From the NCBI GenBank assembly GCA_021404565.1, contig JAAWWF010000010.1, positions 124,001 to 188,000 on the forward strand: DNA of 64,000 nt, written 5' to 3'. Below are positions 1 through 64,000 of the stretch, one piece after another (position 1 is the stretch's first letter; each line of letters starts with the position of its first letter). The position numbers and the translations under genes were made by a program. This DNA is from Roseivirga sp. (GTDB taxonomy: Bacteria > Bacteroidota > Bacteroidia > Cytophagales > Cyclobacteriaceae). The notes beneath the pieces are model-generated. The model searched no databases and had not been told where the DNA came from. It saw nothing but the letters and a program-made list of their open reading frames with translations.

Positions 1-1
1 G

Positions 2-406
2 AAAGGCTTACAGAGGTCTGTAGCAAGTGAATTAGAAAGCATTTTCAAACAGAACCCGACAAATCTTCAAATTGACATTTATATCAAAGATCAGATATTG
101 TTTCAGATCATGGAGGCAAAGGTTTTCGAACAGTACAACTTTCAAGCCCATAGCCCGAATAATTTCGCGGCCCTCCATTTCTTTAACAAGAACAAAACAC
201 TCACGTTTGACAAGTTGTCGAAATTCCAGTATCTGGATTTTGGAGATCTATACTATCATTTTGAAGAACCTAAGGGAAATCACAATTTCATAAAAGAGAT
301 TGGCAAGACACCTGAAGATATAGAGAGGGAAATAGATGCTGCTTTTAAAGATATTTATGAACTGGCAGACTTGACCGACATCACAATCCAGTATCTCGAT
401 TATTAA
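2..406 (+). CDS. C-terminal part of an unrecognised protein (5' end outside window)
   Basis: The frame is open from the first complete codon of the window to a TAA at 404-406, so this is the last 134 codons of a gene that starts upstream. The visible part is soluble, mixed alpha/beta and rich in aromatic and charged residues, and ends in DITIQYLDY. No transmembrane segment or catalytic motif is visible and I do not recognise the family. A TTG at 98 could be read as a start, but the frame continues upstream without a stop, so truncation by the window edge is more likely. Confidence 0.6.
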   Translation, partial: KGLQRSVASELESIFKQNPTNLQIDIYIKDQILFQIMEAKVFEQYNFQAHSPNNFAALHFFNKNKTLTFDKLSKFQYLDFGDLYYHFEEPKGNHNFIKEIGKTPEDIEREIDAAFKDIYELADLTDITIQYLDY

Positions 407-492
407 AACGAACTATCTGGCACCCTAATTTTTAATTACCCGGGGTATTCATCATCACATATATCATTCTAAATTGAATAAAAGCACCTGAT

Positions 493-1020
493 ATGACTGA
501 CCTGCGTTACCCTATTGGCGAATTGAGTTTTCCAGACGTGATTTCTGAGGATCACCTCAAAGCAAACATAGAAGCCATTCGTAGTACTCCTGAAAGAATG
601 ACCAAAGCCCTGAGCGGCCTCACCGATGAACAGTTGGATACCCCCTATCGTCCGGGAGGCTGGACAGTAAGGCAACTCGCACATCACGTGCCTGACAGTC
701 ACTTGCACAGTTACCTTCGCTTTCATTGGGCGCTCACCGAAGACAGTCCTATGATCAAACCTTATGATGAAAAAAGCTGGGCTACTATGGACTACCATCA
801 ATCTGTACCGGTGGCTGTTTCGCTCAACCTGCTAAAAGCCATTCACGATCGCTGGATGGTTCTGATAGACAACCTCACAGAAGAGGATATGGCCTGCAGC
901 TATCGCCATCCCGAGGACGGGCAAACCTACTCTGTCAAAAAAGCAATTCTGGTTTATGGCTGGCATGGAGATCATCACATAGGCCATATCCTGGCACTGA
1001 GGGAAAGAATGGGTTGGTAG
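493..1020 (+). CDS. YfiT/BstA-like DinB-fold metal-dependent enzyme
   Basis: This 175-residue protein matches the YfiT (bacillithiol-transferase-like) branch of the DinB/YfiT four-helix superfamily. The signature YRPGGWTVRQLAHHVPDSH lies at residues 52-70, and WHGDHHIGHI lies near the C-terminus (157-166). His65, His161 and His165 fit the three-histidine metal site of the family. Bacteroidota members are usually annotated as putative metal-dependent hydrolases, and the true substrate, possibly a low-molecular-weight thiol, cannot be read from sequence. The ATG at 493 gives the normal family length. It appears monocistronic. Confidence 0.85.
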   Translation: MTDLRYPIGELSFPDVISEDHLKANIEAIRSTPERMTKALSGLTDEQLDTPYRPGGWTVRQLAHHVPDSHLHSYLRFHWALTEDSPMIKPYDEKSWATMDYHQSVPVAVSLNLLKAIHDRWMVLIDNLTEEDMACSYRHPEDGQTYSVKKAILVYGWHGDHHIGHILALRERMGW

Positions 1021-1075
1021 ATGTAGTGTGAGGGTATTCTGTATTGGGTATCTTGTGATGGGTATCGTCTCGGAT

Positions 1076-1135
1076 GTATTGAGTAGGTTTAATTCGTTTC
1101 TCTCAACACTCAACTCAATACGCATTACTCAATAC
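1076..1135. repeat. Intergenic inverted repeat with degenerate GTATTGRGTA copies
   Basis: GTATTGAGTA at 1076-1085 is the exact reverse complement of TACTCAATAC at 1126-1135. Looser copies of the same words lie on both sides from about 1030 to 1150. It sits between two plus-strand genes. The arms are 40 nt apart, too far for a simple terminator, and no function is evident. Confidence 0.45.
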
Positions 1136-1218
1136 GAGGTACTCATTACTGTAAATCATACTTTGGTATGAGTGGCCATTCCGGCTATTTTTAGTGCTTT
1201 GAAGCAAACAAAAAGATT

Positions 1219-1605
1219 ATGAGCGATAAAAACGAATCTGTATATGGTACCATAGGCTGGATGGACCTTACCGTTCCCAATGCCACCGAGGTCAAAGATT
1301 TCTATGTAGATGTAGCAGGCTGGAAAGCTGAACCTGTCAACATGGGAGACTATGAAGACTATAGCATGCTGGCCAATGGTGAGGCCAAGGCAGGAGTTTG
1401 CCATAAAAAAGGAACCAACAGTAACATCCCTTCCCAATGGATGATTTACATTAATGTACCTAATCTGGAAGAGAGCAGAGCAAAATGTGAAGCAGGTGGA
1501 GGCAAGTTATTGACTGATATTAAAAGTGCGGGAAGTATGGGGCGCTATTGTTTCATTGAAGATCCGGCCGGAGCAGCTTTTGCACTCTTTGAGCCTGCAG
1601 TCTAA
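1219..1605 (+). CDS. VOC (glyoxalase/bleomycin-resistance fold) family protein
   Basis: The 128-residue product has the two beta-alpha-beta-beta-beta modules of the vicinal oxygen chelate fold. The first opens with GTIGWMDLTVPNATEVKDFY, the usual entry strand and helix. The second contains WMIYINVPNLEESRAKCEAGG and ends in FIEDPAGAAFALFEP, the typical final strand with its conserved DPxGxxFxLxxP. These proteins bind a divalent metal and catalyse isomerisations, dioxygenations or epoxide opening, or sequester drugs. The substrate here is unknown. The ATG at 1219 leaves no unassigned N-terminal extension. Confidence 0.85.
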   Translation: MSDKNESVYGTIGWMDLTVPNATEVKDFYVDVAGWKAEPVNMGDYEDYSMLANGEAKAGVCHKKGTNSNIPSQWMIYINVPNLEESRAKCEAGGGKLLTDIKSAGSMGRYCFIEDPAGAAFALFEPAV

Positions 1606-1689
1606 TCATTTTCAAAGGGCGTTCATGACCCTGTGAATGCCCTGTACAAATCTCATTGGCAAATATTCGTACTTTTAAGTCTCGACTTT

Positions 1690-2499
1690 ATGAGGTACTT
1701 CTTATCCATAGGCCTGTTTCTCATTGCCGGTTTTATCCCCAATGAGAAGGAAAACTGCAATACCTGCAATAAGCAGGACTGGGAATATAACTGTGCAGGC
1801 AACACACTCTCCATGAACTTCAGGCTTTGTATGGATATCTCCGAAGTATCCGGACTGATGTATAAAACCTTTCTGGAAGACCTGAAATCTGCTCATGGAG
1901 AAAGCTCTGAAGAGTATAAGAGCAACCTACCCGATTTTAAGAAATGGGAAGCCCTCTTCCCGGGTTTGACCACCTCCGAAATCTCGGCAAAATACTTTGA
2001 CACTGATGATTTTGCCCTGGCACCTATGATGGCGGTGTCTTATGCGCAAGCCGTCAAATTCTGTGACTGGCGAACGGAGCAATTCAAAAAAGAACTCAGT
2101 AGAATGAGTAAAGAAGACAGGGCTCAGTTCCCTAAAGACTTCAGGTTCAGACTGCCTACTGCCAAAGAGTGGGGCAGAATTCGCTTTATGACTCAACCCA
2201 AGGGAATGGTAAAGAACATTCAGAAGATCACATCTGGTACCACCAAAGCTTATAAGCTCAAAAGAAACCCATTGCTCAATACCCACCCAAAACTCAGCCA
2301 TATTTATAATCAGTTAGACACTAAGCTTGCTATGTACAATCTCTTCAATAACGTGGCGGAAATGACAGCAGAAGAAGGTATCGCTATGGGAGGAAGTTGG
2401 CAAGGGCAGAATGCCGATAACCGTTTCGAGCGACAGTTTAAGTATGATGAACCAGAGGCCTGGCTGGGGTTCAGATGTATTTTTGAAATACTGAAATAA
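1690..2499 (+). CDS. Exported SUMF1/FGE-sulfatase-fold protein
   Basis: About 269 residues. The ATG at 1690 is chosen because it directly precedes a hydrophobic export signal (MRYFLSIGLFLIAGF); the frame is open further upstream, but that extension looks non-coding. The body has formylglycine-generating-enzyme (SUMF1/EgtB/PvdO) features: PMMAVSYAQAVKFCDWR, FRLPTAKEWGRIRFM, then NNVAEMTAEEG, GGSWQGQ and a final LGFRCIFE. Family members can be copper-dependent formylglycine generators, iron sulfoxide synthases or non-enzymatic lipoprotein and gliding components. A cysteine cluster (CNTCNK) follows the signal. No sulfatase lies nearby, so formylglycine synthesis is not supported by context. Confidence 0.75.
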   Translation: MRYFLSIGLFLIAGFIPNEKENCNTCNKQDWEYNCAGNTLSMNFRLCMDISEVSGLMYKTFLEDLKSAHGESSEEYKSNLPDFKKWEALFPGLTTSEISAKYFDTDDFALAPMMAVSYAQAVKFCDWRTEQFKKELSRMSKEDRAQFPKDFRFRLPTAKEWGRIRFMTQPKGMVKNIQKITSGTTKAYKLKRNPLLNTHPKLSHIYNQLDTKLAMYNLFNNVAEMTAEEGIAMGGSWQGQNADNRFERQFKYDEPEAWLGFRCIFEILK

Positions 2500-2514
2500 G
2501 ATTTTCTTCCCGGC

Positions 2515-3663
2515 CTATAGCATCCCCGCTACCACAAAGCCAAAGTAAGTACCCACTCCTGAACCAATCGATCCGGCCAGGATAGCAGGTAGCAACAGGT
2601 CGTCACGCTTAAAGCTTTTGGCCAATGCCAGGGCAGTAGAGCCACCACCGATATTGGCCTGGGAGGCGATTGCCACCAGTGCCCAGTCCGTCTTAAAAAA
2701 CCAGCCTACGAGGAGCATAAAAAGGCCATGAATCACCACAATGGCGGTAGTAAAAACCAAAATACCCAAGGCATGCTCTCCAACATCTACCAGCGCTGTT
2801 ACTTCACAAAAAGCACCTACCACAGTCAGGAAAAGGTAGACTGAAAACATACCCAGCAATTTGGCTCCGGATAGTCTCTGAATTGCCTTGAATTGTGCCA
2901 TTACCAGGGCAAAGGTGGTCAGCAACAAGATTGAGGGAAAGGATACACCTAGCTCTCCCAGCCAGCCACTGATCTGATCGGAGACAAGTAAAGTCGACAA
3001 ACCCAGCGCCAGCAGAATGGATAGCTGCAGGGGATCTACCTTTTCGTGATCATGTTCGTCAGTAGAAATATCTTCTCCACCGACTACCCGCAATTCAGGG
3101 TTGGGCCTGAAACGTCCCATGATTTTAGGAATGCTCAATGTTACCATCATCCAGATGGCCGTTACGATATTATCAGCCACTACCACCCCCGTATAGGTGG
3201 CCCCTTCCCTGACCACATCATAGTGCAGCGCCACTGCGTTAAAGTTGACAGACCCCCCAATGTAGGTTCCGGTCATCATACCGGCAATGGCATTGTAAGA
3301 ATCGCCAAAAACTGTTTCTATAGATACCAGTTGCAATGCTACCAGCACGCCAACAATGGTTCCCAGAGCACCTACAAAAAACATAACAAGCATAGGGACA
3401 CCTGCCTTCTTCAGTTTTTTAAGACTGACACCCAAAAGCAAAAAGAAAATACACATGGGAGCGACATATTTGAAAATACCATCATACACGGGACTGGCAT
3501 TGGAAGCTGAAGGAATCAGCCCCAGATTGGCAAAGATGGCTCCAAGAATGATCACGAGCAGGGAGCTACTCAGGTGTTTTAAAACAGTTTTTCTGCACAG
3601 CCACTCAGAGGCAGCAATCAGAAAACACAGGAAAGCGAGGATGTAAAGTGGATTTTGAATCAT
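2515..3663 (-). CDS. DUF819 (YjcL-like) multi-pass membrane protein
   Basis: About 382 residues made almost entirely of hydrophobic helices, arranged as two related halves. Conserved glycine-rich stretches include GMMTGTYIGGSVNFNAVA and ASQANIGGGSTALALAKS. These are hallmarks of the DUF819 family, which resembles sodium-coupled and LrgB-type transporter folds. The transported substrate is unknown. A hydrophilic insert rich in Asp, Glu and His (EDISTDEHDHEKVDP) sits mid-protein, probably a cytoplasmic loop between the halves. I chose the ATG at 3663 (MIQNPLYILAFL) because it begins at the first membrane helix; the frame extends to 3711. It converges with the plus-strand gene ending at 2499. 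Confidence 0.8.
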   Translation of the reverse strand: MIQNPLYILAFLCFLIAASEWLCRKTVLKHLSSSLLVIILGAIFANLGLIPSASNASPVYDGIFKYVAPMCIFFLLLGVSLKKLKKAGVPMLVMFFVGALGTIVGVLVALQLVSIETVFGDSYNAIAGMMTGTYIGGSVNFNAVALHYDVVREGATYTGVVVADNIVTAIWMMVTLSIPKIMGRFRPNPELRVVGGEDISTDEHDHEKVDPLQLSILLALGLSTLLVSDQISGWLGELGVSFPSILLLTTFALVMAQFKAIQRLSGAKLLGMFSVYLFLTVVGAFCEVTALVDVGEHALGILVFTTAIVVIHGLFMLLVGWFFKTDWALVAIASQANIGGGSTALALAKSFKRDDLLLPAILAGSIGSGVGTYFGFVVAGML

Positions 3664-3800
3664 GGGCCAAAATCCAAGATAGAAAATCAGTATGAGAAAA
3701 CCACTCGCCAATCTGTGAGGGGCTATCTAAAGCGCGGTATCCCTGGTCCATTGTTTTAAAACCAGTGGTTAACTGCGACCTCAGTTGGGCTAAACAACAG

Positions 3801-3896
3801 GGAACTTAACGGACGGTGTCCATTTCCTTTTTTATCAACCCTGTTAGGCTAATTAGTACTCATACCCTCTTTAAGTTCCTTATATGGACACCGTCC
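3801..3896. repeat. Pair of crossed inverted repeats (REP-like)
   Basis: Two different words each recur in inverted form and in the same order. GGAACTTAA at 3801-3809 pairs with TTAAGTTCC at 3871-3879. GGACGGTGTCCAT at 3811-3823 pairs with ATGGACACCGTCC at 3884-3896. The order a, b, a', b' gives crossing pairs rather than one nested hairpin. The GGAC..GTCC core is also partly self-complementary. The element fills most of the 359-nt gap 3664-4022. It resembles REP-type intergenic elements, and a RAYT-type transposase gene lies at 20904-21452. Confidence 0.55.
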
Positions 3897-3957
3897 CTGA
3901 TGTAACGAAACAACCCCAAAGGGCACTGTCCCTCCCAGGGTTTCTTCAAACAAAAAC

Positions 3958-4013
3958 TATTTACTTAACAAATGTGAAAATAATTTATTAGTTTTACTTT
4001 TGTTAAGTAAATA
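3958..4013 (+). promoter_or_regulatory. Operator and promoter of the first PadR-permease operon
   Basis: A perfect 15-bp inverted repeat is present: TATTTACTTAACAAA at 3958-3972 and TTTGTTAAGTAAATA at 3999-4013. The right arm overlaps a Bacteroidota -7 element, TACTTTTG, at 3995-4002. Transcription would then start about 4009, some 14 nt before the PadR start codon at 4023. PadR proteins commonly autoregulate by binding such palindromes, so this is the expected autorepressor site. That assignment is inference. Confidence 0.7.
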
Positions 4014-4022
4014 AATCGATCG

Positions 4023-4352
4023 ATGGGCGAACATTCACTGGGAGAATTTGAGGAGTTGGTACTTCTCTTTGTAGCAGCATTCAACAATGAAGCCTATGGC
4101 GTATTGATTCTGGAAAACCTTGAAAAGAAGCTTGAAAAAAAGGTAAACATCAGCGCAGTGCATGTGGCTCTGAAGCGGATGGAGAATAAAGGCTTCGTTG
4201 AATCGAACTATGGCGGTATCACAAATGAGCGAGGTGGACGCAGAAAGAAATACTATAGCATTACAGCAACCGGAAAGAAAATGCTGGATAGACAGTATGA
4301 GCTGAGAACAAGCATTTATAAAGAGATTCCCAAGATTTCATTTGGTCAATGA
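4023..4352 (+). CDS. PadR family transcriptional regulator
   Basis: A 109-residue winged-helix protein. The N-terminus SLGEFEELVLLFVAAF is the typical PadR opening. The recognition helix falls in ISAVHVALKRMENKGFVE, followed by the wing GGRRKKYYSITATGKKML. It belongs to the short subgroup found directly upstream of FtsX-type permeases in Bacteroidota. It overlaps the permease gene by an ATGA (4349-4352), which indicates translational coupling. A 15-bp inverted repeat on its promoter is the likely autoregulatory operator. A paralogous pair lies at 48014-51030. Confidence 0.9.
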   Translation: MGEHSLGEFEELVLLFVAAFNNEAYGVLILENLEKKLEKKVNISAVHVALKRMENKGFVESNYGGITNERGGRRKKYYSITATGKKMLDRQYELRTSIYKEIPKISFGQ

Positions 4353-7027
4353 AAGTGCAACCACCCAAGCTTATCTGGAAATTCTTTCGATGGTTTTGCC
4401 GGAAAGATTACCTCGAAGAAATCGAGGGTGACCTGGTAGAGCTTTTCGAAAAACAATATGAAACATCACCTGGTCGTGCCAGGCGAAGATTTACCTGGAG
4501 CGTGCTACGCTATTTCAGACCGGGGTTTATAAGGTCATTCAGCCCCCTCACTAACTCAAACACAACAACCATGTTCAAAAACAACATTAAAATTGCCTGG
4601 AGAAACCTGAAAAGACAGCCTTTCTTCACCTTTCTCAACACATTTGGTCTGGCGGTCGGCATGGCCGGTACCTTGCTGATAGCCCTGTTCATTCATGATG
4701 AGCTTCGCTTCGATCGTATGTTCTCCGATGCGGATCGCATCTACAGGGTAAACATCAACAACAGGACTGCAGGAGAAACCAGCGACTATGCCTCAGTATC
4801 AGGTCCTTTGGCCAATGTGATGCGGGCAGACTTCCCTCAGGCCGAGCTGATCACCCGGTTTAAAGAGTCAAACAGTGTCCTTTTACGTAAGGATGACAGC
4901 CAAAAGAATGTAAAAGAGGAAAAGGTAGTGGGGGTGGATGAAACCTTCTTCGAAATGTTCGGAATACGACTCCTCCAGGGCAATGAAGCCACGGCACTAT
5001 TAGAACCAAGGTCCATTGTACTTACCTCCACAGCTGTCGAAAAGCACTTTCCGGATGGTGACGCGGTTGGCAAAAGCCTGACCATAGACAATGGTCAGGC
5101 CTATCTGGTAACTGGCATTGTGGAGGATATGCCTAAAAGCTCCTTCCTGAGAGATTATCAGGTTTTTATTTCTCTTTCAACCTACGAAGATGCCAAGAGC
5201 ATTGCCTGGAACAACTGGAGCTACCCCACCTTTGTAAAGCTGGTGCCCGGTGCCGACCCTGAGACCTTGCATACCTTCCTCAGCGGAGTAAAAGACAACT
5301 ACCTGATTCCATGGGCCATGACTTTCATACCCGGGCTTACTGTAGAAAGCTCGCGACAGGATGAGAAAGAAACCGGCAACTACATGAGATTCGGAGCGAT
5401 TGCCATGACTGACATTCATCTTCACTCTCCCAACATTGAAGGGGAACTCAATGCCAACAGCGATATACAGAATGTCTATATCCTTTCATTTATAGGACTT
5501 TTTCTGATTTTACTGGCTTCGGTCAATTTCATGAATCTTTCTACTGCCCGGTCAATGAAAAGAGCTAAGGAAGTAGGCATTCGCAAAACACTGGGATCGA
5601 GCAGACCTGGACTTATCAAACAGTTTTTAACGGAGGCCGGCCTGGTATCGTTTATCTCGCTACTATTGGCAGTCGCTGCAGCGGCTCTGGCCCTGCCCTA
5701 CTTCAATGAGCTTTCGGGCAAGAGCATTACCATCCCCTTAGCTCAGCCAGGCTTCTGGTTAGCTCTATTGCTTACGACTTTGATCCTGGGGCTGATTTCC
5801 GGCAGTTACCCGGCCTTTCTTATGTCCAAATTTGCTCCCCACAATGCACTTAAAGCAGGTGGGGAAAACAGCCTGAAGGGAGGCAAAGTCAGAAACCTGC
5901 TGGTTGTCTTCCAATTTGCAGTTTCCATTTTTCTCATAGCCAGTACCCTGGTGGTTTTTCAGCAACTGAGCTTTATACAAAACAAGAATCTCGGGTTCAA
6001 AAAAGACCAGGTATTAATCATTGATGATGCCGATGCTGCGGGAGAACAACTTGAATCCTTTAAAACTGAGGTAGAACGCTTGTCCCTGGTAGAAAGCGTA
6101 TCACTCAGTAGCTACTTACCCACTCCTTCTGACCGAAATGGCATTACCTTCTTTGTTGACGATGCCACAAACACAGACAATGCCATTATCATTGGCAACT
6201 GGGATATAGACCATGATTATCTACCGACCATCGGACTCGAACTGATTGCCGGTAGAAACTTCAATCCACAATTGAAGTCGGATTCCAGCAGCCTGATCAT
6301 CAACGAGTCTACCTTACAGATGCTGGGTGGTACGGCAGAAGAAGCCATAGGCAGACAGATGACAAGTGATTTCAGGCGTGAGGATAAAGAGAATGCTCAC
6401 TTTATGACCGTAATCGGTGTAGTGCGGAACTTCCATTTTGAATCGCTTCGCAATGATATTGATGCATTGAGTCTGACCCTGGGCAAGGGTGCCAACAAAG
6501 CAATCATCAAGCTAAACCCAGGTGATTTCAGCGGTAGTATTGCACAGATTGAGGAGCTTTGGGCCAAGGTAGCTCCCGGTCAGCTTTTTAATTACTACTT
6601 CATGGACGACTCTTTTAATGAAACCTATGAAGCGGAGCAACGCCTTGGCAGTATCTTCATTACCTTCACCGTACTTTCCCTGTTTATCGCCTGCCTTGGC
6701 TTATTTGGACTGGCAGCTTTCAATGCTGAGAAAAGATCGAAAGAGATTGGTATCAGAAAAGTATTGGGTGCCTCGGTAGGTCAAATCACCTATAGGCTTT
6801 CCATTGACTTTTTAAAATTAGTGGGTTTCGCGATCGTCCTATCCATTCCGCTGGCCTGGTACGCCATGAATCAGTGGCTGCAGGACTTTTCTTACCGCAT
6901 AGAGATTTCCTGGTGGATTTTTGCCTTATCGGCCCTGCTTGCTGTAGCCATTTCCATCCTTACCGTGAGCCAGCAAAGTGTGAGGGCAGCACTCAGCAAC
7001 CCTGTAAAATCATTAAAGGTGGAGTAA
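4349..7027 (+). CDS. ABC transporter permease with N-terminal prefix domain and two MacB/FtsX units
   Basis: The 892-residue protein starts with a cytoplasmic prefix of about 80 residues (WKFFRWFCRKDYLEEIEGDL), which marks the permeases that accompany PadR regulators. A first membrane helix near residue 100 follows, then a periplasmic MacB-type core and an FtsX domain with KRAKEVGIRKTLGSSRPGLI. A second periplasmic core and a second FtsX domain with KRSKEIGIRKVLGASVGQIT complete it. Such double permeases work with a separate ATPase in mechanotransmission or export of peptides and lipids. No ATPase gene is adjacent, so its partner must be encoded elsewhere. Confidence 0.9.
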   Translation: MKVQPPKLIWKFFRWFCRKDYLEEIEGDLVELFEKQYETSPGRARRRFTWSVLRYFRPGFIRSFSPLTNSNTTTMFKNNIKIAWRNLKRQPFFTFLNTFGLAVGMAGTLLIALFIHDELRFDRMFSDADRIYRVNINNRTAGETSDYASVSGPLANVMRADFPQAELITRFKESNSVLLRKDDSQKNVKEEKVVGVDETFFEMFGIRLLQGNEATALLEPRSIVLTSTAVEKHFPDGDAVGKSLTIDNGQAYLVTGIVEDMPKSSFLRDYQVFISLSTYEDAKSIAWNNWSYPTFVKLVPGADPETLHTFLSGVKDNYLIPWAMTFIPGLTVESSRQDEKETGNYMRFGAIAMTDIHLHSPNIEGELNANSDIQNVYILSFIGLFLILLASVNFMNLSTARSMKRAKEVGIRKTLGSSRPGLIKQFLTEAGLVSFISLLLAVAAAALALPYFNELSGKSITIPLAQPGFWLALLLTTLILGLISGSYPAFLMSKFAPHNALKAGGENSLKGGKVRNLLVVFQFAVSIFLIASTLVVFQQLSFIQNKNLGFKKDQVLIIDDADAAGEQLESFKTEVERLSLVESVSLSSYLPTPSDRNGITFFVDDATNTDNAIIIGNWDIDHDYLPTIGLELIAGRNFNPQLKSDSSSLIINESTLQMLGGTAEEAIGRQMTSDFRREDKENAHFMTVIGVVRNFHFESLRNDIDALSLTLGKGANKAIIKLNPGDFSGSIAQIEELWAKVAPGQLFNYYFMDDSFNETYEAEQRLGSIFITFTVLSLFIACLGLFGLAAFNAEKRSKEIGIRKVLGASVGQITYRLSIDFLKLVGFAIVLSIPLAWYAMNQWLQDFSYRIEISWWIFALSALLAVAISILTVSQQSVRAALSNPVKSLKVE

Positions 7028-7038
7028 TGATCTCAGAA

Positions 7039-7071
7039 CCAGGCTATTTCTGAGTGTTAGAAGTAGCCTGG
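7039..7071. terminator. Convergent hairpin between permease and LytTR regulator
   Basis: CCAGGCTA (7039-7046) and TAGCCTGG (7064-7071) form an 8-bp stem extended inward by TTCT/AGAA. It lies between two convergent genes and probably ends transcription from both sides, although no strong T-tract is visible. Confidence 0.6.
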
Positions 7072-7082
7072 ATATTCACCTG

Positions 7083-7766
7083 TTAATAGCCAAGCCCTTG
7101 TAAAACACTTTCCCTAAAGGCCTGCCCAATAGACACCATTTGCTCACCAATCTTGATCTGATTGCCCTCAATATATTCTACCTTGCTCTTAGATATGATG
7201 AAGGACTTATGTGTTCTGATAAACTGCGCCTCGGGCAGCTCGGCCAGGAGCCTTTTCAGGGTACTGGCAATAATCAACACACGATCCCTGGTATGCACCT
7301 TCACATAGTCGCCAAGGGCTTCAAAAAAGAGGATATCATCGTAGGCAGTACGGTACATCTTTTTGTCCGCTTTGAGCATTATAAAATCGCTGACCTCCTT
7401 TTCCTGGCCACCATTCTTTCCCTTTACTTTGTTGATTGCCTTGACGAAACGCTCAAAGGAAAAAGGTTTGAGCAGATAGTCAATCGCATCCAACTCAAAA
7501 CCCTCTACAGCGAATTCAGGATAGGCTGTGGTAAAAACCACCATGGGTTTCTGGTTGAGCGACTTGTAAAAGTTAATACCTGAAAGCTTGGGCATGTTGA
7601 TGTCGAGAAAGATGAGATCGATCGTACTCTCCTCAAGACGGGTCATGGCCTCAAAAGCATCCTTGCATTCAGCCAGCAAGCTGAGATCGGGGTGGTCCTC
7701 CACATATTTCCTCAGTACATCTCTCGACAAAGGCTCATCATCGATGATCAGACAATTGATACTCAT
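7083..7766 (-). CDS. LytTR family response regulator
   Basis: 227 residues. The receiver domain at about 1-118 has acidic Asp9 and Asp10, phospho-acceptor Asp55 in FLDINMPK, Thr79/Thr80 and Lys100 in LLKPF. A LytTR DNA-binding domain follows, with the typical ending FIRTHKSFIISKSKVEYIEG. It overlaps the histidine kinase gene at 7763-8785 by an ATGA, so the two are translationally coupled and form a cognate pair. The lipoprotein gene further upstream belongs to the same transcript. Targets of the regulator are not apparent. Confidence 0.95.
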   Translation of the reverse strand: MSINCLIIDDEPLSRDVLRKYVEDHPDLSLLAECKDAFEAMTRLEESTIDLIFLDINMPKLSGINFYKSLNQKPMVVFTTAYPEFAVEGFELDAIDYLLKPFSFERFVKAINKVKGKNGGQEKEVSDFIMLKADKKMYRTAYDDILFFEALGDYVKVHTRDRVLIIASTLKRLLAELPEAQFIRTHKSFIISKSKVEYIEGNQIKIGEQMVSIGQAFRESVLQGLGY

Positions 7767-8785
7767 AATTGAATTTTTAAATTAACCCTGTACAGGTTCT
7801 CCCGGTCTTCAATGGTAAATTCGTGTTTTCCAGGGTAAATAAGTGTGAGTCTCCTTTTTACATTTTCCAACCCTATCCCCCCGTATTTACCCTTTTCCAT
7901 ATCGTCAACCTCTCCCTTATTATTTTCTATCTCAAAGTTGATCTGGTTTTCATTACACTCAAGCAGCATCTTCACATAAGCTTTGTCTGATACTCCCTTT
8001 ACCCCATGTTTAAAGCTGTTCTCGATCAGGGGAAAAAACAAAAGCGGGGCAATCTTATATTTGAGCGGATCTCCCTTAATCTGGAAACTTATCTCTGAGC
8101 TTGCATCGGCCCGCAGTTTTTGAAGCCCAATATAGTTCTCCATCATCTCTACCTCTTTTGCCAGCTCCACGGTAGACTCTCCTACCTCGTAAAGCATATA
8201 ACGGAGCAGGTTGGAGAGTTCAAGTACCGTATCAGGGGTTTGCTCACTTTTGGCCAGTGCCTGAGAATAGATACTGTTGAGGCTATTGAATAAGAAATGT
8301 GGGTTTACCTGCGACTTCAGGGAGTTGAGCTCAATCGCCAGCTTTTCTTTCTCTACCCTCTGAAGCACATACCAGGACTTGGAGAGCTTTAAAAGAGCGG
8401 TTAGCACAAAATAAATAGTAAAAATAGTGACCGGCACCTCCCAATCAGTGAAGGAAACCATATAGTATTCTGTGGGGAGCAGCGGTAGCAGTATTTCAAA
8501 GGTCAGTTCATGAACGCCATATGCTGCTGCAATGGAAAGCACTCCCGTAAAGACATAAGAAACATAGCGCCCCTTTTGCAAAAACCTGGGAATAAGCAGG
8601 CCCAGGTTTACATAGACCAGAAAAAACAGTGGTATATGAAACAGCCCGGCATAGAAGAAGTCTATGAACTTAACAGTGTTGGAGATAGAGAAATAGCTGC
8701 CGATACCATAAATGGACAACACCCAGAAGACCGGGTGCTGAAACCATTTAGCGTTGATAAGCTGATACAATCTCTTTTTGATCAT
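7763..8785 (-). CDS. LytS/YehU-type sensor histidine kinase (His_kinase family)
   Basis: 340 residues. Four predicted membrane helices occupy the first 135 residues without an extracellular sensor domain. A short coiled coil follows and then the His_kinase module: SQVNPHFLFNSLNSIYSQ carries the phospho-accepting His, and PLIENSFKHGVKG is the N box of the ATPase domain. The G box is YGGIGLENVKRRL. It is coupled by four-base overlaps to both the lipoprotein gene upstream and the LytTR regulator downstream. The lack of a periplasmic domain suggests membrane or partner-mediated sensing. Confidence 0.95.
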   Translation of the reverse strand: MIKKRLYQLINAKWFQHPVFWVLSIYGIGSYFSISNTVKFIDFFYAGLFHIPLFFLVYVNLGLLIPRFLQKGRYVSYVFTGVLSIAAAYGVHELTFEILLPLLPTEYYMVSFTDWEVPVTIFTIYFVLTALLKLSKSWYVLQRVEKEKLAIELNSLKSQVNPHFLFNSLNSIYSQALAKSEQTPDTVLELSNLLRYMLYEVGESTVELAKEVEMMENYIGLQKLRADASSEISFQIKGDPLKYKIAPLLFFPLIENSFKHGVKGVSDKAYVKMLLECNENQINFEIENNKGEVDDMEKGKYGGIGLENVKRRLTLIYPGKHEFTIEDRENLYRVNLKIQL

Positions 8786-9636
8786 TGACTTACTCTTGAA
8801 TACTCTTCAACTCCATCGAATACGGACTCGTCATTTGAGTACTTATCAAAGAATTTCTGAATCTCTTTTGGCTTGGCTGTGATGAGCACTGTGCCATCGA
8901 TCTTCTCATGATCAATTCTGATCAGATTACTTTCGAAGAGCTTGTTCATTTTATCCAGGTCGAATTGGGTCAGCACCAGGCGATCTCCGTCTAATTCCAT
9001 TTTCATAAACATATGTACAGGAAACCACACCATCGATTCGAAAGCCTTGTTGGACATTTCGCTGTCAGTGGGGTACAAGTCCATAAAAATATCTTCCCCG
9101 ATCTGTGCCAGATGAACAACGTACTTGAGCTCCTCCCCTTCGTGCACGGTCGTCATGATATACGATTGATCGTCATTTGAGTAGCTCAGCTTTTTTCCCG
9201 GACTTCCTAATTTGACAATAGCTGTGGCCATTTCTTCAAGTTTCTCGGCCATCTTATCGCCAAATTCATCCATCGTAGCCTCTAACTCCTTTTCATAGTA
9301 AGCCTTGATTCTTTCCCGATCGCGAATGGTGTCACCATCTTCTATAATGTATTCATCACCGTCAAACTCTATGCTGAAATTTTGGCTTATTTTCGGAGTA
9401 GTTCCTTTAGACAATTTCGCCTGTGGCTGCCCCACGGTAATTGTGGCATCTACATTAAAGCCCGGTTCGAAAATTATGTAGTCGTCAGGGCCGTCACCTA
9501 CTTTCCATTTACCTACAAGATCCGGCAAGTACACCAGGGTGTCTTCTGTATAAATGGGAAAAAGTGAATATACACATGAGCTCATGCACATCATTAAGAT
9601 GGCCAGTACTGCGATTGATTTTGCTTTTGTTTTCAT
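8782..9636 (-). CDS. Lipoprotein encoded at the head of a LytTR two-component operon
   Basis: About 284 residues from the ATG at 9636. That start is chosen because it begins a lipoprotein signal (MKTKAKSIAVLAILMMCMSSC) with lipobox MSSC; the frame extends about 42 codons upstream without signal character. The mature part is acidic and beta-rich (YLPDLVGKWKVGDGPDDYI, RLVLTQFDLDKMNKLF). I do not recognise a named family. Its stop overlaps the start of the histidine kinase gene (8782-8785), so it is cotranslated with the kinase. It could be a ligand-binding or stress-reporting accessory of that kinase, but this rests on context only. Confidence 0.7.
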   Translation of the reverse strand: MKTKAKSIAVLAILMMCMSSCVYSLFPIYTEDTLVYLPDLVGKWKVGDGPDDYIIFEPGFNVDATITVGQPQAKLSKGTTPKISQNFSIEFDGDEYIIEDGDTIRDRERIKAYYEKELEATMDEFGDKMAEKLEEMATAIVKLGSPGKKLSYSNDDQSYIMTTVHEGEELKYVVHLAQIGEDIFMDLYPTDSEMSNKAFESMVWFPVHMFMKMELDGDRLVLTQFDLDKMNKLFESNLIRIDHEKIDGTVLITAKPKEIQKFFDKYSNDESVFDGVEEYSRVSQ

Positions 9637-9829
9637 GATATTCGTTTTTTTGAGTTTTTTTGCCCTTGGGCTCGTTTTGTTGTTTTGATGATTCAAAGGT
9701 GTAGATTGAACCATCGGCCTCAAAAAAATCTCGGTGAACGAGACAAAACTCCCGATGAACAAGAAAATTCATCCTGTTTACCCGGTAATAAACTCAAAAG
9801 AGACAGACTCAGCAGCTCCGATCAATGGA

Positions 9830-10351
9830 CTATTGCTCGCTTAAAATGACCTCCACAGCCTCTGCAAAACTATGCACTCTCACATCTGCCAGCTCAGTTT
9901 CAGGTACCAGGGCCATTATCTGCATGGCTTTTACACCCAGTTTTTTGGCAGGCACCAGGTCTCTTTCCTTGTCGCCTATCATCCAGGACTGAGCCGGATC
10001 GACATTAAAGCGGGCCATGCCTTTCTCAAGCATAAGCGAATCGGGTTTGCGCATAAGCGACTTGCTGATATGATCTACCAGCGGGGCATAGTATAAGTGA
10101 TCGAGCGAGTTATCACAGGCTTTTTGCAGAATCTCGTGGCAATCGACCACCACCTGCTCATCATAATACCCTCGGGCAATACCACTCTGATTGGTTACTA
10201 CCACCAGTCGGTATCCAGCAGCTTTCAATCGCTTCAATCCATCCGGTACATCAGCCGGAATCACAAACTCATCTACATGCATGATATGCCGCCCTATCTC
10301 TTCATTCAACACACCATCCCTGTCCAAAAACACACACTTCTCTTTAATCAC
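9830..10351 (-). CDS. gmhB: GmhB-like heptose-bisphosphate phosphatase (HAD-IIIA)
   Basis: 173 residues. Motif I FLDRDGVLNEE carries the nucleophile Asp10 and acid/base Asp12. Motif II is VVVTNQSGIARGYY, motif III Lys lies in MRKPDS, and motif IV is MIGDKERDLVPAKKLG. The family removes the 7-phosphate from D-glycero-manno-heptose 1,7-bisphosphate in lipopolysaccharide core synthesis. The cysteine zinc loop (CxH...CxC) of E. coli GmhB is absent: here the segment reads YYAPLVDHISKSLMRKP. Related histidinol-phosphate phosphatases are an alternative. The start is GTG at 10351, since no in-frame ATG gives a complete motif I. Confidence 0.8.
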   Translation of the reverse strand: MIKEKCVFLDRDGVLNEEIGRHIMHVDEFVIPADVPDGLKRLKAAGYRLVVVTNQSGIARGYYDEQVVVDCHEILQKACDNSLDHLYYAPLVDHISKSLMRKPDSLMLEKGMARFNVDPAQSWMIGDKERDLVPAKKLGVKAMQIMALVPETELADVRVHSFAEAVEVILSEQ

Positions 10352-10481
10352 AACTATCGTTTATCAATTCATTACTAACAAATCCTTCATTCCTCCGTTA
10401 ATTTGATACTCAAACCTGTATCTAAAGCTGTTAAATAGGGTTAATGAAGAAACCTTAATCAGCGAATATACATTATTATAT

Positions 10482-10489
10482 TACCTTTG
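10482..10489 (+). promoter_or_regulatory. -7 element of the mannosyltransferase gene
   Basis: TACCTTTG fits the Bacteroidota TAnnTTTG consensus and lies 14 nt before the ATG at 10504, implying a very short leader. No clear -33 TTG is visible at the usual distance. Confidence 0.5.
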
Positions 10490-10503
10490 GGCAGTCCCTG
10501 AAA

Positions 10504-11274
10504 ATGAGTCATAGTTTAGTAATCATACCGACCTACAATGAGAAGGAAAACATCGAAGAGATTGTAGAAGCTGTCATGCAACAGCCTACACCATTCGATC
10601 TTTTGATTGTGGATGATGCCTCACCAGATGGTACTGCTGATATTGTCAGGTCATTGCAAGGAAAATATGAAGGCAGGCTTCATATGGAAGAGCGCGAGGG
10701 AAAACTAGGACTGGGCACGGCCTATATCCATGGCTTTCGCTGGGCCCTGAAAAGACACTATGAGTTTATCTTCGAAATGGATGCCGATTTTTCTCATAAT
10801 CCGGCCGACCTGAATAAGCTCTACCATGCCTGTCATGATGAGGGTAGCGATATGTCTATTGGCTCCCGTTATGTTACAGGAGTTAATGTGGTCAACTGGC
10901 CAATGAGCCGCGTAATGCTCTCTTATTTTGCCAGCTATTATGTACGCTTTATCACAGGCCTGCCCATTACCGATACTACTGCGGGCTTTAAATGCTACAG
11001 CAGAAAGGTATTGGAGACGATAGATCTGGCCAAGGTGAGATTTATGGGATATGCCTTCCAGATTGAAATGAAATTTCTGACCTGGAAATACGGTTTTAAG
11101 ATCAAGGAAGTACCGATCATCTTTACCGATCGCACTAAAGGCAAGTCTAAAATGAGTGGTGGTATCGTGAAGGAAGCCGTCATTGGTGTGCTGCAAATCA
11201 AGATCGGTAGTCTTTTCAAAACCTATCGCAGAGATATGGAATTGAGCCCAAGTCTGGCAACCGGGGAGGAGTAA
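10504..11274 (+). CDS. Polyprenol-phosphate mannosyltransferase (DPM1-like GT2)
   Basis: 256 residues of GT-A fold. The N-terminal SLVIIPTYNEKENIEEIV and LLIVDDASPDGTADIV bind the nucleotide, and EMDADFSHNPADL is the DxD metal site. The acceptor region contains GSRYVTGVNVVNWPMSR and TTAGFKCYSRKVLE. This matches the short, tail-less dolichol/polyprenol monophosphomannose synthases, which transfer mannose from GDP-mannose to a lipid carrier at the inner face of the membrane. No C-terminal GtrA-like membrane domain is present. A TAnnTTTG element directly upstream supports the start. Other hexoses as donor substrate cannot be excluded. Confidence 0.88.
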   Translation: MSHSLVIIPTYNEKENIEEIVEAVMQQPTPFDLLIVDDASPDGTADIVRSLQGKYEGRLHMEEREGKLGLGTAYIHGFRWALKRHYEFIFEMDADFSHNPADLNKLYHACHDEGSDMSIGSRYVTGVNVVNWPMSRVMLSYFASYYVRFITGLPITDTTAGFKCYSRKVLETIDLAKVRFMGYAFQIEMKFLTWKYGFKIKEVPIIFTDRTKGKSKMSGGIVKEAVIGVLQIKIGSLFKTYRRDMELSPSLATGEE

Positions 11275-11358
11275 TTAGCAACTAAACCTGGTCAGAGGTA
11301 AGAAAATCCTCGAAGCGAGACGCTTCAGCAAGTGGAATGTGCCAGTACATTAACCAAC

Positions 11359-12576
11359 CTAGTCGAATCTAATCGCCTTAACCGGCCTTATACGGGCAAT
11401 GATGGCCGTGGGTAGAAAAAGCACCAGGGAAATAATCAGTAGCGCCAACAGGTTCAGACCTATGGTAATGCCAAAATCCCAATCGATGGGCACATACTCC
11501 ATATAGTAGTTTTGCGGGTCAAGTGGAATTATGTGCAGGTAATGTTGAATAAGGCCGAATACAATCGCGATCAGGTTACCATATACGAGTCCTTTTACCA
11601 CCAGCCGGATGCCATTGTAAGAGAAGATTCTTCGAATCTGGCGATCGGTGGCTCCTAATGCCTTGAATACACCAATCATTTGGGTGCGTTCCATAACAAG
11701 AATGAAGATGACCGAAACCATATTAAAACAAGCCACAATAAGAATAAGCCAGATAAAAATGGATACATTCTGGCTGAGCAGATTGAGCCAATCGAAAATC
11801 TGAATAAACTTCTCATCCACCCGTTCTGAGTATTGATCAATACTCAGTTTATTCACCAAAGCGTTATCAGCCGCCTCCAGATCATCCACATCATTGATAA
11901 AAACCTCAAAGCCTCCTACTTCCTCTGCTTTCCATTTATTCAGGGTTCTTACCAGATTGATATCACCAATAATAATGTTTTCATCAAAGTTATCGAGAGC
12001 GGTATTGAAAATGCCAACCACGGTAAATCTCCTTATACGCGGTGGCTCCATGATAAAGTACCCCACTACCCTGTCACCCACACTTATTCCTATATCATTC
12101 GCCATTCGCTGGCTTATCAGCACCTGGTTGGCCTTGGTAGTATCGCTAAAATTCAGAAACTCGCCTTGTACCAGGTATGGCTCAAAAACTTCCTTTTTAA
12201 ACGACTCTGAGATACCCTTGTAAAGCATACCAAAAACCTCATCGTCTTTGGTGAGCAGACCTGGCTTATGTGCATACTCCTGGATAAAGTCTACGTAAGG
12301 GTCGGCTTCGATGGCCTTTCTTCGCGAGTCTTCGAGTGTAATAGGCTTTTCTTCAAAGGAATTGGCCAGAGAGAATTTCTTAACCTGGATATGGCCGGAA
12401 AAACTAAAAATCTTATCCTTGATATTCTCCTGAAAACCACCCAGAATCATAAAGGTCACCAGCATGATCGCAATGCCCAGGGCCACGCTGGCAATGGCAA
12501 TCTTGTGGATCACGGCAGAGAAACTATTCCTACCGGGACTACTGATTCTTTTGGCTATGAAATAAGGGAGGTTCAA
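11359..12576 (-). CDS. LolC/LolE-like lipoprotein-releasing permease
   Basis: 405 residues. An N-terminal amphipathic start and first membrane helix (NSFSAVIHKIAIASVALG) are followed by a periplasmic MacB-like domain of about 220 residues. The C-terminal FtsX domain has three helices, with ERTQMIGVFKALGATDRQI as the coupling helix. LolC/E-type proteins extract lipoproteins from the inner membrane with the LolD ATPase. The start is TTG at 12576 (MNLPYFIAKRI), which gives the standard family N-terminus. No lolD gene is adjacent. Confidence 0.85.
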   Translation of the reverse strand: MNLPYFIAKRISSPGRNSFSAVIHKIAIASVALGIAIMLVTFMILGGFQENIKDKIFSFSGHIQVKKFSLANSFEEKPITLEDSRRKAIEADPYVDFIQEYAHKPGLLTKDDEVFGMLYKGISESFKKEVFEPYLVQGEFLNFSDTTKANQVLISQRMANDIGISVGDRVVGYFIMEPPRIRRFTVVGIFNTALDNFDENIIIGDINLVRTLNKWKAEEVGGFEVFINDVDDLEAADNALVNKLSIDQYSERVDEKFIQIFDWLNLLSQNVSIFIWLILIVACFNMVSVIFILVMERTQMIGVFKALGATDRQIRRIFSYNGIRLVVKGLVYGNLIAIVFGLIQHYLHIIPLDPQNYYMEYVPIDWDFGITIGLNLLALLIISLVLFLPTAIIARIRPVKAIRFD

Positions 12577-12609
12577 GAATATACTTAATTTTGAGACTTA
12601 CGCATCGGC

Positions 12610-12617
12610 CAAAGATA
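12610..12617 (-). promoter_or_regulatory. -7 element of the LolE-like gene
   Basis: On the minus strand TATCTTTG matches TAnnTTTG and lies about 33 nt before the TTG start at 12576. This supports the upstream TTG start over internal ATGs. Confidence 0.5.
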
Positions 12618-12627
12618 AACGAACAGA

Positions 12628-13779
12628 ATGATTAGAATCCTGTTTACATTCCTAATTTTATTTTCATTGTTCAGTTGTCAGTCTCAGGACCTGAAGCTAG
12701 GCGCTGAAAAAATGGACGAATACCTACCTCTGCTTGAGGGAAAACGGGTGGCACTGGTAGTCAACCAGACTTCCGTTATAGGTGAAACACATCTCGTGGA
12801 TACCCTCTTCGACCGAGGTGTACAAATCACCAAGGTAATGGCTCCTGAGCATGGTTTCCGGGGAGAAGCACCGGATGGGGAAACTATTGATAACTCAAAA
12901 GATTCAAGAACGGGTATCCCCATCATCTCCATTTATGGCAAGACCAAAAAACCGACTCCTGATATGCTGGAAGATGTGGATATACTCATTTTTGATATTC
13001 AGGATGTAGGTATTCGTTTCTACACCTATATCAGCACCATGCACTATGTAATGGAGGCTGCTGTAGAAAATAACAAGCAGGTAATCATCCTGGATCGACC
13101 AAACCCCAATGGCATGTATATAGATGGCCCGGTAAAGGAAGATGACATCGAGGCATTTGTTGCCAAACACCCCATTCCGATCGTGCACGGACTTACGGTC
13201 GGTGAGCTGGCCCAAATGATCAATGGAGAAAACTGGCTTGAGAGTGGAGAGGCCTGTGATCTGACTATTATTGAAATGGATGGATGGGACCATAACAGCA
13301 CCTACAATTTGCCCATAAAACCGTCTCCCAACCTGCCAACCAATAATTCAGTTACCCTCTACCCTTCTCTGGGGCTTTTTGAAGGGACTGTGGTAAGCGT
13401 GGGCAGAGGCACAGATTTCCCCTTCGAGGTCATCGGTCACCCCGACTACTCCAAAGGAACCTTCAGCTTCACACCCGCCCCTAACCAGGGCTCTAAGTAT
13501 CCACCTATGGAAGGCAAGGATTGTAAAGGGCAGTACTTTGGTGATACAGAGGCCAAACATGAATTGACCCTTAAATACTTGCTCGATTACCATGCTGACA
13601 TCAAGGATGACACCACCTTTTTCAGGTCATATATCAATCTATTGTCAGGTACGAAAGACTTTAAAACCCAGGTGGAGCAAGGTTGGACCGAAGCGGAAAT
13701 CAAAGCCACATGGCAACCCGGTCTGGACCAGTACAAGGCCATGAGAAAAAAGTATCTGCTTTACACCGATTTTGAATAG
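12628..13779 (+). CDS. namZ: DUF1343 lipoprotein, NamZ-type exo-beta-N-acetylmuramidase
   Basis: 383 residues. The signal MIRILFTFLILFSLFSCQS ends in a lipobox (LFSC), so the protein is a predicted lipoprotein. The body has the DUF1343 signature: VALVVNQTSVIG, MAPEHGFRGEAPDGE, DVDILIFDIQDVGIRFYTYI, ILDRPNPNG and SVGRGTDFPFEVIG. DUF1343 was characterised as NamZ, family GH171, which removes terminal N-acetylmuramic acid from peptidoglycan fragments. The Glu in PEHGFRG is a likely catalytic residue of the family. Neighbours do not encode other cell-wall recycling enzymes, so assignment rests on sequence. Confidence 0.85.
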   Translation: MIRILFTFLILFSLFSCQSQDLKLGAEKMDEYLPLLEGKRVALVVNQTSVIGETHLVDTLFDRGVQITKVMAPEHGFRGEAPDGETIDNSKDSRTGIPIISIYGKTKKPTPDMLEDVDILIFDIQDVGIRFYTYISTMHYVMEAAVENNKQVIILDRPNPNGMYIDGPVKEDDIEAFVAKHPIPIVHGLTVGELAQMINGENWLESGEACDLTIIEMDGWDHNSTYNLPIKPSPNLPTNNSVTLYPSLGLFEGTVVSVGRGTDFPFEVIGHPDYSKGTFSFTPAPNQGSKYPPMEGKDCKGQYFGDTEAKHELTLKYLLDYHADIKDDTTFFRSYINLLSGTKDFKTQVEQGWTEAEIKATWQPGLDQYKAMRKKYLLYTDFE

Positions 13780-13895
13780 TGATCATATTAAGTGTATTTC
13801 GCCCCTTTATTGCTGCAGGGTAATGACAATCGCTTAAATGTGTTTTGTAATCGGGGTCAGGAAAAAGATATTTAATTAAGTCCATAAAGAAGTAG

Positions 13896-14816
13896 ATGCA
13901 GGAGTTAAGAATCATATACATGGGTACCCCGGAATTTGCGGTACCGAGCTTGCAAATTCTGGTGGAAAACGGAATGAATGTGGTGGCGGTCATTACTGCT
14001 CCCGACAAGCCTAAGGGCCGGGGACAAAAGCTGGCTACCTCTCCGGTTAAAGATTACGCGGTATCTCAAAACATACCGGTGCTCCAACCCCGAAACCTGA
14101 AGTCACCCGAATTTCTGCAGGAACTCAAGAGCTATAATGCCAACTTACAGATTGTGGTGGCCTTTCGTATGCTGCCTGTGGTGGTCTGGGATATGCCCGA
14201 AATCGGTACTTTCAACCTTCATGGTTCACTGCTACCTCAGTACCGTGGTGCCGCTCCGATCAACTGGGCCATTATCAATGGAGAAAAAGAAACGGGTGTA
14301 ACTACTTTTTTTCTAAAGCATGAGATAGACACAGGCAATATCATTTTCCAGGAAAAAGAGATCATCGAGGAAGACGATACAGTCGGCACCCTATATGGGC
14401 GCTTGATGGAAAGAGGTGCCAACCTGGTACTCAAAACGGTCAGGGCCATTGCTGAAGGAGACTACCCACAACTACCACAGGATGAAGATCAGGAGATCAA
14501 ACATGCTCCTAAAATCTTCAAGGAGACCTGCGAGATTGACTGGACCAAATCGTCTGAAGAGATTTATAACTTTATCAGGGGTTTGTCTCCGTACCCTGCC
14601 GCCTGGACCCATTTGGCCGGGAAGAAATTTAAGATCTACGGAGCTAAAAAAACGAGCTTCCAGTCTGCCGGAGAAAACCCGGGAGATTTTGACACCGACA
14701 ACAAAACCTACTTGCATATTCAGACTGGTGGCAGCCCACTGTCTATCACTGAGCTACAGATGGAAGGAAAAAAGAGAATGGATATTGAATCATTTTTAAG
14801 AGGCACCAAGCTATGA
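13896..14816 (+). CDS. fmt: Methionyl-tRNA formyltransferase
   Basis: 306 residues, normal length. LRIIYMGTPEFAVPSLQIL starts the N-terminal domain. NLHGSLLPQYRGAAPINWA carries the catalytic Asn-His pair, and HEIDTGNII supplies the catalytic Asp. The C-terminal OB-like domain (IRGLSPYPAAWT) binds tRNA. It formylates initiator Met-tRNA with 10-formyltetrahydrofolate. The stop overlaps the start of folA by an ATGA (14813-14816), which couples two folate-linked genes in one operon. Confidence 0.97.
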   Translation: MQELRIIYMGTPEFAVPSLQILVENGMNVVAVITAPDKPKGRGQKLATSPVKDYAVSQNIPVLQPRNLKSPEFLQELKSYNANLQIVVAFRMLPVVVWDMPEIGTFNLHGSLLPQYRGAAPINWAIINGEKETGVTTFFLKHEIDTGNIIFQEKEIIEEDDTVGTLYGRLMERGANLVLKTVRAIAEGDYPQLPQDEDQEIKHAPKIFKETCEIDWTKSSEEIYNFIRGLSPYPAAWTHLAGKKFKIYGAKKTSFQSAGENPGDFDTDNKTYLHIQTGGSPLSITELQMEGKKRMDIESFLRGTKL

Positions 14817-15316
14817 TCAGAACCATTGTAGTTGCCACCTCACATAACAGGGCCATAGGAAAAGACAACGACCTCCTCTGGCACCTGCCCGATGATTTCA
14901 GGTTTTTTAAAGAGACCACACGGAACCATCACATTCTGATGGGCCGCAAGACTTATGAATCGCTTGGCAAACCATTACCCAAAAGGGTCTCTATCGTGAT
15001 TACCCGAAATCCTGAGTTTTCATTACCGGAAGGCCACCATGTGGTGAGCAGTTTAGAGGCTGCCCTGAGCATTGGCGAAGAGGCCGGATTGGAAGAGATC
15101 ATGATCATCGGTGGTGGCAAAATCTATAAAGAGTCGCTTGACAAAGGCCTGGTAGACAAAATGTACATTACCGAGATAGCCGCAGAGGTTGAGGGTGCCG
15201 ACACCTTCTTTCCCGAGTTTGACAGATCAGAGTGGACAGAAGCACAGCGGGTACATCACCCTGCTGACGAGCGGCATCAGTACGCCTTTGATTTTGTGAC
15301 TTACCTTAAAAATTAA
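14813..15316 (+). CDS. folA: Dihydrofolate reductase
   Basis: 167 residues. IVVATSHNRAIGKDNDLLWHLPDD contains the substrate-binding Asp of the family (within LPDD) and the Met20-type loop region. HHILMGRKTYESLG and IMIIGGGKIYKES are the NADPH-binding motifs, and MYITEIAAEVEGADTFFP matches the C-terminal sheet. It reduces dihydrofolate to tetrahydrofolate, the cofactor source for the upstream formyltransferase. It is translationally coupled to fmt. Confidence 0.97.
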   Translation: MIRTIVVATSHNRAIGKDNDLLWHLPDDFRFFKETTRNHHILMGRKTYESLGKPLPKRVSIVITRNPEFSLPEGHHVVSSLEAALSIGEEAGLEEIMIIGGGKIYKESLDKGLVDKMYITEIAAEVEGADTFFPEFDRSEWTEAQRVHHPADERHQYAFDFVTYLKN

Positions 15317-15319
15317 GGC

Positions 15320-15805
15320 TTAGCGCTTAAAGATGTGCTGATTCCGCATAAAGAACTCATCCGTCCCTTCATATTTCACCTTTTTAGTAACGGTGATTTT
15401 TGAGGTACTCACTACTATAGTTTTCTGGAAATCAGCCTTCCGGTTATTGTCCTTTCCGGTGCTTTTCAACTCCATGGTCCAGTTTTCCATATCATCAATT
15501 TCGGTAGATACTAAGTCCCATCTCCCGTTATAGTAAACCTTCTCTCCGCGAAGCTCAAACTTGCCCTTTCGTTTTTCGATGGCCCCTCCCGGTTCTGTAT
15601 AGAAATACTCAAAGCTCAGCCCCTTTTCACTATAGGTGGCCACCAGTTTTACAGGCAGGGTGACCAGTGTTTTATCATCTCCATAGTTGAGGTAGGTCAG
15701 GTTTCCTTCCCAGTCTCCCTTAAATACTTTCAGATGATCGTTGGTAAGGTTGGCATCAATCAGAAATCCGATACTTAATAGAATGGCTGCTGCTAAAGTT
15801 TTCAT
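15320..15805 (-). CDS. Small exported beta-rich protein of unknown function
   Basis: About 161 residues from the ATG at 15805, which starts a short export signal (MKTLAAAILLSIGFLIDA); the frame extends 20 codons further upstream. The mature part is a run of amphipathic strands (DWEGNLTYLNYGDDKTLVTL, FELRGEKVYYNGRWDLVS) that resembles a lipocalin-like or FABP-like barrel. I cannot assign a named family. It converges with folA, with only 3 nt between the stop codons. Confidence 0.6.
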   Translation of the reverse strand: MKTLAAAILLSIGFLIDANLTNDHLKVFKGDWEGNLTYLNYGDDKTLVTLPVKLVATYSEKGLSFEYFYTEPGGAIEKRKGKFELRGEKVYYNGRWDLVSTEIDDMENWTMELKSTGKDNNRKADFQKTIVVSTSKITVTKKVKYEGTDEFFMRNQHIFKR

Positions 15806-16002
15806 GATAATTATTTTGGTTGTCTTCTTTTCCAAAAGCCTGCCAAAAACATAAAAACCTGGCACACAATCATTTATAACTTCATTCTCCCAGTTTACTG
15901 TTCCGAAACGAAACAGATCGATGACGCAAAGCGGAACAGTTTTATAAGCTCAACATGCCCCCTGTCTATATGTTTTCTTCGATGTAGGTAAAAAGAGTCT
16001 GA

Positions 16003-17685
<1,683 letters not shown>

Positions 17686-17702
17686 TATAGCTTATGGGGC
17701 TT

Positions 17703-17727
17703 CTTCCCTCCTCTTATAGCAGGGAAG
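17703..17727. terminator. Weak hairpin after the ABC-F gene
   Basis: CTTCCCT (17703-17709) and AGGGAAG (17721-17727) pair over an 11-nt loop. There is no T-tract, so its role as a terminator is tentative. Confidence 0.35.
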
Positions 17728-17843
17728 ATTGTAAACAAAGGGCAATCACTCATAGATACTTTCTTGTCTATTTGAATACTTAGGAAGAATAATCTTATAG
17801 GTTTTATTTCGTTTCTTTAGGGTAAGATTTCCAAGCTAATTCT

Positions 17844-18557
17844 ATGAAGAAACTTCTGTTATTGGTATTTGCCATATTAGCACTCAATGCCCGGGCTCAA
17901 AGACTGGATGAAAACAGACTCGAGTTGAATCTGTGGCATCCCGGAGAGGTGACCCTGCAAGACGGCCGGGTGGTTAAAGGCAAAATTAACTTTAATTATG
18001 TGATTGATATGATCAGAGTGCAGAGCGATGGTCAGCTTAATACCTTCAATCATAAGCAGATTCTGGAGTTTCAGGTATTTAAAGAGGAAGAAGATCGCAT
18101 TGTCTACTACAAATCTCTGAATCTGCCCATTGGCCATAAAATCTACGAAGTGGTAGGTGAGGATGCAGAAAAAGCCTTGCTGGTTACCACTGTCATCGAC
18201 AGAGAAGCCCAAACCGAGTACACCAACCTTGGATTTTATAACCCCCGATACCGGTACAACGCACTGCCGCCCACCCCAGGTACACCGGGAACCCGTACCT
18301 ATACGGTGAGCAGGAAAGCTGAGTCTTTCTTCATCATCAGAAATACCGGAAAGATTGATGAAATCGGCACCATTGTTATCACCCGAAACAATAGCAGGGG
18401 ACAGTTGAAGTCCACTATTAAAAGGAAAAAGCTTATCAAGATTCTCAAAGAATATGATCCCAACATTGAGCAATACCTGGAAACCAATGACATTGACCTG
18501 AGAAGACGCAAGGAATTGATCAAGGCTATTCTGTCCGTGATGGATACTGGAGAATAA
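17844..18557 (+). CDS. Exported protein of unknown function
   Basis: 237 residues. It begins with a cleavable signal (MKKLLLLVFAILALNARAQ). The N-terminal half is a beta-rich segment in which GEVTLQDGRVVKGKINFNY suggests a small barrel often seen in Bacteroidota periplasmic proteins. The C-terminal half is basic and helical (KRKKLIKILKEYDPNIEQYL) and ends in IKAILSVMDTGE. I do not recognise the family. It is transcribed in the same direction as the fusion gene at 18621, 63 nt away. Confidence 0.6.
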   Translation: MKKLLLLVFAILALNARAQRLDENRLELNLWHPGEVTLQDGRVVKGKINFNYVIDMIRVQSDGQLNTFNHKQILEFQVFKEEEDRIVYYKSLNLPIGHKIYEVVGEDAEKALLVTTVIDREAQTEYTNLGFYNPRYRYNALPPTPGTPGTRTYTVSRKAESFFIIRNTGKIDEIGTIVITRNNSRGQLKSTIKRKKLIKILKEYDPNIEQYLETNDIDLRRRKELIKAILSVMDTGE

Positions 18558-18620
18558 GCGTCCACATCTCATTGATTACTGGAAATAAGCATCCTATCTT
18601 CACCATCATTTTTTAAGCAG

Positions 18621-20885
18621 ATGGAAGGAATACTTGCCGAATACTATGGGCTCAGTGGATGCCACTTTAAAAAGCTGGTAGGCTATATCAGTACCAACTA
18701 CCGCATCAAAAGCGATCAGGGAACTTACCTGCTAAAAGTCTACAAGGACAGCCCGGAAGACAAAGAACAAATTCTGGCAGAAATAGAAATGATTCGATGC
18801 CTCGATCACCTCGATGCCCAGTCTGTTTCCACGGTAATTCCCAATACCAAAGGAGAATTCATCACCATAATGGATGGTAAAATCTACAGGTTGATGTCTT
18901 TTGTAGAAGGTCTGTTTTTAAAAGAGGTAGAGCCCACACCAAAAATTTATACCTCGCTCGGTCGGTTTATGGGTAAGATGGATGTCAAGCTCAAAGGCTT
19001 CAGAAGTTCTCCTATTGAGGCACGCAAGCTCGACTGGGACTTGCAGTATTTTCAGCGGGTGCATCCGCTTACCAAATATGTAGAGAACCCTGAAGATCGA
19101 AAACTGATAGAGCACTTTATCCTTCAATGGGATCAGCATGTCTACCCCAGGCTGGAGCAGCTCAGGAAGTCCATCATCCACAATGATGGCAATGACTGGA
19201 ATGTGCTGATTCGTGATGGTGAGGTAAAAGGAGTCATTGACTTCGGAGATGCCGTACATACCCCGCTGATCAACGAATTGGGAATTACCATGGCCTATGC
19301 CCTCTTTGATAAAGAAGAGCCACTGGAATGGGCCGCCCATATTATAGACGGCTACCACAGCGCGTATCCTTTGCTTGAAGAAGAGCTGGACCTGCTCTAT
19401 TATATCGTTGCCGGCAGGCTCGTTACCTCCCTTTGTTTTTCTTCTTATGACAAAACTTTACAACCCGACAATGACTACATCACCGTAAGTCAGCGTCCGG
19501 CCCTGGCACTTTTAAGACAATGGCTGGCGATAGGTCCGGTAAAGGCAAAAAACACCTTCTACAAAGCCGCGGGCTTTCCGGTGGAAATGCCCCCCTCAGA
19601 AGAAGAAGTACTGAAAAAACGATATCAGGTAGTCAGTCCAATTCTATCCGTAAGTTATAAGCAGCCTATCCACATGGCCAGTGCAGCTTTTCAGTATATG
19701 TACGATGCGCATGGCAACAGCTTTCTCGATGCCTACAACAACATTCCGCATGTGGGCCATCAACACCCCAAGGTGGTAGCTTCCGGGCAAAGACAAATGG
19801 CAACACTGAATACCAATACCCGGTATTTATATGATCAACTGGAAGCTTACGCGGCTCAGTTGTTAGCCAAGTTCCCCTCTCCTCTCAACAAGGTATACTT
19901 CGTCAACTCAGGCAGTGCCGCCAGCGATTTGGCGGTAAGGCTGGCACAGAACTTCACCGGACACAAGGCCATGATGGTAATGGAGCATGGGTATCACGGC
20001 AATACACGCATGGGGATCGATATCAGCCACTACAAATACACCAGCCGGGGAGGTAAAGGGCAGCCAACTCATATAATTGAAGCTCCCATACCAGGCACCT
20101 ACCGAGGGGAGTTTAAGGGGGAAGGTGCCGGAGCAAAATATGCCGCTCAGGCTATTGAAAGATTAAAGGCCTCGGGAAATCCCGTAGCCGGACTTATTGC
20201 CGAACCCATTGTGGGCTGTGGTGGACAGGTACCCCTGGCTCCAGGCTATTTGCAGGCCATGTATCCGGCCATTCGTGCTCAAGGAGGGCTTTGTATTTCA
20301 GACGAAGTACAGACAGGGTTTGGCCGAATGGGCAGTCACTTCTGGGGTTTTGAAATGAATGCTGTGGTACCGGATATAGTGGTCCTGGGTAAGCCTATGG
20401 GCAATGGACACCCTATGGGAGCCATAGTGACCACAGATGCCATTGCCGAAGCCTTTGACAATGGCATGGAGTTCTTCAGCTCTTTTGGTGGAAACCCGGT
20501 CTCCTGTGCCATTGGCTCAGCGGTACTGGATGTGATAGAGGAAGAGAAGCTTCAGGAAAACTCTTTGGCGACCGGCAACTACTTTATGGAATCGGTAAAG
20601 ACTCTCCAATCAGAATTCTCCTGTATTGGTGATGTACGCGGTTCAGGGCTCTTTATCGGCATTGAATTTATCAAAGACGAAAACCTGACACCCGATACGG
20701 AATTGGCCGCTTTGATTAAAAACGAGCTGCGCAGTCGACATATTCTGGTGAGCACCGATGGACCTTATGACTCTGTGATCAAATCTAAGCCCCCACTCTG
20801 CTTTACCAAAGCCAATGTTGATCAGGTGGTTGAGGAAATGAGGGATGTTTTTGTTTCCGCCAAGCGGTCAGATCTTCCGACCTGA
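18621..20885 (+). CDS. APH-type kinase fused to class III PLP-dependent phospho-lyase or aminotransferase
   Basis: 754 residues, two enzymes in one chain. Residues 1 to about 330 are an aminoglycoside-phosphotransferase/choline-kinase fold, with [12 protein letters not shown] as the catalytic loop near 187 and [10 protein letters not shown] as the metal-binding motif. Residues of about 345-754 are a class III PLP enzyme with [26 protein letters not shown] and [17 protein letters not shown]; the Schiff-base Lys is expected in [15 protein letters not shown] near 591. The pair mirrors vertebrate hydroxylysine kinase plus 5-phosphohydroxylysine phospho-lyase, and the ethanolamine-phosphate phospho-lyase. 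The natural substrate is likely a hydroxylated amine that is phosphorylated, then eliminated. The M23 peptidase domain found in longer bacterial homologues is absent. Confidence 0.85.
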
Positions 20886-20887
20886 CC
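20866..20887. repeat. Palindrome flanking the RAYT gene, 3' side
   Basis: GGTCAG (20866-20871) and CTGACC (20882-20887) pair around ATCTTCCGAC. It overlaps the stop codon of the fusion gene and contains GTCAGAT, which also occurs in the palindrome on the other side of the transposase gene. Confidence 0.45.
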
Positions 20888-20903
20888 AGAGGCTTGTCAA
20901 ATT

Positions 20904-21452
20904 TCAATAATACTCTTTGTAATGAACCACATTTAAACCTGGCTGTTTACCACTGTGATAAAATGACGCACTAGAGTATGTGTAGTCTTCTGGGTACTCT
21001 ACCAAATTCCAATGATCTTGAAGCGGGTTTTCATGGATATAGTCAAGTTTGTGCTCAAGCATAGCCCTGCTTCTAATATACTGATCATCGAAACGCTCTT
21101 CCCAAACTTGAAAAACTCTCTTACGAGATTCTGTCCTGATACTATCCAACATAAAAATCAAATTGCGGATTTTAAGCTCTTGCCTTATCTTCAGTGAAGT
21201 GAATTTCTTGAAGTCTCGCATATAATCAGAAAGGCGATTATCCTTTTTGAAATAGAGAAGTAAATGCAAATGGTTGGGCATAATAACATAACCCAGAGTA
21301 TCACTATCGTACTTGCTATTTACAAAAGTCAGACTTTGTTCAAGCAAGTGATAAGAATCAGTTTGATTGATCAAAGGTTTCCAACTATTACAGGTAGTAG
21401 TAACAAAAAAGCACTTCTTATCTAGATACTGCGTTCGATTGCGAAGCCCCAT
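20904..21452 (-). CDS. REP-associated tyrosine transposase (RAYT, Y1_Tnp/IS200-like)
   Basis: 182 residues, a single-domain HUH nuclease. The metal-binding HUH motif is MPNHLHLLLYF. The catalytic tyrosine is expected in the helix HKLDYIHENPLQDHW, which is followed by the family ending PEDYTYSSASFY. RAYTs nick REP-like palindromes and are domesticated single-copy relatives of IS200/IS605 transposases. Here the gene stands alone without an accessory TnpB and is bordered by short palindromes at 20866-20887 and 21531-21553. It looks intact. Confidence 0.88.
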   Translation of the reverse strand: MGLRNRTQYLDKKCFFVTTTCNSWKPLINQTDSYHLLEQSLTFVNSKYDSDTLGYVIMPNHLHLLLYFKKDNRLSDYMRDFKKFTSLKIRQELKIRNLIFMLDSIRTESRKRVFQVWEERFDDQYIRSRAMLEHKLDYIHENPLQDHWNLVEYPEDYTYSSASFYHSGKQPGLNVVHYKEYY

Positions 21453-21530
21453 AGATCAAAATAAAAAATCCAGAGTTGTTTCCCATACCGTCCCGTCTAT
21501 ATCAGAATTAAAACTTCTTTCAAGGCTCCC

Positions 21531-21553
21531 CAGTCAGATTGGAAATCTGACTG
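21531..21553. repeat. Perfect palindrome upstream of the RAYT gene
   Basis: CAGTCAGATT and AATCTGACTG form a perfect 10-bp stem around the loop GGA. It lies 79 nt upstream of the RAYT start and just before the cyclase gene. It is a good candidate for a REP-type substrate of this RAYT, and could also act as a terminator or attenuator for leftward transcription. Confidence 0.6.
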
Positions 21554-21593
21554 CTTGATGATAAATTAAAGATATTCCCAAACCTCAACTCAC

Positions 21594-22355
21594 ATGCAAA
21601 TCATAGACCTCTCCAAAACCATCGAATACAAAAAGGAAGACCCTTGGTTTATGCGTATCAAGGTGAAGAACAAGGCACATAAGAAGGGTGGCATGTTGAT
21701 CAAATACTTTCTGAAGCTGCCGAAGAAGCTCTTTCCGAAAAACTTTGAAGGCTGGGCTGATGATAAGATTTACGGCATGGGGGTACATTCGACAACCCAT
21801 ATCGATGCCCCCTGGCACTACAGCCCCATCGTTGAAGGGAAGCCCGCCAAAACCATAGATCAGGTACCTCTCGAATGGCTCTATGGGCCGGGGGTAGTGA
21901 TTGATATGTCGCACAAACCGGACTATGAAGAAATCACCGTAAGAGACCTGCAGGATGACCTGGAAAAAACAGGAGCCTCTTTATCTCCGGGTACCATTGT
22001 GCTGATTCGTACCGACAGAGACCAGCTCACTGGCAACGACTTTGTAGAGAAAGGCACAGGCATGAGTAAAGCCGCTACGGAATGGCTGGTCGACCAGGGA
22101 ATAAAAGTCATGGGGATTGACCAATGGGGCTGGGATTTACCCTTGAAATACATGGTGCAGCAAGCCAAAGCCACGAATAACCCTGATCTCTTCTGGCAGG
22201 CGCATTTGGTAGGCAGAGAGAAGGAATATCTGCACATGGAGCAACTGACCAACCTTAAAGCCCTACCCTCTCACGGGTTTAAAGTGGCTGTATTCCCCTT
22301 AAAAATCAAAGGAGCCTCCGCAGCCCCGGCCAGAGTAGTGGGGATTATTGAATAG
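21594..22355 (+). CDS. Cyclase family metal-dependent hydrolase (kynurenine-formamidase-like)
   Basis: 253 residues. The metal-binding motif HSTTHIDAPWHY fits the HxGTHxDxPxH consensus of the cyclase/KynB family. GPGVVIDMSHK, PGTIVLIRTDRD and GIKVMGIDQWGWDLP follow in normal order. The family hydrolyses N-formylkynurenine, isatin or related cyclic and formyl amides. The partner genes of a kynurenine pathway are absent here, so the substrate is open. The start at 21594 gives MQIIDLSKTIEYK, the usual N-terminus. Confidence 0.85.
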   Translation: MQIIDLSKTIEYKKEDPWFMRIKVKNKAHKKGGMLIKYFLKLPKKLFPKNFEGWADDKIYGMGVHSTTHIDAPWHYSPIVEGKPAKTIDQVPLEWLYGPGVVIDMSHKPDYEEITVRDLQDDLEKTGASLSPGTIVLIRTDRDQLTGNDFVEKGTGMSKAATEWLVDQGIKVMGIDQWGWDLPLKYMVQQAKATNNPDLFWQAHLVGREKEYLHMEQLTNLKALPSHGFKVAVFPLKIKGASAAPARVVGIIE

Positions 22356-22444
22356 CAGAATCAGGGAATTCTCTTCGATATCAGGCTGCCGGGAATAAAA
22401 GAAGGTGCTTTTTGATTATCTTGAGTATCAACCTTTTTAAAACT

Positions 22445-22918
22445 ATGAAGAGAACTATTACTACCCTCGTACTCCTGCTTATCGGCTTATCCGTTGCTCA
22501 GGCACAAACAGATGTCAGCGCCAAACTCAAAGAAGAGCTGGTGACTATTGCTGACAATAAATATCAAATCGAAGATTTTCAACTGCTCACTTTCGCAAAT
22601 GACGCAACCCTGCAACTCAAAACTACAGCAACCCTGGAACTCAAAACATCAGCTACTGGCCCGGTATAAGCAATCAGCCGTGACCAGTTCGTTGCCATTT
22701 ATAGCTCAGTGGGTATTTTTATGGTGGTTGCCATATTGGGTGAGGCAGGCGTAAGTATCGATGATGTCGGCTTTAAAGACCTGGATGAATTGATTGGACA
22801 GGCAGACATTGCCATCCACCTGGAAATGACTAAAAACGGCCTTCAAATGGCTATAACCACTGAGGACGGTACTGAAAGGGAAACTATGACCTGGGAGCAA
22901 TTCTTTGAAGATAATTGA
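22445..22918 (+). pseudogene. Exported protein gene interrupted by an in-frame TAA
   Basis: The ATG at 22445 starts a signal peptide (MKRTITTLVLLLIGLSVAQA). The frame stops at a TAA at 22667-22669 after an imperfect repeat (TLQLKTTATLELKTSATG). The same frame is then open from 22670 to the TGA at 22916-22918 and reads AISRDQFVAIYSSVGIF, then GEAGVSIDDVGFKDLDELIG, which looks like genuine protein. The simplest reading is one gene of about 157 codons broken by a single stop. Alternatives are a sequencing error in the repeat, or a short secreted peptide plus a separate downstream ORF from GTG 22709. Confidence 0.55.
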
Positions 22919-23038
22919 ACACTACCGGCTTGATAGTTCGCTTTAGGTAGACAAGTTCCCATCCATCTACCTAAGAATTAGTCAGAATTTCGGATATTCA
23001 ATTTTGTCCTTTACTGTATCGCTCTAACTGAGAAAAAC

Positions 23039-24538
23039 ATGTCTCAACTCGTACACCTTGAAAAAGACTATCAGGAATTATTTACCGACCTGCATGCCTC
23101 TGGTTTGTGGCACGATGGCAAGGAAATTTCCGATGTAGTATCTGACAAGAGCCCTTCCGAAATCCTCTCCCTTTACCGGGCTCAAAAAGACAATCCGGAT
23201 TTTAATCTGAAAGCCTTTTTCTATGCTCATTTCAGGAAGGCCCCTACCCCTGAGATTGACTACCAGAGTGATACCTCCAGGCCTGTAGAGGACCATATCA
23301 ACCGGCTTTGGGATATCCTGGCCAGACAACCTGAGCAGGTAGATTTTCATTCTTCCTTAATACAGCTGCCCCACCCTTATATAGTGCCGGGCGGTCGTTT
23401 CAATGAAATTTACTATTGGGACAGCTACTTTACCATGCTGGGGCTTGCGGAGAGCGGCAGGCTGGATATGATCGAAGATATGATCGACAATTTTGCCTGG
23501 CTGATTGATGAGTTTGGTTTTATACCCAATGGTAATCGATCCTATTATCTGGGTCGTTCGCAGCCTCCTTTCTTTTCGCTTATGGTGAAGCTACTGGCTG
23601 ATGAAAAGGGAGAGGATATATATGCCACCTATGCCTCAGCGATGGAAAAGGAATACTTCTTCTGGATGGCTGAGTCTGAAACGCTGGAACAAGATAACCA
23701 GGCAGCCAAAAGAAGTGTGCGACTGCCGGGAGGTGGTATCATGAACCGATACTATGATAACTTTCATAACCCACGGGCTGAGATGTATCAGGATGATGTA
23801 GAGTTGATTGCCACCAGAGGAGATGAAGGTAGAAAAACACTATTGGCCATACGGTCGGCCTGTGAATCGGGCTGGGATTTCAGCTCCCGCTGGTGTGCTG
23901 ACCCTGCTCAGTTGGAAACCATTTGTACTGATGAAATTGTTCAGACAGATCTGAACTGTCTGCTCTACCACCTGGAAGATCTGTTGGCAGGTGTTTTTAA
24001 AAACCTGGGAGAGACAGAGCGAGCTTCTATCTATCAGCAGCAGGCACAATCCAGAAAAGAGAGTATCCAACACTTCTTCTGGAATGAGGACACTCAATTC
24101 TATCATGACTACAACTTTATAAAAGGAGAACAGACCGACTCGATTTCCTCTGCGGCCGTCTTCCCGCTCTTTTTCAATATCAGCACTCAGAAACAAGCCA
24201 ACGCTGTCGCAAAACTTGTGGAAGCAGAACTACTGAAAGACGGAGGACTGCTGACCACCACCTTTGAATCCGGTCAGCAATGGGATGCACCCAATGGCTG
24301 GGCTCCGCTACAATGGATGGCCATTCAGGGATTGAGGAATTATGGTTTCTCCGATCTGGCCGATAAAATCAAAGCCCGCTGGGTTGACCTGAATACCAAG
24401 GTGTTTAAGGACACCGGTAAGCTGATGGAAAAGTATAATGTGGTAGACACCAATCTACCCAGTGGTGGTGGCGAATACCCGGTTCAGGATGGCTTTGGCT
24501 GGACGAATGGGGTATTGCTAAAGCTGCTGAGTGAGTAA
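23039..24538 (+). CDS. Trehalase (GH37)
   Basis: 499 residues. Both trehalase signatures are present: PGGRFNEIYYWDSYFTMLGL and QWDAPNGWAPLQWMA. The catalytic acid Asp is expected in the GDEGRK/SGWDFSSRW region, and the C-terminus GEYPVQDGFGWTNGVLLKLL is typical. It hydrolyses alpha,alpha-trehalose to two glucose molecules. There is no obvious signal peptide (MSQLVHLEKDYQELF), so it resembles the cytoplasmic TreF type. Confidence 0.95.
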   Translation: MSQLVHLEKDYQELFTDLHASGLWHDGKEISDVVSDKSPSEILSLYRAQKDNPDFNLKAFFYAHFRKAPTPEIDYQSDTSRPVEDHINRLWDILARQPEQVDFHSSLIQLPHPYIVPGGRFNEIYYWDSYFTMLGLAESGRLDMIEDMIDNFAWLIDEFGFIPNGNRSYYLGRSQPPFFSLMVKLLADEKGEDIYATYASAMEKEYFFWMAESETLEQDNQAAKRSVRLPGGGIMNRYYDNFHNPRAEMYQDDVELIATRGDEGRKTLLAIRSACESGWDFSSRWCADPAQLETICTDEIVQTDLNCLLYHLEDLLAGVFKNLGETERASIYQQQAQSRKESIQHFFWNEDTQFYHDYNFIKGEQTDSISSAAVFPLFFNISTQKQANAVAKLVEAELLKDGGLLTTTFESGQQWDAPNGWAPLQWMAIQGLRNYGFSDLADKIKARWVDLNTKVFKDTGKLMEKYNVVDTNLPSGGGEYPVQDGFGWTNGVLLKLLSE

Positions 24539-24626
24539 TTGATTTAAGTTTGATTTTATCAAAAATAAAACCACTCCATCGACAGGAAACGTTTCATTCC
24601 AATAATCAATAGCTGGAAAGCATCAA

Positions 24627-25598
24627 ATGCCATTTTGGAAAAAGAAGAAAACAAGTAAACCCAAGAGTCCGGGAAGGGATATGCTGCTTGGTATATCTGT
24701 AGGCGATGCCCTTGGGGTACCGGTAGAGTTTAAGTCCCGAACCGAACTGGAAGTATTTCCGGTTAAAGGAATGACGGGCTATGGTTCACATAACCAGCCT
24801 CCCGGCACCTGGTCCGATGATAGCTCTATGGCCTTTTGCCTGGCAGAAGAGCTTTGCAAGGACTACGATTTGCATGCCATTGGTCAAAGCTTTAGGCAAT
24901 GGTATTTTCAGGGCCACTGGACGGCCCACGGGTCTGCCTTTGATATAGGTAACACTACCTATGATGCCCTGGAACGGCTGGGCATCCAGGGCATGTCCCC
25001 TGAGCTGGCGGGAGGTTTCTCTGAGTTTGACAACGGCAACGGCTCTCTGATGAGGATCCTGCCACTCGCCCTTTATACGATCAATCTCCCCATTGAGGAG
25101 CGTTTCGCCCGGGCAAAAGAGGTCTCCTCTATGACCCATGCACATTTTCGCTCTGTAATGAGTTGCTTTCTTTATCTGGAGTTTGCACATGAACTAATCA
25201 AAGGAGCAAGCCCGAAAGAAGCGCATCTTGCGCTGATTAAAACCGCCAAAGGGTTCTTTCAGGGCAAAGACTATGATTATAAGGAACTGGGTTGCTTTGA
25301 CAGAGTTTTGGATGGTCAATTTGCCAAAGCCAGTAAGAGCTCCATACGGGGCTCAGGCTATGTTATTCATTCGTTGGAGTCCAGTATATGGTGCCTTCTC
25401 AACTCTGCCCATTATGAAGAAGCGGTACTCAAAGCCGTCAATCTGGGAGAAGATACTGATACGACCGGAGCCATTACCGGTGGTCTCGCTGGGCTCTTCT
25501 ATGGTTATGAAAGCATTCCGGAAGCCTGGCTAGGTGAATTGGCCAGGAAGAACGACATTATCGGGCTTGCAGATAAATTATCCGAAAAATATGCTTAG
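24627..25598 (+). CDS. ADP-ribosylglycohydrolase family protein (DraG-like)
   Basis: 323 residues, all-alpha. Metal and ADP-ribose binding motifs are in order: GISVGDALGVPVEFKSR, WSDDSSMAFCLAEEL, GNGSLMRILPLAL and GEDTDTTGAITGGLAGLFYG. The paired Asp residues of WSDDSS and EDTDTT bind two magnesium ions. DraG-type enzymes remove ADP-ribose from proteins or small molecules. A NAD salvage locus with an NrtR-type (ADP-ribose-sensing) regulator lies 1 to 5 kb away. A functional link is possible but not shown. The basic leader (MPFWKKKKTSKPKSPGRD) is unusual for the family. Confidence 0.92.
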   Translation: MPFWKKKKTSKPKSPGRDMLLGISVGDALGVPVEFKSRTELEVFPVKGMTGYGSHNQPPGTWSDDSSMAFCLAEELCKDYDLHAIGQSFRQWYFQGHWTAHGSAFDIGNTTYDALERLGIQGMSPELAGGFSEFDNGNGSLMRILPLALYTINLPIEERFARAKEVSSMTHAHFRSVMSCFLYLEFAHELIKGASPKEAHLALIKTAKGFFQGKDYDYKELGCFDRVLDGQFAKASKSSIRGSGYVIHSLESSIWCLLNSAHYEEAVLKAVNLGEDTDTTGAITGGLAGLFYGYESIPEAWLGELARKNDIIGLADKLSEKYA

Positions 25599-25721
25599 CT
25601 CAGGCCCAGGTAGGTTAATTCACGGAACATTGATGTGGGAGCCTGCTATGAACATCGCCTGACAGGATTCAAAGTAGATACAAAAGGGGGGCATGAAGAG
25701 AATTCTGTCTTAAAAAGATAC

Positions 25722-25737
25722 ACACCGGACCCGGTGT
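25722..25737. repeat. Perfect palindrome in the gap 25599-25898
   Basis: ACACCGG and CCGGTGT pair across AC. The remaining 300 nt of this gap contain no convincing gene, promoter consensus or second repeat. The palindrome could be a protein-binding site or the remains of a terminator. Confidence 0.35.
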
Positions 25738-25898
25738 AATACGGTCTCCGAAAACTATTCCTTCTACTCTGCTCACCTAATAGCTGATTAACCGAACTAT
25801 CAGTAAACAACCGGGTATCAATAAACATCGTTACCCGCACAAAAATAAAGCGGTAATACGTTCCAGAACATAATCACAGTAATCAAACCTCATTGACC

Positions 25899-26546
25899 AT
25901 GAAACGATCATTCCTTATTCTCTTATTAATCAGTCTGAGCCTACCTTCTTTCGCTCAGGACTCCAAAATCAGAAGACAGAGTTTTGACAGCTACCGAGAG
26001 CTGGACAGTACTTCCTATTTACTCATCCCTATAGAATGGGATAATAGCCCGAGGGTGGGTGAAATAAAAGTGGCCGGTGCCGGAAGGAAACAAAATATCT
26101 TTTTCTACGATCCTGAAACCGAAGAAAATAGGTTTCTATTTGACGGCAGAATGCAAATCATTGAAGGCTATAAAGGTCACCTGCTCAATTCGAGGTACAA
26201 AGGAGATACCAGCAAACGACCTTTGAACAAAGAGCACATATACTATTCGGTCATTAATCAAGACTATAACGAAGACAAAAAACTGGATTCAAATGACCCC
26301 AGCTACCTGTACATGTCTCGGTTTGATGGAACCGGGCTTATACGCCTCACACCCGAATCTTATGATTTACAAACCTACCGCTATATAGAGAGATCCAACA
26401 TTATCCTCGCCACTCTTACCTATGATGAAAACCAAGATGGCAAATTCAATAACAACGACACTGCGGTACTTTATAAAATCGACCTGAATGATCTCAGTAA
26501 ATCGAAAGAGGTTACCAAATTGCGATTAAAAGTTAACCCAAAGTAA
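25899..26546 (+). CDS. Exported protein with EF-hand-like calcium loops
   Basis: About 215 residues from the ATG at 25899, which begins a signal peptide (MKRSFLILLLISLSLPSFAQ). Two Asp/Asn-rich loops with calcium-binding spacing are visible: NQDYNEDKKLDSNDPSYLY and DENQDGKFNNNDTAVLYKID. The rest looks like blades of a beta-propeller (FFYDPETEENRFLFDG, YMSRFDGTGLIRLTPES). I do not recognise a named family. It is followed by a hairpin and converges with the NAMPT gene. Confidence 0.65.
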   Translation: MKRSFLILLLISLSLPSFAQDSKIRRQSFDSYRELDSTSYLLIPIEWDNSPRVGEIKVAGAGRKQNIFFYDPETEENRFLFDGRMQIIEGYKGHLLNSRYKGDTSKRPLNKEHIYYSVINQDYNEDKKLDSNDPSYLYMSRFDGTGLIRLTPESYDLQTYRYIERSNIILATLTYDENQDGKFNNNDTAVLYKIDLNDLSKSKEVTKLRLKVNPK

Positions 26547-26590
26547 ATATCAGGAACATAGTACGTTAAACAGAAAAAATGAGGAAGGCC

Positions 26591-26633
26591 GGTAGTCTCT
26601 AACCCTGAACAGGGCTCATGAAAGAGAACTACC
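26591..26633. terminator. Convergent hairpin before the NAMPT gene end
   Basis: GGTAGTCTCT (26591-26600) pairs with AGAGAACTACC (26623-26633) with one bulged A. CCCT/AGGG forms an inner stem. It lies between convergent genes. Confidence 0.5.
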
Positions 26634-26651
26634 AGCCTGTAGGAAGGTTGC

Positions 26652-28106
26652 CTAACCTAACTGTTTTCTTATCTGCGCAAGATTAGTTTCGCGAATCAAA
26701 AGGCCATTTCGATAGACTGTTTTCAACTCACTCTGCTCCTCTTGCTCATAACTGGCCCTGTCAATCATCACCAGCTCACCTGCTTCATTCACGCATAATT
26801 GAAGCAAGCCCCGGGCGCTCTTTTTAGTACCATCATCAGTCTTCGGGTCTTTGAATATTTCTCGTCCCTCGCCATTTACTTCACCGTAGGTCGCTTTCAT
26901 TGCAAAACCGAAGGTATCACGGGTTACATACTGATAGGTGTAACTGCCAATGCCGAATACCACATTGGTGCTGGCAAAGCCTTTTGTCTCGAGTCTTCTA
27001 CATATCTCCTCACAACGCTCCAGGGTGATACTATCCCCATAGATTAATCCTATGTGCTCATCCAGCTGTTTATAGCCCTTGTCGGTCACAGTACCTCCAA
27101 AAACTTCATAGAGACAGGCTACGGCTCCCTTATACTCTGGACTACCGGGTTGAGCATCCGGGTCACCACAGATGATTTTTACTGGATCTCCACTATCGGG
27201 GCGGATCACCACTTTACCCTCACGATTCATGATGAGTTCTCTCAATGCCGGCATGTACTCTGTTATCACTTTCCAGAAATCCCAGGTATCGCTGACGATA
27301 CTCACAATGCCTTTAGGATAGACTTCATTGATCAGTCTCTTGAAAGTGCCAATTTCGTTCAGTTCGGTACCCATACACATCACACTGTGCTCGGTAGCCG
27401 GTACACTGGCCCCTATCAGTTCTTGCTCGGCATTGGCTCCATAGTATTTTTCAAGAAAGTCAATGGCAGGAATGGTATCAGTGCCGCTGAAGTTGAGCAG
27501 GTGTGCTGCTCCGCTCATCATAGCGGCTTCAAGTCCGGCCATACCTCTGAAACTAAAGTCATGAGCCTGAAAGGGCACAAACCCTGCATCTCCTCCGGTG
27601 ATACCAGCATACCTGCCTAGAATACTGCGATACTGATGGCTGATGGTGGCACTGGTACAAGGCAACCAGATAATACAGCTCAGAATAGTTTCCAGAAAGT
27701 TGGTAAGCCAAAAGAACTCAGGAAGGGTATTTTTAATGGTAAACATGGCTGTTCTGAGAGGAACTTTGGTTCCTTCCGGCAGTGCCTTAATCTCTACCGG
27801 CAGGTAGCCCAATTCATGCAATGCCGCTATATGTTCATAGCTCACTGCATCGGGGCCCAGGTAGGCTCCGATTCTTCTTCTGTATTCATTCACCACCTCG
27901 GCCTTAGGTCTGTCAAAGAAGTTCTGGTCAAAGTCTTTTTGCAGGTACTCTTTGATGAAATACTGCAACCCGAAAAACACCACTTTGTCAATTTGTGGAA
28001 TCCGGCTTTTTCTGGGGGTCCAGTTACTATAGACCATTTCTGTGCCTTTGGGGTATTGATTTCTATGATCTACTTTATATCCGTCTGCTAAGTGTAAACT
28101 GTTCAT
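26652..28106 (-). CDS. nadV: Nicotinamide phosphoribosyltransferase (NAMPT/NadV)
   Basis: 484 residues. LADGYKVDHRNQYPKGTEMV starts the protein as in NAMPT. FRGMAGLEAAM and VPATEHSVMCMG hold the catalytic His, VVIRPDSGDPVKII holds the phosphate-binding Arg and Asp, and GIGSYTYQYVTRDTFGFAMK follows. It makes NMN from nicotinamide and PRPP. It lies 6 nt downstream of a PRPP-synthetase-like gene, which would supply its cosubstrate, and the pair diverges from an NrtR-type regulator. The alternative, given homologous phage pairs, is a nicotinamide ADP-ribose transferase. Confidence 0.93.
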   Translation of the reverse strand: MNSLHLADGYKVDHRNQYPKGTEMVYSNWTPRKSRIPQIDKVVFFGLQYFIKEYLQKDFDQNFFDRPKAEVVNEYRRRIGAYLGPDAVSYEHIAALHELGYLPVEIKALPEGTKVPLRTAMFTIKNTLPEFFWLTNFLETILSCIIWLPCTSATISHQYRSILGRYAGITGGDAGFVPFQAHDFSFRGMAGLEAAMMSGAAHLLNFSGTDTIPAIDFLEKYYGANAEQELIGASVPATEHSVMCMGTELNEIGTFKRLINEVYPKGIVSIVSDTWDFWKVITEYMPALRELIMNREGKVVIRPDSGDPVKIICGDPDAQPGSPEYKGAVACLYEVFGGTVTDKGYKQLDEHIGLIYGDSITLERCEEICRRLETKGFASTNVVFGIGSYTYQYVTRDTFGFAMKATYGEVNGEGREIFKDPKTDDGTKKSARGLLQLCVNEAGELVMIDRASYEQEEQSELKTVYRNGLLIRETNLAQIRKQLG

Positions 28107-28112
28107 AGTCGG

Positions 28113-28949
28113 TTAGTTTAAATGGTTCAGATTAAGTTCAATTTGTCGGATGTTACTATCGCTGTGTGTCTGAAATGAATCGGTACAAATGATTTCGTCA
28201 TAGAGCACTGCAAGTGCTGCACTGCCATTGCCGAAAATGCCGTGAGTAACAATCATTATGAGACGGCCTGCATTCTTGCTTTTGAGTTCCTTTGCCAGGC
28301 CAAGGAAGGTCCCGCCTCCATCGCAAATGTCATCCACCACAATACAGGTTTTGCCTTTCAGGTCTTCAGCATATACCTCAAAGCCTGTCAGTGATCCGGT
28401 TCTCACATCTCTCCTCTTACCACAGGTCACTACACTACCAGTTTCAAGAAATTTCGCCAGGCCGTATATCTTTTTGACAGCACCTGCGTCTGGTGCTACC
28501 AAATGAAAATCTTTGCGGCCAGTGAGTACCTGACCAACAAAATGATGATTGGTTATTACCTGAACATTATTGATCAGGGCCGGAGTCACTTCGCTGTGTG
28601 GATCGAGAATGATTACCTTTTCAAAGTTCAGCGCGTTAATCAGGTCAGCATATACCTTGACAGTCAGAGGTTCGCCAAAGGTCATCAGGCGGTCTTGACG
28701 GGCACCCGGAAAATAAGGAATGAAAAGGCTGATATATCGAACACCTATTCTTCTAAGCGCATCAACCGCCAGAAGTACCAGGCCCATGTCATTAAAACTA
28801 TTAATCCGCTGGGTAATCATCAGTTCATCGGCTGAAGTCAACCTATCGACAATCCTGATGTGAGGCTCTCCTCCTGAAAAAGTGAATTTCTCAAAATCAA
28901 TACCATTGCCAAAAGGGGTAAAATGAGGGTCGAGGTTAAGGTGTTTCAT
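28113..28949 (-). CDS. prs: Ribose-phosphate pyrophosphokinase-like protein of the NAD salvage operon
   Basis: 278 residues, shorter than the roughly 310 of housekeeping Prs. PYFPGARQDRLMTFGEPLTVK is the ATP-binding region, VIILDPHSEVTPALI the catalytic His region, GKRRDVRTGSLTGFEV the flexible loop, and CIVVDDICDGGGTFLG the PRPP loop. The PRPP loop differs from the usual DDMIDTAGT, and the N-terminus is short and divergent. The product probably provides PRPP to the downstream NAMPT. Homologues in phages activate ADP-ribose instead, and the divergence leaves this open. A separate housekeeping prs is expected elsewhere. Confidence 0.88.
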   Translation of the reverse strand: MKHLNLDPHFTPFGNGIDFEKFTFSGGEPHIRIVDRLTSADELMITQRINSFNDMGLVLLAVDALRRIGVRYISLFIPYFPGARQDRLMTFGEPLTVKVYADLINALNFEKVIILDPHSEVTPALINNVQVITNHHFVGQVLTGRKDFHLVAPDAGAVKKIYGLAKFLETGSVVTCGKRRDVRTGSLTGFEVYAEDLKGKTCIVVDDICDGGGTFLGLAKELKSKNAGRLIMIVTHGIFGNGSAALAVLYDEIICTDSFQTHSDSNIRQIELNLNHLN

Positions 28950-28969
28950 ATCCTATTTGCGTATTTTAT

Positions 28970-29034
28970 ACACAAATATAAATCAACCATTTGATTGTTT
29001 CCAAATATATTTGTGTTCTTTTTACACAAATATA
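28970..29034. promoter_or_regulatory. NrtR-type operator with three half-sites over divergent promoters
   Basis: ACACAAATATA occurs at 28970-28980 and 29024-29034, and its exact reverse complement TATATTTGTGT occurs at 29006-29016. The second and third form an 11-bp palindrome with a 7-nt spacer. Each half-site contains TATATTTG, a perfect TAnnTTTG -7 box: two point left toward prs-nadV and one points right toward the regulator. A repressor bound here would block RNA polymerase directly. Binding by the adjacent NrtR-like protein is inferred. Confidence 0.75.
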
Positions 29035-29110
29035 TTTAACAACCTATTAATCAATAAGTTAAATAGATTTATTATAATTAACTTCCTTCATTTCATCCAC
29101 CTTTGAGCGG

Positions 29111-29818
29111 ATGCATTATCTTTATTGCGTGAGCAGGACACAAAACATTCATGTAACGGTAGATGCCATCGTCTTTGGCTATAGTAAAGAAGAAGGCGTA
29201 ATGGTGGTTCTTATTAAACGAAAATACCCTCCCTTTGAGGGAGACTGGGCCATACCCGGTGGTTTTGTAGAAGAAACTGAATCTCTTGAGCATGCCGTGG
29301 AGCGAGAACTGCAGGAAGAGACCGGCATCCAGATCAACTACCTGGAACAGCTCTATACCTTTGGTCAGCCAAAGCGAGACCCCAGAAAGAGAATCATTTC
29401 TGTGGCCTACTTTGGCATAGTCAAAACAAGCGAATTCAAGCGCCTTCATGCCGATACTGATGCGGTCGCTGCCCAATGGTTCAATATCAAAGAGCTGCCG
29501 AAGCTGGCTTTCGATCATCAGGAGCTACTTGACGTGGCTATTGAGCGTCTACGTGGAAAGATTGTGTATCAACCCGTAGGCTTTGAGCTGCTGGATAAGA
29601 AATTCCCCTTCTCTGATTTCGAGAACCTCTATTCCACCCTGCTGGACAGACCAATCGACCGAAGGAATTTCAAGAAAAAAGTAATGCATCTGGGGATACT
29701 CGATAAGCTGGAGGAGAAAGCAAAATCGACAGGATCGGGCCGACCGGGTAACCTTTTTCAGTTCAATGAATCTCGATATAAACAGCTAGTCTCACAGGGT
29801 ATTCATTTTGAGATTTAG
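29111..29818 (+). CDS. nrtR: NrtR-type Nudix transcriptional regulator of NAD metabolism
   Basis: 235 residues. The N-terminal Nudix domain has an intact box, GGFVEETESLEHAVERELQE followed by ETGI. The C-terminal part is a winged helix (NFKKKVMHLGILDKLEEKA, then GRPGNLFQFNESRYKQL), the usual NrtR architecture. NrtR binds ADP-ribose and represses NAD biosynthesis or salvage genes. The intact box leaves room for residual ADP-ribose or NADH hydrolysis. It is divergent from prs-nadV, with matching half-sites in between. Confidence 0.9.
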   Translation: MHYLYCVSRTQNIHVTVDAIVFGYSKEEGVMVVLIKRKYPPFEGDWAIPGGFVEETESLEHAVERELQEETGIQINYLEQLYTFGQPKRDPRKRIISVAYFGIVKTSEFKRLHADTDAVAAQWFNIKELPKLAFDHQELLDVAIERLRGKIVYQPVGFELLDKKFPFSDFENLYSTLLDRPIDRRNFKKKVMHLGILDKLEEKAKSTGSGRPGNLFQFNESRYKQLVSQGIHFEI

Positions 29819-29866
29819 CCAATCTGGCTAGTGGCTTATTCCAACCTGCCTCTCCTGAGAACAAGA

Positions 29867-31234
29867 TTAAAGGCCTTTGATCTCATCGTTAAAAGGAAGT
29901 ATCCAGGTTTTGTGTTTGAAAGATTCCCTGAATTGCGTCAAGTCAATATCAGGGTCGATATAAGGCCTGCTTCTTCTGCCATTAAGAGCAACGTAGCTTT
30001 CCACAAATACCTGAAGGTTTTTATGTCCCTGTGCTTCGAAATGCCGCTTGAGGTAATGGGCGTATTCCAGGATAAAATCCGGCTGAGTGGCCATTTGCTT
30101 TTCCTGAAAGGGGGTAAGAAAGTCACTATTATCAACATAAAAGCGCTTTCCTGATACTTTGTCTACTATTTTAAAGTTGGCATAACCGGCCTTTTCCATC
30201 AGCATTACGCGCCAGGAAAACCTGTAACCTTCCTCTGACCAGAAGAGCTCCCCTTCGTACAACAGATGCCTGAAAGGTAGCAACAATTGTAAAGTAAAGA
30301 ACAAGGCGAATCCATAGAGTTTCATCTTGCCAGAAGTAGACGGACTGGTTACCAGCACCCTGCCATTGTTAAATTGACTGGTAGAAAATTTCAGGACTTT
30401 TGACAGCCAACTCAGTATTCTTTTATGTAACGAACTGTCGAAAAAGATCAACGCACTTACAATCATGATATAGGGAAACATACCAATGGGAAACAGGGCC
30501 CGTGTGAGCAAATGAAACACAACCACGGCCACGAAGGCAGGTACCCGGGTACGTCTGTAGAGCAGCAAAAAAGGAATGAGTAAATCATAAAAGGTACCCG
30601 ACCAGCTAAAAGCATAGTGCACCCATTCTTTCTGAAGCAGATTGCCAAGCACAGGAATATCATATTTGGAGGGCAACCAGATTTTCAGAGGCATTGCAGA
30701 GAGCAGCCAGTCGTAATTCAGCTTGGCCAGGCCCGCGTAGAAATAGACAATGGCTAAAAGTAACTTCAGCGCATCGATGGTCCATTGTGGTACTTCCTGA
30801 AATGCCAGACGCGGTCTTCTCTGAGCATCCACAGAAAAGTAAGCATTGGCTGGCAGAAAAATCATCACAAAACTGACCAGGCTGATGAAGTAGTAGTGAT
30901 TGAGGTATGTAGTCTTATCCATCAGCTCGATATAGGTGAAGCTCAGGAAAAACAAGGTAATGGACAACCTGTAACGAAAGCCCAGGGCTACCATAAGTGC
31001 GGACAATCCGCAAACCACAAAGAGAACGTAGGTGTATACGCCCAAAGGTTTGATAAATTCAAAGCCATAGTAGGAGAAGAAGAACTCAGGTTGGATATAC
31101 AGCTTATCAATCCATCCGTAAGACCAAAAGCGAATGATACTGGCCAGCATCATCAAACCAAAGAAAATACGGAAGACCGCCAGTGGGGCGGCCTCTGTAG
31201 TTCTTTTAAAATATGGTATAGACTGAGGAATCAT
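29867..31234 (-). CDS. HTTM-domain membrane protein related to gamma-glutamyl carboxylase
   Basis: 455 residues. Residues of about 15-290 carry several membrane helices with the horizontally transferred transmembrane signature: APLAVFRIFFGLMMLASI, DALKLLLAIVYFYAGLAKLN and the lysine-containing catalytic region SAMPLKIWLPSK. The C-terminal third is a periplasmic beta domain with FSWRVMLMEKAGYANFKI, typical of bacterial HTTM proteins. The fold is that of vitamin-K-dependent gamma-carboxylase; bacterial functions are largely unknown. The neighbouring DUF4856 gene lies in the same orientation 103 nt upstream, a pairing I recall from iron-related loci in Bacteroidota. Confidence 0.85.
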   Translation of the reverse strand: MIPQSIPYFKRTTEAAPLAVFRIFFGLMMLASIIRFWSYGWIDKLYIQPEFFFSYYGFEFIKPLGVYTYVLFVVCGLSALMVALGFRYRLSITLFFLSFTYIELMDKTTYLNHYYFISLVSFVMIFLPANAYFSVDAQRRPRLAFQEVPQWTIDALKLLLAIVYFYAGLAKLNYDWLLSAMPLKIWLPSKYDIPVLGNLLQKEWVHYAFSWSGTFYDLLIPFLLLYRRTRVPAFVAVVVFHLLTRALFPIGMFPYIMIVSALIFFDSSLHKRILSWLSKVLKFSTSQFNNGRVLVTSPSTSGKMKLYGFALFFTLQLLLPFRHLLYEGELFWSEEGYRFSWRVMLMEKAGYANFKIVDKVSGKRFYVDNSDFLTPFQEKQMATQPDFILEYAHYLKRHFEAQGHKNLQVFVESYVALNGRRSRPYIDPDIDLTQFRESFKHKTWILPFNDEIKGL

Positions 31235-31337
31235 CTAATTTCACTTGGCCTTTCTCGGTTAGCCTGGGGTTCTCAGGCTCCGCACCATATCAATCTTCCA
31301 CAATACCATTAATTTCCGTAGCTAATGTCTCTCCTTC

Positions 31338-32576
31338 TTAATTAGTACTTCCTGCCTGCGCCACTGTAAAATTGAACTTAGCGGCAATGGCATCAGAAAT
31401 TGCATCCAAGGTAGCAGGGCTTACATCCCACAAGCCATTGGTGCCTCCCATGAGATCACTGATAAAACCATCTACTTCGCTCTTAGTGAAGTACGGCTGG
31501 TTGGTCTCAAAGTCTCTGGTAAACCTGAGGCTATAGAGAAAACCAAAACCTTCGGAAAGATCATGAAAAGCGGCCCCATAATCAGGAGTACTTTGGTCTA
31601 TGCCGTTTTTTCCCTGCTGCATATAATACACAGCCCTGATAGCCACAATCTCAGAAAGCCGTGTTTTAATCAGGTCTGCCTGCAAATCACGTGCGGTATA
31701 GTTCTTAGCCACAATTGCCGCTCGCCCCAGTTTAATCGCACTGAATATTTCACCAGCAATTCCGGTAAAGTCAGGATCGCCCTCAACACGTGTTATGTAT
31801 TTCCCCAGAAAACTATCATTATTGGCAAGCGAGGCTATGGGATTGGCTGTGTTAGATGCAGCAGCAAATAAATAGCCATAAGCCTCGTCCCATTTATGCT
31901 CCATGGTGGTGTAATTCTGTCCATCAGCCAACACGTCATTGTCATTATCAGTTACATTACTCCCTTCATCCAGTACGGCAGTGCTGAGGTAGTTATTGGC
32001 GATCTGATCCAACATCAAGGCACCTATCAAGCCCTTGTTAACTGCCTGGTTAAGCTCAAGGCCTTTAGCATTTATGTATCTCACTGAGTTCCCATCCGCG
32101 ATCTGACCAGCCAAACCGGCTGCTGCCAGCATGTTTTCGTTTGGAAACACCTCATTTATTTGCTCGTTGATCCAATTTTCAAAATCTGTTTTGATCACAC
32201 TGGATTCTGCCGTATTCGCAGAAAAGTAATCTCTGGAAGCCGCCACTTTACTCTTAATACTCTTGGTACTGGCATTTAGGTCAGCGAGCGCAAAGGGGTT
32301 GGCATCTCCTCCCGTTTCGGTTTCATTGCGGTACATTTCAAGGAGTGACACAGCCGTGGCATTATCAAAATCTACCATGGCATTGATTAATTCAGTAGCC
32401 ATTTGAATGCGTTGTGTCTGTCCGGAAAACGCAACGGTAGTTTGACCATTTCTCGTAAAATCATAGGTCAAAGGAGTGTCTATTCCACCACTGGGCAAAT
32501 CGTCATCACCACATCCTGAAAAAAGGGTTACTACCACAAGAGCGATCAGTAAATATGTATTTTTGAGCCTGTTCAT
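31338..32576 (-). CDS. DUF4856 lipoprotein
   Basis: 412 residues. The signal ends in lipobox FSGC followed by an acidic stretch (GDDDLPSGG), the form expected for surface-exported Bacteroidota lipoproteins. The body is helical, with TYDFTRNGQTTVAFSGQTQR near the start and KWDEAYGYLFAA, IVAIRAVYYMQQGK and LSEGFGFLYSLRFTRD later. These match my memory of DUF4856. The domain often accompanies imelysin-like peptidases, which suggests iron or heme uptake; that is inference. A TAnnTTTG box lies about 46 nt upstream of the start. Confidence 0.75.
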   Translation of the reverse strand: MNRLKNTYLLIALVVVTLFSGCGDDDLPSGGIDTPLTYDFTRNGQTTVAFSGQTQRIQMATELINAMVDFDNATAVSLLEMYRNETETGGDANPFALADLNASTKSIKSKVAASRDYFSANTAESSVIKTDFENWINEQINEVFPNENMLAAAGLAGQIADGNSVRYINAKGLELNQAVNKGLIGALMLDQIANNYLSTAVLDEGSNVTDNDNDVLADGQNYTTMEHKWDEAYGYLFAAASNTANPIASLANNDSFLGKYITRVEGDPDFTGIAGEIFSAIKLGRAAIVAKNYTARDLQADLIKTRLSEIVAIRAVYYMQQGKNGIDQSTPDYGAAFHDLSEGFGFLYSLRFTRDFETNQPYFTKSEVDGFISDLMGGTNGLWDVSPATLDAISDAIAAKFNFTVAQAGSTN

Positions 32577-32621
32577 AAGCTTTTTCTTTCTTATTCTTAT
32601 TTAGATTAATTATAAACAACA

Positions 32622-32629
32622 CAAATGTA
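32622..32629 (-). promoter_or_regulatory. -7 element of the DUF4856 gene
   Basis: TACATTTG on the minus strand matches TAnnTTTG. The rest of the 284-nt divergent gap (32577-32860) is AT-rich with no other recognisable signal. Confidence 0.5.
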
Positions 32630-32860
32630 AGGGCAGAGCTGAGGCTCATCAATAGCTAGTACTAGTGATTTTGAAAAATCATTCAGAAACACTGAAAAAA
32701 GAGCTCCGATTTGTCCGTTAGAGAACCCTGATTAAAACCCCAGGTGGCTACAGGGTAATAACTACCAACAACATGATATAATACTGCAGTTATCATCTGT
32801 AAAAAATTAATTATTAACTTAAATGTCTCATATTTCACATTCTACTAAACGCTATATAAT

Positions 32861-34219
32861 ATGACCGAAGAAGATCAGGTAAACAATCTAATGCTTGATA
32901 TGGGAGCTGCCATGGCCGGCAGCATACCCTATGTAGGAGGCTGTGCAGCCGTGACCATAACTTATTTTAAAAAGGGTGAAGATGTGATCACCTGGGATGA
33001 TATAAAAAATTACGTTGACGCAAAGATTGAGGAAGAGAAGATCAAGGAACGGATCAGAAATATTCAGAACCAGATATCATCGCTCAGACTAGACCTTGAC
33101 TCCTATGCTGAGTACGCTGACAAAATGGAGGGTTACCCGGATACTGATCGATGGGATCAATTGGAAACTATGTGGGACAAGGCCAACGATGTTAACAAAA
33201 CCTTGTTACAACTTGAAGGATATGGTTCTGACTTTTATGAAGATTCAGGAGTTTGGAAAAGCTCTCCCTGGCAGGTAAGTAATCCTGCCTCCGTCATATT
33301 GGCGCTGAGCATCACCATAACCATAGAAATGACCAACCTGGTTAAACGTGGAAATATCCCGAATATGAGTGGTCGCATAGAGCAAGTAGTCGAACAAATA
33401 CTCACACCTTATAACAAAGCTCTTAAGTTGCTAATTACGGACTCGTATTCAGACAGAATGTCTATGATTAAGGTCGTAGATGCAATGAAAAAGCATACCG
33501 ATCAATATCCGACTTCCACTGGAGGAACTAAGACATATAGTTATTATCACTTCAATTTCAATTGGCATGATGATTATAACCCTGATGTGGGTGCTAAAAT
33601 TGATAAAAGCGTTGACGCTAACAAAAAAGAACGAAAGAAGATGGAAGCAAAAACGGCTCCCCTCCGTGTAGATCTTCTCGATTATCAGCTTCAGGTACAC
33701 AAGCAATCTGTGGACACCCTCTTTAATACACTGATCTCGCCTCTGAACGATTTTCATGCCTATCATGCTGCGATCAGCGAAGATGAGCGCAATTTAAGAA
33801 ATACCACAGGCCTCATGTATGGAGGTGCAGAAGTAAAAATAAGCACCTACTATTCGGATAGTCATAAAGAGGCAATCAAAACCACCATGTATTTTTCCGA
33901 TAAAGCCCGGTTTGTGCCTGTAATGCAATTTGATAAAGAAGGTGACGACCACTTTAACACCTGGACCTTTGGTGCCAGCGAGGGATATAATTCCGAGACA
34001 GAGGCAGTAATACCTACGGCCAAATTGGGCATCATGCGCTTTTACAATGATTTTGACTCAAAATACAATAGCGAATCAATTCCCTTAGTATGGAATGAGT
34101 CAGAGGCAAAGGAAAATGGCTATGTAATGGTCAAAACCACGGGTGATGCCTGGAATAGCAGTTGGCTAAAATCAAATGTTAAATGGTATGCCCCTCAAGA
34201 GCCTGCCAAACCGAAGTAA
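32861..34219 (+). CDS. Pore-forming-toxin-like protein with Cry domain I-like N-terminus
   Basis: 452 residues without a signal peptide. Residues of about 10-75 (AGSIPYVGGCAAVTITYF, WDDIKNYVDAKIEEEKIKER) resemble helices 1 to 3 of delta-endotoxin domain I, where an IPxxG helix is followed by WxxIxxxVxxxIxxxI. A long helix (IRNIQNQISSLRLDLDSYAE), a hydrophobic helix (ASVILALSITITIEMTNLV) and IEQVVEQILTPYNKALKLL continue the helical bundle to about residue 265. The C-terminal 140 residues are beta-rich (YGGAEVKISTYYSDSHKEAI, TTGDAWNSSWLKSNVKWY) and do not resemble Cry domains II or III. No accessory gene is adjacent. Confidence 0.6.
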   Translation: MTEEDQVNNLMLDMGAAMAGSIPYVGGCAAVTITYFKKGEDVITWDDIKNYVDAKIEEEKIKERIRNIQNQISSLRLDLDSYAEYADKMEGYPDTDRWDQLETMWDKANDVNKTLLQLEGYGSDFYEDSGVWKSSPWQVSNPASVILALSITITIEMTNLVKRGNIPNMSGRIEQVVEQILTPYNKALKLLITDSYSDRMSMIKVVDAMKKHTDQYPTSTGGTKTYSYYHFNFNWHDDYNPDVGAKIDKSVDANKKERKKMEAKTAPLRVDLLDYQLQVHKQSVDTLFNTLISPLNDFHAYHAAISEDERNLRNTTGLMYGGAEVKISTYYSDSHKEAIKTTMYFSDKARFVPVMQFDKEGDDHFNTWTFGASEGYNSETEAVIPTAKLGIMRFYNDFDSKYNSESIPLVWNESEAKENGYVMVKTTGDAWNSSWLKSNVKWYAPQEPAKPK

Positions 34220-34259
34220 GTGAGACTTTTATTCAGAGACTGGCAATCTGGCCTGTAAC

Positions 34260-34745
34260 ATGGAAATTACCCGAACCAACACTCTCAGTCAATCGCAAAA
34301 GCAGGACATTATTCGATTATGGAATAAAGAGTATCCTGCCCATCTCAGCTATGGGACCGACTCTGAATTTGATAGCTACCTTGCTGGACTTTCGAATCCG
34401 CTTCACCTGACCATCAGTGATCAGCATGAGCAGATAATGGCGTGGCTCATCACTTTCACCAGAGACGCCTCTCGCTGGTTTGCCATGATTATCGACCAGT
34501 CACTTCAGGGTCAGGGCATTGGCAGCAGGTTGCTGGATGAAGCAAAAAAAAGCGAGACCGAACTGAACGGTTGGGCCACAGACCACAACCGTGATGTCAG
34601 GGCAGACGGGAGACCTTACCCCTCTCCCATTGGCTTTTACCTTAAAAATGGATTTGAAGTGCTCACCGATACCCGGTTAGAAAAAGGTGCCTTGTCTACT
34701 GTAAAAATTCAATGGAGAAAAGCCCGAATGGGAGCTACTCAATGA
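34260..34745 (+). CDS. GNAT family N-acetyltransferase
   Basis: 161 residues. The acetyl-CoA pyrophosphate loop is SLQGQGIGSRLLDEAKKSE (QxxGxG/A). LHLTISDQHEQIMAWLITF supplies the central strands, and SPIGFYLKNGFEVLTDTRLE the C-terminal GFY..NGF motif common to GNATs. The acceptor is unknown. It starts 41 nt after the toxin-like gene on the same strand and may share its transcript. Its 3' end overlaps the convergent gene at 34735 by 11 nt. Confidence 0.85.
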   Translation: MEITRTNTLSQSQKQDIIRLWNKEYPAHLSYGTDSEFDSYLAGLSNPLHLTISDQHEQIMAWLITFTRDASRWFAMIIDQSLQGQGIGSRLLDEAKKSETELNGWATDHNRDVRADGRPYPSPIGFYLKNGFEVLTDTRLEKGALSTVKIQWRKARMGATQ

Positions 34746-35346
34746 ATATGTCTTCGGCAGCTACCTGACAGGCATCTGTCTTTTCTGAGGTAGTCATTTC
34801 AAAATTACTCTTAAAGCCATCTCTTCTGACCACCCAATGATCGTCATATACAGATCGATAACATATCTCCATCACGATCTTGTCTCCCCGTTCAAAAACC
34901 CAATTCATCAATTCGGAGTTATTGCTCAGGGTTAACATCCGAACCTCTTCATTCGTGGCTATTACCTTGTTCATCACACTGCTGTTGGAATGTGCACTGG
35001 AGATGCTATCAGGTATACCCGTAATTTTATAAAGATCGTGCCAGTTGCGTGATGATTCTCCATCATATGAGATTCTTACAGCTTCTACAATAGCCGGCCC
35101 CGTACCCTTATTGGTAATCACGATTTTGTAGTCGGTAATATCCAGTTTACCGTATTGATCTCTCGTAAAACCACGGTTCAGGTCGATTTCGAGATAGGGC
35201 CAGGCGCTGGCTTTGTTTTGTTCTACCAATAGCCGGGTTTGTTCACCCATAATGGCTGTCTGACGCACTGAAATAAACAAAGCGATAAAGCTGACCAGCA
35301 ATACCCCTACTGCCATCAAAGTCTGGCTATCAATTTTCTTAAACAT
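34735..35346 (-). CDS. Single-pass membrane protein of unknown function
   Basis: 203 residues. One N-terminal membrane helix (QTLMAVGVLLVSFIALFISV) is followed by a periplasmic or cytoplasmic beta-rich domain (LDITDYKIVITNKGTGPAIV, GDKIVMEICYRSVYDDHWVV). The GTGPA segment resembles an Ig-like domain seen in uncharacterised bacterial membrane proteins. No catalytic motif is visible. Confidence 0.6.
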   Translation of the reverse strand: MFKKIDSQTLMAVGVLLVSFIALFISVRQTAIMGEQTRLLVEQNKASAWPYLEIDLNRGFTRDQYGKLDITDYKIVITNKGTGPAIVEAVRISYDGESSRNWHDLYKITGIPDSISSAHSNSSVMNKVIATNEEVRMLTLSNNSELMNWVFERGDKIVMEICYRSVYDDHWVVRRDGFKSNFEMTTSEKTDACQVAAEDIFIE

Positions 35347-35610
35347 AAAAAATGAATTTTGACTGATCTAAAGACGAGTGAAGGTAATACACGTTGCATC
35401 ACTCAGCGCAATGAAACAACCATTGAATACAAACAAGCAAGATTTAACAGATTGAGTCAGACAAACACGAGACTTCATTTGTCATGCGAAAAGGCCGGTA
35501 AACGTCCGTCCGTCCTTCGAAAAAAGTCACTCAACGCTCTTATCTTGTTTTCTACATAAACTCATAGATAAGCCCCTATGAATGAAGACGTTAAAGACTA
35601 TATTGAATCT

Positions 35611-36201
35611 ATGAAGCAGACCTTATCCTTCTTTATCTTTTCGATCGTCCTATTTTCATCATGTCGGCAAACAGCACAAAAAGCCCCACCGCTTATAGAC
35701 GGGCAATGTACTGAGTATGAAAGGCTGAATGCCAAGACCATCTCTTTGGCTCATGGTGTAAAATTGCATATTTACCAGGATCAGCATTATGTTTGGCTCT
35801 GCTACTGTTATCGGGAAGGCAGCTTCGGTATACTGGATATGAAGCTGGAAACCTCGCAGCTTGATGGGCCGCTTAACCTCCACGTTTCCGCTCAGTTGGG
35901 CGAGTGGCCCCTCAACAAGCCCGAACTGCAACCCGAGAATTCCACCAGCGAAAAATGGTGGAACCACAATGGCTGGACGGCCAATGCCGTATGGCTCAAT
36001 GGGCTCAACCGAACAGAGGAAAACACCAGTCCTAACTGGAGAAACCCACTGGCCAGGGAGATTCAGCTTAGCAAGGACCGCTTTGGGCGAGGTGAATGGA
36101 AAGTAAAGATGAATATCGGAAGTATAATGACTGCAGAGGGCGCTTTAGAAGGCATAGTCTTTCCCGAAGGAGATAAGCCCTACCTACTTCAGGTCAATTA
36201 A
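35611..36201 (+). CDS. Lipoprotein of unknown function
   Basis: About 196 residues from the ATG at 35611, which begins a lipoprotein signal (MKQTLSFFIFSIVLFSSC). An ATG 33 nt upstream (35578) would bury the signal. The mature part contains paired cysteines (LCYCYREGS) and a Trp-rich segment (EKWWNHNGWTANAVWLNG), then KDRFGRGEWKVKMNIGSI. It resembles a carbohydrate-binding jelly-roll fold, but I cannot name the family. It converges with the mini-collar gene with a gap of 6 nt. The preceding stretch 35347-35610 shows nothing recognisable. Confidence 0.6.
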   Translation: MKQTLSFFIFSIVLFSSCRQTAQKAPPLIDGQCTEYERLNAKTISLAHGVKLHIYQDQHYVWLCYCYREGSFGILDMKLETSQLDGPLNLHVSAQLGEWPLNKPELQPENSTSEKWWNHNGWTANAVWLNGLNRTEENTSPNWRNPLAREIQLSKDRFGRGEWKVKMNIGSIMTAEGALEGIVFPEGDKPYLLQVN

Positions 36202-36207
36202 CAATAA

Positions 36208-36501
36208 CTAAAAAGTAAACTTGATAATATACTTCAGCGTATTTGAACCCCCTGCCGGTACATTAGATAATTTAGGAATATTAAACTGAGTGCCTTCTCC
36301 TCCGTAAGCATGGCCCAGGGCAGCAAATAATTCAGGATACTGATCTGCATTCAGCAGACGACCATCACAAACCATCCAGCCGAAGGCTTCTATTTGTGTG
36401 GTTCCCGGATCAGAGCCGGCTGATTGAGCAATGCCTCCAGCAAAATGTGCAACCGTTCCAGTAGGTTGAGTATTGTGATTGAAGTTCGGTAGTGTAGTCA
36501 T
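36208..36501 (-). CDS. Minimal phage tail-collar-domain protein
   Basis: 97 residues consisting almost only of a tail collar domain: VAHFAGGIAQSAGSDPG, GWMVCDGRLLNADQYPELF, AALGHAYGGEGTQFNIPKL. In phage fibres and MdpB-like bacterial proteins this motif starts a longer chain with FxLPDLRGR. Here the protein ends about 18 residues after IPKL with TLKYIIKFTF. No other phage structural gene is nearby. It could be a free-standing collar module used as a secreted or structural protein. Confidence 0.75.
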   Translation of the reverse strand: MTTLPNFNHNTQPTGTVAHFAGGIAQSAGSDPGTTQIEAFGWMVCDGRLLNADQYPELFAALGHAYGGEGTQFNIPKLSNVPAGGSNTLKYIIKFTF

Positions 36502-36559
36502 ATTATCAGTGCTTAATCAAACCTAATATTACCAATAAAACACCACTTAATCACATAAA

Positions 36560-37207
36560 TCAGATATTCACTATCCCCTCTTTGATCGCTTTTACGATGA
36601 GTCCTGCGGTATTCTTTACCCCCAGTTTTTCAATCAGGTGCCTGCGATGCCCCTCCGCTGTACGCGGGCTGATAAAGAGCTTTTCGGCTATTTCTTTGGC
36701 CGTGTACTCCTGACAAATCAGCTCCAGCACCTCAATCTCCCGAGGAGAAAGTGAGATGTTGTTCTTCAATACAGGTTTTTTTCGGGCATGGCCCTTCAGT
36801 CCGGTGAGCATGGCTTGCGATACGCTTTTGGTAAAGTAATAACCTTCACGATATACCGATTCAATGGCTCTCTGCAGAGTTTCCGGGTCGGTATCCTTAA
36901 GCAGATAACTGTTGGCACCAAGCTCCATCAGATAAGCAATCATTTTGGTATCGCTATAGGTAGTGAGAATGATTACTCCCAACTCAGGATATTGAGGCCT
37001 TAGGATTTTCAGAGCCTCAATACCGTCCATATCAGGCATATCCAGGTCCAGCAAGAGTACATCTGTCTGGATGTCCTCGAGTTTACTCAGGAGCTCTTTT
37101 CCATTTGAAGCCTCAAATACCAGCTCCACATCTTCCATTTGCTCTATCAGAAAGTGTATTCCCTCTCTGAAAAGTTTGTGGTCGTCAACTATAGCTACTT
37201 TTATCAT
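36560..37207 (-). CDS. NarL/LuxR family response regulator
   Basis: 215 residues. The receiver has Asp8, Asp9 and phospho-acceptor Asp54 in LLLDLDMPDMDG. The C-terminal HTH contains LSPREIEVLELICQEYTAKE and FISPRTAEGHRRHLIEKLGV. It follows the kinase gene at 37246 on the same strand by 38 nt and is its cognate regulator. The partial gene at the right edge of the window encodes a close relative of its HTH end. Confidence 0.95.
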   Translation of the reverse strand: MIKVAIVDDHKLFREGIHFLIEQMEDVELVFEASNGKELLSKLEDIQTDVLLLDLDMPDMDGIEALKILRPQYPELGVIILTTYSDTKMIAYLMELGANSYLLKDTDPETLQRAIESVYREGYYFTKSVSQAMLTGLKGHARKKPVLKNNISLSPREIEVLELICQEYTAKEIAEKLFISPRTAEGHRRHLIEKLGVKNTAGLIVKAIKEGIVNI

Positions 37208-37245
37208 TTTATTGGTCTTTTAAATCTTTTATTAATCACAGGAAA

Positions 37246-38055
37246 TCATTCTTCCCGATCATTATTGGTCGGCCCCGTGGCCGCCTTCATAGTAAGAGAG
37301 ATTCCGTTTTCCTGGTTTTCACCATACCGGAGCTCTCCCTGCATCAAGCTTAGTCTGCTTACAATATTCTGCATACCCAAACCTGCTTTCGCTGTTGACT
37401 TATTGGTCAGTCCTACCCCGTTGTCATGATAGCTGAATTGTACCTGCTCCTGATCGCCAAACAGCTCCATATACACCTCAGTGGCTCCGGAATGCTTTAT
37501 AGTGTTGTTCAGAAGCTCCTGCACAATCCGGAACCAGTTCAACTCATATTCTTTGTCCATTTGCCCTCTCCAGCTATTTTTGAAACAGACTTTGATGGCT
37601 CCGCTTTCACTGAGCTGATCGGCCATATTAGCGATGGCCTCTACCAGGCCCAGGCGCTCCAGCACCACTGGTTTCAGATCATGGGAAACCCTGCGTACGC
37701 TGGTCATGGTCTCTTCCAGTAAGTCCATCGCTTTCTCTTTTAGCTCCTGAAATTTCTCCGGGTTTCCGTCCTGCTCCAGGTGTCGAAAATAAAGCTTAGA
37801 GGTGCTCAACATGGCTCCTACCCCATCATGCAAATCCTTACCGATTCTATTTCGCTCCTTCTCCTGACTCAGCAGGTTGGCCCGCATTAGCTGCTGCTGA
37901 TATTCTGCCTCCTTAGCCTGATGTTCTTTTTGCTGTTTGATAATTCTTCGCTGGTAGGCGAGGAAGAAGAAGACTACTCCCAGAGCAAGGAGAAACATGC
38001 CGAGCATGCCTGCGAGGAGCAGTTCGATATTCGTTATGTCTGCTGTTTCACCCAT
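37246..38055 (-). CDS. NarX-type sensor histidine kinase with a single membrane anchor
   Basis: About 269 residues from the ATG at 38055 (MGETADITNIELLLAGMLGM). One membrane helix, a basic coiled coil (QRRIIKQQKEHQAKEAEYQQ) and a HisKA_3 domain follow. The H box is ERNRIGKDLHDGVGAMLS, and the ATPase domain has a degenerate N box ELLNNTIKHSGATEV and G box GLGMQNIVSRLS. There is no sensor domain in this chain. Its start lies inside the upstream membrane protein gene (22-nt overlap), which likely supplies the sensing part. Confidence 0.9.
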   Translation of the reverse strand: MGETADITNIELLLAGMLGMFLLALGVVFFFLAYQRRIIKQQKEHQAKEAEYQQQLMRANLLSQEKERNRIGKDLHDGVGAMLSTSKLYFRHLEQDGNPEKFQELKEKAMDLLEETMTSVRRVSHDLKPVVLERLGLVEAIANMADQLSESGAIKVCFKNSWRGQMDKEYELNWFRIVQELLNNTIKHSGATEVYMELFGDQEQVQFSYHDNGVGLTNKSTAKAGLGMQNIVSRLSLMQGELRYGENQENGISLTMKAATGPTNNDREE

Positions 38056-38690
38056 AGAGCTGTCGAGTAGAAACCTATCAAAACACCTGTAAAAACCATA
38101 TTCAATACCCAACTCGCCAGCATAATGTCTACAGATTGTTCACGAAGACTATTCACAAAAAAGAATAAAACCATAGTTCCTGAATAATGAAGAAGTACAC
38201 CGATATTAAACCACATCATAGGTGTAATTCGATAATCCTGCGCCTTTTTTTGGCCAATGAGCTCATAGAAGTACAAAAGAGACAAAAGAATGAATAGAAT
38301 TCCTGATGCGACTATTGCATTTGAGTTGAATATGTCCATACTCTGCAAAAAGAGAGTGTTTAAAATCGAAAAAAGCACTACAAGCCCCAATATCCATCTC
38401 ATCAGATTAATAGAAAAGGAAGTAAGAGACATCACATATACTCTATACATTGCCCATATCAGCACTGGAACGAAAACGTGATAAACCCATAAGTTAGGTT
38501 CGACCCGGATACGTAAAACATAGGTTAAAGTGTCATTAAGAAAAGACAAGCCTACTATTACCAAAATTCTAACCTGAAGGGGAGATAACTTCTTCAACCT
38601 GAAAAGGCCAATTAATAGAGGTATATATATTAGAAAGTAAGAAACCTTCAACCAGACCTCCAACTTGATAAAGGGATTTGAACCATCCAT
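38034..38690 (-). CDS. Multi-pass membrane protein, probable sensor subunit of the kinase
   Basis: 218 residues with about seven predicted membrane helices and very short loops (SYFLIYIPLLIGLFRLKKLS, VYHVFVPVLIWAMYRVYVMS, MWFNIGVLLHYSGTMVLFFF). It resembles the 7TM sensor part often fused to kinases in Bacteroidota, here on a separate chain. The 3' end overlaps the kinase start by 22 nt, which implies coupled translation. The gene begins 88 nt before the upstream minus-strand gene ends. Confidence 0.8.
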   Translation of the reverse strand: MDGSNPFIKLEVWLKVSYFLIYIPLLIGLFRLKKLSPLQVRILVIVGLSFLNDTLTYVLRIRVEPNLWVYHVFVPVLIWAMYRVYVMSLTSFSINLMRWILGLVVLFSILNTLFLQSMDIFNSNAIVASGILFILLSLLYFYELIGQKKAQDYRITPMMWFNIGVLLHYSGTMVLFFFVNSLREQSVDIMLASWVLNMVFTGVLIGFYSTALWVKQQT

Positions 38691-38777
38691 ATACTATTCA
38701 CTCTTAGGTTCCAATTAATTAAATGTAACCCAAAAAGTACAGAATAGTCCAAATTAGTCATGCAGATATTGCCATGG

Positions 38778-39602
38778 TTATCCATCTCCTCCTCCGCAAA
38801 ATGGAGGACACGCCTGAACAAACTCCAGATATTCAACTTGCTTGCGAGTATGGTCACGCTCTGCAGATTCTGAATTATTAATTTCAATAATAGGTGTAAA
38901 AATATCCTCATCCATCAAAAAATCAGCTGGGTTTGCTCCAAATAATATCCTGAATTCACTATCTGGCTTTATAAAATCATGCATAATTTTGGCATGCTCC
39001 TTATTTATAAAATATCTCTTAGTGCGAACAACGTATCTCTTATCAAGATTTTCAGGCCCTTTTTCAGTCTGAGTACTATAGAATAATATCGACCTGGCAG
39101 CAGGTGGTACCCTGAGCCAATTATTTGACAGTAAGCGCACCAGATCATTGGACACGCCCATACCTGCTTTGCCCTCATTGGGTATCAACTCGGGTGCCCC
39201 ATACTCATAACTGTCATTTAACACCTTACTGATCCCATAACAAGCCATTATTGCTTCTGACTCTTTGTTAGTTCCATCTTTGGTAACATTGACAAGCTCA
39301 AAAAAGATATTGACAAAATCACCTTGATCGACCTTGTCAACCCCAAGTGTCAAATACAGACGCCATGTTGGCTCTTTATCAGGGTTTCCGTACGTCTCAA
39401 GATTACCCTTGAAGTTCTTATATTCGGTAGTCTCTTTACCATCAGTTCCTTCTTTAAATTTCCCCAAGATTAAACCACTTCTGAATTCACGCGTATTTGA
39501 CTCAAAGCAAGCATCAATCTCTGGAGCACTGCAGTTTGACCAATTTGTTTTTAAACTCTTGAGTCTGTCCGTTGACGAAAGATCTAAATTTAAACGTTCC
39601 AT
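38778..39602 (-). CDS. Unrecognised soluble protein ending in CPPFCGGGDG
   Basis: 274 residues without signal peptide or membrane segment. Recognisable stretches are NFKGNLETYGNPDKEPTWRL, GVSNDLVRLLSNNWLRVPPA and ARSILFYSTQTEKG. The C-terminus FVQACPPFCGGGDG combines a Cys-Pro-Pro-x-Cys unit with a glycine run, which is unusual for an ordinary enzyme. It lies downstream of the LecB-like lectin gene but is separated from it by a terminator hairpin. A TACTTTTG -7 box lies about 20 nt upstream of its start. I assign no function. Confidence 0.6.
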   Translation of the reverse strand: MERLNLDLSSTDRLKSLKTNWSNCSAPEIDACFESNTREFRSGLILGKFKEGTDGKETTEYKNFKGNLETYGNPDKEPTWRLYLTLGVDKVDQGDFVNIFFELVNVTKDGTNKESEAIMACYGISKVLNDSYEYGAPELIPNEGKAGMGVSNDLVRLLSNNWLRVPPAARSILFYSTQTEKGPENLDKRYVVRTKRYFINKEHAKIMHDFIKPDSEFRILFGANPADFLMDEDIFTPIIEINNSESAERDHTRKQVEYLEFVQACPPFCGGGDG

Positions 39603-39676
39603 TTATTTAAGTTTTGTTTTCTTAAAATTGATCATTCGTTCAAAAGTATTTTAGAGCATAAATTGTCTTTTTACCC

Positions 39677-39694
39677 AAACAGGTAGAAATACCT
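39677..39694. repeat. Palindromic box shared with 60651-60666
   Basis: AGGTA-GAAA-TACCT (39681-39694) is a 5-4-5 palindrome. The 16 nt AAACAGGTAGAAATAC (39677-39692) recur exactly at 60651-60666 in another intergenic gap, and GTAGAAATACT recurs near 55684. It lies upstream of the gene at 38778-39602 and could be a regulator-binding site. Confidence 0.4.
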
Positions 39695-39709
39695 ATACTC
39701 TAAACAATC

Positions 39710-39739
39710 AAAAACCATCTCAGATTTTGGGATGGTTTT
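39710..39739 (-). terminator. Terminator after the LecB-like lectin gene
   Basis: AAAACCATC (39711-39719) pairs with GATGGTTTT (39731-39739). The A/T-flanked stem is bidirectional in form and lies 40 nt after the lectin stop codon. Confidence 0.7.
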
Positions 39740-39778
39740 CGTACTCATTTGGCCCATAAATCAGGGTAATTCTGGTAC

Positions 39779-40177
39779 TTAACCCGCTGACACCGGAGTA
39801 AAAAGGTCAAAGAACACCACCGCATCGTCAAAGTCATTATCTGTGCCATCTTCACTATCTACAGAAACATGCAGGTGTCCACCGGCTTCACAATATATGG
39901 GTGCGTTGACTTTGCTCGGTTCACCGTTATTATGATTAATTTCTACTTCAAACGTAAGTTCCCGGGTCTTGTGCTGCGAGATGTCAATACTCGCTTCCCC
40001 GAAGCGAATGTTATTTTCGGATCCGGCTTCTTTCACAAAACTACCCTCGTACCCTATCTGGCTACAAGAAACTTTGACTTCTTGTGCGTCTTGGGCAAAA
40101 AAGGAAAAAACATTAAGATAAAGGGTGTTCCTGCTGGCTGCACCAGGCGTAATCACTACTGATTGCATATTTGACAT
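39779..40177 (-). CDS. LecB/PA-IIL-like calcium-dependent lectin
   Basis: 132 residues, no signal peptide. The C-terminal loop VSVDSEDGTDNDFDDAVVFF closely matches the calcium- and sugar-binding loop of Pseudomonas LecB (SEDGTDNDYNDAVV), which holds two calcium ions. The preceding strands (LTFEVEINHNNGEPSKV) align with LecB as well. LecB binds fucose and mannose and uses a C-terminal Gly from the partner subunit; this protein also ends in Gly (TPVSAG) but with a longer tail. An N-terminal extension of about 20 residues is present. ATG 40177 is preferred since it keeps a constant distance (21 nt) to leader copy A. Confidence 0.8.
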   Translation of the reverse strand: MSNMQSVVITPGAASRNTLYLNVFSFFAQDAQEVKVSCSQIGYEGSFVKEAGSENNIRFGEASIDISQHKTRELTFEVEINHNNGEPSKVNAPIYCEAGGHLHVSVDSEDGTDNDFDDAVVFFDLFTPVSAG

Positions 40178-40198
40178 ACTATTGTTGATTTAATTAGA

Positions 40199-40262
40199 CC
40201 TACTCTCTTCTGGCTTTTTCGCAACCGCTAAAGCTATCAGCGAACGCGGTCGGCTCCCGGCT
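40199..40262 (-). promoter_or_regulatory. Structured leader element, copy A (lectin gene)
   Basis: On the minus strand, from 5', it has the small stem CGG-GAG-CCG, the inserted hairpin with arms around GCTGATAGCTTTAGC and CGC/GCG, then AAAAAGCC and the tail GAGAGTAGG, ending 21 nt before the ATG. It lacks the 5' AAGTGG hairpin and the covarying stem found in copies B, C, D, F and G. It is therefore a 3' half of the element. Confidence 0.7.
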
Positions 40263-40580
40263 TGTAAATAATTAAGCGCTTGATTTACTCTTCAAAGGTG
40301 AGACATAGCTCAGGGAAATTTGAGCGCAGAAATGATGGTTTTAGTAAGCTAGGTTGATATACCAAATAACAGGAAGAAGTACTTATCGAAGTTCTTTAAG
40401 GTTTTTTTTCAGAGACAGGCCCACAAGTATCAACTCCGTCCGAATTTGATTCTAAGGAGTCTCATGTTACTTTCACAACTTAGCTCTTCTCAAAATTTGA
40501 GAGTTGGCTTCAAGGTCGTATCGGTACTGACGGGACTGCCTAGTCCTGATTCCTGATATACTGATTCTCTAATTCCCTGA
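40263..40580. other. Intergenic stretch upstream of the lectin leader
   Basis: About 320 nt between the LytTR regulator stop and leader copy A. I find no coding frame, RNA gene or TAnnTTTG box pointing at the lectin gene. The lectin transcript presumably begins here. Confidence 0.4.
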
Positions 40581-41375
40581 CTACAGGTAGCTCTTCAAAT
40601 TGGGGCGATAGGAACGGGAAACTTTGACCTTCTCCTGATTGCTGAGCGTAAGCATCAGTTCATTATTGAAATAGGGCTCTATCTCTTTCACCATGATCAT
40701 ATTCACGATGGCTGACTTGCTTACCCTGACAAAGCGATAGGCCTGGAGCTTCGTTTCCATTTCTTTAAGGGAAGCCCGGACTACATGAGATTTCTCCTGA
40801 GTATGCACCTTGATGCAATAGTCATAGCCCTCGATCCAGTGGATTTCAGCATAGTCGACAAAGGAGATTTTCCCTGAGTTTTTAATGGTCAGTTTGTTCC
40901 ATGAGGGCAGGCTGTCTTGTTGTGTCAGAATTTCTCCCTCCGGGCTCTGATCCTTGCCGGCAAGGTAAGCACTCACCAGCTGTTCCAATATCTGCGCCTG
41001 ACCAGACGGCTCTTGGGCAAGGCTGTTCTTTGCCAAAGCCAGTACCTCCGCAAAACGTTCATTGCTAAAGGGTTTTAACAGGTAGTCCTGAGCATTCATT
41101 TCAAAGGCTTTTACCGCATACTGATCATAAGCTGTGGCAAAAATGACATAGGGTATCTGCCATGAAATGCTGTTGAGCACCTCAAAACCATTGACTTTCG
41201 GCATCTGTACATCCAGAAAGACCAGATCGGGTTTGAGCAAATCTATTTGCTCAATTGCCTCAATCCCGTTTTTACAAATCGCCACTACGGCAAAGTCAGG
41301 TTCTTTGCTCAGTAAAAGCTCCAGCCCCTCACGTGCCTGTGGTTCGTCATCCACTATAATGGTTCTGATAGCCAT
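40581..41375 (-). CDS. LytTR family response regulator
   Basis: About 264 residues from the ATG at 41375 (MAIRTIIVDDEPQ). Start codons further upstream would overlap the kinase stop and add a non-conserved tail. The receiver has Asp9, Asp10 and phospho-acceptor Asp55 in VFLDVQMPK, and Lys in YLLKPFSNERF. The C-terminal LytTR domain contains AEIHWIEGYDYCIKVHT and FVRVSKSAIVNMIMVKEIEP. It is separated from the kinase stop codon by one base, so the two are coexpressed. Two esterase-fold genes lie directly upstream on the same strand. Confidence 0.95.
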   Translation of the reverse strand: MAIRTIIVDDEPQAREGLELLLSKEPDFAVVAICKNGIEAIEQIDLLKPDLVFLDVQMPKVNGFEVLNSISWQIPYVIFATAYDQYAVKAFEMNAQDYLLKPFSNERFAEVLALAKNSLAQEPSGQAQILEQLVSAYLAGKDQSPEGEILTQQDSLPSWNKLTIKNSGKISFVDYAEIHWIEGYDYCIKVHTQEKSHVVRASLKEMETKLQAYRFVRVSKSAIVNMIMVKEIEPYFNNELMLTLSNQEKVKVSRSYRPNLKSYL

Positions 41376-41376
41376 A

Positions 41377-42498
41377 TTATACCACTTCAGTTTTAGGGAT
41401 GACAATGGTGGCTATGACCTCATCGGTGTTTGTATCATTTCTGAGCTCAAAGGCATAATCTTCAAACATATAAGAAAGCCGCTTTTGCACATTGCTAAGG
41501 CCTATCCCCTTGTTTTCATCCATTGCCCAATCAGCTGGTAAGGGGGTGCCATTGTTGCTCACCGTAAGTGTAAGTTTAGTTCCGGCAGCATGAGCTTTAA
41601 CCTTGATCAGGGCGGCATTCAGGTTTTCCGTTACCCCGTACTTAAACGCATTTTCAATAATGGGCTGCAGGATTAAACTGGGTACCCCACAGCTTTTAAG
41701 GGCCTCCGGTATATCCAATTCTACGGTCAGTCTGTCGCTAAAACGTTCTTTCTCGATCTCCAGGTATTTGGTGATCACCATCAGCTCTTGTTCCAAAGTT
41801 ATCATCTCGGTGGCTTCCATTTGCAGGCTGGTTCTGAGCAGGTCGCTCAGAGAGGAGATCATGGCTGTAGCCTTTTCTTCTTTTTTGGCCCTTACCATCA
41901 TAGAAATAGTATTGAGGGCATTGAACAGAAAATGTGGATTAAGCTGAGCCTGCAGCGCATCGAGTTTTGATTTTGATAGTTGCGACTGGAGATCAAGACT
42001 TCTGAGTTTTTCGTTCCGATGCTTTTCATAGTAGTCAAGGGCGGCAATCATGCTTACAAAGAAAAAGCCCTGTCCCATGGCAATGAATGAAAATGGAAAG
42101 AAGAATTTCATCTGCTCGGACAGCAGTGTCCAATAAGGCCTTTGTTCTTTAAAGCCAAACAAGAACTCATATATGGTCAGATACAAAAAGTGTTGTACCA
42201 ATGACTGTAAGAACCCAGCTGCCACCACGAGTAAAAGTACCCTTAGCCAGGCTTTGATGCCCGATACAGGTCTGATACGCATATAGGCTTTGTAAAGAAA
42301 AACCAGCGCTACCGCCCATAAAGCATAGTTAATGACAGAATCGGTAATGCGAATATCCCACTGGACACCATCGTTTTTACCTGTTATGAAATATGACCAG
42401 GACCTGGCCATTTCAAACAAAATCTGCAATACCAAAAAAGCCGCGAACACCTTCCAGTATTTCTTAAAGAACTGCCTTGTCTGATCTCGCCTTTCCAT
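41377..42498 (-). CDS. LytS-type sensor histidine kinase
   Basis: 373 residues. Four or more membrane helices occupy residues 15-165, then a short coiled coil leads to the His_kinase module. The H box is LQAQLNPHFLFNALNTISMM, the N box PIIENAFKYGVTENL and the G box KGIGLSNVQKRLSYMF. There is no separate sensory domain. The regulator at 40581 follows immediately, and the upstream esterase-fold gene ends 54 nt before its start. One operon of four genes is plausible. Confidence 0.95.
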   Translation of the reverse strand: MERRDQTRQFFKKYWKVFAAFLVLQILFEMARSWSYFITGKNDGVQWDIRITDSVINYALWAVALVFLYKAYMRIRPVSGIKAWLRVLLLVVAAGFLQSLVQHFLYLTIYEFLFGFKEQRPYWTLLSEQMKFFFPFSFIAMGQGFFFVSMIAALDYYEKHRNEKLRSLDLQSQLSKSKLDALQAQLNPHFLFNALNTISMMVRAKKEEKATAMISSLSDLLRTSLQMEATEMITLEQELMVITKYLEIEKERFSDRLTVELDIPEALKSCGVPSLILQPIIENAFKYGVTENLNAALIKVKAHAAGTKLTLTVSNNGTPLPADWAMDENKGIGLSNVQKRLSYMFEDYAFELRNDTNTDEVIATIVIPKTEVV

Positions 42499-42551
42499 AT
42501 ATTACTGCTAAAATAGGGGGAAATCTTCTTTCCAGCCTTTTGCCTGGTCTG

Positions 42552-43838
42552 CTACTTCAGTTGCGCAAGCTTTTTTTCTATTGCCTCGCGCCTTTCATCC
42601 CCCTGAGCAATAGCCAGCACAATGGCTTTCTTATATGCCTTCTTTGCCTTTGCGCTGTTATTCATGGTACTGTAAGCCTCGGCCAAGGCTATATGCACAG
42701 TCACTGAGTTTGGGTAAAACTGGTTAACTCTATCATAAATACGGATAGCTTTTTCTGGTTTATCGTGCTTAAGGTAGAAGGCAGCAAAGCCCAGCACCCT
42801 GTTGAGATTTACACCTTCAAAGTTTTCGCCAAAGATAGTCATCAAGTCCTCAAACAGTGAAAAGTCATCTGCTCTTTCGGCCATTCTCATCAGAGAAATA
42901 AGTCCGGGAGGTTTGGAGGTACCACCATATTCGATGGCACGCTCAACATAGTGCTTTTTCATGGCCGGAAGCCCTCCTTTTGACTCAAAGTCTTCGAGGT
43001 CCTTATATTCAAGCTGATCTGCTCTATAGGCTGCATATACGGTCTTCAGACCTGCTTGCCAGAGTCTGTAAACAGAGATTTCAATAAACTTTTCATAATC
43101 CGGCTCAATCGGATTGAATTTCCATTCGAGGCTTGCCGGAGCCTTTTTCCTTAGCAAAGAATCGAGGCTCAAAGCAGCAGTCGTAACCGTACGCTCATTA
43201 TTAAGTACACCAAAGTACAGGTGCTTTTTGGTTTCGGGATGAACAAAGGCCAGTTCTACCAAAGCCTGAAAATCTATCAGGCTTATATCATAACCTCCCA
43301 GATAAGGGCTGGCTGGTATATAGTTTTGAAACAGATAAGGCCGCCTGGAAAGTGCATGAAAGATAAAGCCCGAGGTATAATGCCAGCCCATCGCGGTTCG
43401 GTCCGGGTGAGTTCTGTAATTTTGCTCAACGAATGGAAAGATATCAGCTTCCATAAAATCAAGAAACTGATCAGCCCCCTCAGAACCAAAGGCAAAGTAG
43501 GCATTGGACTCATTGGAAATTCCCACAATGATTACCTCAGGCATATTGCCAAACTCCATCAACCGTTGTAAGCCACCTACCGCAAATTTGAAATAGAAAT
43601 CTCCATGCAGAGAGTACACCACCGGATAAGCATCGTCAGTCTGTTCGTATGAGGGAGGCAATGACACCTGTACCTGCCAGCTTCCAGCCAGCCTATCAGT
43701 CTCAAAGGTATAGGTTTTAGCTATGGACAGGTCCTCACCCCTACGATCTACCAGGGATGAAGATTCACCCTGAGCAAGTCCTTGGCTGACTGTCAGGCAG
43801 AGCAGAAGAAAGCTTGTTAAAAAAGAAAGTCTTTTCAT
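42552..43838 (-). CDS. Esterase-D-fold protein with C-terminal TPR, likely pseudoenzyme
   Basis: About 428 residues from the ATG at 43838, which starts a signal peptide (MKRLSFLTSFLLLCLTVSQG). Residues of about 30-290 match the esterase D/putative esterase fold (YPVVYSLHGDFYFKFAVGG, VIIVGISNESNAYF). The nucleophile elbow expected as GHSxGG reads AMGWHYTSGF, and the expected catalytic His region reads PIEPDYEKF, so Ser and His both appear lost. The C-terminus has TPR-like helices (AIRIYDRVNQFYPNSVTVHI). Its paralogue at 43878-45491 retains these residues. It may be a binding or regulatory partner. Confidence 0.8.
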   Translation of the reverse strand: MKRLSFLTSFLLLCLTVSQGLAQGESSSLVDRRGEDLSIAKTYTFETDRLAGSWQVQVSLPPSYEQTDDAYPVVYSLHGDFYFKFAVGGLQRLMEFGNMPEVIIVGISNESNAYFAFGSEGADQFLDFMEADIFPFVEQNYRTHPDRTAMGWHYTSGFIFHALSRRPYLFQNYIPASPYLGGYDISLIDFQALVELAFVHPETKKHLYFGVLNNERTVTTAALSLDSLLRKKAPASLEWKFNPIEPDYEKFIEISVYRLWQAGLKTVYAAYRADQLEYKDLEDFESKGGLPAMKKHYVERAIEYGGTSKPPGLISLMRMAERADDFSLFEDLMTIFGENFEGVNLNRVLGFAAFYLKHDKPEKAIRIYDRVNQFYPNSVTVHIALAEAYSTMNNSAKAKKAYKKAIVLAIAQGDERREAIEKKLAQLK

Positions 43839-43877
43839 GTTCAATTGGGATTGGTGATAGAGTAAGTAGACAGCATG

Positions 43878-45491
43878 CTACCAATACTCCTCTATATAGT
43901 GAATTTTATTTCCTCTGAACTTAATGAGAGTCATGGTAGTCTTGTCATCTCCCACATATTGTTGTTCAACCACTACCGCATTGAGGCCATAAATCGTTTG
44001 AAGTGTTTTTCTTTCCCTGTTATCGTCATAGCCTCCTTTCGAGAGGTACCCCACGGTATTGTTATACAGCAGTTCGCGGGAATAGATACCTCCGTATTTT
44101 GGGTGATTGTACTCAAAATCGGCAGTGTAGAAGTCAAAAAGGGCATTGGCGTCTTCCACGGTTGAGCCTTTTCGAAATACGTTGTTCTGAGCAGCTGTAT
44201 ATCGTTCAAAAATATCCTCCAGTACTTCCTTCGGTACAGTCACCTCTTCTTCGGTAGCAGGTTCTGCATCGGCCTGACTTAGTAACTCAGCTTTTTCCCT
44301 GGCCTCCGCGGCCCTTTCCGCCTGGCCATCAGCCTCCAGTGCACCGGCCAGACTCGTCCATGCCGCTACTAACCTTGGCCGGTAGGCAACTCTCCTCTCA
44401 AATACCTTTACAGCCTCCTTAACACGGCCATCCTGCCGCAACTTACGCCCTATAAACCTCAGACAGTTCACACTGTTCCATCGTTCGGCCTTGGGCAGTA
44501 TCGGAAAACCATAAATCTCTGACAGATTTTGGTGGTATGCGTCAATATTGTCCATAGCATCTCCCGGTTCTTTGATCATATCACGAAATTTGGGAGACCA
44601 AATGTCATGGGGAAATACCATTTCCAGTGCCGACAAGAGGCCCTTCAAAACAGAATCATAATGTCCTTCCTGCGGTATAACTTCTACCTTCAATTTGAAA
44701 TTTTCGGAAGTATAAGGGCTCAATCTGTTTTTCAGAGCATCAAGATTTCTTTGGTAAGCGCCACCATGTGTATCCTTCAAAACATCATCCTCTGCCACAC
44801 TTACATATAGCTGTCCTTTGCTATCTGGCGCAGCTTTCATGCGCTCTTCAAATGCATCGACAAATGTTTTACCCTGCTCATAACCCATACCGATCATATC
44901 AGCGGATGCATACAAGAATTGTGCATCAAAAAGGTCTGGCATCTTAGCAAAGCTGTGGAGGGAGAAAAGGCTGCTTCCGGAAACGCCCATGATCATATGA
45001 TAGTCTGCAGCCCGAAAATTCTCTTTCAGATAGGGAAAGAGCTCTTCTCTCAGGTGCCTCTCAAATTTTTCAGGATCAGCTCCATAGTCGAGATAGTCTC
45101 GTGCGGACCACATACCATTGGAATGGACATGCGGTGCGTAAATAGTAGCGTTATGGAAGCTGATCACAATGGTTTCGGGCATCCGGCTCACAGAGCTCAT
45201 ATGTCTGACCATACCACCTACAGCCGAGAAAAACTGATCACCATGGCTGCCATCAATAAAAAGTACAGGATACACATGATCATCTGAGGCTTCATAAAAG
45301 CTTTCGGGAATCAAAATGTTCATGTCGCGGGTCTCGCCCAGAATTTCGGAGCGAAATGCGATGCGCTGTCCAAATTCAATTGGCCTGGAGGATAGCGTGG
45401 TGAGGCCAGGATCTGCTTCGGTTTGTCCTGACAGTAGCTGAGGAGCGAGTGTAAGCAGGAAGAGAAAACTAAGAATGCTGTGTGCTTTCAT
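43878..45491 (-). CDS. Esterase-D-fold hydrolase with TPR and SnoaL-like C-terminus
   Basis: 537 residues with a signal peptide (MKAHSILSFLFLLTLAPQLL). The alpha/beta hydrolase part has VYPVLFIDGSHGDQFF, nucleophile elbow MIMGVSGSSLFSL and catalytic His in PQEGHYDSVLKGL. A TPR-like helical pair (RLVAAWTSLAGALEADGQAE) follows. The last 120 residues resemble a SnoaL/NTF2-like domain (ANALFDFYTADFEYNHPKYG). Enzymes of this fold act on ferric enterobactin, feruloyl or acyl esters; the substrate is unknown. It lies 40 nt upstream of the degenerate paralogue. Confidence 0.82.
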   Translation of the reverse strand: MKAHSILSFLFLLTLAPQLLSGQTEADPGLTTLSSRPIEFGQRIAFRSEILGETRDMNILIPESFYEASDDHVYPVLFIDGSHGDQFFSAVGGMVRHMSSVSRMPETIVISFHNATIYAPHVHSNGMWSARDYLDYGADPEKFERHLREELFPYLKENFRAADYHMIMGVSGSSLFSLHSFAKMPDLFDAQFLYASADMIGMGYEQGKTFVDAFEERMKAAPDSKGQLYVSVAEDDVLKDTHGGAYQRNLDALKNRLSPYTSENFKLKVEVIPQEGHYDSVLKGLLSALEMVFPHDIWSPKFRDMIKEPGDAMDNIDAYHQNLSEIYGFPILPKAERWNSVNCLRFIGRKLRQDGRVKEAVKVFERRVAYRPRLVAAWTSLAGALEADGQAERAAEAREKAELLSQADAEPATEEEVTVPKEVLEDIFERYTAAQNNVFRKGSTVEDANALFDFYTADFEYNHPKYGGIYSRELLYNNTVGYLSKGGYDDNRERKTLQTIYGLNAVVVEQQYVGDDKTTMTLIKFRGNKIHYIEEYW

Positions 45492-45673
45492 ATGTATAGC
45501 TAAAAGATGTCAGCATGAAAGTAAGTCAGCCGCAGGCAACCGACAGGTGAAATGCAGGAGCCCTACCAGATTTTGCAGCATCAGTGTCTGAGACTGCAGA
45601 CAACGATATGATGTCTAAACCGGTCGAAATTATTAAATTGACCTGGGTACCATCCCTTACCAACCTTAGTAAC

Positions 45674-46606
45674 ATGAACAAGCATCTTCTTTTATTACTG
45701 CTCTCCTCCTCGCTCTTAATCTCCTGCATGACTGAAAAAAAGGAAGCCACTGAAAGCGAACCCCACAAAGATTATGAAGCCATTTCCCTATTGGGAGATA
45801 CCCTGAGGTCAAATCCACCGAGTGCAACAGCCGTTGCCAAATTCGAAGAACGTAAGGCAAACTATGAGGCAGACCCTTCCGCTGATAACTGGATCTGGTA
45901 TGGTAGATTTATCGCTTATCAGGGCAAGTATAACGAAGCTATTGAGGTGTATACTGAGGGCATAGAAAAGTTTCCGCAAGATGCTCGTTTTTATCGCCAC
46001 CGTGGCCACAGGTACATCTCTATCAGGGAGTTTGATAAAGCGATTGCTGACTTTACCAAAGCTGCCTCCCTGAGAGAAGGCATGGAAAATGAAATTGAGC
46101 CGGATGGTGCACCCAACGCACAAAACATACCTGTGAGTTCTCTTCATGGCAACATCTACTACCACCTGGGACTGGCTCACTACCTCAAGGGAGAACTAGA
46201 ACCCGCTCTGGCGGCTTATCAAAGTGCCATAGCAGCTTCACGCATGGACGACAATGTGGTATCGGGTACCCACTGGGTATATATGATTCTTCGCAAAATG
46301 GGCAGAGAAGAAGAAGCCATCAAGGCCCTTGAACCCATTCATAAGGAGATGGAGATCATAGAAAATTTCGCCTATCATGAGCTTAGTCTCTTTTATAAGG
46401 GAGAGCTATCTATGGAAGAACTCACCAAATCCGGGGAGGGTACACTTAGCAGTAACGATGCTGTAAACTACGGCATTGGCAACTGGTACCTGTACAATGG
46501 AGATCAGGCCAGGGCCAAAGAGGTTTATGAAACGATTCTGGCTAAAAAGGGTTGGGCATCTTTTGGGTACATTGCCGCTGAGGCTGACTTACATAGTCTG
46601 GAATAA
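45674..46606 (+). CDS. TPR-containing lipoprotein
   Basis: About 310 residues from the ATG at 45674, chosen because it opens a lipoprotein signal (MNKHLLLLLLSSSLLISC) with Cys at the expected place; the frame is open 90 nt further upstream. TPR units are visible in NWIWYGRFIAYQGKYNEAIE, YTEGIEKFPQDARFYRHRGH and HGNIYYHLGLAHYLKGELEP. TPR lipoproteins serve as scaffolds at the periplasmic face. It diverges from the esterase operon. Confidence 0.85.
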   Translation: MNKHLLLLLLSSSLLISCMTEKKEATESEPHKDYEAISLLGDTLRSNPPSATAVAKFEERKANYEADPSADNWIWYGRFIAYQGKYNEAIEVYTEGIEKFPQDARFYRHRGHRYISIREFDKAIADFTKAASLREGMENEIEPDGAPNAQNIPVSSLHGNIYYHLGLAHYLKGELEPALAAYQSAIAASRMDDNVVSGTHWVYMILRKMGREEEAIKALEPIHKEMEIIENFAYHELSLFYKGELSMEELTKSGEGTLSSNDAVNYGIGNWYLYNGDQARAKEVYETILAKKGWASFGYIAAEADLHSLE

Positions 46607-46814
46607 CCATCTGACAGAAGTACTTCCTGCATAAATTCCATTTTTCAATCCATGCTGATTTTAAGTCGCGGATATATCTCATGAGCGAAACAAGATCATG
46701 TAGTAACACATTGTGTATTAACAGACATTTTTCAATAACAATGACTAATATGAAAATATAATAAATATATTTTTCTCAGATTATTATTGATTTTTTCTAC
46801 AAAAAATGATGACC

Positions 46815-46850
46815 CATAGGTTATTTAGGCAACTAATACATAAACCTATG
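46815..46850. repeat. Inverted repeat before the S74 gene
   Basis: CATAGGTT (46815-46822) and AACCTATG (46843-46850) are complementary, ending 22 nt before the ATG at 46873. It may shape the 5' leader. The rest of the gap 46607-46814 is AT-rich and featureless. Confidence 0.35.
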
Positions 46851-46872
46851 TTTTACCTTAATCAAAATCATT

Positions 46873-47847
46873 ATGAGAAAATTTACACTATTGTTTTCAC
46901 TGGCCGCGATGATGCTCGTGACCATCGATGCACAATCACAGGACCATTGGTGCTGGAGTTGTAACCCTGCCACTAACGGCTATGTAAGAATCGGCACAAA
47001 TGCCCCTTTTACCACAAAACAGCTCTATGTTAGAGCCAATAACAGCGATCATGTAGCACTTTTCGAAAACATCAGCCAATTCGGAAATGGTATGATTGTG
47101 AGTGCCGCGAATGACCCACTGAGGGTTGGAGGGCTCAACAATCATTCCGGTGGATTTTTAATTGTAAAAGGAAATGGTGTTACTGCTCTGGGACATAACC
47201 CGTCTACCAATTACTACAGACTGAATGTAAGTGGATATGCTGCATCCGGTGGTTGGTATACCCTGTCAGACAGACGTTTAAAGAAGGAAATTCATGAAGA
47301 TTTCTCGCATCATAACAAGCTGTATGGCATCAAGACCTATGATTACAAGTATAAGGACGATGCTACCAACAAAATGCAATTTGGTGTAATGGCCCAGGAG
47401 ATAAAAGACATCTACCCTAATTTGGTTGCAGGTAATGATGAAGATGGCTATGCCGTCAACTATACTGCCATGATCCCTCTGTTAATCAGAGCGGTTCAGG
47501 ATCAGAAACAAACCATTGACAATCTACAGGACGAATTGGCACAGTTGAAGTCTAAAATCACTGAGAATAATGAACTCGCAGAAGCACTGGGCATAGAAGG
47601 AGAAAGGATGACCATTTTCCCGAATCCGTCCAGCAGAGTAGCCAACATTACATTGAAAGGAAATACCCGAGGCAATATCAGCCTGGAAGTAGTTAACCTG
47701 AATGGGGAAGTAGTGCAACGTATTGCCGGAAACGGATCCAAGTCTGCCGAAATCAATACTTCAGATATGCTCAAAGGAGTCTACTTTGTCAGATACCTTC
47801 GTGATGGCAAGGTGGTTGAAACCAAAAGGCTGTTAATTGAGAAATAG
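46873..47847 (+). CDS. T9SS-exported protein with S74 intramolecular chaperone domain
   Basis: 324 residues. A signal peptide (MRKFTLLFSLAAMMLVTIDA) is followed by a short beta-rich region (YVRIGTNAPFTTKQLYVRAN). The peptidase S74 chaperone domain begins at WYTLSDRRLKKEI, with its catalytic Ser in LSDRRLK, and continues through QFGVMAQEIKDIYPNLV and YTAMIPLLIRAVQDQKQTID, a coiled coil. The C-terminus (MTIFPNPSSRVANITLKG to VVETKRLLIEK) is a type A sorting domain of the type IX secretion system. S74 domains trimerise and cleave themselves from tailspikes. Here the sorting signal follows the chaperone. Confidence 0.88.
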   Translation: MRKFTLLFSLAAMMLVTIDAQSQDHWCWSCNPATNGYVRIGTNAPFTTKQLYVRANNSDHVALFENISQFGNGMIVSAANDPLRVGGLNNHSGGFLIVKGNGVTALGHNPSTNYYRLNVSGYAASGGWYTLSDRRLKKEIHEDFSHHNKLYGIKTYDYKYKDDATNKMQFGVMAQEIKDIYPNLVAGNDEDGYAVNYTAMIPLLIRAVQDQKQTIDNLQDELAQLKSKITENNELAEALGIEGERMTIFPNPSSRVANITLKGNTRGNISLEVVNLNGEVVQRIAGNGSKSAEINTSDMLKGVYFVRYLRDGKVVETKRLLIEK

Positions 47848-47945
47848 CTTTTAGATTGATTGAACAAACTAGGGTGCGGGCTATAAAGTCAGCACCTTTT
47901 TTTCTCCCCTCCTCCCGAAACAAGACTTTTTGTCTTTTATCAAAA

Positions 47946-47996
47946 CCTCCATTTATATTTTTCGTAAATGGAGGCATTATATATTTTTCGCAAATG
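47946..47996 (+). promoter_or_regulatory. Operator region of the second PadR-permease operon
   Basis: A perfect inverted repeat, CCTCCATTTA (47946-47955) and TAAATGGAGG (47965-47974), overlaps two 17-nt direct repeats, TATATTTTTCG(T/C)AAATG, at 47954-47970 and 47980-47996, 26 bp apart. TATATTTTTCG resembles the TAnnTTTG -7 box. The region lies 18 to 68 nt before the PadR start and is the likely autoregulatory site. Confidence 0.55.
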
Positions 47997-48013
47997 AATA
48001 CAATATAAAAATC

Positions 48014-48340
48014 ATGAAAGGATCATATCTGGGGGAGTTTCAGGAAATTGTAATGCTCTCCATTCTGGCCTTGGGTGCTGAAGCTTATGGAATGAAGATT
48101 CAAAAGGAGATTGCTGAAAAATCCGGTCGCTCCATCAGCCGGGGAGCGCTACACAGTGCTCTCTCCCGACTTGAAGATAAGGGCTTTCTTTCATCGCGTC
48201 TTGGCGAGGCTACTAAAGTACGTGGAGGAAAAAGTAAAAAATACTATGAGGTAACCCAGCGTGGTCGTACCGCCCTGGAAGAAGCCGAAACCATCCGACA
48301 GACATTTCATAAGGCAATTCTGGGCTTCAAGCTCTTATAA
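48014..48340 (+). CDS. PadR family transcriptional regulator
   Basis: About 108 residues from the ATG at 48014 (MKGSYLGEFQEIVMLSILAL), the standard PadR opening; the frame continues 28 codons upstream through the operator region and is unlikely to be translated there. The HTH is SISRGALHSALSRLEDKGFL and the wing is VRGGKSKKYYEVTQRGR. Two bases separate its stop from the permease start. It is a paralogue of the regulator at 4023. Confidence 0.9.
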   Translation: MKGSYLGEFQEIVMLSILALGAEAYGMKIQKEIAEKSGRSISRGALHSALSRLEDKGFLSSRLGEATKVRGGKSKKYYEVTQRGRTALEEAETIRQTFHKAILGFKLL

Positions 48341-48342
48341 GC

Positions 48343-51030
48343 ATGGACCCATATCTGTTGATACCACGCTTTTATAAAGCCCTTTTTCGCAGGCTCTGCA
48401 GGCCGGATCTCTACCATGAACTGGCAGGAGACCTAGAAGAAGCCTTTGCAGAAAACTACGAGCAGCATGGCCTCAACAGCGCCAAAGCCACCTATAAAAA
48501 AGAGGTGCTTAAAATGCTACGTCCTTCTGTTATCAGACCATTTCATTTTTATCGATCAAACAACACATTCGACATGTTTAGTAACTACCTCAAGCTTTCT
48601 ATTCGCAATCTCTGGAGAGATAAAGAGCATTCACTTGTCAGTATTATCGGCCTTGCAGCCGGAATCATTGCCAGTGTGCTCATCTTCCAGTACACCAATT
48701 TTGAAAGCAGCTATGATGCTATGCACGATGAGTCTGATGGCAGGATTTACCGCATGTCGCGCCAAACGGTGAGCATAGAAACCGGTGAACAAATCAGTAT
48801 CAATGCCACCAACTTTCATGGCTTTCACCCGACCGTGGCGGATGAATTGCCTGAGGTTGCCAGTTCTACCCAGCTGTTTCAGGCCAATGGGGTACTGACC
48901 TCAGACAACACCGGGCACAACGTACCTGACACTTACTTCTCCACCGGAGCGTTTTTCGATGTGTTCTCCTTTCCCCTCATCTCGGGCAATAATCAGGACC
49001 TCGACCAACCGGGTACGGTTTTTATTTCCGAATCGGTAAGTCGAAGGATCTTTGGCAATGCAGACCCCATGGGACAGCTGATTCATTACAATGACAACTT
49101 TTCAAATGTAGACGTTGAAGTGCAGGTAAAAGGCGTTTTTAAAGATTTTCCAGACAACTCACATATCAAAGCTGAAGTGCTGTTGTCTATGGCAGACCTC
49201 AACACCTTTGCCGACAATGGCTGGTTTGGCACGATGCGGCTGAATGAGGTCACCTGGCGCTGGGTGGGCTACCACACTTATATCAAGGCTGTACGCGGAG
49301 CGGATAAAAAGGGACTGACTCGAAAGCTGAACACGTTTATTAACAAGTACCGGGCACATTACGATGAAGCTCAGGGTAGAAGACCAGTAATCATTCCCCA
49401 CGAACTCAGCGAGCTTCATTTTGCAAAAGGCGTCAATGCTCAGCTGGAGCCCTCAAATGATGAAGGAACTATCACCATGTTCAAGTTCATAGGCGTGCTG
49501 ATCATACTGATTGCCTGGATCAACTTTGTGAACCTGGCCACTGCCAGGGCGGTAAAACGCGCCAAGGAAGTAGGGGTGAGAAAAGCCTTGGGTGCCTTCA
49601 AAAAGCAGTTGATCGATCAATTCCTGATTGAAACCATTTTTATCAATACCCTGGCTCTGCTTCTGGCCATTGGTATTATCCTGATCATTATTCCCGCTTT
49701 CCACCAGTTTGTAGACGCTCCGGTTTTTGATTATTTCACTGATTTCCTCCCATTTTGGGGTATCTACCTTGGCGTATTTGTGGTAGGTGCGCTCATTTCA
49801 GGATTTTACCCCGCCTTGGTGCTCACACGCTTTGAGCCTATCAAGGTGCTTAGGGGCAATTTTCAGAATTCCAATAACAGCATCTGGTTGCGCAGAGTCC
49901 TGATGTTCCTGCAATTTGGCCTTGTACTCGTAATGCTCTCAGGCATTCTGGTCATCAAGTCACAGATTGGTTTTATGATGAATCAACAAATGGGTATGAA
50001 CATCAATCAGACCCTTGTTGTCAATGCACCACCTACCTATATCAGAGACTCTACTTATACAAGCAAGATTGAAACGTATCGTGATGCCATTGAGCAGTTT
50101 CCTTCTATCAGAGCCACCAGCATTGCCGCCTCTGTACCCGGCATCAGAAACACCTTTGGCCAAACAATCTATCGCACTGATCGTCCTTCAAACGAGTCAG
50201 AATTTCTTTACCTCAATGCCATAGATCCTCACTTTCTGTCTCTCTTTGAAATTGAACTGATTGCCGGTCGTCAATTCGATGAGTCCCTGAAGGGCGATGG
50301 CAATGTCGTGCTGATTAATGAAGAATCGGTAAGGGCACTTGACTTTGAATCTCCGGAAGATGCTCTGGGTAAACGCCTTGTATACCCCACTGGTGAAAGA
50401 AGACAGATTGTGGGTGTTGTCAAAGATTTCAATCAGATGGGAATGAAATTCAAAGTTGACCCCATGGCCATGAACCTTGATACAGCCCGAAGCAGTCCCT
50501 TCATCAACATTAAGATCAGCGCTACGAACGTATCAGAGACGGTCCGTCAGTTGGAGCGTACTTACAATGAGTTTTTTCCGAGTGCTCCTTTCGATAGCTT
50601 CTTTCTCGACCAGACCTTTAATCAGATTTACGAGGAGGATAGGAAGTTCAGCGCTATTCTGGAGTTTTTCGCTGTCATCGCAATTTTTATCTCCTGCCTG
50701 GGTATTTTTGGCCTCTCCTCCTTCCTTATCAATCAAAAGGTGAAGGAAGTGAGTATCAGGAAAGTGCTCGGGGCCAATCTCTCACAGGTCATCCGGGTTC
50801 TGACAAAAGAATATGTGCTGTTGGTAACCGCCTCTACGCTCATCTCCATCCCGGTCGCCTATCTGCTTACCAACAACTGGCTCGATACTTTTTTGATCAG
50901 GGTAAACCTTAACCCAATATGGTTTCTGGCTCCCATAGCTGGTCTGGTTTTTATTCTGATGACCACCGTGGGACGAAAAACATGGAAAGCCGTTATGGTG
51001 AACCCAGCCAAAACACTGAAAGACGAGTAG
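48343..51030 (+). CDS. ABC transporter permease with prefix domain and two MacB/FtsX units
   Basis: 895 residues with the architecture of the gene at 4349. A prefix (YKALFRRLCRPDLYHELAGD) comes first, then a membrane helix near residue 100 (HSLVSIIGLAAGIIASVLIF). Two periplasmic cores follow, each with an FtsX domain (KRAKEVGVRKALGAFKKQLI and QKVKEVSIRKVLGANLSQVI). The ATG at 48343 gives a complete prefix. The ATPase partner is not adjacent. The two modules of this window are 41 kb apart and divergent enough to have different substrates. Confidence 0.9.
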   Translation: MDPYLLIPRFYKALFRRLCRPDLYHELAGDLEEAFAENYEQHGLNSAKATYKKEVLKMLRPSVIRPFHFYRSNNTFDMFSNYLKLSIRNLWRDKEHSLVSIIGLAAGIIASVLIFQYTNFESSYDAMHDESDGRIYRMSRQTVSIETGEQISINATNFHGFHPTVADELPEVASSTQLFQANGVLTSDNTGHNVPDTYFSTGAFFDVFSFPLISGNNQDLDQPGTVFISESVSRRIFGNADPMGQLIHYNDNFSNVDVEVQVKGVFKDFPDNSHIKAEVLLSMADLNTFADNGWFGTMRLNEVTWRWVGYHTYIKAVRGADKKGLTRKLNTFINKYRAHYDEAQGRRPVIIPHELSELHFAKGVNAQLEPSNDEGTITMFKFIGVLIILIAWINFVNLATARAVKRAKEVGVRKALGAFKKQLIDQFLIETIFINTLALLLAIGIILIIIPAFHQFVDAPVFDYFTDFLPFWGIYLGVFVVGALISGFYPALVLTRFEPIKVLRGNFQNSNNSIWLRRVLMFLQFGLVLVMLSGILVIKSQIGFMMNQQMGMNINQTLVVNAPPTYIRDSTYTSKIETYRDAIEQFPSIRATSIAASVPGIRNTFGQTIYRTDRPSNESEFLYLNAIDPHFLSLFEIELIAGRQFDESLKGDGNVVLINEESVRALDFESPEDALGKRLVYPTGERRQIVGVVKDFNQMGMKFKVDPMAMNLDTARSSPFINIKISATNVSETVRQLERTYNEFFPSAPFDSFFLDQTFNQIYEEDRKFSAILEFFAVIAIFISCLGIFGLSSFLINQKVKEVSIRKVLGANLSQVIRVLTKEYVLLVTASTLISIPVAYLLTNNWLDTFLIRVNLNPIWFLAPIAGLVFILMTTVGRKTWKAVMVNPAKTLKDE

Positions 51031-51090
51031 AATCAGAAAAGAAAAAATGTAACAACATATAGGGCTCTGACTTGCCAAATCACAGCTATC

Positions 51091-51117
51091 TCCGGTAAAA
51101 AGGCCTTACCGGGTTTT
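51091..51117 (+). terminator. Terminator after the second permease
   Basis: CCGGTAA (51092-51098) and TTACCGG (51106-51112) form a 7-bp stem followed by GTTTT. Confidence 0.65.
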
Positions 51118-51210
51118 AGCCGATAGCCGGGCTCTCAAAAGCCCTCTTAGCTGATACTGATTCCTGTTATAAGTCAACAGGTTAAAGGCAGCTTAAACGG
51201 AATCTTTTGC

Positions 51211-51237
51211 TATTTTTGCCGGTGTAAAACGTACACC
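51211..51237 (+). promoter_or_regulatory. purL -7 element and leader hairpin
   Basis: TATTTTTG at 51211-51218 matches TAnnTTTG, 36 nt before the ATG. GGTGT/ACACC (51221-51225, 51233-51237) forms a small hairpin at the expected 5' end of the mRNA. Confidence 0.5.
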
Positions 51238-51254
51238 CGATACCCTATATTTCA

Positions 51255-54200
51255 ATGATCCGATTTTTCGATGCAGGAGCAGGCAAAATATTCGCTGTAG
51301 GCCTCCAATCTTCCATCCAGTCGCAAGACCTCCCCAAGCTTGAATGGCTCTTTGGAAACGCGTCCCTGTTAGAAGCTGAACAACTGGAAGGTTTCTTTGT
51401 AGGTCCGCGTAAAGAAATGATCACTCCCTGGAGCACCAACGCTGTCGAAATCACTCAGAACATGAGTGTGACTGGCATTGAGCGCATCGAAGAATTTGAA
51501 AAGGTAGCTTCCGAAAACGTTGCCTATGATCCCATGCTTCAGGTGCTTTACACGGGATTGGATCAGGACATTTTTACCATAGAAAAAACACCTGATGCAG
51601 TGCTCTATCTGGATGACCTGGCCAGCTACAATAAGCAGGAAGGCCTGGCCCTGAGTGACGAAGAAATCGACTATCTGAATGATGTGAGCAAGCAGCTCGG
51701 CCGCAAGCTCACGGATGGAGAGGTATTCGGCTTTTCTCAGGTAAACTCTGAGCACTGTCGACACAAGATCTTCAACGGTATTTTTATCATTGACGGACAG
51801 GAAATGCCCTCCTCACTTTTTAAGCTGATTAAGAAGACTTCGCAGGAGCACCCCAACAGACTTGTTTCTGCTTACAAAGACAATGTAGCCTTTGTAGATG
51901 GCCCCAGAGTGGAACAGTTCGCCCAAAAGACTCAGGACAAAGCGGACTGGTTTGAGACCAAAGACTTTGACTCAGTTATTTCTCTGAAAGCGGAGACCCA
52001 CAACTTCCCTACTACGGTTGAGCCATTTAACGGAGCAGCTACCGGTTCGGGTGGTGAAATTCGCGATAGAATGGCGGGAGGAAAAGGCTCCATGCCGCTC
52101 GCAGGTACCGCTGTTTATATGACCTCTTATTCCAGACTGGAAGAAAGCCGTAGCTGGGAAGAGAATATGCCTGAGCGTAAATGGCTCTATCAGACGCCAA
52201 TGGACATTCTGATCAAAGCTTCGAATGGAGCCAGTGACTTTGGGAATAAATTCGGTCAGCCGCTTATCAGTGGATCCGTACTCACCTTTGAGCATGAAGA
52301 AGCAGGCAAGAAACATGGCTTTGATAAGGTAATTATGATGGCAGGCGGTATCGGTTATGCCAAGAAAACCGATGCCCTGAAAGATACGCCTGACACCGGT
52401 GACAAAATTGTGGTGATGGGTGGTGATAACTATCGCATTGGTATGGGTGGTGGAGCCGTATCTTCTGTGGCTACCGGAGAATTCTCCTCAGGTATAGAAC
52501 TCAATGCCATTCAGCGTTCCAATCCCGAAATGCAAAAGCGGGTGTACAATGCCGTAAGGGCCATGGCTGAATCTGAAAACAATCCGGTTGTTTCCATTCA
52601 CGACCATGGAGCAGGTGGTCACCTTAACTGCCTCTCAGAGCTGGTGGAAGAAACTGGCGGCACTATAGATGTGAATCAACTCCCTGTAGGCGACCCTACG
52701 CTGTCTGACAAAGAGATTATCGGTAACGAGTCTCAAGAACGCATGGGCATGGTGATGAAGGAAAAAGACATTGAGTTTCTTAAAAGAGTAGCCCAACGCG
52801 AGAGGGCTCCCATCTATGTAGTTGGTGAAACCACTGGAGATCATCACTTCAAGTTTGAGAATGCCAAAACAGAGGAACACCCCATCAATTGGGAACTGGC
52901 CCATATGTTCGGTTCTTCTCCAAAAACCGTTTTAGAAGACAAATCCAAAGAGAATCAATTCTCGGAGATTGGCTATGATCTCACCAAATTGCAACACTAC
53001 CTCAATGCTGTTTTACAACTGGAAGCCGTGGCCTGTAAAGACTGGCTTACCAATAAGGTAGATCGCTGCGTAACCGGTCGTGTTGCCAAGCAGCAATGCG
53101 CAGGTCCTCTGCAGCTACCGCTCAACAATGTGGGGGTGATGGCCCTCGACTACAGGGGCGAAAAAGGCATTGCCACCACCATTGGCCATGCTCCTGTATC
53201 AGCCCTGGCCGACCCCGTGGCCGGCTCTCAACTTTCGATAGCCGAGTCGTTGACGAACATTGTCTTTGCTCCTGTTGAAGGCGGTATCAAAGGTATTTCA
53301 CTCAGTGCCAACTGGATGTGGCCTGCGAAAAATGAAGGTGAGAACGCAAGACTTTACAAAGCGGTAGAGGCAGTAAGTGACTTCGCCTGTGCTCTGGGTA
53401 TCAACATTCCTACGGGTAAAGACTCCATGTCAATGACCCAGAAATATGAGGATGACGTGGTATACTCTCCGGGTACGGTAATTATTTCTGCCGTGGGTGA
53501 AGTGACAGACCTCAAAAAAGTCGTAGAACCCGTACTTCAACCAGATTTTGACTCTACACTCCTATATATTGACCTGTCTGACGGTGCTTTTAACCTGGGC
53601 GGCAGCTCCTTCGCTCAGATAATCGGTAAGGTAGGAACCAGTGCTCCGACCATTGACGATAGCGACCGCTTCGCTAAGTCTTTTGATCTGGTACAAGCAC
53701 TCATTGAAGAAGGAAAGATTCTGGCAGGCCATGATGTATCTGCCGGTGGTTTGATTACAGCTTTACTGGAAATGACCTTCTCTCAGCCTGAGTTGGGCAT
53801 AGCCGCCAACCTCAAAGGTTTTAATGTAGAGGACGATGTGGCTACATTCTTCTCCGAACAGCCAGCCCTGGTACTACAAGTAAACGCTGAGGCACTGGAA
53901 GATGTAAAAAGCAGACTCACCATTGCCGGTGCACGCTTTGCTGAGATAGGCAACCCTATAGGAGAGTCCATACTCTCTATTCGCACCAATACCCAGAGCT
54001 ATCTGCTGGATATCGCCAGCCTGAGAGATACCTGGTACAAAACCTCTTACCTGCTTGATCAAAAACAGTCAGGTGAGGCGCTGGCGCAGGAGCGTTTTGA
54101 TAACTACAAACATCAGCCTTTGTCTTTCACCTTCCCTGAAGGTTTCAAAGGACAATATGCCGCCCTGGGCCTCGACCCGGATCGCAAGACCGCTACGGGT

Positions 54201-54950
54201 ATCAAAGGAGCCATTATTCGTGAGAAAGGTGTGAATGGCGACAGGGAGATGGCCTATGCCATGCACCTCGCTGGCTTTGATGTAAAAGACATACATATGA
54301 CTGACCTGATCTCCGGAGCGGAAGATCTCAGCGATGTCAACTTTATCGCCTTTGTTGGCGGTTTCTCTAACTCTGATGTATTAGGCTCTGCCAAAGGCTG
54401 GGCAGGCGCTTTCCTTTACAATGAAAAAGCCAAAGCGGCACTTGATAACTTCTATGCCCGTGAGGATACTATCTCTTTGGGTATTTGTAATGGTTGTCAG
54501 CTGATGGGTGAATTAGGGTTGCTCTATCCTGAGCACGACACGCACCCAAAACTGGATCATAATGTTGCCCATAAGTTTGAATCAGGCTTTGTAAATGTGA
54601 CCATCCCTGAAAACAGCTCGGTTATGCTTAGCGGATTGGCCGGTACCCGACTTGGAATTTGGGTAGCCCATGGTGAAGGTCGTTTCAGACTGCCTGAAGC
54701 TGAGGGTGAGTACCATGTAATTGCCAAGTACAGCCATGAGGCTTACCCGGCATCTCCCAATGGCTCTGACTACCATGTAGCAGGCCTTGCCAGCAAGGAC
54801 GGTCGCCATCTGGCCATTATGCCTCACTTTGAGCGTTCAGTCTTCCCATGGAACTGGGGTAATTACCCTGCTGAGCACAAAGCAGATGTGCTGAGCCCCT
54901 GGGTCAAAGCCTTTGTGAATGCACGGGATTGGGTGGCTGAGAGGGTTTGA
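51255..54950 (+). CDS. purL: Phosphoribosylformylglycinamidine synthase, large fused form
   Basis: 1231 residues, the full-length single-chain form. The N-terminal PurS-like part is followed by two AIR-synthase-like halves: GEVFGFSQVNSEHCRHKIFN, SLKAETHNFPTTVEPFNGAA, VSIHDHGAGGHLNCLSELVE, and in the second half PTGKDSMSMTQ and GHDVSAGGLITALLEM. The C-terminal glutamine amidotransferase has the nucleophile Cys in LGICNGCQLMGELGLL and the catalytic His in LAIMPHFERSVFPW. It converts FGAR to FGAM in purine synthesis using ATP and glutamine. No frameshift or missing motif was found. Confidence 0.98.
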   Translation: MIRFFDAGAGKIFAVGLQSSIQSQDLPKLEWLFGNASLLEAEQLEGFFVGPRKEMITPWSTNAVEITQNMSVTGIERIEEFEKVASENVAYDPMLQVLYTGLDQDIFTIEKTPDAVLYLDDLASYNKQEGLALSDEEIDYLNDVSKQLGRKLTDGEVFGFSQVNSEHCRHKIFNGIFIIDGQEMPSSLFKLIKKTSQEHPNRLVSAYKDNVAFVDGPRVEQFAQKTQDKADWFETKDFDSVISLKAETHNFPTTVEPFNGAATGSGGEIRDRMAGGKGSMPLAGTAVYMTSYSRLEESRSWEENMPERKWLYQTPMDILIKASNGASDFGNKFGQPLISGSVLTFEHEEAGKKHGFDKVIMMAGGIGYAKKTDALKDTPDTGDKIVVMGGDNYRIGMGGGAVSSVATGEFSSGIELNAIQRSNPEMQKRVYNAVRAMAESENNPVVSIHDHGAGGHLNCLSELVEETGGTIDVNQLPVGDPTLSDKEIIGNESQERMGMVMKEKDIEFLKRVAQRERAPIYVVGETTGDHHFKFENAKTEEHPINWELAHMFGSSPKTVLEDKSKENQFSEIGYDLTKLQHYLNAVLQLEAVACKDWLTNKVDRCVTGRVAKQQCAGPLQLPLNNVGVMALDYRGEKGIATTIGHAPVSALADPVAGSQLSIAESLTNIVFAPVEGGIKGISLSANWMWPAKNEGENARLYKAVEAVSDFACALGINIPTGKDSMSMTQKYEDDVVYSPGTVIISAVGEVTDLKKVVEPVLQPDFDSTLLYIDLSDGAFNLGGSSFAQIIGKVGTSAPTIDDSDRFAKSFDLVQALIEEGKILAGHDVSAGGLITALLEMTFSQPELGIAANLKGFNVEDDVATFFSEQPALVLQVNAEALEDVKSRLTIAGARFAEIGNPIGESILSIRTNTQSYLLDIASLRDTWYKTSYLLDQKQSGEALAQERFDNYKHQPLSFTFPEGFKGQYAALGLDPDRKTATGIKGAIIREKGVNGDREMAYAMHLAGFDVKDIHMTDLISGAEDLSDVNFIAFVGGFSNSDVLGSAKGWAGAFLYNEKAKAALDNFYAREDTISLGICNGCQLMGELGLLYPEHDTHPKLDHNVAHKFESGFVNVTIPENSSVMLSGLAGTRLGIWVAHGEGRFRLPEAEGEYHVIAKYSHEAYPASPNGSDYHVAGLASKDGRHLAIMPHFERSVFPWNWGNYPAEHKADVLSPWVKAFVNARDWVAERV

Positions 54951-54989
54951 TTTTTGAGACTTTAGATCTTAGATATCAGACAAAAGAAA

Positions 54990-55011
54990 GGTCGCAGCGG
55001 ATGCCGCGACC
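54990..55011 (+). terminator. Hairpin after purL
   Basis: GGTCGC (54990-54995) pairs with GCGACC (55006-55011). GTCGCAGCGG recurs in the terminator at 55810-55842. The T-tract is weak. Confidence 0.45.
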
Positions 55012-55095
55012 AGTTTGGAAGTTTATTGGTACTAATTGACTAGCCTTAGCATTTCGTTCAGACCGGTCTAAGATGTAAATTGATAGCTACTAATC

Positions 55096-55503
55096 CTAAG
55101 ACGGGTTAACTGAAACAATGAATGGATCGAATGTCATAAGGTGTTTCCCATTCAGCAACAATACCATGCTATATTGTGCATTAGTAGCTGCTTGATTGAC
55201 ATGGCCTCCCCAAACACTTCCATCAAACTGAGGATATGGTGCCGGGTTGATAAGATCAGGAATAGTTGTACCAATGCTTGTGAATGAATGAATTGCTACA
55301 TCCTGAGTCGGATCAATTGAAACAACCCGCCAAACAATCGTGTCACCATTGGTAACATGGGTCACGAGTTCATTGGTACCTTCAGAATGATTCTGAGTAC
55401 CACTACTATCATTGCTATCCATCATGAAAACATATGGAGGTAAATTGTTGTTGTTAATCGCTGCTGAAACGTTAACTGCGACTAGAATATTGACTTGTGC
55501 CAT
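55096..55503 (-). CDS. AidA/PixA-like inclusion-body family protein
   Basis: 135 residues without signal peptide. The pattern VNILVAVNVSAAI at the start, GDTIVWRVVSIDPTQDVAIH in the middle and LLLNGKHLMTFDPFIVSV at the end matches the AidA/PixA family. In that family a WRxxS strand and a closing strand ending WDPFI are conserved. PixA of Xenorhabdus forms cytoplasmic inclusions. This protein is shorter than PixA and lacks some of its middle. Leader copy B ends 20 nt upstream of the start codon. Function outside inclusion formation is unknown. Confidence 0.7.
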   Translation of the reverse strand: MAQVNILVAVNVSAAINNNNLPPYVFMMDSNDSSGTQNHSEGTNELVTHVTNGDTIVWRVVSIDPTQDVAIHSFTSIGTTIPDLINPAPYPQFDGSVWGGHVNQAATNAQYSMVLLLNGKHLMTFDPFIVSVNPS

Positions 55504-55523
55504 TTGATTTTACTTTTAATCTA

Positions 55524-55607
55524 CCTACTCTAAAAGGCTTTTCGGTTTCCGCCTTTCGCATAACTCGCGAAAAAAGTTCGTTTTTTATAGTGAGTTCTGC
55601 TCCACTT
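55524..55607 (-). promoter_or_regulatory. Structured leader element, copy B
   Basis: On the minus strand, in order: hairpin AGTGG-AGCAGAAC-TCACT (one G-U pair), linker TATAAAAAACG, stem TTCGC-GAGTTAT-GCGAA, AGGCGGAAACCG with stem CGG/CCG, AAAAGCC, and tail TTTTAGAGTAGG. It ends 20 nt before the ATG at 55503. The variable stem differs in sequence from the other copies but pairs perfectly. Upstream, 55608-55809 shows no gene. Confidence 0.8.
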
Positions 55608-55809
55608 CAAATATTCGATAGCACTAAGTTGATAATCAGACCACTAGAATTTGAGAGCAGAAATGCGGAAAAAAGAAAAAGGCGTAGAAATACTTAGGTA
55701 AGATTTTGAATTGTTAATCTGCTGATGATGAGACAGCTGCAGCAATACAATGGGTCCCGGTTTTTACGGATGAGAGGCAAAGAGGGTATGAATATGCAGA
55801 TTTTAGATA

Positions 55810-55842
55810 AAAAAAAATGTCGCAGCGGGTGCTGCGACATTT
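55810..55842 (-). terminator. Strong terminator of the gene at 55860
   Basis: AAATGTCGCAGC (55815-55826) and GCTGCGACATTT (55831-55842) form a 12-bp stem. On the minus strand it is followed by a run of T. Confidence 0.85.
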
Positions 55843-55859
55843 CTTAAATTCAAAAGTAT

Positions 55860-56189
55860 TTATTTTGTATTCTTCGCTACATTTGGCCCCATGCTAGAAT
55901 TTGTAACTAACCTGCAAAAACTTACGTAAGGGCCATTAACGGGTGCTTCAGCACCACGGGCACAATGCCAACCAGTACCCCATGGAAGCCCTGTGTCCCA
56001 CTCATTACCGTTAGTGTCCCAAGTCCATTTTGCCAAATCAGTATTAGCGGGTTTTTCAGGAAAACTGTTTCCATTGTATACAAAAATCTGTCCTTGCTGA
56101 TCGCGAAAAGGAGAATTTGTACTCCATTTAAGCCATAAATTACCGTGGTTTTCGTAGGCCTCTAGAGACCATTCAAAATTATCTGTCAT
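55860..56189 (-). CDS. Small Trp-rich protein of the leader-linked group
   Basis: 109 residues without signal peptide, with many Trp and Gly residues. NLWLKWSTNSPFRDQQGQIF and LPWGTGWHCARGAEAPVNG are the most distinctive parts. It looks like a compact beta-sandwich, and the tryptophan pattern would suit a sugar- or lipid-binding surface. I do not recognise a named family. Leader copy C ends 23 nt upstream of the start, and a strong terminator follows the stop. Confidence 0.65.
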   Translation of the reverse strand: MTDNFEWSLEAYENHGNLWLKWSTNSPFRDQQGQIFVYNGNSFPEKPANTDLAKWTWDTNGNEWDTGLPWGTGWHCARGAEAPVNGPYVSFCRLVTNSSMGPNVAKNTK

Positions 56190-56212
56190 TTCTTAATATT
56201 TGTTATGCTTCA

Positions 56213-56296
56213 CCTACTCTTAAGGCTTTTCGGTTTCCGCCTCTGTGATTAACCCCACAAAATGGCTCGTTTTTTAAAGTGGGTCCTGCTCCACTT
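56213..56296 (-). promoter_or_regulatory. Structured leader element, copy C
   Basis: On the minus strand: AAGTGG-AGCAGGAC-CCACTT hairpin, TTAAAAAACG, variable stem TTTGTG-GGGTTAAT-CACAGA (five Watson-Crick pairs and one G-U), GGCGGAAACCGAAAAGCC and tail TTAAGAGTAGG. It begins 43 nt after the stop of the upstream gene and ends 23 nt before the ATG at 56189. Confidence 0.8.
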
Positions 56297-56339
56297 AACT
56301 ATCGATTTCTTTAAGCGATTATGCTTTCCAGGCATTCGA

Positions 56340-56699
56340 TTAGCACTTGCCAAAAGTCTGATTGACCACTGTAACTCCTCCAATCTCGACAGATACACGA
56401 ACACCCGTAGGAATACCCCAGGTAGTGCAAATATTGAGACATGCTTTTCCTGCAGTACCATTGGGAATAGAAAGAGGAATGCTAATGCACTTTGAACCAA
56501 GGCCAAGAGGTAAATTGACACATACATGGTTATTCTCTACCGTAACAGAAACACATTGAGCAAAAAGGCTAATTTCACCACCATGTGTTAAATCAAATTC
56601 TGTGCTTTTTGCGATTGCAGAAGTGCGTTGTCTGTTTCTTTCAGCAGCCTCTAATGCATCAGAAATTGCTTTTTCATCAAATGAATAATACTTAGACAT
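56340..56699 (-). CDS. Small cysteine-rich protein of the leader-linked group
   Basis: 119 residues. An N-terminal charged helix (KAISDALEAAERNRQRTSAI) is followed by a beta-rich segment with six cysteines (FAQCVSVTVENNHVCVNLPL, GKACLNICTTWG, NQTFGKC). There is no export signal, which is odd for a protein with so many cysteines. The leader-like N-terminal helix could be a delivery or precursor region. I do not recognise the family. Leader copy D ends 21 nt upstream. Confidence 0.6.
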   Translation of the reverse strand: MSKYYSFDEKAISDALEAAERNRQRTSAIAKSTEFDLTHGGEISLFAQCVSVTVENNHVCVNLPLGLGSKCISIPLSIPNGTAGKACLNICTTWGIPTGVRVSVEIGGVTVVNQTFGKC

Positions 56700-56720
56700 A
56701 ATATTAAATCAGTTTTATCA

Positions 56721-56804
56721 CCTACTCTTAAGGCTTTTCGGTTTCCGCCTCTGCGATCGACCCCACAGAAGGATTCGTTTTTTAAAGTGGGTTCTGCTCC
56801 ACTT
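56721..56804 (-). promoter_or_regulatory. Structured leader element, copy D
   Basis: On the minus strand: AAGTGG-AGCAGAAC-CCACTT hairpin, TTAAAAAACG, variable stem TTCTGTG-GGGTCGAT-CGCAGAG (with G-U pairs), GGCGGAAACCGAAAAGCC and tail TTAAGAGTAGG, ending 21 nt before the ATG at 56699. Confidence 0.8.
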
Positions 56805-56907
56805 GCTCTACTCTTTATCGGATTTTCGAGAAACTCCGGTCGTTGATATACCTTATTGACATACCAAAATTGTCTTATTTAAAACCCAATAAATCGTATA
56901 GAATCAG

Positions 56908-57744
56908 CTATAGCATTGCATCTTGATGCATAAGGTGATTTCGTAACCAAGACAGGAATTCTTCTTTACGATTTTGGTGCCTGTAAGCGGAGGGAGAGGT
57001 ATGAAATATCAGCTTAAAGGCACGACTTAGATGAGCCTGGTCAAAAAAACCAGCCTTATGGGCGATCTCTCCAATTAGTCGACAGGTACTACTTAATAGC
57101 TCGGCCGCATACAATAGACGTAAGTATAGTAATAGCCTCATGGGAGTCACTTGCAAATGTGTTTTAAGATCGCGCAGTAACTGTGAAGGGCCAATACAAA
57201 GCCTGTCTGCCAAATAGTTCAGGGATAGGTCTTCATTTCCGATATCGGCTAATACAATTTGGAAAAGGCTGGTAATTCTTGGGTGCTGAGGCAGCATTCG
57301 TTCCAGTCCCTGTACCATTAGAGGTGTAGGAGGCATGGTCCAGGAGACTCTGGTATTTTCGAAATTCGATCCTGCCGGAGCATAGTCGGAAGGACTACAT
57401 TTGAACTCTTTATTAAATGCCCTCCAAAATGAAGGATAGTTTTGAAAGCCTGTCATAATGGCAATGTTCTTTACAGGTTGACCACCCTTCCTTAGCAATT
57501 CCAGTGCAAGACTGAGTCGTTTATAAAGGATATACTTACCAGGAGAACGCCCAAGAAGGTAGGTTGATTTACGTGTAAGTTGTGCCCGGCTTAGCTTTAA
57601 CACATTCGCCAATACCGCTACGTCAAACTGAGGATCGTTCAATCTTCTTAAGACCGTAACTTCCAGCTTTTCAAGAAAATCTTTATCAGCACTCGAGCAT
57701 ACGGCTCTGATCACCAAATTTGGTGCTGTTTGAATTGGTAACAT
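56908..57744 (-). CDS. Regulator with two tandem AraC-type DNA-binding domains
   Basis: 278 residues made of two AraC HTH modules and little else. Module 1 (about 25-125) contains LANVLKLSRAQLTRKSTYLL and IMTGFQNYPSFWRAFNKEFK with the closing SPSDY. Module 2 (about 165-262) contains LADRLCIGPSQLLRDLKTHL and HKAGFFDQAHLSRAFKLIFH with the closing SPSAYR. A normal AraC protein has one module plus a sensor domain; none is present. It lies among the leader-linked genes on the same strand and is a candidate regulator of them. Confidence 0.85.
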   Translation of the reverse strand: MLPIQTAPNLVIRAVCSSADKDFLEKLEVTVLRRLNDPQFDVAVLANVLKLSRAQLTRKSTYLLGRSPGKYILYKRLSLALELLRKGGQPVKNIAIMTGFQNYPSFWRAFNKEFKCSPSDYAPAGSNFENTRVSWTMPPTPLMVQGLERMLPQHPRITSLFQIVLADIGNEDLSLNYLADRLCIGPSQLLRDLKTHLQVTPMRLLLYLRLLYAAELLSSTCRLIGEIAHKAGFFDQAHLSRAFKLIFHTSPSAYRHQNRKEEFLSWLRNHLMHQDAML

Positions 57745-57982
57745 GGATTGAGGTTTTGAAGCGACCCGGGCAGGCTGTTCTATTCCAATTCCTCATTTAA
57801 AAGGGGGCAATAGTCAAGTAGGGCAAAATCCTGCCTGAGAATCGCCTGACTAAATCAGTAAGGGTGAGAGATGAGGTGCAGACTGATTTTAAGGAGAAAT
57901 TGAACCTTAGTGCGGTAGACCAGGGTCGCAGGTTGAAATTTACTATTGGGATATATCCCTGATTCTTATCAGAATCGGCTTC

Positions 57983-58261
57983 TTAGAGCCAGGAATAAGA
58001 CCATTCCTCAATCTCTTCATAGATCTCAAAAACCGAAATCCAATCAGGAGGACAAGCCCCCGGTTCATCAAAGTTTTGAGAGTTCAGAGTATGATTTTCC
58101 CATGTAATCAGCGAAGGTTCATTGTTATCAATGGCTTTCCGGAGTTTTGGTACATCGTACTGGTCCTGAAAAGCAAGGCGTCTTGGCAAGTACGGGGAGT
58201 TGTTAAGTTTTCGACCCTTTGAAGGTTCAGATATCAGAGTTCTCTTTGTTTTGGCAGACAT
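57983..58261 (-). CDS. Small protein of the leader-linked group
   Basis: 92 residues: a basic, Pro-containing N-terminus (TLISEPSKGRKLNNSPYLP), then ACPPDWISVFEIYEEIEEWS and an aromatic end YSWL. There is no signal peptide. ACPP also occurs near the C-terminus of the gene at 38778-39602. I do not recognise the family. Leader copy E ends 21 nt upstream. The 238 nt between its stop side and the AraC gene show nothing recognisable. Confidence 0.55.
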   Translation of the reverse strand: MSAKTKRTLISEPSKGRKLNNSPYLPRRLAFQDQYDVPKLRKAIDNNEPSLITWENHTLNSQNFDEPGACPPDWISVFEIYEEIEEWSYSWL

Positions 58262-58282
58262 ACTATATGAAATGTAGTTTTG

Positions 58283-58332
58283 CCTACTCTCTTGGCTTTT
58301 CAGCTGCCGCCTCTATCTTTTCCTGATAGAAA
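58283..58332 (-). promoter_or_regulatory. Structured leader element, copy E (3' half)
   Basis: On the minus strand: variable stem TTTCTATC-AGGAAAA-GATAGAGG (six Watson-Crick plus G-U pairs), small stem CGG-CAG-CTG, AAAAGCC and tail AAGAGAGTAGG, 21 nt before the ATG at 58261. The 5' AAGTGG hairpin is missing. The stem shares no sequence with the other copies but keeps the pairing. Confidence 0.7.
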
Positions 58333-58561
58333 GGATTAATATTATTTTCATTTCCTTTTATCTGTAATTCAATATTTTTAAATAAAATTAACAATATTGA
58401 TTACTAATAAATTACATTTCAATTTGACTCGTATCGACTCTGGAAAATTGTATGAGATCGGCTAGTGACTAACCAAATGTCGCATAGAGCGACTCTGTAT
58501 GACTGTCGGTAGTAGCCATTGTATTTAGGAGGGCCATAACCAAATCCGAAAATTTGAAATG

Positions 58562-58623
58562 CTATAAACGAAAACACCTCCCGGCTATGAGCCAAGAGGT
58601 GTTTTGTATAGCTACGTTTATAG
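58562..58623 (-). terminator. Long hairpin after the FG-GAP lipoprotein gene
   Basis: CTATAAACG/CGTTTATAG form an outer stem and AAAACACCTC/GAGGTGTTTT an inner stem, with a GGCT/AGCC core. It lies 15 nt after the stop of the gene at 58638. The sequence 58333-58561 is AT-rich without a gene. Confidence 0.75.
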
Positions 58624-58637
58624 ACGAAGGGGCAAAA

Positions 58638-60476
58638 CTAATTCTGCTGCCCAAGCCAAAGCACATCCGGAGCCCCACCAATTGCTATGTAGACATCAAT
58701 ATCTCCATCCCTATCAAAGTCACCAGAGGTAAGTCCTCCGCTATTGGAACTCCCAAAAGGCTGACTACTATGGGTGAAGTTACCATTCCCCCCATTCCAC
58801 CATAGTGTATGAGGTTGACCGTTTCCTGTTACGGTAAGTGCATCAAGATCTCCGTCAAGGTCAAAGTCCACCAGAATTACATCGTTAATCTTGCTATTCC
58901 CCAGGCCCTGCCCGCTTACTGTAAAGGTTCCGGTTCCATCGTTGAACCAGATTTTGATAGGCTCCTGATCGGTTCCTACAAAAGCATCTAAGTCTGAATC
59001 TCCATCCAGGTCGGCTAAAACGACTTCCAAACTTTTGTCATTACCAACTGATTGTCCACCATCAGTAAAGTTCGCAGCACCATCATTAAAGAATACCAGA
59101 TCTGGTCTTCCTACAGTAGGCCCTGAGTTAGCAACGAAAACATCCAGATTTCCATCACCGTTCAAATCTCCGAGGGATACATCGGAGGCTTCCAGGCTTC
59201 CCGTTATTTGTGCTACTTCCGTAAATACACCATTTCCATCATTCAATAGAATTGGCAGGTTGTAGTAATCCACTATAATGGCATCCAAATCACCATCGTT
59301 GTCGAGATCTCCCAATTCCACACCATTAGTGGCTACGTTACCAAAGGCCTGACCGGAGTCGGTGAAATTTCCAGCTCCATCATTCAACCAAACTGTGTTG
59401 GGCTGTTCACTCCAGTTTGTAATAAATGCATCCAGATCACCATCACCGTCAAAATCCCCCAGTTCCACATCAGTGGAGGGAAATGTACCTACAGGTTTTA
59501 TCTCAGGGTAACTTCCCGTACCGTCATTGATCAGTACTTCCGTCACCTGGCTGTTAGTTCTGGTAATAAAAAGGTCGTCATACCCGTCACCGTTCAAATC
59601 ACCGGATTTAACGCTGGCCGCACTAAGGTTACTGAAGACTTCACCACTATTTATAAAACTGAGGCTGGGCATCGGAACTACACTCTGAAGCACAACCTCC
59701 AACGGATCATTAGCAAATGCCTTTAAGCCTGCATTGGTATAGTCCTCAGATACGCTAAAACCAGCTTTTTCTATCACGAGCCTGTAGTCAACTCCGTCTT
59801 CCACCGCAATAGCATTCGTAGAGTCACCCAATTGGCCATTATAGAGGTCATTCTGTGTACCCTGTTCATAAATAGTCAGTGCAGCCGTGGTGGGTACGAG
59901 CTTTTGAGCCGTTTCATCGTAAGCAAAAGCAGTGATCAAAAAGCTGAAATGCTCAACAATATTAAATTGGAAAGTAGCGTAACCAAAGGCGTCTGGCGTA
60001 AATTCCTCCGTATCAATTACCTCTGGCACCACCTGTGTGGTCTGGTCAGTTGTAATAATAAAATCAATGGGCAGCGGATCATTTACAAGGTGAGCATATT
60101 CTGAACCCTCTATGGGGGTTGCATAAATCACCTCACCCTGATCGTTCAACACCAAAAATTCGGTTAGCTGATAGTTACCCGGGTTCAGCGACAATGGCTC
60201 TCCTGCCAGTGTACCGGAGAAATTGAAGAGTTCAATTTGCTCCTGGTCATAAACTACATTCCCCTGATCATCCTCAATAGTCACTATCAGGCTTCGTGCA
60301 TCTTCGTATGCTTCAGCTCCAGCGGCATTACCCCGGTTTCCCTCATCAGGATCATTGAGGCTAAATTGTACTGCTCCGGGTACCTGCTCATCCGGATTTC
60401 CTTCATTGTCTTGACAGCCATAAAGGCATAATAGAGCGACCATAATCAGGCCGCAGGTTTTAGTAATCGTCTTCAT
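58638..60476 (-). CDS. Lipoprotein with seven FG-GAP/VCBS repeats
   Basis: 612 residues. The lipoprotein signal ends at LYGCQDNEGNPDE. A Bacteroidota-type N-terminal beta domain (AVQFSLNDPDEGNRGNAAGA, ARSLIVTIEDDQGNVVYDQE) covers about residues 35-265. The rest is seven repeats with calcium-binding DxDxDGxxD loops, for example DLNGDGYDDLF, DFDGDGDLDAF, DLDNDGDLDAI, DLNGDGNLDVF, DLDGDSDLDAF, DFDLDGDLDAL and DFDRDGDIDVY. Seven units fit a closed integrin-like propeller. The protein is probably at the cell surface and binds calcium and perhaps glycans or proteins. Confidence 0.9.
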   Translation of the reverse strand: MKTITKTCGLIMVALLCLYGCQDNEGNPDEQVPGAVQFSLNDPDEGNRGNAAGAEAYEDARSLIVTIEDDQGNVVYDQEQIELFNFSGTLAGEPLSLNPGNYQLTEFLVLNDQGEVIYATPIEGSEYAHLVNDPLPIDFIITTDQTTQVVPEVIDTEEFTPDAFGYATFQFNIVEHFSFLITAFAYDETAQKLVPTTAALTIYEQGTQNDLYNGQLGDSTNAIAVEDGVDYRLVIEKAGFSVSEDYTNAGLKAFANDPLEVVLQSVVPMPSLSFINSGEVFSNLSAASVKSGDLNGDGYDDLFITRTNSQVTEVLINDGTGSYPEIKPVGTFPSTDVELGDFDGDGDLDAFITNWSEQPNTVWLNDGAGNFTDSGQAFGNVATNGVELGDLDNDGDLDAIIVDYYNLPILLNDGNGVFTEVAQITGSLEASDVSLGDLNGDGNLDVFVANSGPTVGRPDLVFFNDGAANFTDGGQSVGNDKSLEVVLADLDGDSDLDAFVGTDQEPIKIWFNDGTGTFTVSGQGLGNSKINDVILVDFDLDGDLDALTVTGNGQPHTLWWNGGNGNFTHSSQPFGSSNSGGLTSGDFDRDGDIDVYIAIGGAPDVLWLGQQN

Positions 60477-60650
60477 CGTGTTCTTAGATTTTGGTGAGTA
60501 AATGCAGGATGAGAGGTGTAATTACCTTCCCTCCATCAATTAAAAAATTGACCAAAGATTACGGGCCCTTCTTCGGTCTCAAAGAACTTTGATAAGGCTA
60601 AGTTGAGGGATACAATGAACAGATTTATGAGCTGAAATGCCCAAATCAAA

Positions 60651-60666
60651 AAACAGGTAGAAATAC
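60651..60666. repeat. Second copy of the AAACAGGTAGAAATAC box
   Basis: Identical over 16 nt to 39677-39692. It lies in the divergent gap 60477-60775, between the FG-GAP lipoprotein and the decarboxylase genes. The palindrome is imperfect here (GGTA-GAAA-TACT). Nothing else in this gap is recognisable. Confidence 0.4.
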
Positions 60667-60775
60667 TCACAATCAAGAAGAAATTACCCCAGCAACTTTT
60701 ACAGCTTATTCCTTAACTTCAGTCTGATCTTAGAAAATTTAAGTCTGAGACAACCTATAACCAAACACAGTAAAA

Positions 60776-62086
60776 ATGAGACCATCAAACCCAAAATGGC
60801 CCAAAACTACCAAGGCCTACAAACAGCTCAAAAAACAGATAGAAAAAGATGAAAAATTTGCCAGGGCACTGGAAGTGTCCTTGCTGGTAGCACAGCAAAA
60901 AGCCTGGAGCCAGCTGAATCCGGATTTATACCATGCCCTGGATGATGAATTTGGTGGTGGTGGTCAGGGCTGGCCCGACTCTCCCCAGGCCTATCTGGAC
61001 TACGTAGAAAAGTACCTGGTGCTGGTACCCAATGAGGAAGACGATCCTGACTACCCTGAAGCCTGGACCAGCAATGACGAACAAAACGGCTATAATCAAA
61101 AAGTCTATGATTTACTATGCCAATTCTATTTCCTGGTAGATCAGCCGGCACCCACCATTGAAGGAACACTGCAGAATTACAAAAACGGCAACTTTAAGTT
61201 CTCAGATTGGCTGGACCAGTTTGCCATAGCTTGGGGGAAATTCCTTAACACCGATGAATCACTTACCACCAGAACATTGGCCTCCTTTATTGCCGACCCC
61301 ATGTATAACATGGACTGGTATATTGATGGTGCCAAACACTGGAAATCATTTAATCAATTCTTTTACCGTGAATTCAATGGAGCTGATAAAAAGACAGGGC
61401 GTAGTCCTCTCCGGCCCATTGGAGAACCTGGGAATAACAATGCCATTGTATCTCCGGCAGATTGTACCTACAAAATGGAATACCCGATCAATGAAAAGGG
61501 AGATGTGCTGGGCATCAACGGTAAGCCCACGAGCCTGAAACTTAAGAATACCCACTCGGTATATACCGTAGCAGAGCTATTAGATGACAAGAAGCTGGCA
61601 AAGCACTTTCATGGCGGCACCTTTGTACATTACTTCCTCAGCCCTTTTGATTACCATAGATTTCACTCTCCGGTAGATGGTAAGGTAATGGAATGCCGTA
61701 AAGTGAGAGGCAAAGTATACCTGGATGTAAACCTTACTGGCGATGGGCAATTTGATGCACCCGACAGCTCTGAGGGAGGCTATGAATTTCAACAGGCACG
61801 TGGCGTATTTGTGGTAGATGCCGGTAAACCTTTGGGTATGGTAGCGGCTATTCCCATAGGTATGGCCCAGGTTTCTGGCGTAGACATGTACACTAAAAAG
61901 CTGGAAGGAAAGCATGTTCAGAAGGGTGACGAGTTCGGGAAGTTTATGTTTGGAGGATCTGATATTATCCTGCTCTTCCAGAAAAACCCGCATCTCTACT
62001 TATGGAAGAAAGACCCCTCGCATAACCCTATCCATTTTCAATACGGCCAGGTAAGTGCTTATTGGGATGTGAATAAGCAGATTTAG
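60776..62086 (+). CDS. Phosphatidylserine-decarboxylase-family protein, PsiD-like
   Basis: 436 residues, no membrane segment. Residues of about 1-180 form an N-terminal helical domain like that of the fungal tryptophan decarboxylase PsiD. The catalytic part has SFNQFFYREFNG, AIVSPADCTYKM, YFLSPFDYHRFHSPVDGKVM and KFMFGGSDIILLF. The Ser of GGSD would become the pyruvoyl group after self-cleavage; classical enzymes have GST and PsiD has GSS. The pattern resembles PsiD more than membrane-bound Psd. The likely reaction is decarboxylation of a free amino acid. A terminator follows. Confidence 0.82.
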   Translation: MRPSNPKWPKTTKAYKQLKKQIEKDEKFARALEVSLLVAQQKAWSQLNPDLYHALDDEFGGGGQGWPDSPQAYLDYVEKYLVLVPNEEDDPDYPEAWTSNDEQNGYNQKVYDLLCQFYFLVDQPAPTIEGTLQNYKNGNFKFSDWLDQFAIAWGKFLNTDESLTTRTLASFIADPMYNMDWYIDGAKHWKSFNQFFYREFNGADKKTGRSPLRPIGEPGNNNAIVSPADCTYKMEYPINEKGDVLGINGKPTSLKLKNTHSVYTVAELLDDKKLAKHFHGGTFVHYFLSPFDYHRFHSPVDGKVMECRKVRGKVYLDVNLTGDGQFDAPDSSEGGYEFQQARGVFVVDAGKPLGMVAAIPIGMAQVSGVDMYTKKLEGKHVQKGDEFGKFMFGGSDIILLFQKNPHLYLWKKDPSHNPIHFQYGQVSAYWDVNKQI

Positions 62087-62093
62087 AAACAAC

Positions 62094-62127
62094 AAAGCCC
62101 GCAGAGAATGATCTTTGCGGGCTTTTT
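62094..62127. terminator. Bidirectional terminator between decarboxylase and lectin genes
   Basis: AAAGCCCGC (62094-62102) pairs with GCGGGCTTT (62117-62125) and is followed by TTT. It ends the plus-strand gene and lies 5 nt from the stop of the convergent lectin gene. Confidence 0.85.
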
Positions 62128-62131
62128 CTAA

Positions 62132-62464
62132 TCAACTGTTTGTATTGGTCGCCCAAACGGCAACAGGTTGGTAAATAACCACATTACCATCGTCTTGTAC
62201 AATCAGATAGGCACCGTTCTTTCCAGCCGTATTACTAGCCCATAATACTTCACGATCGTTATAACCATAAAGTACACAGTTGCCATCCTCTTGCATCACA
62301 CACTCTTTCGCAGCACGTCCTGCCGTGTTTGTTGCCCATAGATATCCTTCACTATTATAAAGCACCAGGTTTCCATCGTCTTGCAAGATAAGTCGGTACT
62401 TTCCATTCTGTGATTTGAGCTGCTTACCTCTCTCAAGTAGCTGCCCAGGTAATAATCTGTCCAT
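62132..62464 (-). CDS. Bulb-type (GNA-like) mannose-binding lectin
   Basis: 110 residues without signal peptide. Three sugar-binding QxDxNxVxY units are visible: LQDDGNLVLYNSEG, MQEDGNCVLYGYND and VQDDGNVVIYQPVA, each followed by WATNT or WASNT. This is the beta-prism II fold of snowdrop-type lectins, seen also in bacterial lectin-like bacteriocins. Three intact sites suggest binding of alpha-mannose. The N-terminus (MDRLLPGQLLERGKQL) is typical. Leader copy F ends 18 nt upstream. Confidence 0.92.
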   Translation of the reverse strand: MDRLLPGQLLERGKQLKSQNGKYRLILQDDGNLVLYNSEGYLWATNTAGRAAKECVMQEDGNCVLYGYNDREVLWASNTAGKNGAYLIVQDDGNVVIYQPVAVWATNTNS

Positions 62465-62482
62465 GATATTTGTTTTTCATCC

Positions 62483-62600
62483 CCTACTCTCTAAGGCTTT
62501 TTCGCAACCGCTAAAGCTTTTAGCGAACGCGGTCGATTTCCGCCTCCCGAGGATAACCTCTCGGGAAAGGCCGTTTTTTTAAGTGGGTTCTGCTCCACTT
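62483..62600 (-). promoter_or_regulatory. Structured leader element, copy F (118 nt, with extra hairpin)
   Basis: On the minus strand: AAGTGG-AGCAGAAC-CCACTT hairpin, AAAAAAACGGCC, variable stem CCCGAG-AGGTTATC-CTCGGG, CGGAAATCG, an inserted hairpin (CGC and CGCTAAA arms with a 3x3 internal loop), AAAAAGCC and tail TTAGAGAGTAGG. It ends 18 nt before the ATG at 62464 and begins 75 nt after the previous stop. Confidence 0.85.
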
Positions 62601-62675
62601 TTCAAGCCGGGTTAGACATAATTGCTTAATTCCGAACTGAATTTCACATTGAATTTATAGATGTATGTCCAGTGT

Positions 62676-63065
62676 TTATTTCCATAAACAGCCAAGGTCG
62701 ATACGCCCATTGAAAAGGTGTTGAAGTGTCAGAATAGTAAAACCATCGACCTTTAGCTTTGCCGTAGGTTTAATACCAGCACAATCCCATTTACTCAGGG
62801 AGATCATAAGGCCTGAATCCTCTCCAAGATTTCCAGGAATCTCGATTTGGGTATGAAAGTCTTCGCAAAGTTTGAATGGACAATACCAATTTTCACCCTC
62901 ATACTGAACATTCAAAAAGTGTATGCCAGGTGTTATAATCCATTGAATCTTACCAATAGTCAGTTTTAGAGGCTTTGCATTAAACTCTAATTGTTTCTCC
63001 CAACAGATCGCACTCGGAAACGAGGGTCCCTGGTTCACATCATTTTTGTTTTCTTTTTTAGACAT
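62676..63065 (-). CDS. Beta-rich protein of the leader-linked group
   Basis: 129 residues without signal peptide. After a polar N-terminus (MSKKENKNDVNQGPSFPS), strands alternate regularly (KQLEFNAKPLKLTIGKIQWI, LNVQYEGENWYCPFKLCED, PTAKLKVDGFTILTL). Four cysteines are present. The fold could be a beta-sandwich, but I recognise no family. Copy G ends 17 nt upstream, and copy F lies between it and the downstream lectin gene. Confidence 0.6.
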   Translation of the reverse strand: MSKKENKNDVNQGPSFPSAICWEKQLEFNAKPLKLTIGKIQWIITPGIHFLNVQYEGENWYCPFKLCEDFHTQIEIPGNLGEDSGLMISLSKWDCAGIKPTAKLKVDGFTILTLQHLFNGRIDLGCLWK

Positions 63066-63082
63066 GTTTGAATTTTTAATTT

Positions 63083-63200
63083 CCTACTCTCTAAGGCTTT
63101 TTCGCAACCGCTAAAGCTTTTAGCGAACGCGGTCGGTTTCCGCCTCCCGAGGATAACCTCTCGGGAAAGGTCGTTTATTTAAGTGGGTTCTGCTCCACTT
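63083..63200 (-). promoter_or_regulatory. Structured leader element, copy G (118 nt, with extra hairpin)
   Basis: Nearly identical to copy F. Among the differences are CGGAAACCG instead of CGGAAATCG and AAATAAACGACC instead of AAAAAAACGGCC. The change in the small stem turns a G-U pair into G-C, so the structure is kept. It ends 17 nt before the ATG at 63065 and begins 40 nt after the previous stop. Confidence 0.85.
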
Positions 63201-63240
63201 TCAAAGTCTTTCGTTCGGCCTCTGGCCGAAGCCATAGCAG

Positions 63241-63558
63241 TTACTCACGCCATGGTCCTGTACTTAGAGCAACAAAGCAAAAGGGCCTTTTCAGATGGCA
63301 TCCGGCAACATTTTGAATAGACACCTCAAATGAATTTTTGCTTCGCTTGCTCAATGAAATAATGGGCGGACTACACTCTTTCTCAGAGGAATCACAGCTC
63401 AGGAGGACAATAGGTGCTGACTTAAAAAAACCACTTCTGCACTCTACGGAATAGGTTTTTTTCCCCTCTTTATAACTACTCTTAAAATTTTCACCGTTGA
63501 CAGGGTTACCATCCCTTCCTACTCTCCCAACAATTGCTTTACGGGCATTATTTTCCAT
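63241..63558 (-). CDS. Beta-rich protein of the leader-linked group
   Basis: 105 residues. IVGRVGRDGNPVNGENFKSS, KTYSVECRSGFFKSAPIVLL and FEVSIQNVAGCHLKRPFCFV follow the pattern of small beta-sandwich modules found at phage fibre tips and in secreted adhesins (GxVxxDGxxxxGxGF...Y.V.F...F...P.V). Four to five cysteines are present and there is no signal peptide. I give no family name. A diverged 5' leader (copy H) lies about 100 nt upstream. Confidence 0.55.
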   Translation of the reverse strand: MENNARKAIVGRVGRDGNPVNGENFKSSYKEGKKTYSVECRSGFFKSAPIVLLSCDSSEKECSPPIISLSKRSKNSFEVSIQNVAGCHLKRPFCFVALSTGPWRE

Positions 63559-63654
63559 TTTTATTCAGGGTTATTGTTTTTAAATCTCTGCTCTTTTCAA
63601 TAGCCAGCGGCAAAGGGCTAATGCTCTACACAGGCATGATTAAAAAGTCAGTCC

Positions 63655-63683
63655 CGTTTTTTTCAAGTGGGTTCTGCTCCACC
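63655..63683 (-). promoter_or_regulatory. Structured leader element, copy H (5' hairpin only)
   Basis: On the minus strand GGTGG-AGCAGAAC-CCACTTGAAAAAAACG keeps the 5' hairpin, its exact loop and the A-rich linker. Downstream, two unrelated hairpins (ATGC/GCAT and TAGCC/GGCTA) replace the usual variable stem and tail. Confidence 0.6.
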
Positions 63684-63796
63684 TCTATTAGTTTTTCTGA
63701 TACTAATTTGAGCAAGGGATAAGAGTATTGTTAGAGGTAGATCACCCTAAAAGTGAATAGGGCTAAATCGCTCTTTCAGATTTTGATATAAAAACA

Positions 63797-63874
63797 AAAA
63801 GACCGTAGTGAAACACTACCGTCTTTTCCAAGAGTTTCGGACAAACTAAAGAGACTCCCGGTCAGGCCGGGAGT
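63797..63874 (-). terminator. Two hairpins after the edge LuxR gene
   Basis: AAAAGAC-C-GTAGTG/CACTAC-C-GTCTTTT (63797-63827) and ACTCCCGG/CCGGGAGT (63854-63874) lie just 3' of the stop at 63883. The first has a C-C mismatch and ends in a T-run on the minus strand. Confidence 0.65.
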
Positions 63875-63882
63875 GACATTTC

Positions 63883-63999
63883 TTACTCCGGCAAAAAACC
63901 CTTGCGTACCGCTTCCATAATCAGCTTGGCGGTATTATGTACATTAAACTTCTGTAAGAGGCTGGTGCGATGCCCATCTACTGTACGGGTGCTGATAAA
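63883..63999 (-). CDS. C-terminus of a NarL/LuxR family regulator (5' end outside window)
   Basis: The last 38 codons of a gene entering from the right edge. FISTRTVDGHRTSLLQKFNV is the recognition-helix half of a LuxR HTH, and the end reads NTAKLIMEAVRKGFLPE. It resembles the corresponding part of the regulator at 36560-37207 (FISPRTAEGHRRHLIEKLGV), so it is probably a response regulator. Its receiver and kinase partner lie outside the window. Confidence 0.85.
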   Translation of the reverse strand, partial: FISTRTVDGHRTSLLQKFNVHNTAKLIMEAVRKGFLPE

Positions 64000-64000
64000 A

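Follow-up and report, generated by a model that had tools for sequence, protein, structure and literature searches.

What element recurs in front of the unrelated small genes on the minus strand of this Roseivirga locus, and at which step would it act on them? The sequence-only reading had described a structured leader with seven copies (A-G) and an eighth, partial one (H) in the window (the whole 64,000-nucleotide stretch of DNA analysed here). We find that the copies are an extended, pseudoknotted form of the Rfam DUF805/DUF805b clan that joins both of its motifs.

Copies of the leader in the window

The seven minus-strand copies were confirmed to carry the tail, GAGTAGG, 17-23 nt upstream of the ATG of the next minus-strand ORF: 21 nt for the tails at 40199 (copy A), 56721 (D) and 58283 (E), 20 nt at 55524 (B), 23 nt at 56213 (C), 18 nt at 62483 (F) and 17 nt at 63083 (G). 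Copy H was borne out as partial, a remnant with hairpin and linker, no core, and a gene start at 63558. Copies A and E have no 5' hairpin (P1), and F and G share a 32-nt insert in the core loop that is common also to A. The leaders and their genes, all on the minus strand, and the regulator gene, given by coordinates, are as follows.

39779..40177, minus: gene following copy A (132 aa), similar to fucose lectins (PA-IIL; PF07472, E 8.9e-4, 20 bits, slightly below the cut-off of 21)
40199..40261, minus: copy A leader, core variant with loop insert as in F/G, no P1; tail 40199-40205
55096..55503, minus: gene following copy B (135 aa), similar to the inclusion body protein PixA (PF12306, E 0.0028, 18.3 bits, below the cut-off of 21)
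55524..55605, minus: copy B leader (DUF805b, 42.0 bits, cut-off 35.6); P1 hairpin 55590-55605, linker 55579-55589, pseudoknot 55554-55578 (AACT/AGTT and TTCGC/GCGAA), core 55536-55553, tail GAGTAGG 55524-55530
55860..56189, minus: gene following copy C (109 aa; nothing in Pfam at E 0.01)
56213..56294, minus: copy C leader (DUF805b, 38.7 bits); P1 56279-56294, linker 56268-56278, pseudoknot 56242-56267 (GCC/GGT and TTTGTG/CACAGA), core 56224-56241, tail 56213-56219
56340..56699, minus: gene following copy D (119 aa; nothing in Pfam at E 0.01), with the start of copy C's P1 45 nt downstream of its stop codon
56721..56802, minus: copy D leader (DUF805b, 38.7 bits); P1 56787-56802, linker 56776-56786, pseudoknot 56750-56775 (ATCC/GGGT and CTGTG/CGCAG), core 56732-56749, tail 56721-56727
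56808..56838, minus: DUF805b-like core and tail in degenerate form, immediately upstream of copy D (22.3 bits, below cut-off, E 0.028)
56908-57744: AraC-type regulator gene (Pfam), within the cluster
57983..58261, minus: gene following copy E (92 aa; nothing in Pfam at E 0.01)
58283..58335, minus: copy E leader without P1 (DUF805b, 38.2 bits); pseudoknot 58312-58335 (TCCT/AGGA and TCTATC/GATAGA), core 58294-58311, tail 58283-58289
62132..62464, minus: gene following copy F (110 aa), similar to mannose-binding B-lectins (PF01453, E 4.3e-7, 30.8 bits, slightly below the cut-off of 32.4)
62483..62598, minus: copy F leader (DUF805, 28.3 bits, below the cut-off of 51.1); P1 62583-62598, linker 62572-62582, pseudoknot 62545-62571 (GCCT/AGGT and CCCGAG/CTCGGG), core with loop insert 62495-62544, tail 62483-62489
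62676..63065, minus: gene following copy G (129 aa; nothing in Pfam at E 0.01)
63083..63198, minus: copy G leader (DUF805b, 23.4 bits, below cut-off); P1 63183-63198, linker 63172-63182, pseudoknot 63145-63171 (ACCT/AGGT and CCCGAG/CTCGGG), core with loop insert 63095-63144, tail 63083-63089
63241..63558, minus: gene that follows remnant H (105 aa; nothing in Pfam at E 0.01)
63655..63682, minus: copy H remnant (R1, 31.4 bits), P1 hairpin (63667-63682) and linker, no core

The order of parts proposed for B, C, D, F and G held. With at most one mismatch, GGCGGAAACCG occurs five times in the window, always on the minus strand (55543, 56231, 56739, 62534 and 63134), against an expectation of 0.51, and no shuffle reached five. 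AGCAGAAC is found at five of the six P1 sites (B, D, F, G and H); copy C has AGCAGGAC at this position, and copy F reads GGCGGAAATCG. Taken alone, neither the bare 8-mer AGCAGAAC (6 in the window, 2.05 expected) nor GAGTAGG (10, 5.19 expected) is very rare. The unusual feature is the fixed order of the two rather than either motif.

Membership in the DUF805 clan

The sequence-only reading knew of no Rfam family with this plan and had named an Rfam match among the results that would refute it. Matches to DUF805b and DUF805 rule out a new RNA family, and what stands is the extended, pseudoknotted variant. The DUF805b (RF02914) gathering cut-off of 35.6 bits is passed by copies B (42.0), C (38.7), D (38.7) and E (38.2), whose alignments contain the 4-bp core stem, the conserved loop and the tail GAGUAGG, with one mismatched outer pair in E. 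Copy G scores 23.4 bits, below the cut-off, and F and A have no listed match; membership in RF02914 is thus confined to B-E.

The DUF805 model (RF03081) has hairpin, linker, core and tail in the identical order, and B, C, D, F and G follow it (P1 hairpin, A-rich linker, GGC/GCC stem, tail). However, their linker is not joined directly to the core, 25-27 nt being inserted between them. Because of this extra module, no copy reaches the DUF805 cut-off of 51.1 bits: a search of the genome itself gave five matches up to E 1, none above the cut-off and the best (copy D) at 34.3 bits. Outside the clan, no Rfam match was found in 39000-64000 at E up to 1.

DUF805 and DUF805b, reportedly first described by Weinberg and others in 2017, are catalogued orphan RNAs across Bacteroidota, present in 69 and 118 of 395 genomes, respectively. 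The literature searched gave no function for either RNA; it contained nothing on DUF805b, nor on DUF805 as a riboswitch or Bacteroidetes RNA motif, and no title among the works mentioning DUF805 was about the RNA.

Crossing helices and covariation

The middle-stem sequences quoted earlier are all present and all paired, copy D with one G-U pair. What had been taken for a variable stem-loop is indeed paired and varying, but it is half of an H-type pseudoknot rather than a simple stem-loop, given a second, crossing helix (AACT/AGTT, ATCC/GGGT, TCCT/AGGA and others). The pseudoknot directly adjoins the core stem. This pseudoknot is what is new here within the extended form of the clan. In 18 of the 21 copies tested, which come from several Bacteroidota lineages, the second helix reaches 4 bp or more; permutation gives a mean of 10.3 such copies and at most 16. 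The summed score of 216 lies above all 5000 permutations (mean 142, maximum 195).

The test set came from 36 matches, of which 29 were taken and joined by copy E to give 30 places. Left out were two repeats (L292, L241), remnant H, a weak match (L297:11427) and three compact copies (L297:11497, L299:11365 and L298:2986). Nine of the 30 places dropped out, which left 21 rows: the core pattern did not recognise five (F, G, L299:12892, L280 and L283), two lacked the helix (L070 and L089), one stayed below the helix threshold (L285) and one was merged as a repeat (L298:11206). L070 and L089 have neither the pseudoknot (p 1.000) nor the second helix, with only 3 + 3 bp found by eye. F and G were included in a separate MAFFT alignment, where their second helix pairs only partly because MAFFT shifts it by one column.

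The compact form covaries as well. Across 53 rows (52 Rfam matches and one mis-set row, without L158-L162, which score under the cut-off, and L169, which a contig end truncates), 19 cells changed on both sides versus 5.0 after shuffling, and the covariation score was 0.144 versus 0.092, with 0 of 500 shuffles as high; the matches came from a model with P1 and core stem, which biases the counts toward that structure. Where the 3' strand of the core stem is not GCC, the 5' strand matches it in 23 of 27 elements (swapped partners: mean 11.3, maximum 17). A further pseudoknot between linker CGG and loop CCG is a possibility in the compact form: 89.5% of cells pair, and both sides change in only one pair of one sequence.

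Separately, the core-loop insert of the three related copies F, G and A can be drawn by eye as a second pseudoknot (ACCGC/GCGGT with TTCGC/GCGAA). It has no covariation, and simple folding predicts a nested hairpin instead.

The proposal of a covarying cis-acting RNA was upheld: in wider alignments, compensatory changes exceed the controls (shuffled, slid, permuted or swapped) in the core stem, the two helices of the pseudoknot and the 5' hairpin alike. Position points the same way. In the wider set, 204 of 241 elements have an ATG 15-32 nt downstream (counted if it opens an ORF of at least 38 codons) and 4 of 239 have one on the other side, compared with 8.5% of 2460 random same-strand sites with an ATG at the same distance. 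Covariation and position together support the fold, the sense orientation and the place relative to the start codon.

These results make a DNA-level signal, either a promoter or regulator site (for the AraC-type protein, for example) or a recombination site for cassette shuffling, very improbable. Two crossing, covarying helices are unexpected for duplex DNA; the core-tail gap, which varies from 3 to 13 nt among 128 exact cores, and the sense orientation before start codons argue against it too. A fixed two-box spacing of the promoter or sigma-factor kind was not seen, and sigma-70-like matches in 55000-64000 number 15 versus 17.7 in shuffles. In favour of such a signal, the AraC-type gene lies within the cluster, and leaders F and G differ at only 3 of 116 positions, yet neither their flanks nor, by BLASTP, their proteins can be aligned. 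The leader therefore moved or was converted as a unit. A Pfam search of 20 ORFs, a subset of those in the window, showed no integrase.

Level of control and relation to known leaders

The tail lies a median of 20 and 22 nt from the ATG and adjoins the upstream edge of an A-rich translation start region. Across 212 elements, A makes up 70% at -3, 59% at -6 and 69-77% at -11 to -13; A at -3, -6, -12 and -13 is a reported start signal of Bacteroidia (PMC9976891). The genes behind the element are very different (PixA, lectins, lanthipeptides, DUF805 and TM2 membrane proteins): among the families listed (the best 25 of 48 for 93 proteins and 25 of 28 for 80 proteins), the most frequent Pfam family covers 8 of 93 and 4 of 80 downstream proteins.

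The evidence leans toward translation or the message as the level of control. We hold with roughly even confidence that the cis-acting leader acts on translation initiation, or on message life, of the next cistron via a trans-acting partner. The architecture runs from P1 through an A-rich linker ending in ACG, the H-type pseudoknot and a core hairpin (a stem such as GGC/GCC, a loop ending in CCGAAAA) to the tail GAGUAGG. The partner could be an RNA-binding protein, a small RNA or the ribosome itself, and would read the conserved loop and tail, while pseudoknot and P1 would serve as an extra module for docking or stability. One switch would then be common to many unrelated genes, from lectins and PixA to secreted peptides and membrane proteins; their diversity is why no signal is suggested. 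A stronger version, in which pseudoknot, core loop and tail dock on the 30S platform beside the A-rich start region, like a small bacterial IRES counterpart that, under one particular condition, keeps up translation of a set of proteins (defence, lectin and envelope), seems improbable. Simple folding of 120 of the 212 elements predicts a tail that is mostly base-paired (mean unpaired 0.38), which counts against the translation reading, though the real spacer gives no more pairing than a shuffled one. A search for 16S rRNA gave no match in the assembly, and an RNA pattern complementary to the tail occurs at 11 places in the genome, 3 of them the elements themselves, versus 5 for the reversed pattern.

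Could the core, pseudoknot and tail instead bind a small molecule or ion and so open or close the start region? Such a riboswitch would suit the small, strongly conserved core (17 of the 18 fixed letters, plus the tail, in at least 118 stretches), the H-type pseudoknot and the site just upstream of the start codon. However, the 173 downstream proteins share no pathway or ligand, and the variable core-tail gap is unfavourable. The tail pairs downstream no more strongly with the real than with a shuffled spacer (0.346 versus 0.335, 218 elements), so that no simple sequestering hairpin is seen; a spacer hairpin hiding the tail was rejected on the same comparison. We judge a riboswitch unlikely. 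Nor do B-G resemble transcription attenuators, as a scan of 55000-64000 listed no intrinsic terminator between these leaders and their ATGs, a result that also favours the translation reading.

The transcript context bears on a different role, in which the stacked hairpin and pseudoknot shield the message end or mark a site of intercistronic cleavage. In P1-bearing copies TTG becomes more frequent ahead of P1: it occurs in 34 of 92 within -35 to -25 and in 29 of 92 within -40 to -30, versus 12-20 of 92 further upstream. The rise suggests promoters about 30 nt upstream of P1. Some leaders may therefore sit at the transcript 5' end, and for some P1-bearing copies a stability role may be equally possible. 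Of 100 hairpin-less elements with a same-strand ORF upstream (mechanical ORFs of at least 80 codons), 25 start less than 60 nt past its stop, as a processing site could, and this also favours local action on the next cistron; the other 75 are not close behind one, which also counts against the translation reading. The direct contact of pseudoknot and core stem fits a stacked shield. Yet a stabiliser or processing site alone leaves the conserved tail and its spacing of about 20-22 nt from the ATG unexplained, and we consider it rather unlikely. Within the cluster, a strong terminator-like hairpin (55812-55845) lies between gene C and leader B, and the two are therefore probably on separate messages. 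The promoter consensus TAnnTTTG was tried as well and is not enriched before either form (109 and 61 sequences).

If the leader acts on translation, it would be a control system in bacteria whose ribosomes are not known to use Shine-Dalgarno pairing, common to lectins, PixA-like proteins, peptide precursors and envelope proteins. By joining two motifs and revealing the pseudoknot, the extended form makes clear mutational predictions (the two crossing helices, the loop and the tail), and the leader could serve as a portable element to tune expression in Bacteroidota.

Among known systems, the preQ1 and SAM-II riboswitches are H-type pseudoknot leaders and resemble these copies in their short, classical pseudoknot near the start codon. 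Unlike them, the copies match Rfam only within the DUF805 clan and precede genes of no single pathway. DUF805b (clan CL00115, Rfam type cis-regulatory) shares the core stem, the loop ending in CCGAAAA and the tail, but its model has 35 positions and one 4-bp stem, without P1, linker or pseudoknot, and copies F, G and A differ further by the core-loop insert. DUF805, of the same clan, matches in P1 (GUGGAG..CAG..CCAC), linker (AAAAACG), core (GGC..CCGAAAAGCC) and tail, in the same order; in its model linker and core are contiguous, whereas these copies separate them by a pseudoknot of 25-27 nt.

Window copies and the covariation of their helices

The seven leader copies (A–G) and the remnant H, a P1 hairpin and linker with no core, were confirmed where the sequence-only reading had placed them, all on the minus strand, and the tails of the seven end 17–23 nt upstream of an ATG. 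P1 is absent from copies A and E. The sequence GGCGGAAACCG, allowing at most one mismatch, occurs five times against 0.51 expected. Copies A, F and G also carry an insert in the loop of the core hairpin.

Core-loop insert regions without counterpart in copies B–E
40212–40261, minus strand, copy A
62495–62544, minus strand, copy F
63095–63144, minus strand, copy G

The insert common to these three copies could fold into either a second pseudoknot or a nested hairpin. Leaders F (62483–62598) and G (63083–63198) differ at 3 of 116 positions; the DNA flanking them does not align and their proteins yield no BLASTP alignment. The leader has therefore been copied or converted as a unit.

The proposal of a covarying RNA is borne out by compensatory changes beyond controls in P1, the core stem and both helices of a pseudoknot. 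P1 variants include GTGG/CCAC, ATGG/CCAT, GTAG/CTAC, GCGG/CCGC, TTGG/CCAA and ATAG/CTAT, among others, in a search where detection itself required pairing. In a 53-row alignment of hits to the Rfam family DUF805, P1 pairs in 91.3% of cells and has both-side changes at three of four pairs, and the core stem pairs in 100% of cells, with such changes at all three pairs. Furthermore, when elements were anchored on the loop and tail alone, 27 of 249 had something other than GCC as the 3' strand of the core; the complementary 5' strand was present in 23 of the 27, versus a mean of 11.3 and a maximum of 17 with swapped partners.

The middle stems quoted in the sequence-only reading are present and paired. 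Their pairing (b/b') is real, but a second pairing (a/a') is also present, so the variable region is not the simple stem-loop first described. In extended copies, the interval from linker to core holds strands a, b, a' and b', in that order. Together they make up the extra module, an H-type pseudoknot with its second stem adjoining the core stem.

Strands of helix a/a' in window copies
Copy B: AACT/AGTT
Copy C: GCC/GGT
Copy D: ATCC/GGGT
Copy E: TCCT/AGGA
Copy F: GCCT/AGGT
Copy G: ACCT/AGGT

Between F and G, a single G/A change in helix a keeps the pairing to U. Across the entire structure, 92% of cells in a 9-row alignment (A2) are paired, versus 80% when shuffled and 36–52% when slid, and helix a has both-side changes there at three of four pairs. 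By a rule-based search, 17 of 19 extended copies contain the pseudoknot (p 0.003–0.007, 300 mononucleotide shuffles each). We also kept b/b' and swapped the a' side among 21 copies in 5000 permutations. The copies came from the window (B–E), other genera of the same family (records L252, L256, L263 and L300–L302), Aquirufa (L018, L043), a Fluviicola MAG (L119) and members of other families. Helix a scored 216 in sum (permuted mean 142, maximum 195), reaching at least 3 bp in all 21 copies and at least 4 bp in 18 (permuted mean 10.3, maximum 16); the copies are not independent, ACTG/CAGT being repeated in related ones, and the permutation corrects for kinship only partly. Given the covariation of crossing helices, the acting form is likely RNA.

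Position relative to genes and candidate level of action

We searched for ATG-started ORFs of at least 38 codons near 241 elements, each followed by no less than 200 nt of sequence. Such an ORF began 5–60 nt downstream in 223 of 241 elements and at 15–32 nt in 204, versus 20 and 4 of 239 in the same test on the other side and strand, and 25.6% and 8.5% of 2460 random same-strand sites. A makes up 52% and T 30% of the spacer, and the frequency of A peaks at -3, -6 and -11 to -13 (212 elements). A start signal of A at -3, -6, -12 and -13 is reported for Bacteroidia, together with ribosomes that do not use Shine-Dalgarno pairing (PMC9976891). The match between the two places the tail just upstream of the start region.

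Some elements lie close behind another gene. Where the nearest upstream ORF is on the same strand, its stop falls less than 60 nt before the element in 25 of 100 hairpin-less and 7 of 39 P1-bearing cases; for divergent ORFs the counts are 3 of 47 and 0 of 14. Within the window, copy C has a P1 that starts 45 nt past the gene of copy D. Elements so placed probably act on the next cistron within a shared message, although most elements are not that near an upstream ORF, which speaks against a general rule. Other leaders may stand at the 5' end of their transcript, as a rise in TTG 25–40 nt upstream of P1 suggests for some P1-bearing copies. A terminator-like hairpin (55812–55845) separates gene C from leader B, which likewise tells against shared messages as a general rule; no terminator-like site was found between leaders B–G and their ATGs. 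The lack of a terminator there, the spacing from the ATG, a spacer that matches start signals and the copies close behind genes lead us to favour translation or local message stability as the level of action.

Conservation is strongest at the end of the loop (CCGAAAA) and in the tail (GAGUAGG), and core and tail lie 3–13 nt apart in 128 exact cores. Given this variable gap, a putative partner probably reads loop and tail separately. By simple folding, the tail pairs with its real spacer no more than with shuffled spacers, and a sequestering hairpin is thus not indicated.

Downstream genes and distribution

Window genes under the leaders encode a PixA-like protein, a B-lectin-like protein and a PA-IIL-like lectin, all slightly below Pfam cut-offs; the five other window proteins of the series had no Pfam match. 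Elsewhere, the scan covered 173 of the 183 non-redundant proteins encoded downstream, leaving aside the window's four on the list and six others. Of these, 93, which came for the most part from loci detected with DUF805 or R1 (our model of the extended form), included DUF805 (8), PixA (4), AHSA1 (3), TM2 (3) and DUF1843 (3), among others. The other 80, most of which follow hairpin-less leaders, included DUF2589 (4), T9SS-tail proteins (3) and class I lanthipeptide leaders (4), among others. In a different genus of the family (L301), an extended leader precedes a clear PixA (E 9e-41). This diversity counts against a metabolite riboswitch; it is no argument against a riboswitch for a global signal.

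Outside the window, hairpin-less copies in the same genome stand before genes for small proteins; by eye, several of these are Cys-rich and start with what resembles a secretion signal. At L008, two such copies about 280 nt apart precede tandem small Cys-rich peptides, probably secreted and perhaps antimicrobial or signal peptides. The window cluster also holds a phosphatidylserine decarboxylase gene (60776–62086, plus strand), a family found under a clan leader in another genome (1 of 93), and, without such a leader, a 612-aa FG-GAP-repeat protein that starts like a lipoprotein (58638–60476).

The core, with one free letter, plus the tail occurs in at least 118 stretches of the genome collection. 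Judged by organism name, 115 of the 118 listed are Bacteroidota; the other three are a Lysobacterales MAG (L077), Glaciecola amylolytica (L099) and a Chloroherpeton MAG (L086). On the chromosome of Glaciecola, a gammaproteobacterium, core and tail precede (locus 5393–5758) a gene whose product is identical at 91 of 121 residues to a Flavobacteriales protein under an element (L126), which suggests that leader and gene were transferred together. The viral collection had one 4.3-kb contig (L134) with core and tail, near the contig end.

Relation to Rfam families

The sequence-only reading knew of no Rfam family for the leader. However, a scan at Rfam's own cut-offs matched DUF805b (RF02914) four times.

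DUF805b matches over cut-off
55522–55555, Rfam scan
56211–56243, Rfam scan
56719–56751, Rfam scan
58281–58313, Rfam scan

A permissive scan of 39000–64000 added sub-threshold matches of copy G to DUF805b (23.4 bits), copy F to DUF805 (RF03081; 28.3 bits) and a degenerate core and tail directly upstream of copy D (22.3 bits). In an even draw of 395 genomes from the phylum, DUF805b was present in 118, DUF805 in 69 and R1 in 16 (14 of 196 in the family); R1 also weakly matches compact copies, and its counts are therefore maxima for P1-bearing copies of the extended form. In the genome of the window, R1 matches only the window cluster (6, including H), while DUF805b gives 10 matches spread over six contigs.

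These RNAs go unmentioned in the passages used from three papers (PMC9976891, PMC9723704 and PMC7366714). The leader is a genuine RNA and belongs to a known orphan type, DUF805 and DUF805b sharing the clan CL00115. Displayed on a strong relative, the full DUF805 model has the P1 hairpin, A-rich linker, GGC/GCC core and GAGUAGG tail. Comparison with the Rfam models thus distinguishes three forms: hairpin-less (core and tail), compact (P1, linker, core and tail) and the extended form of the window, whose pseudoknot neither model describes.
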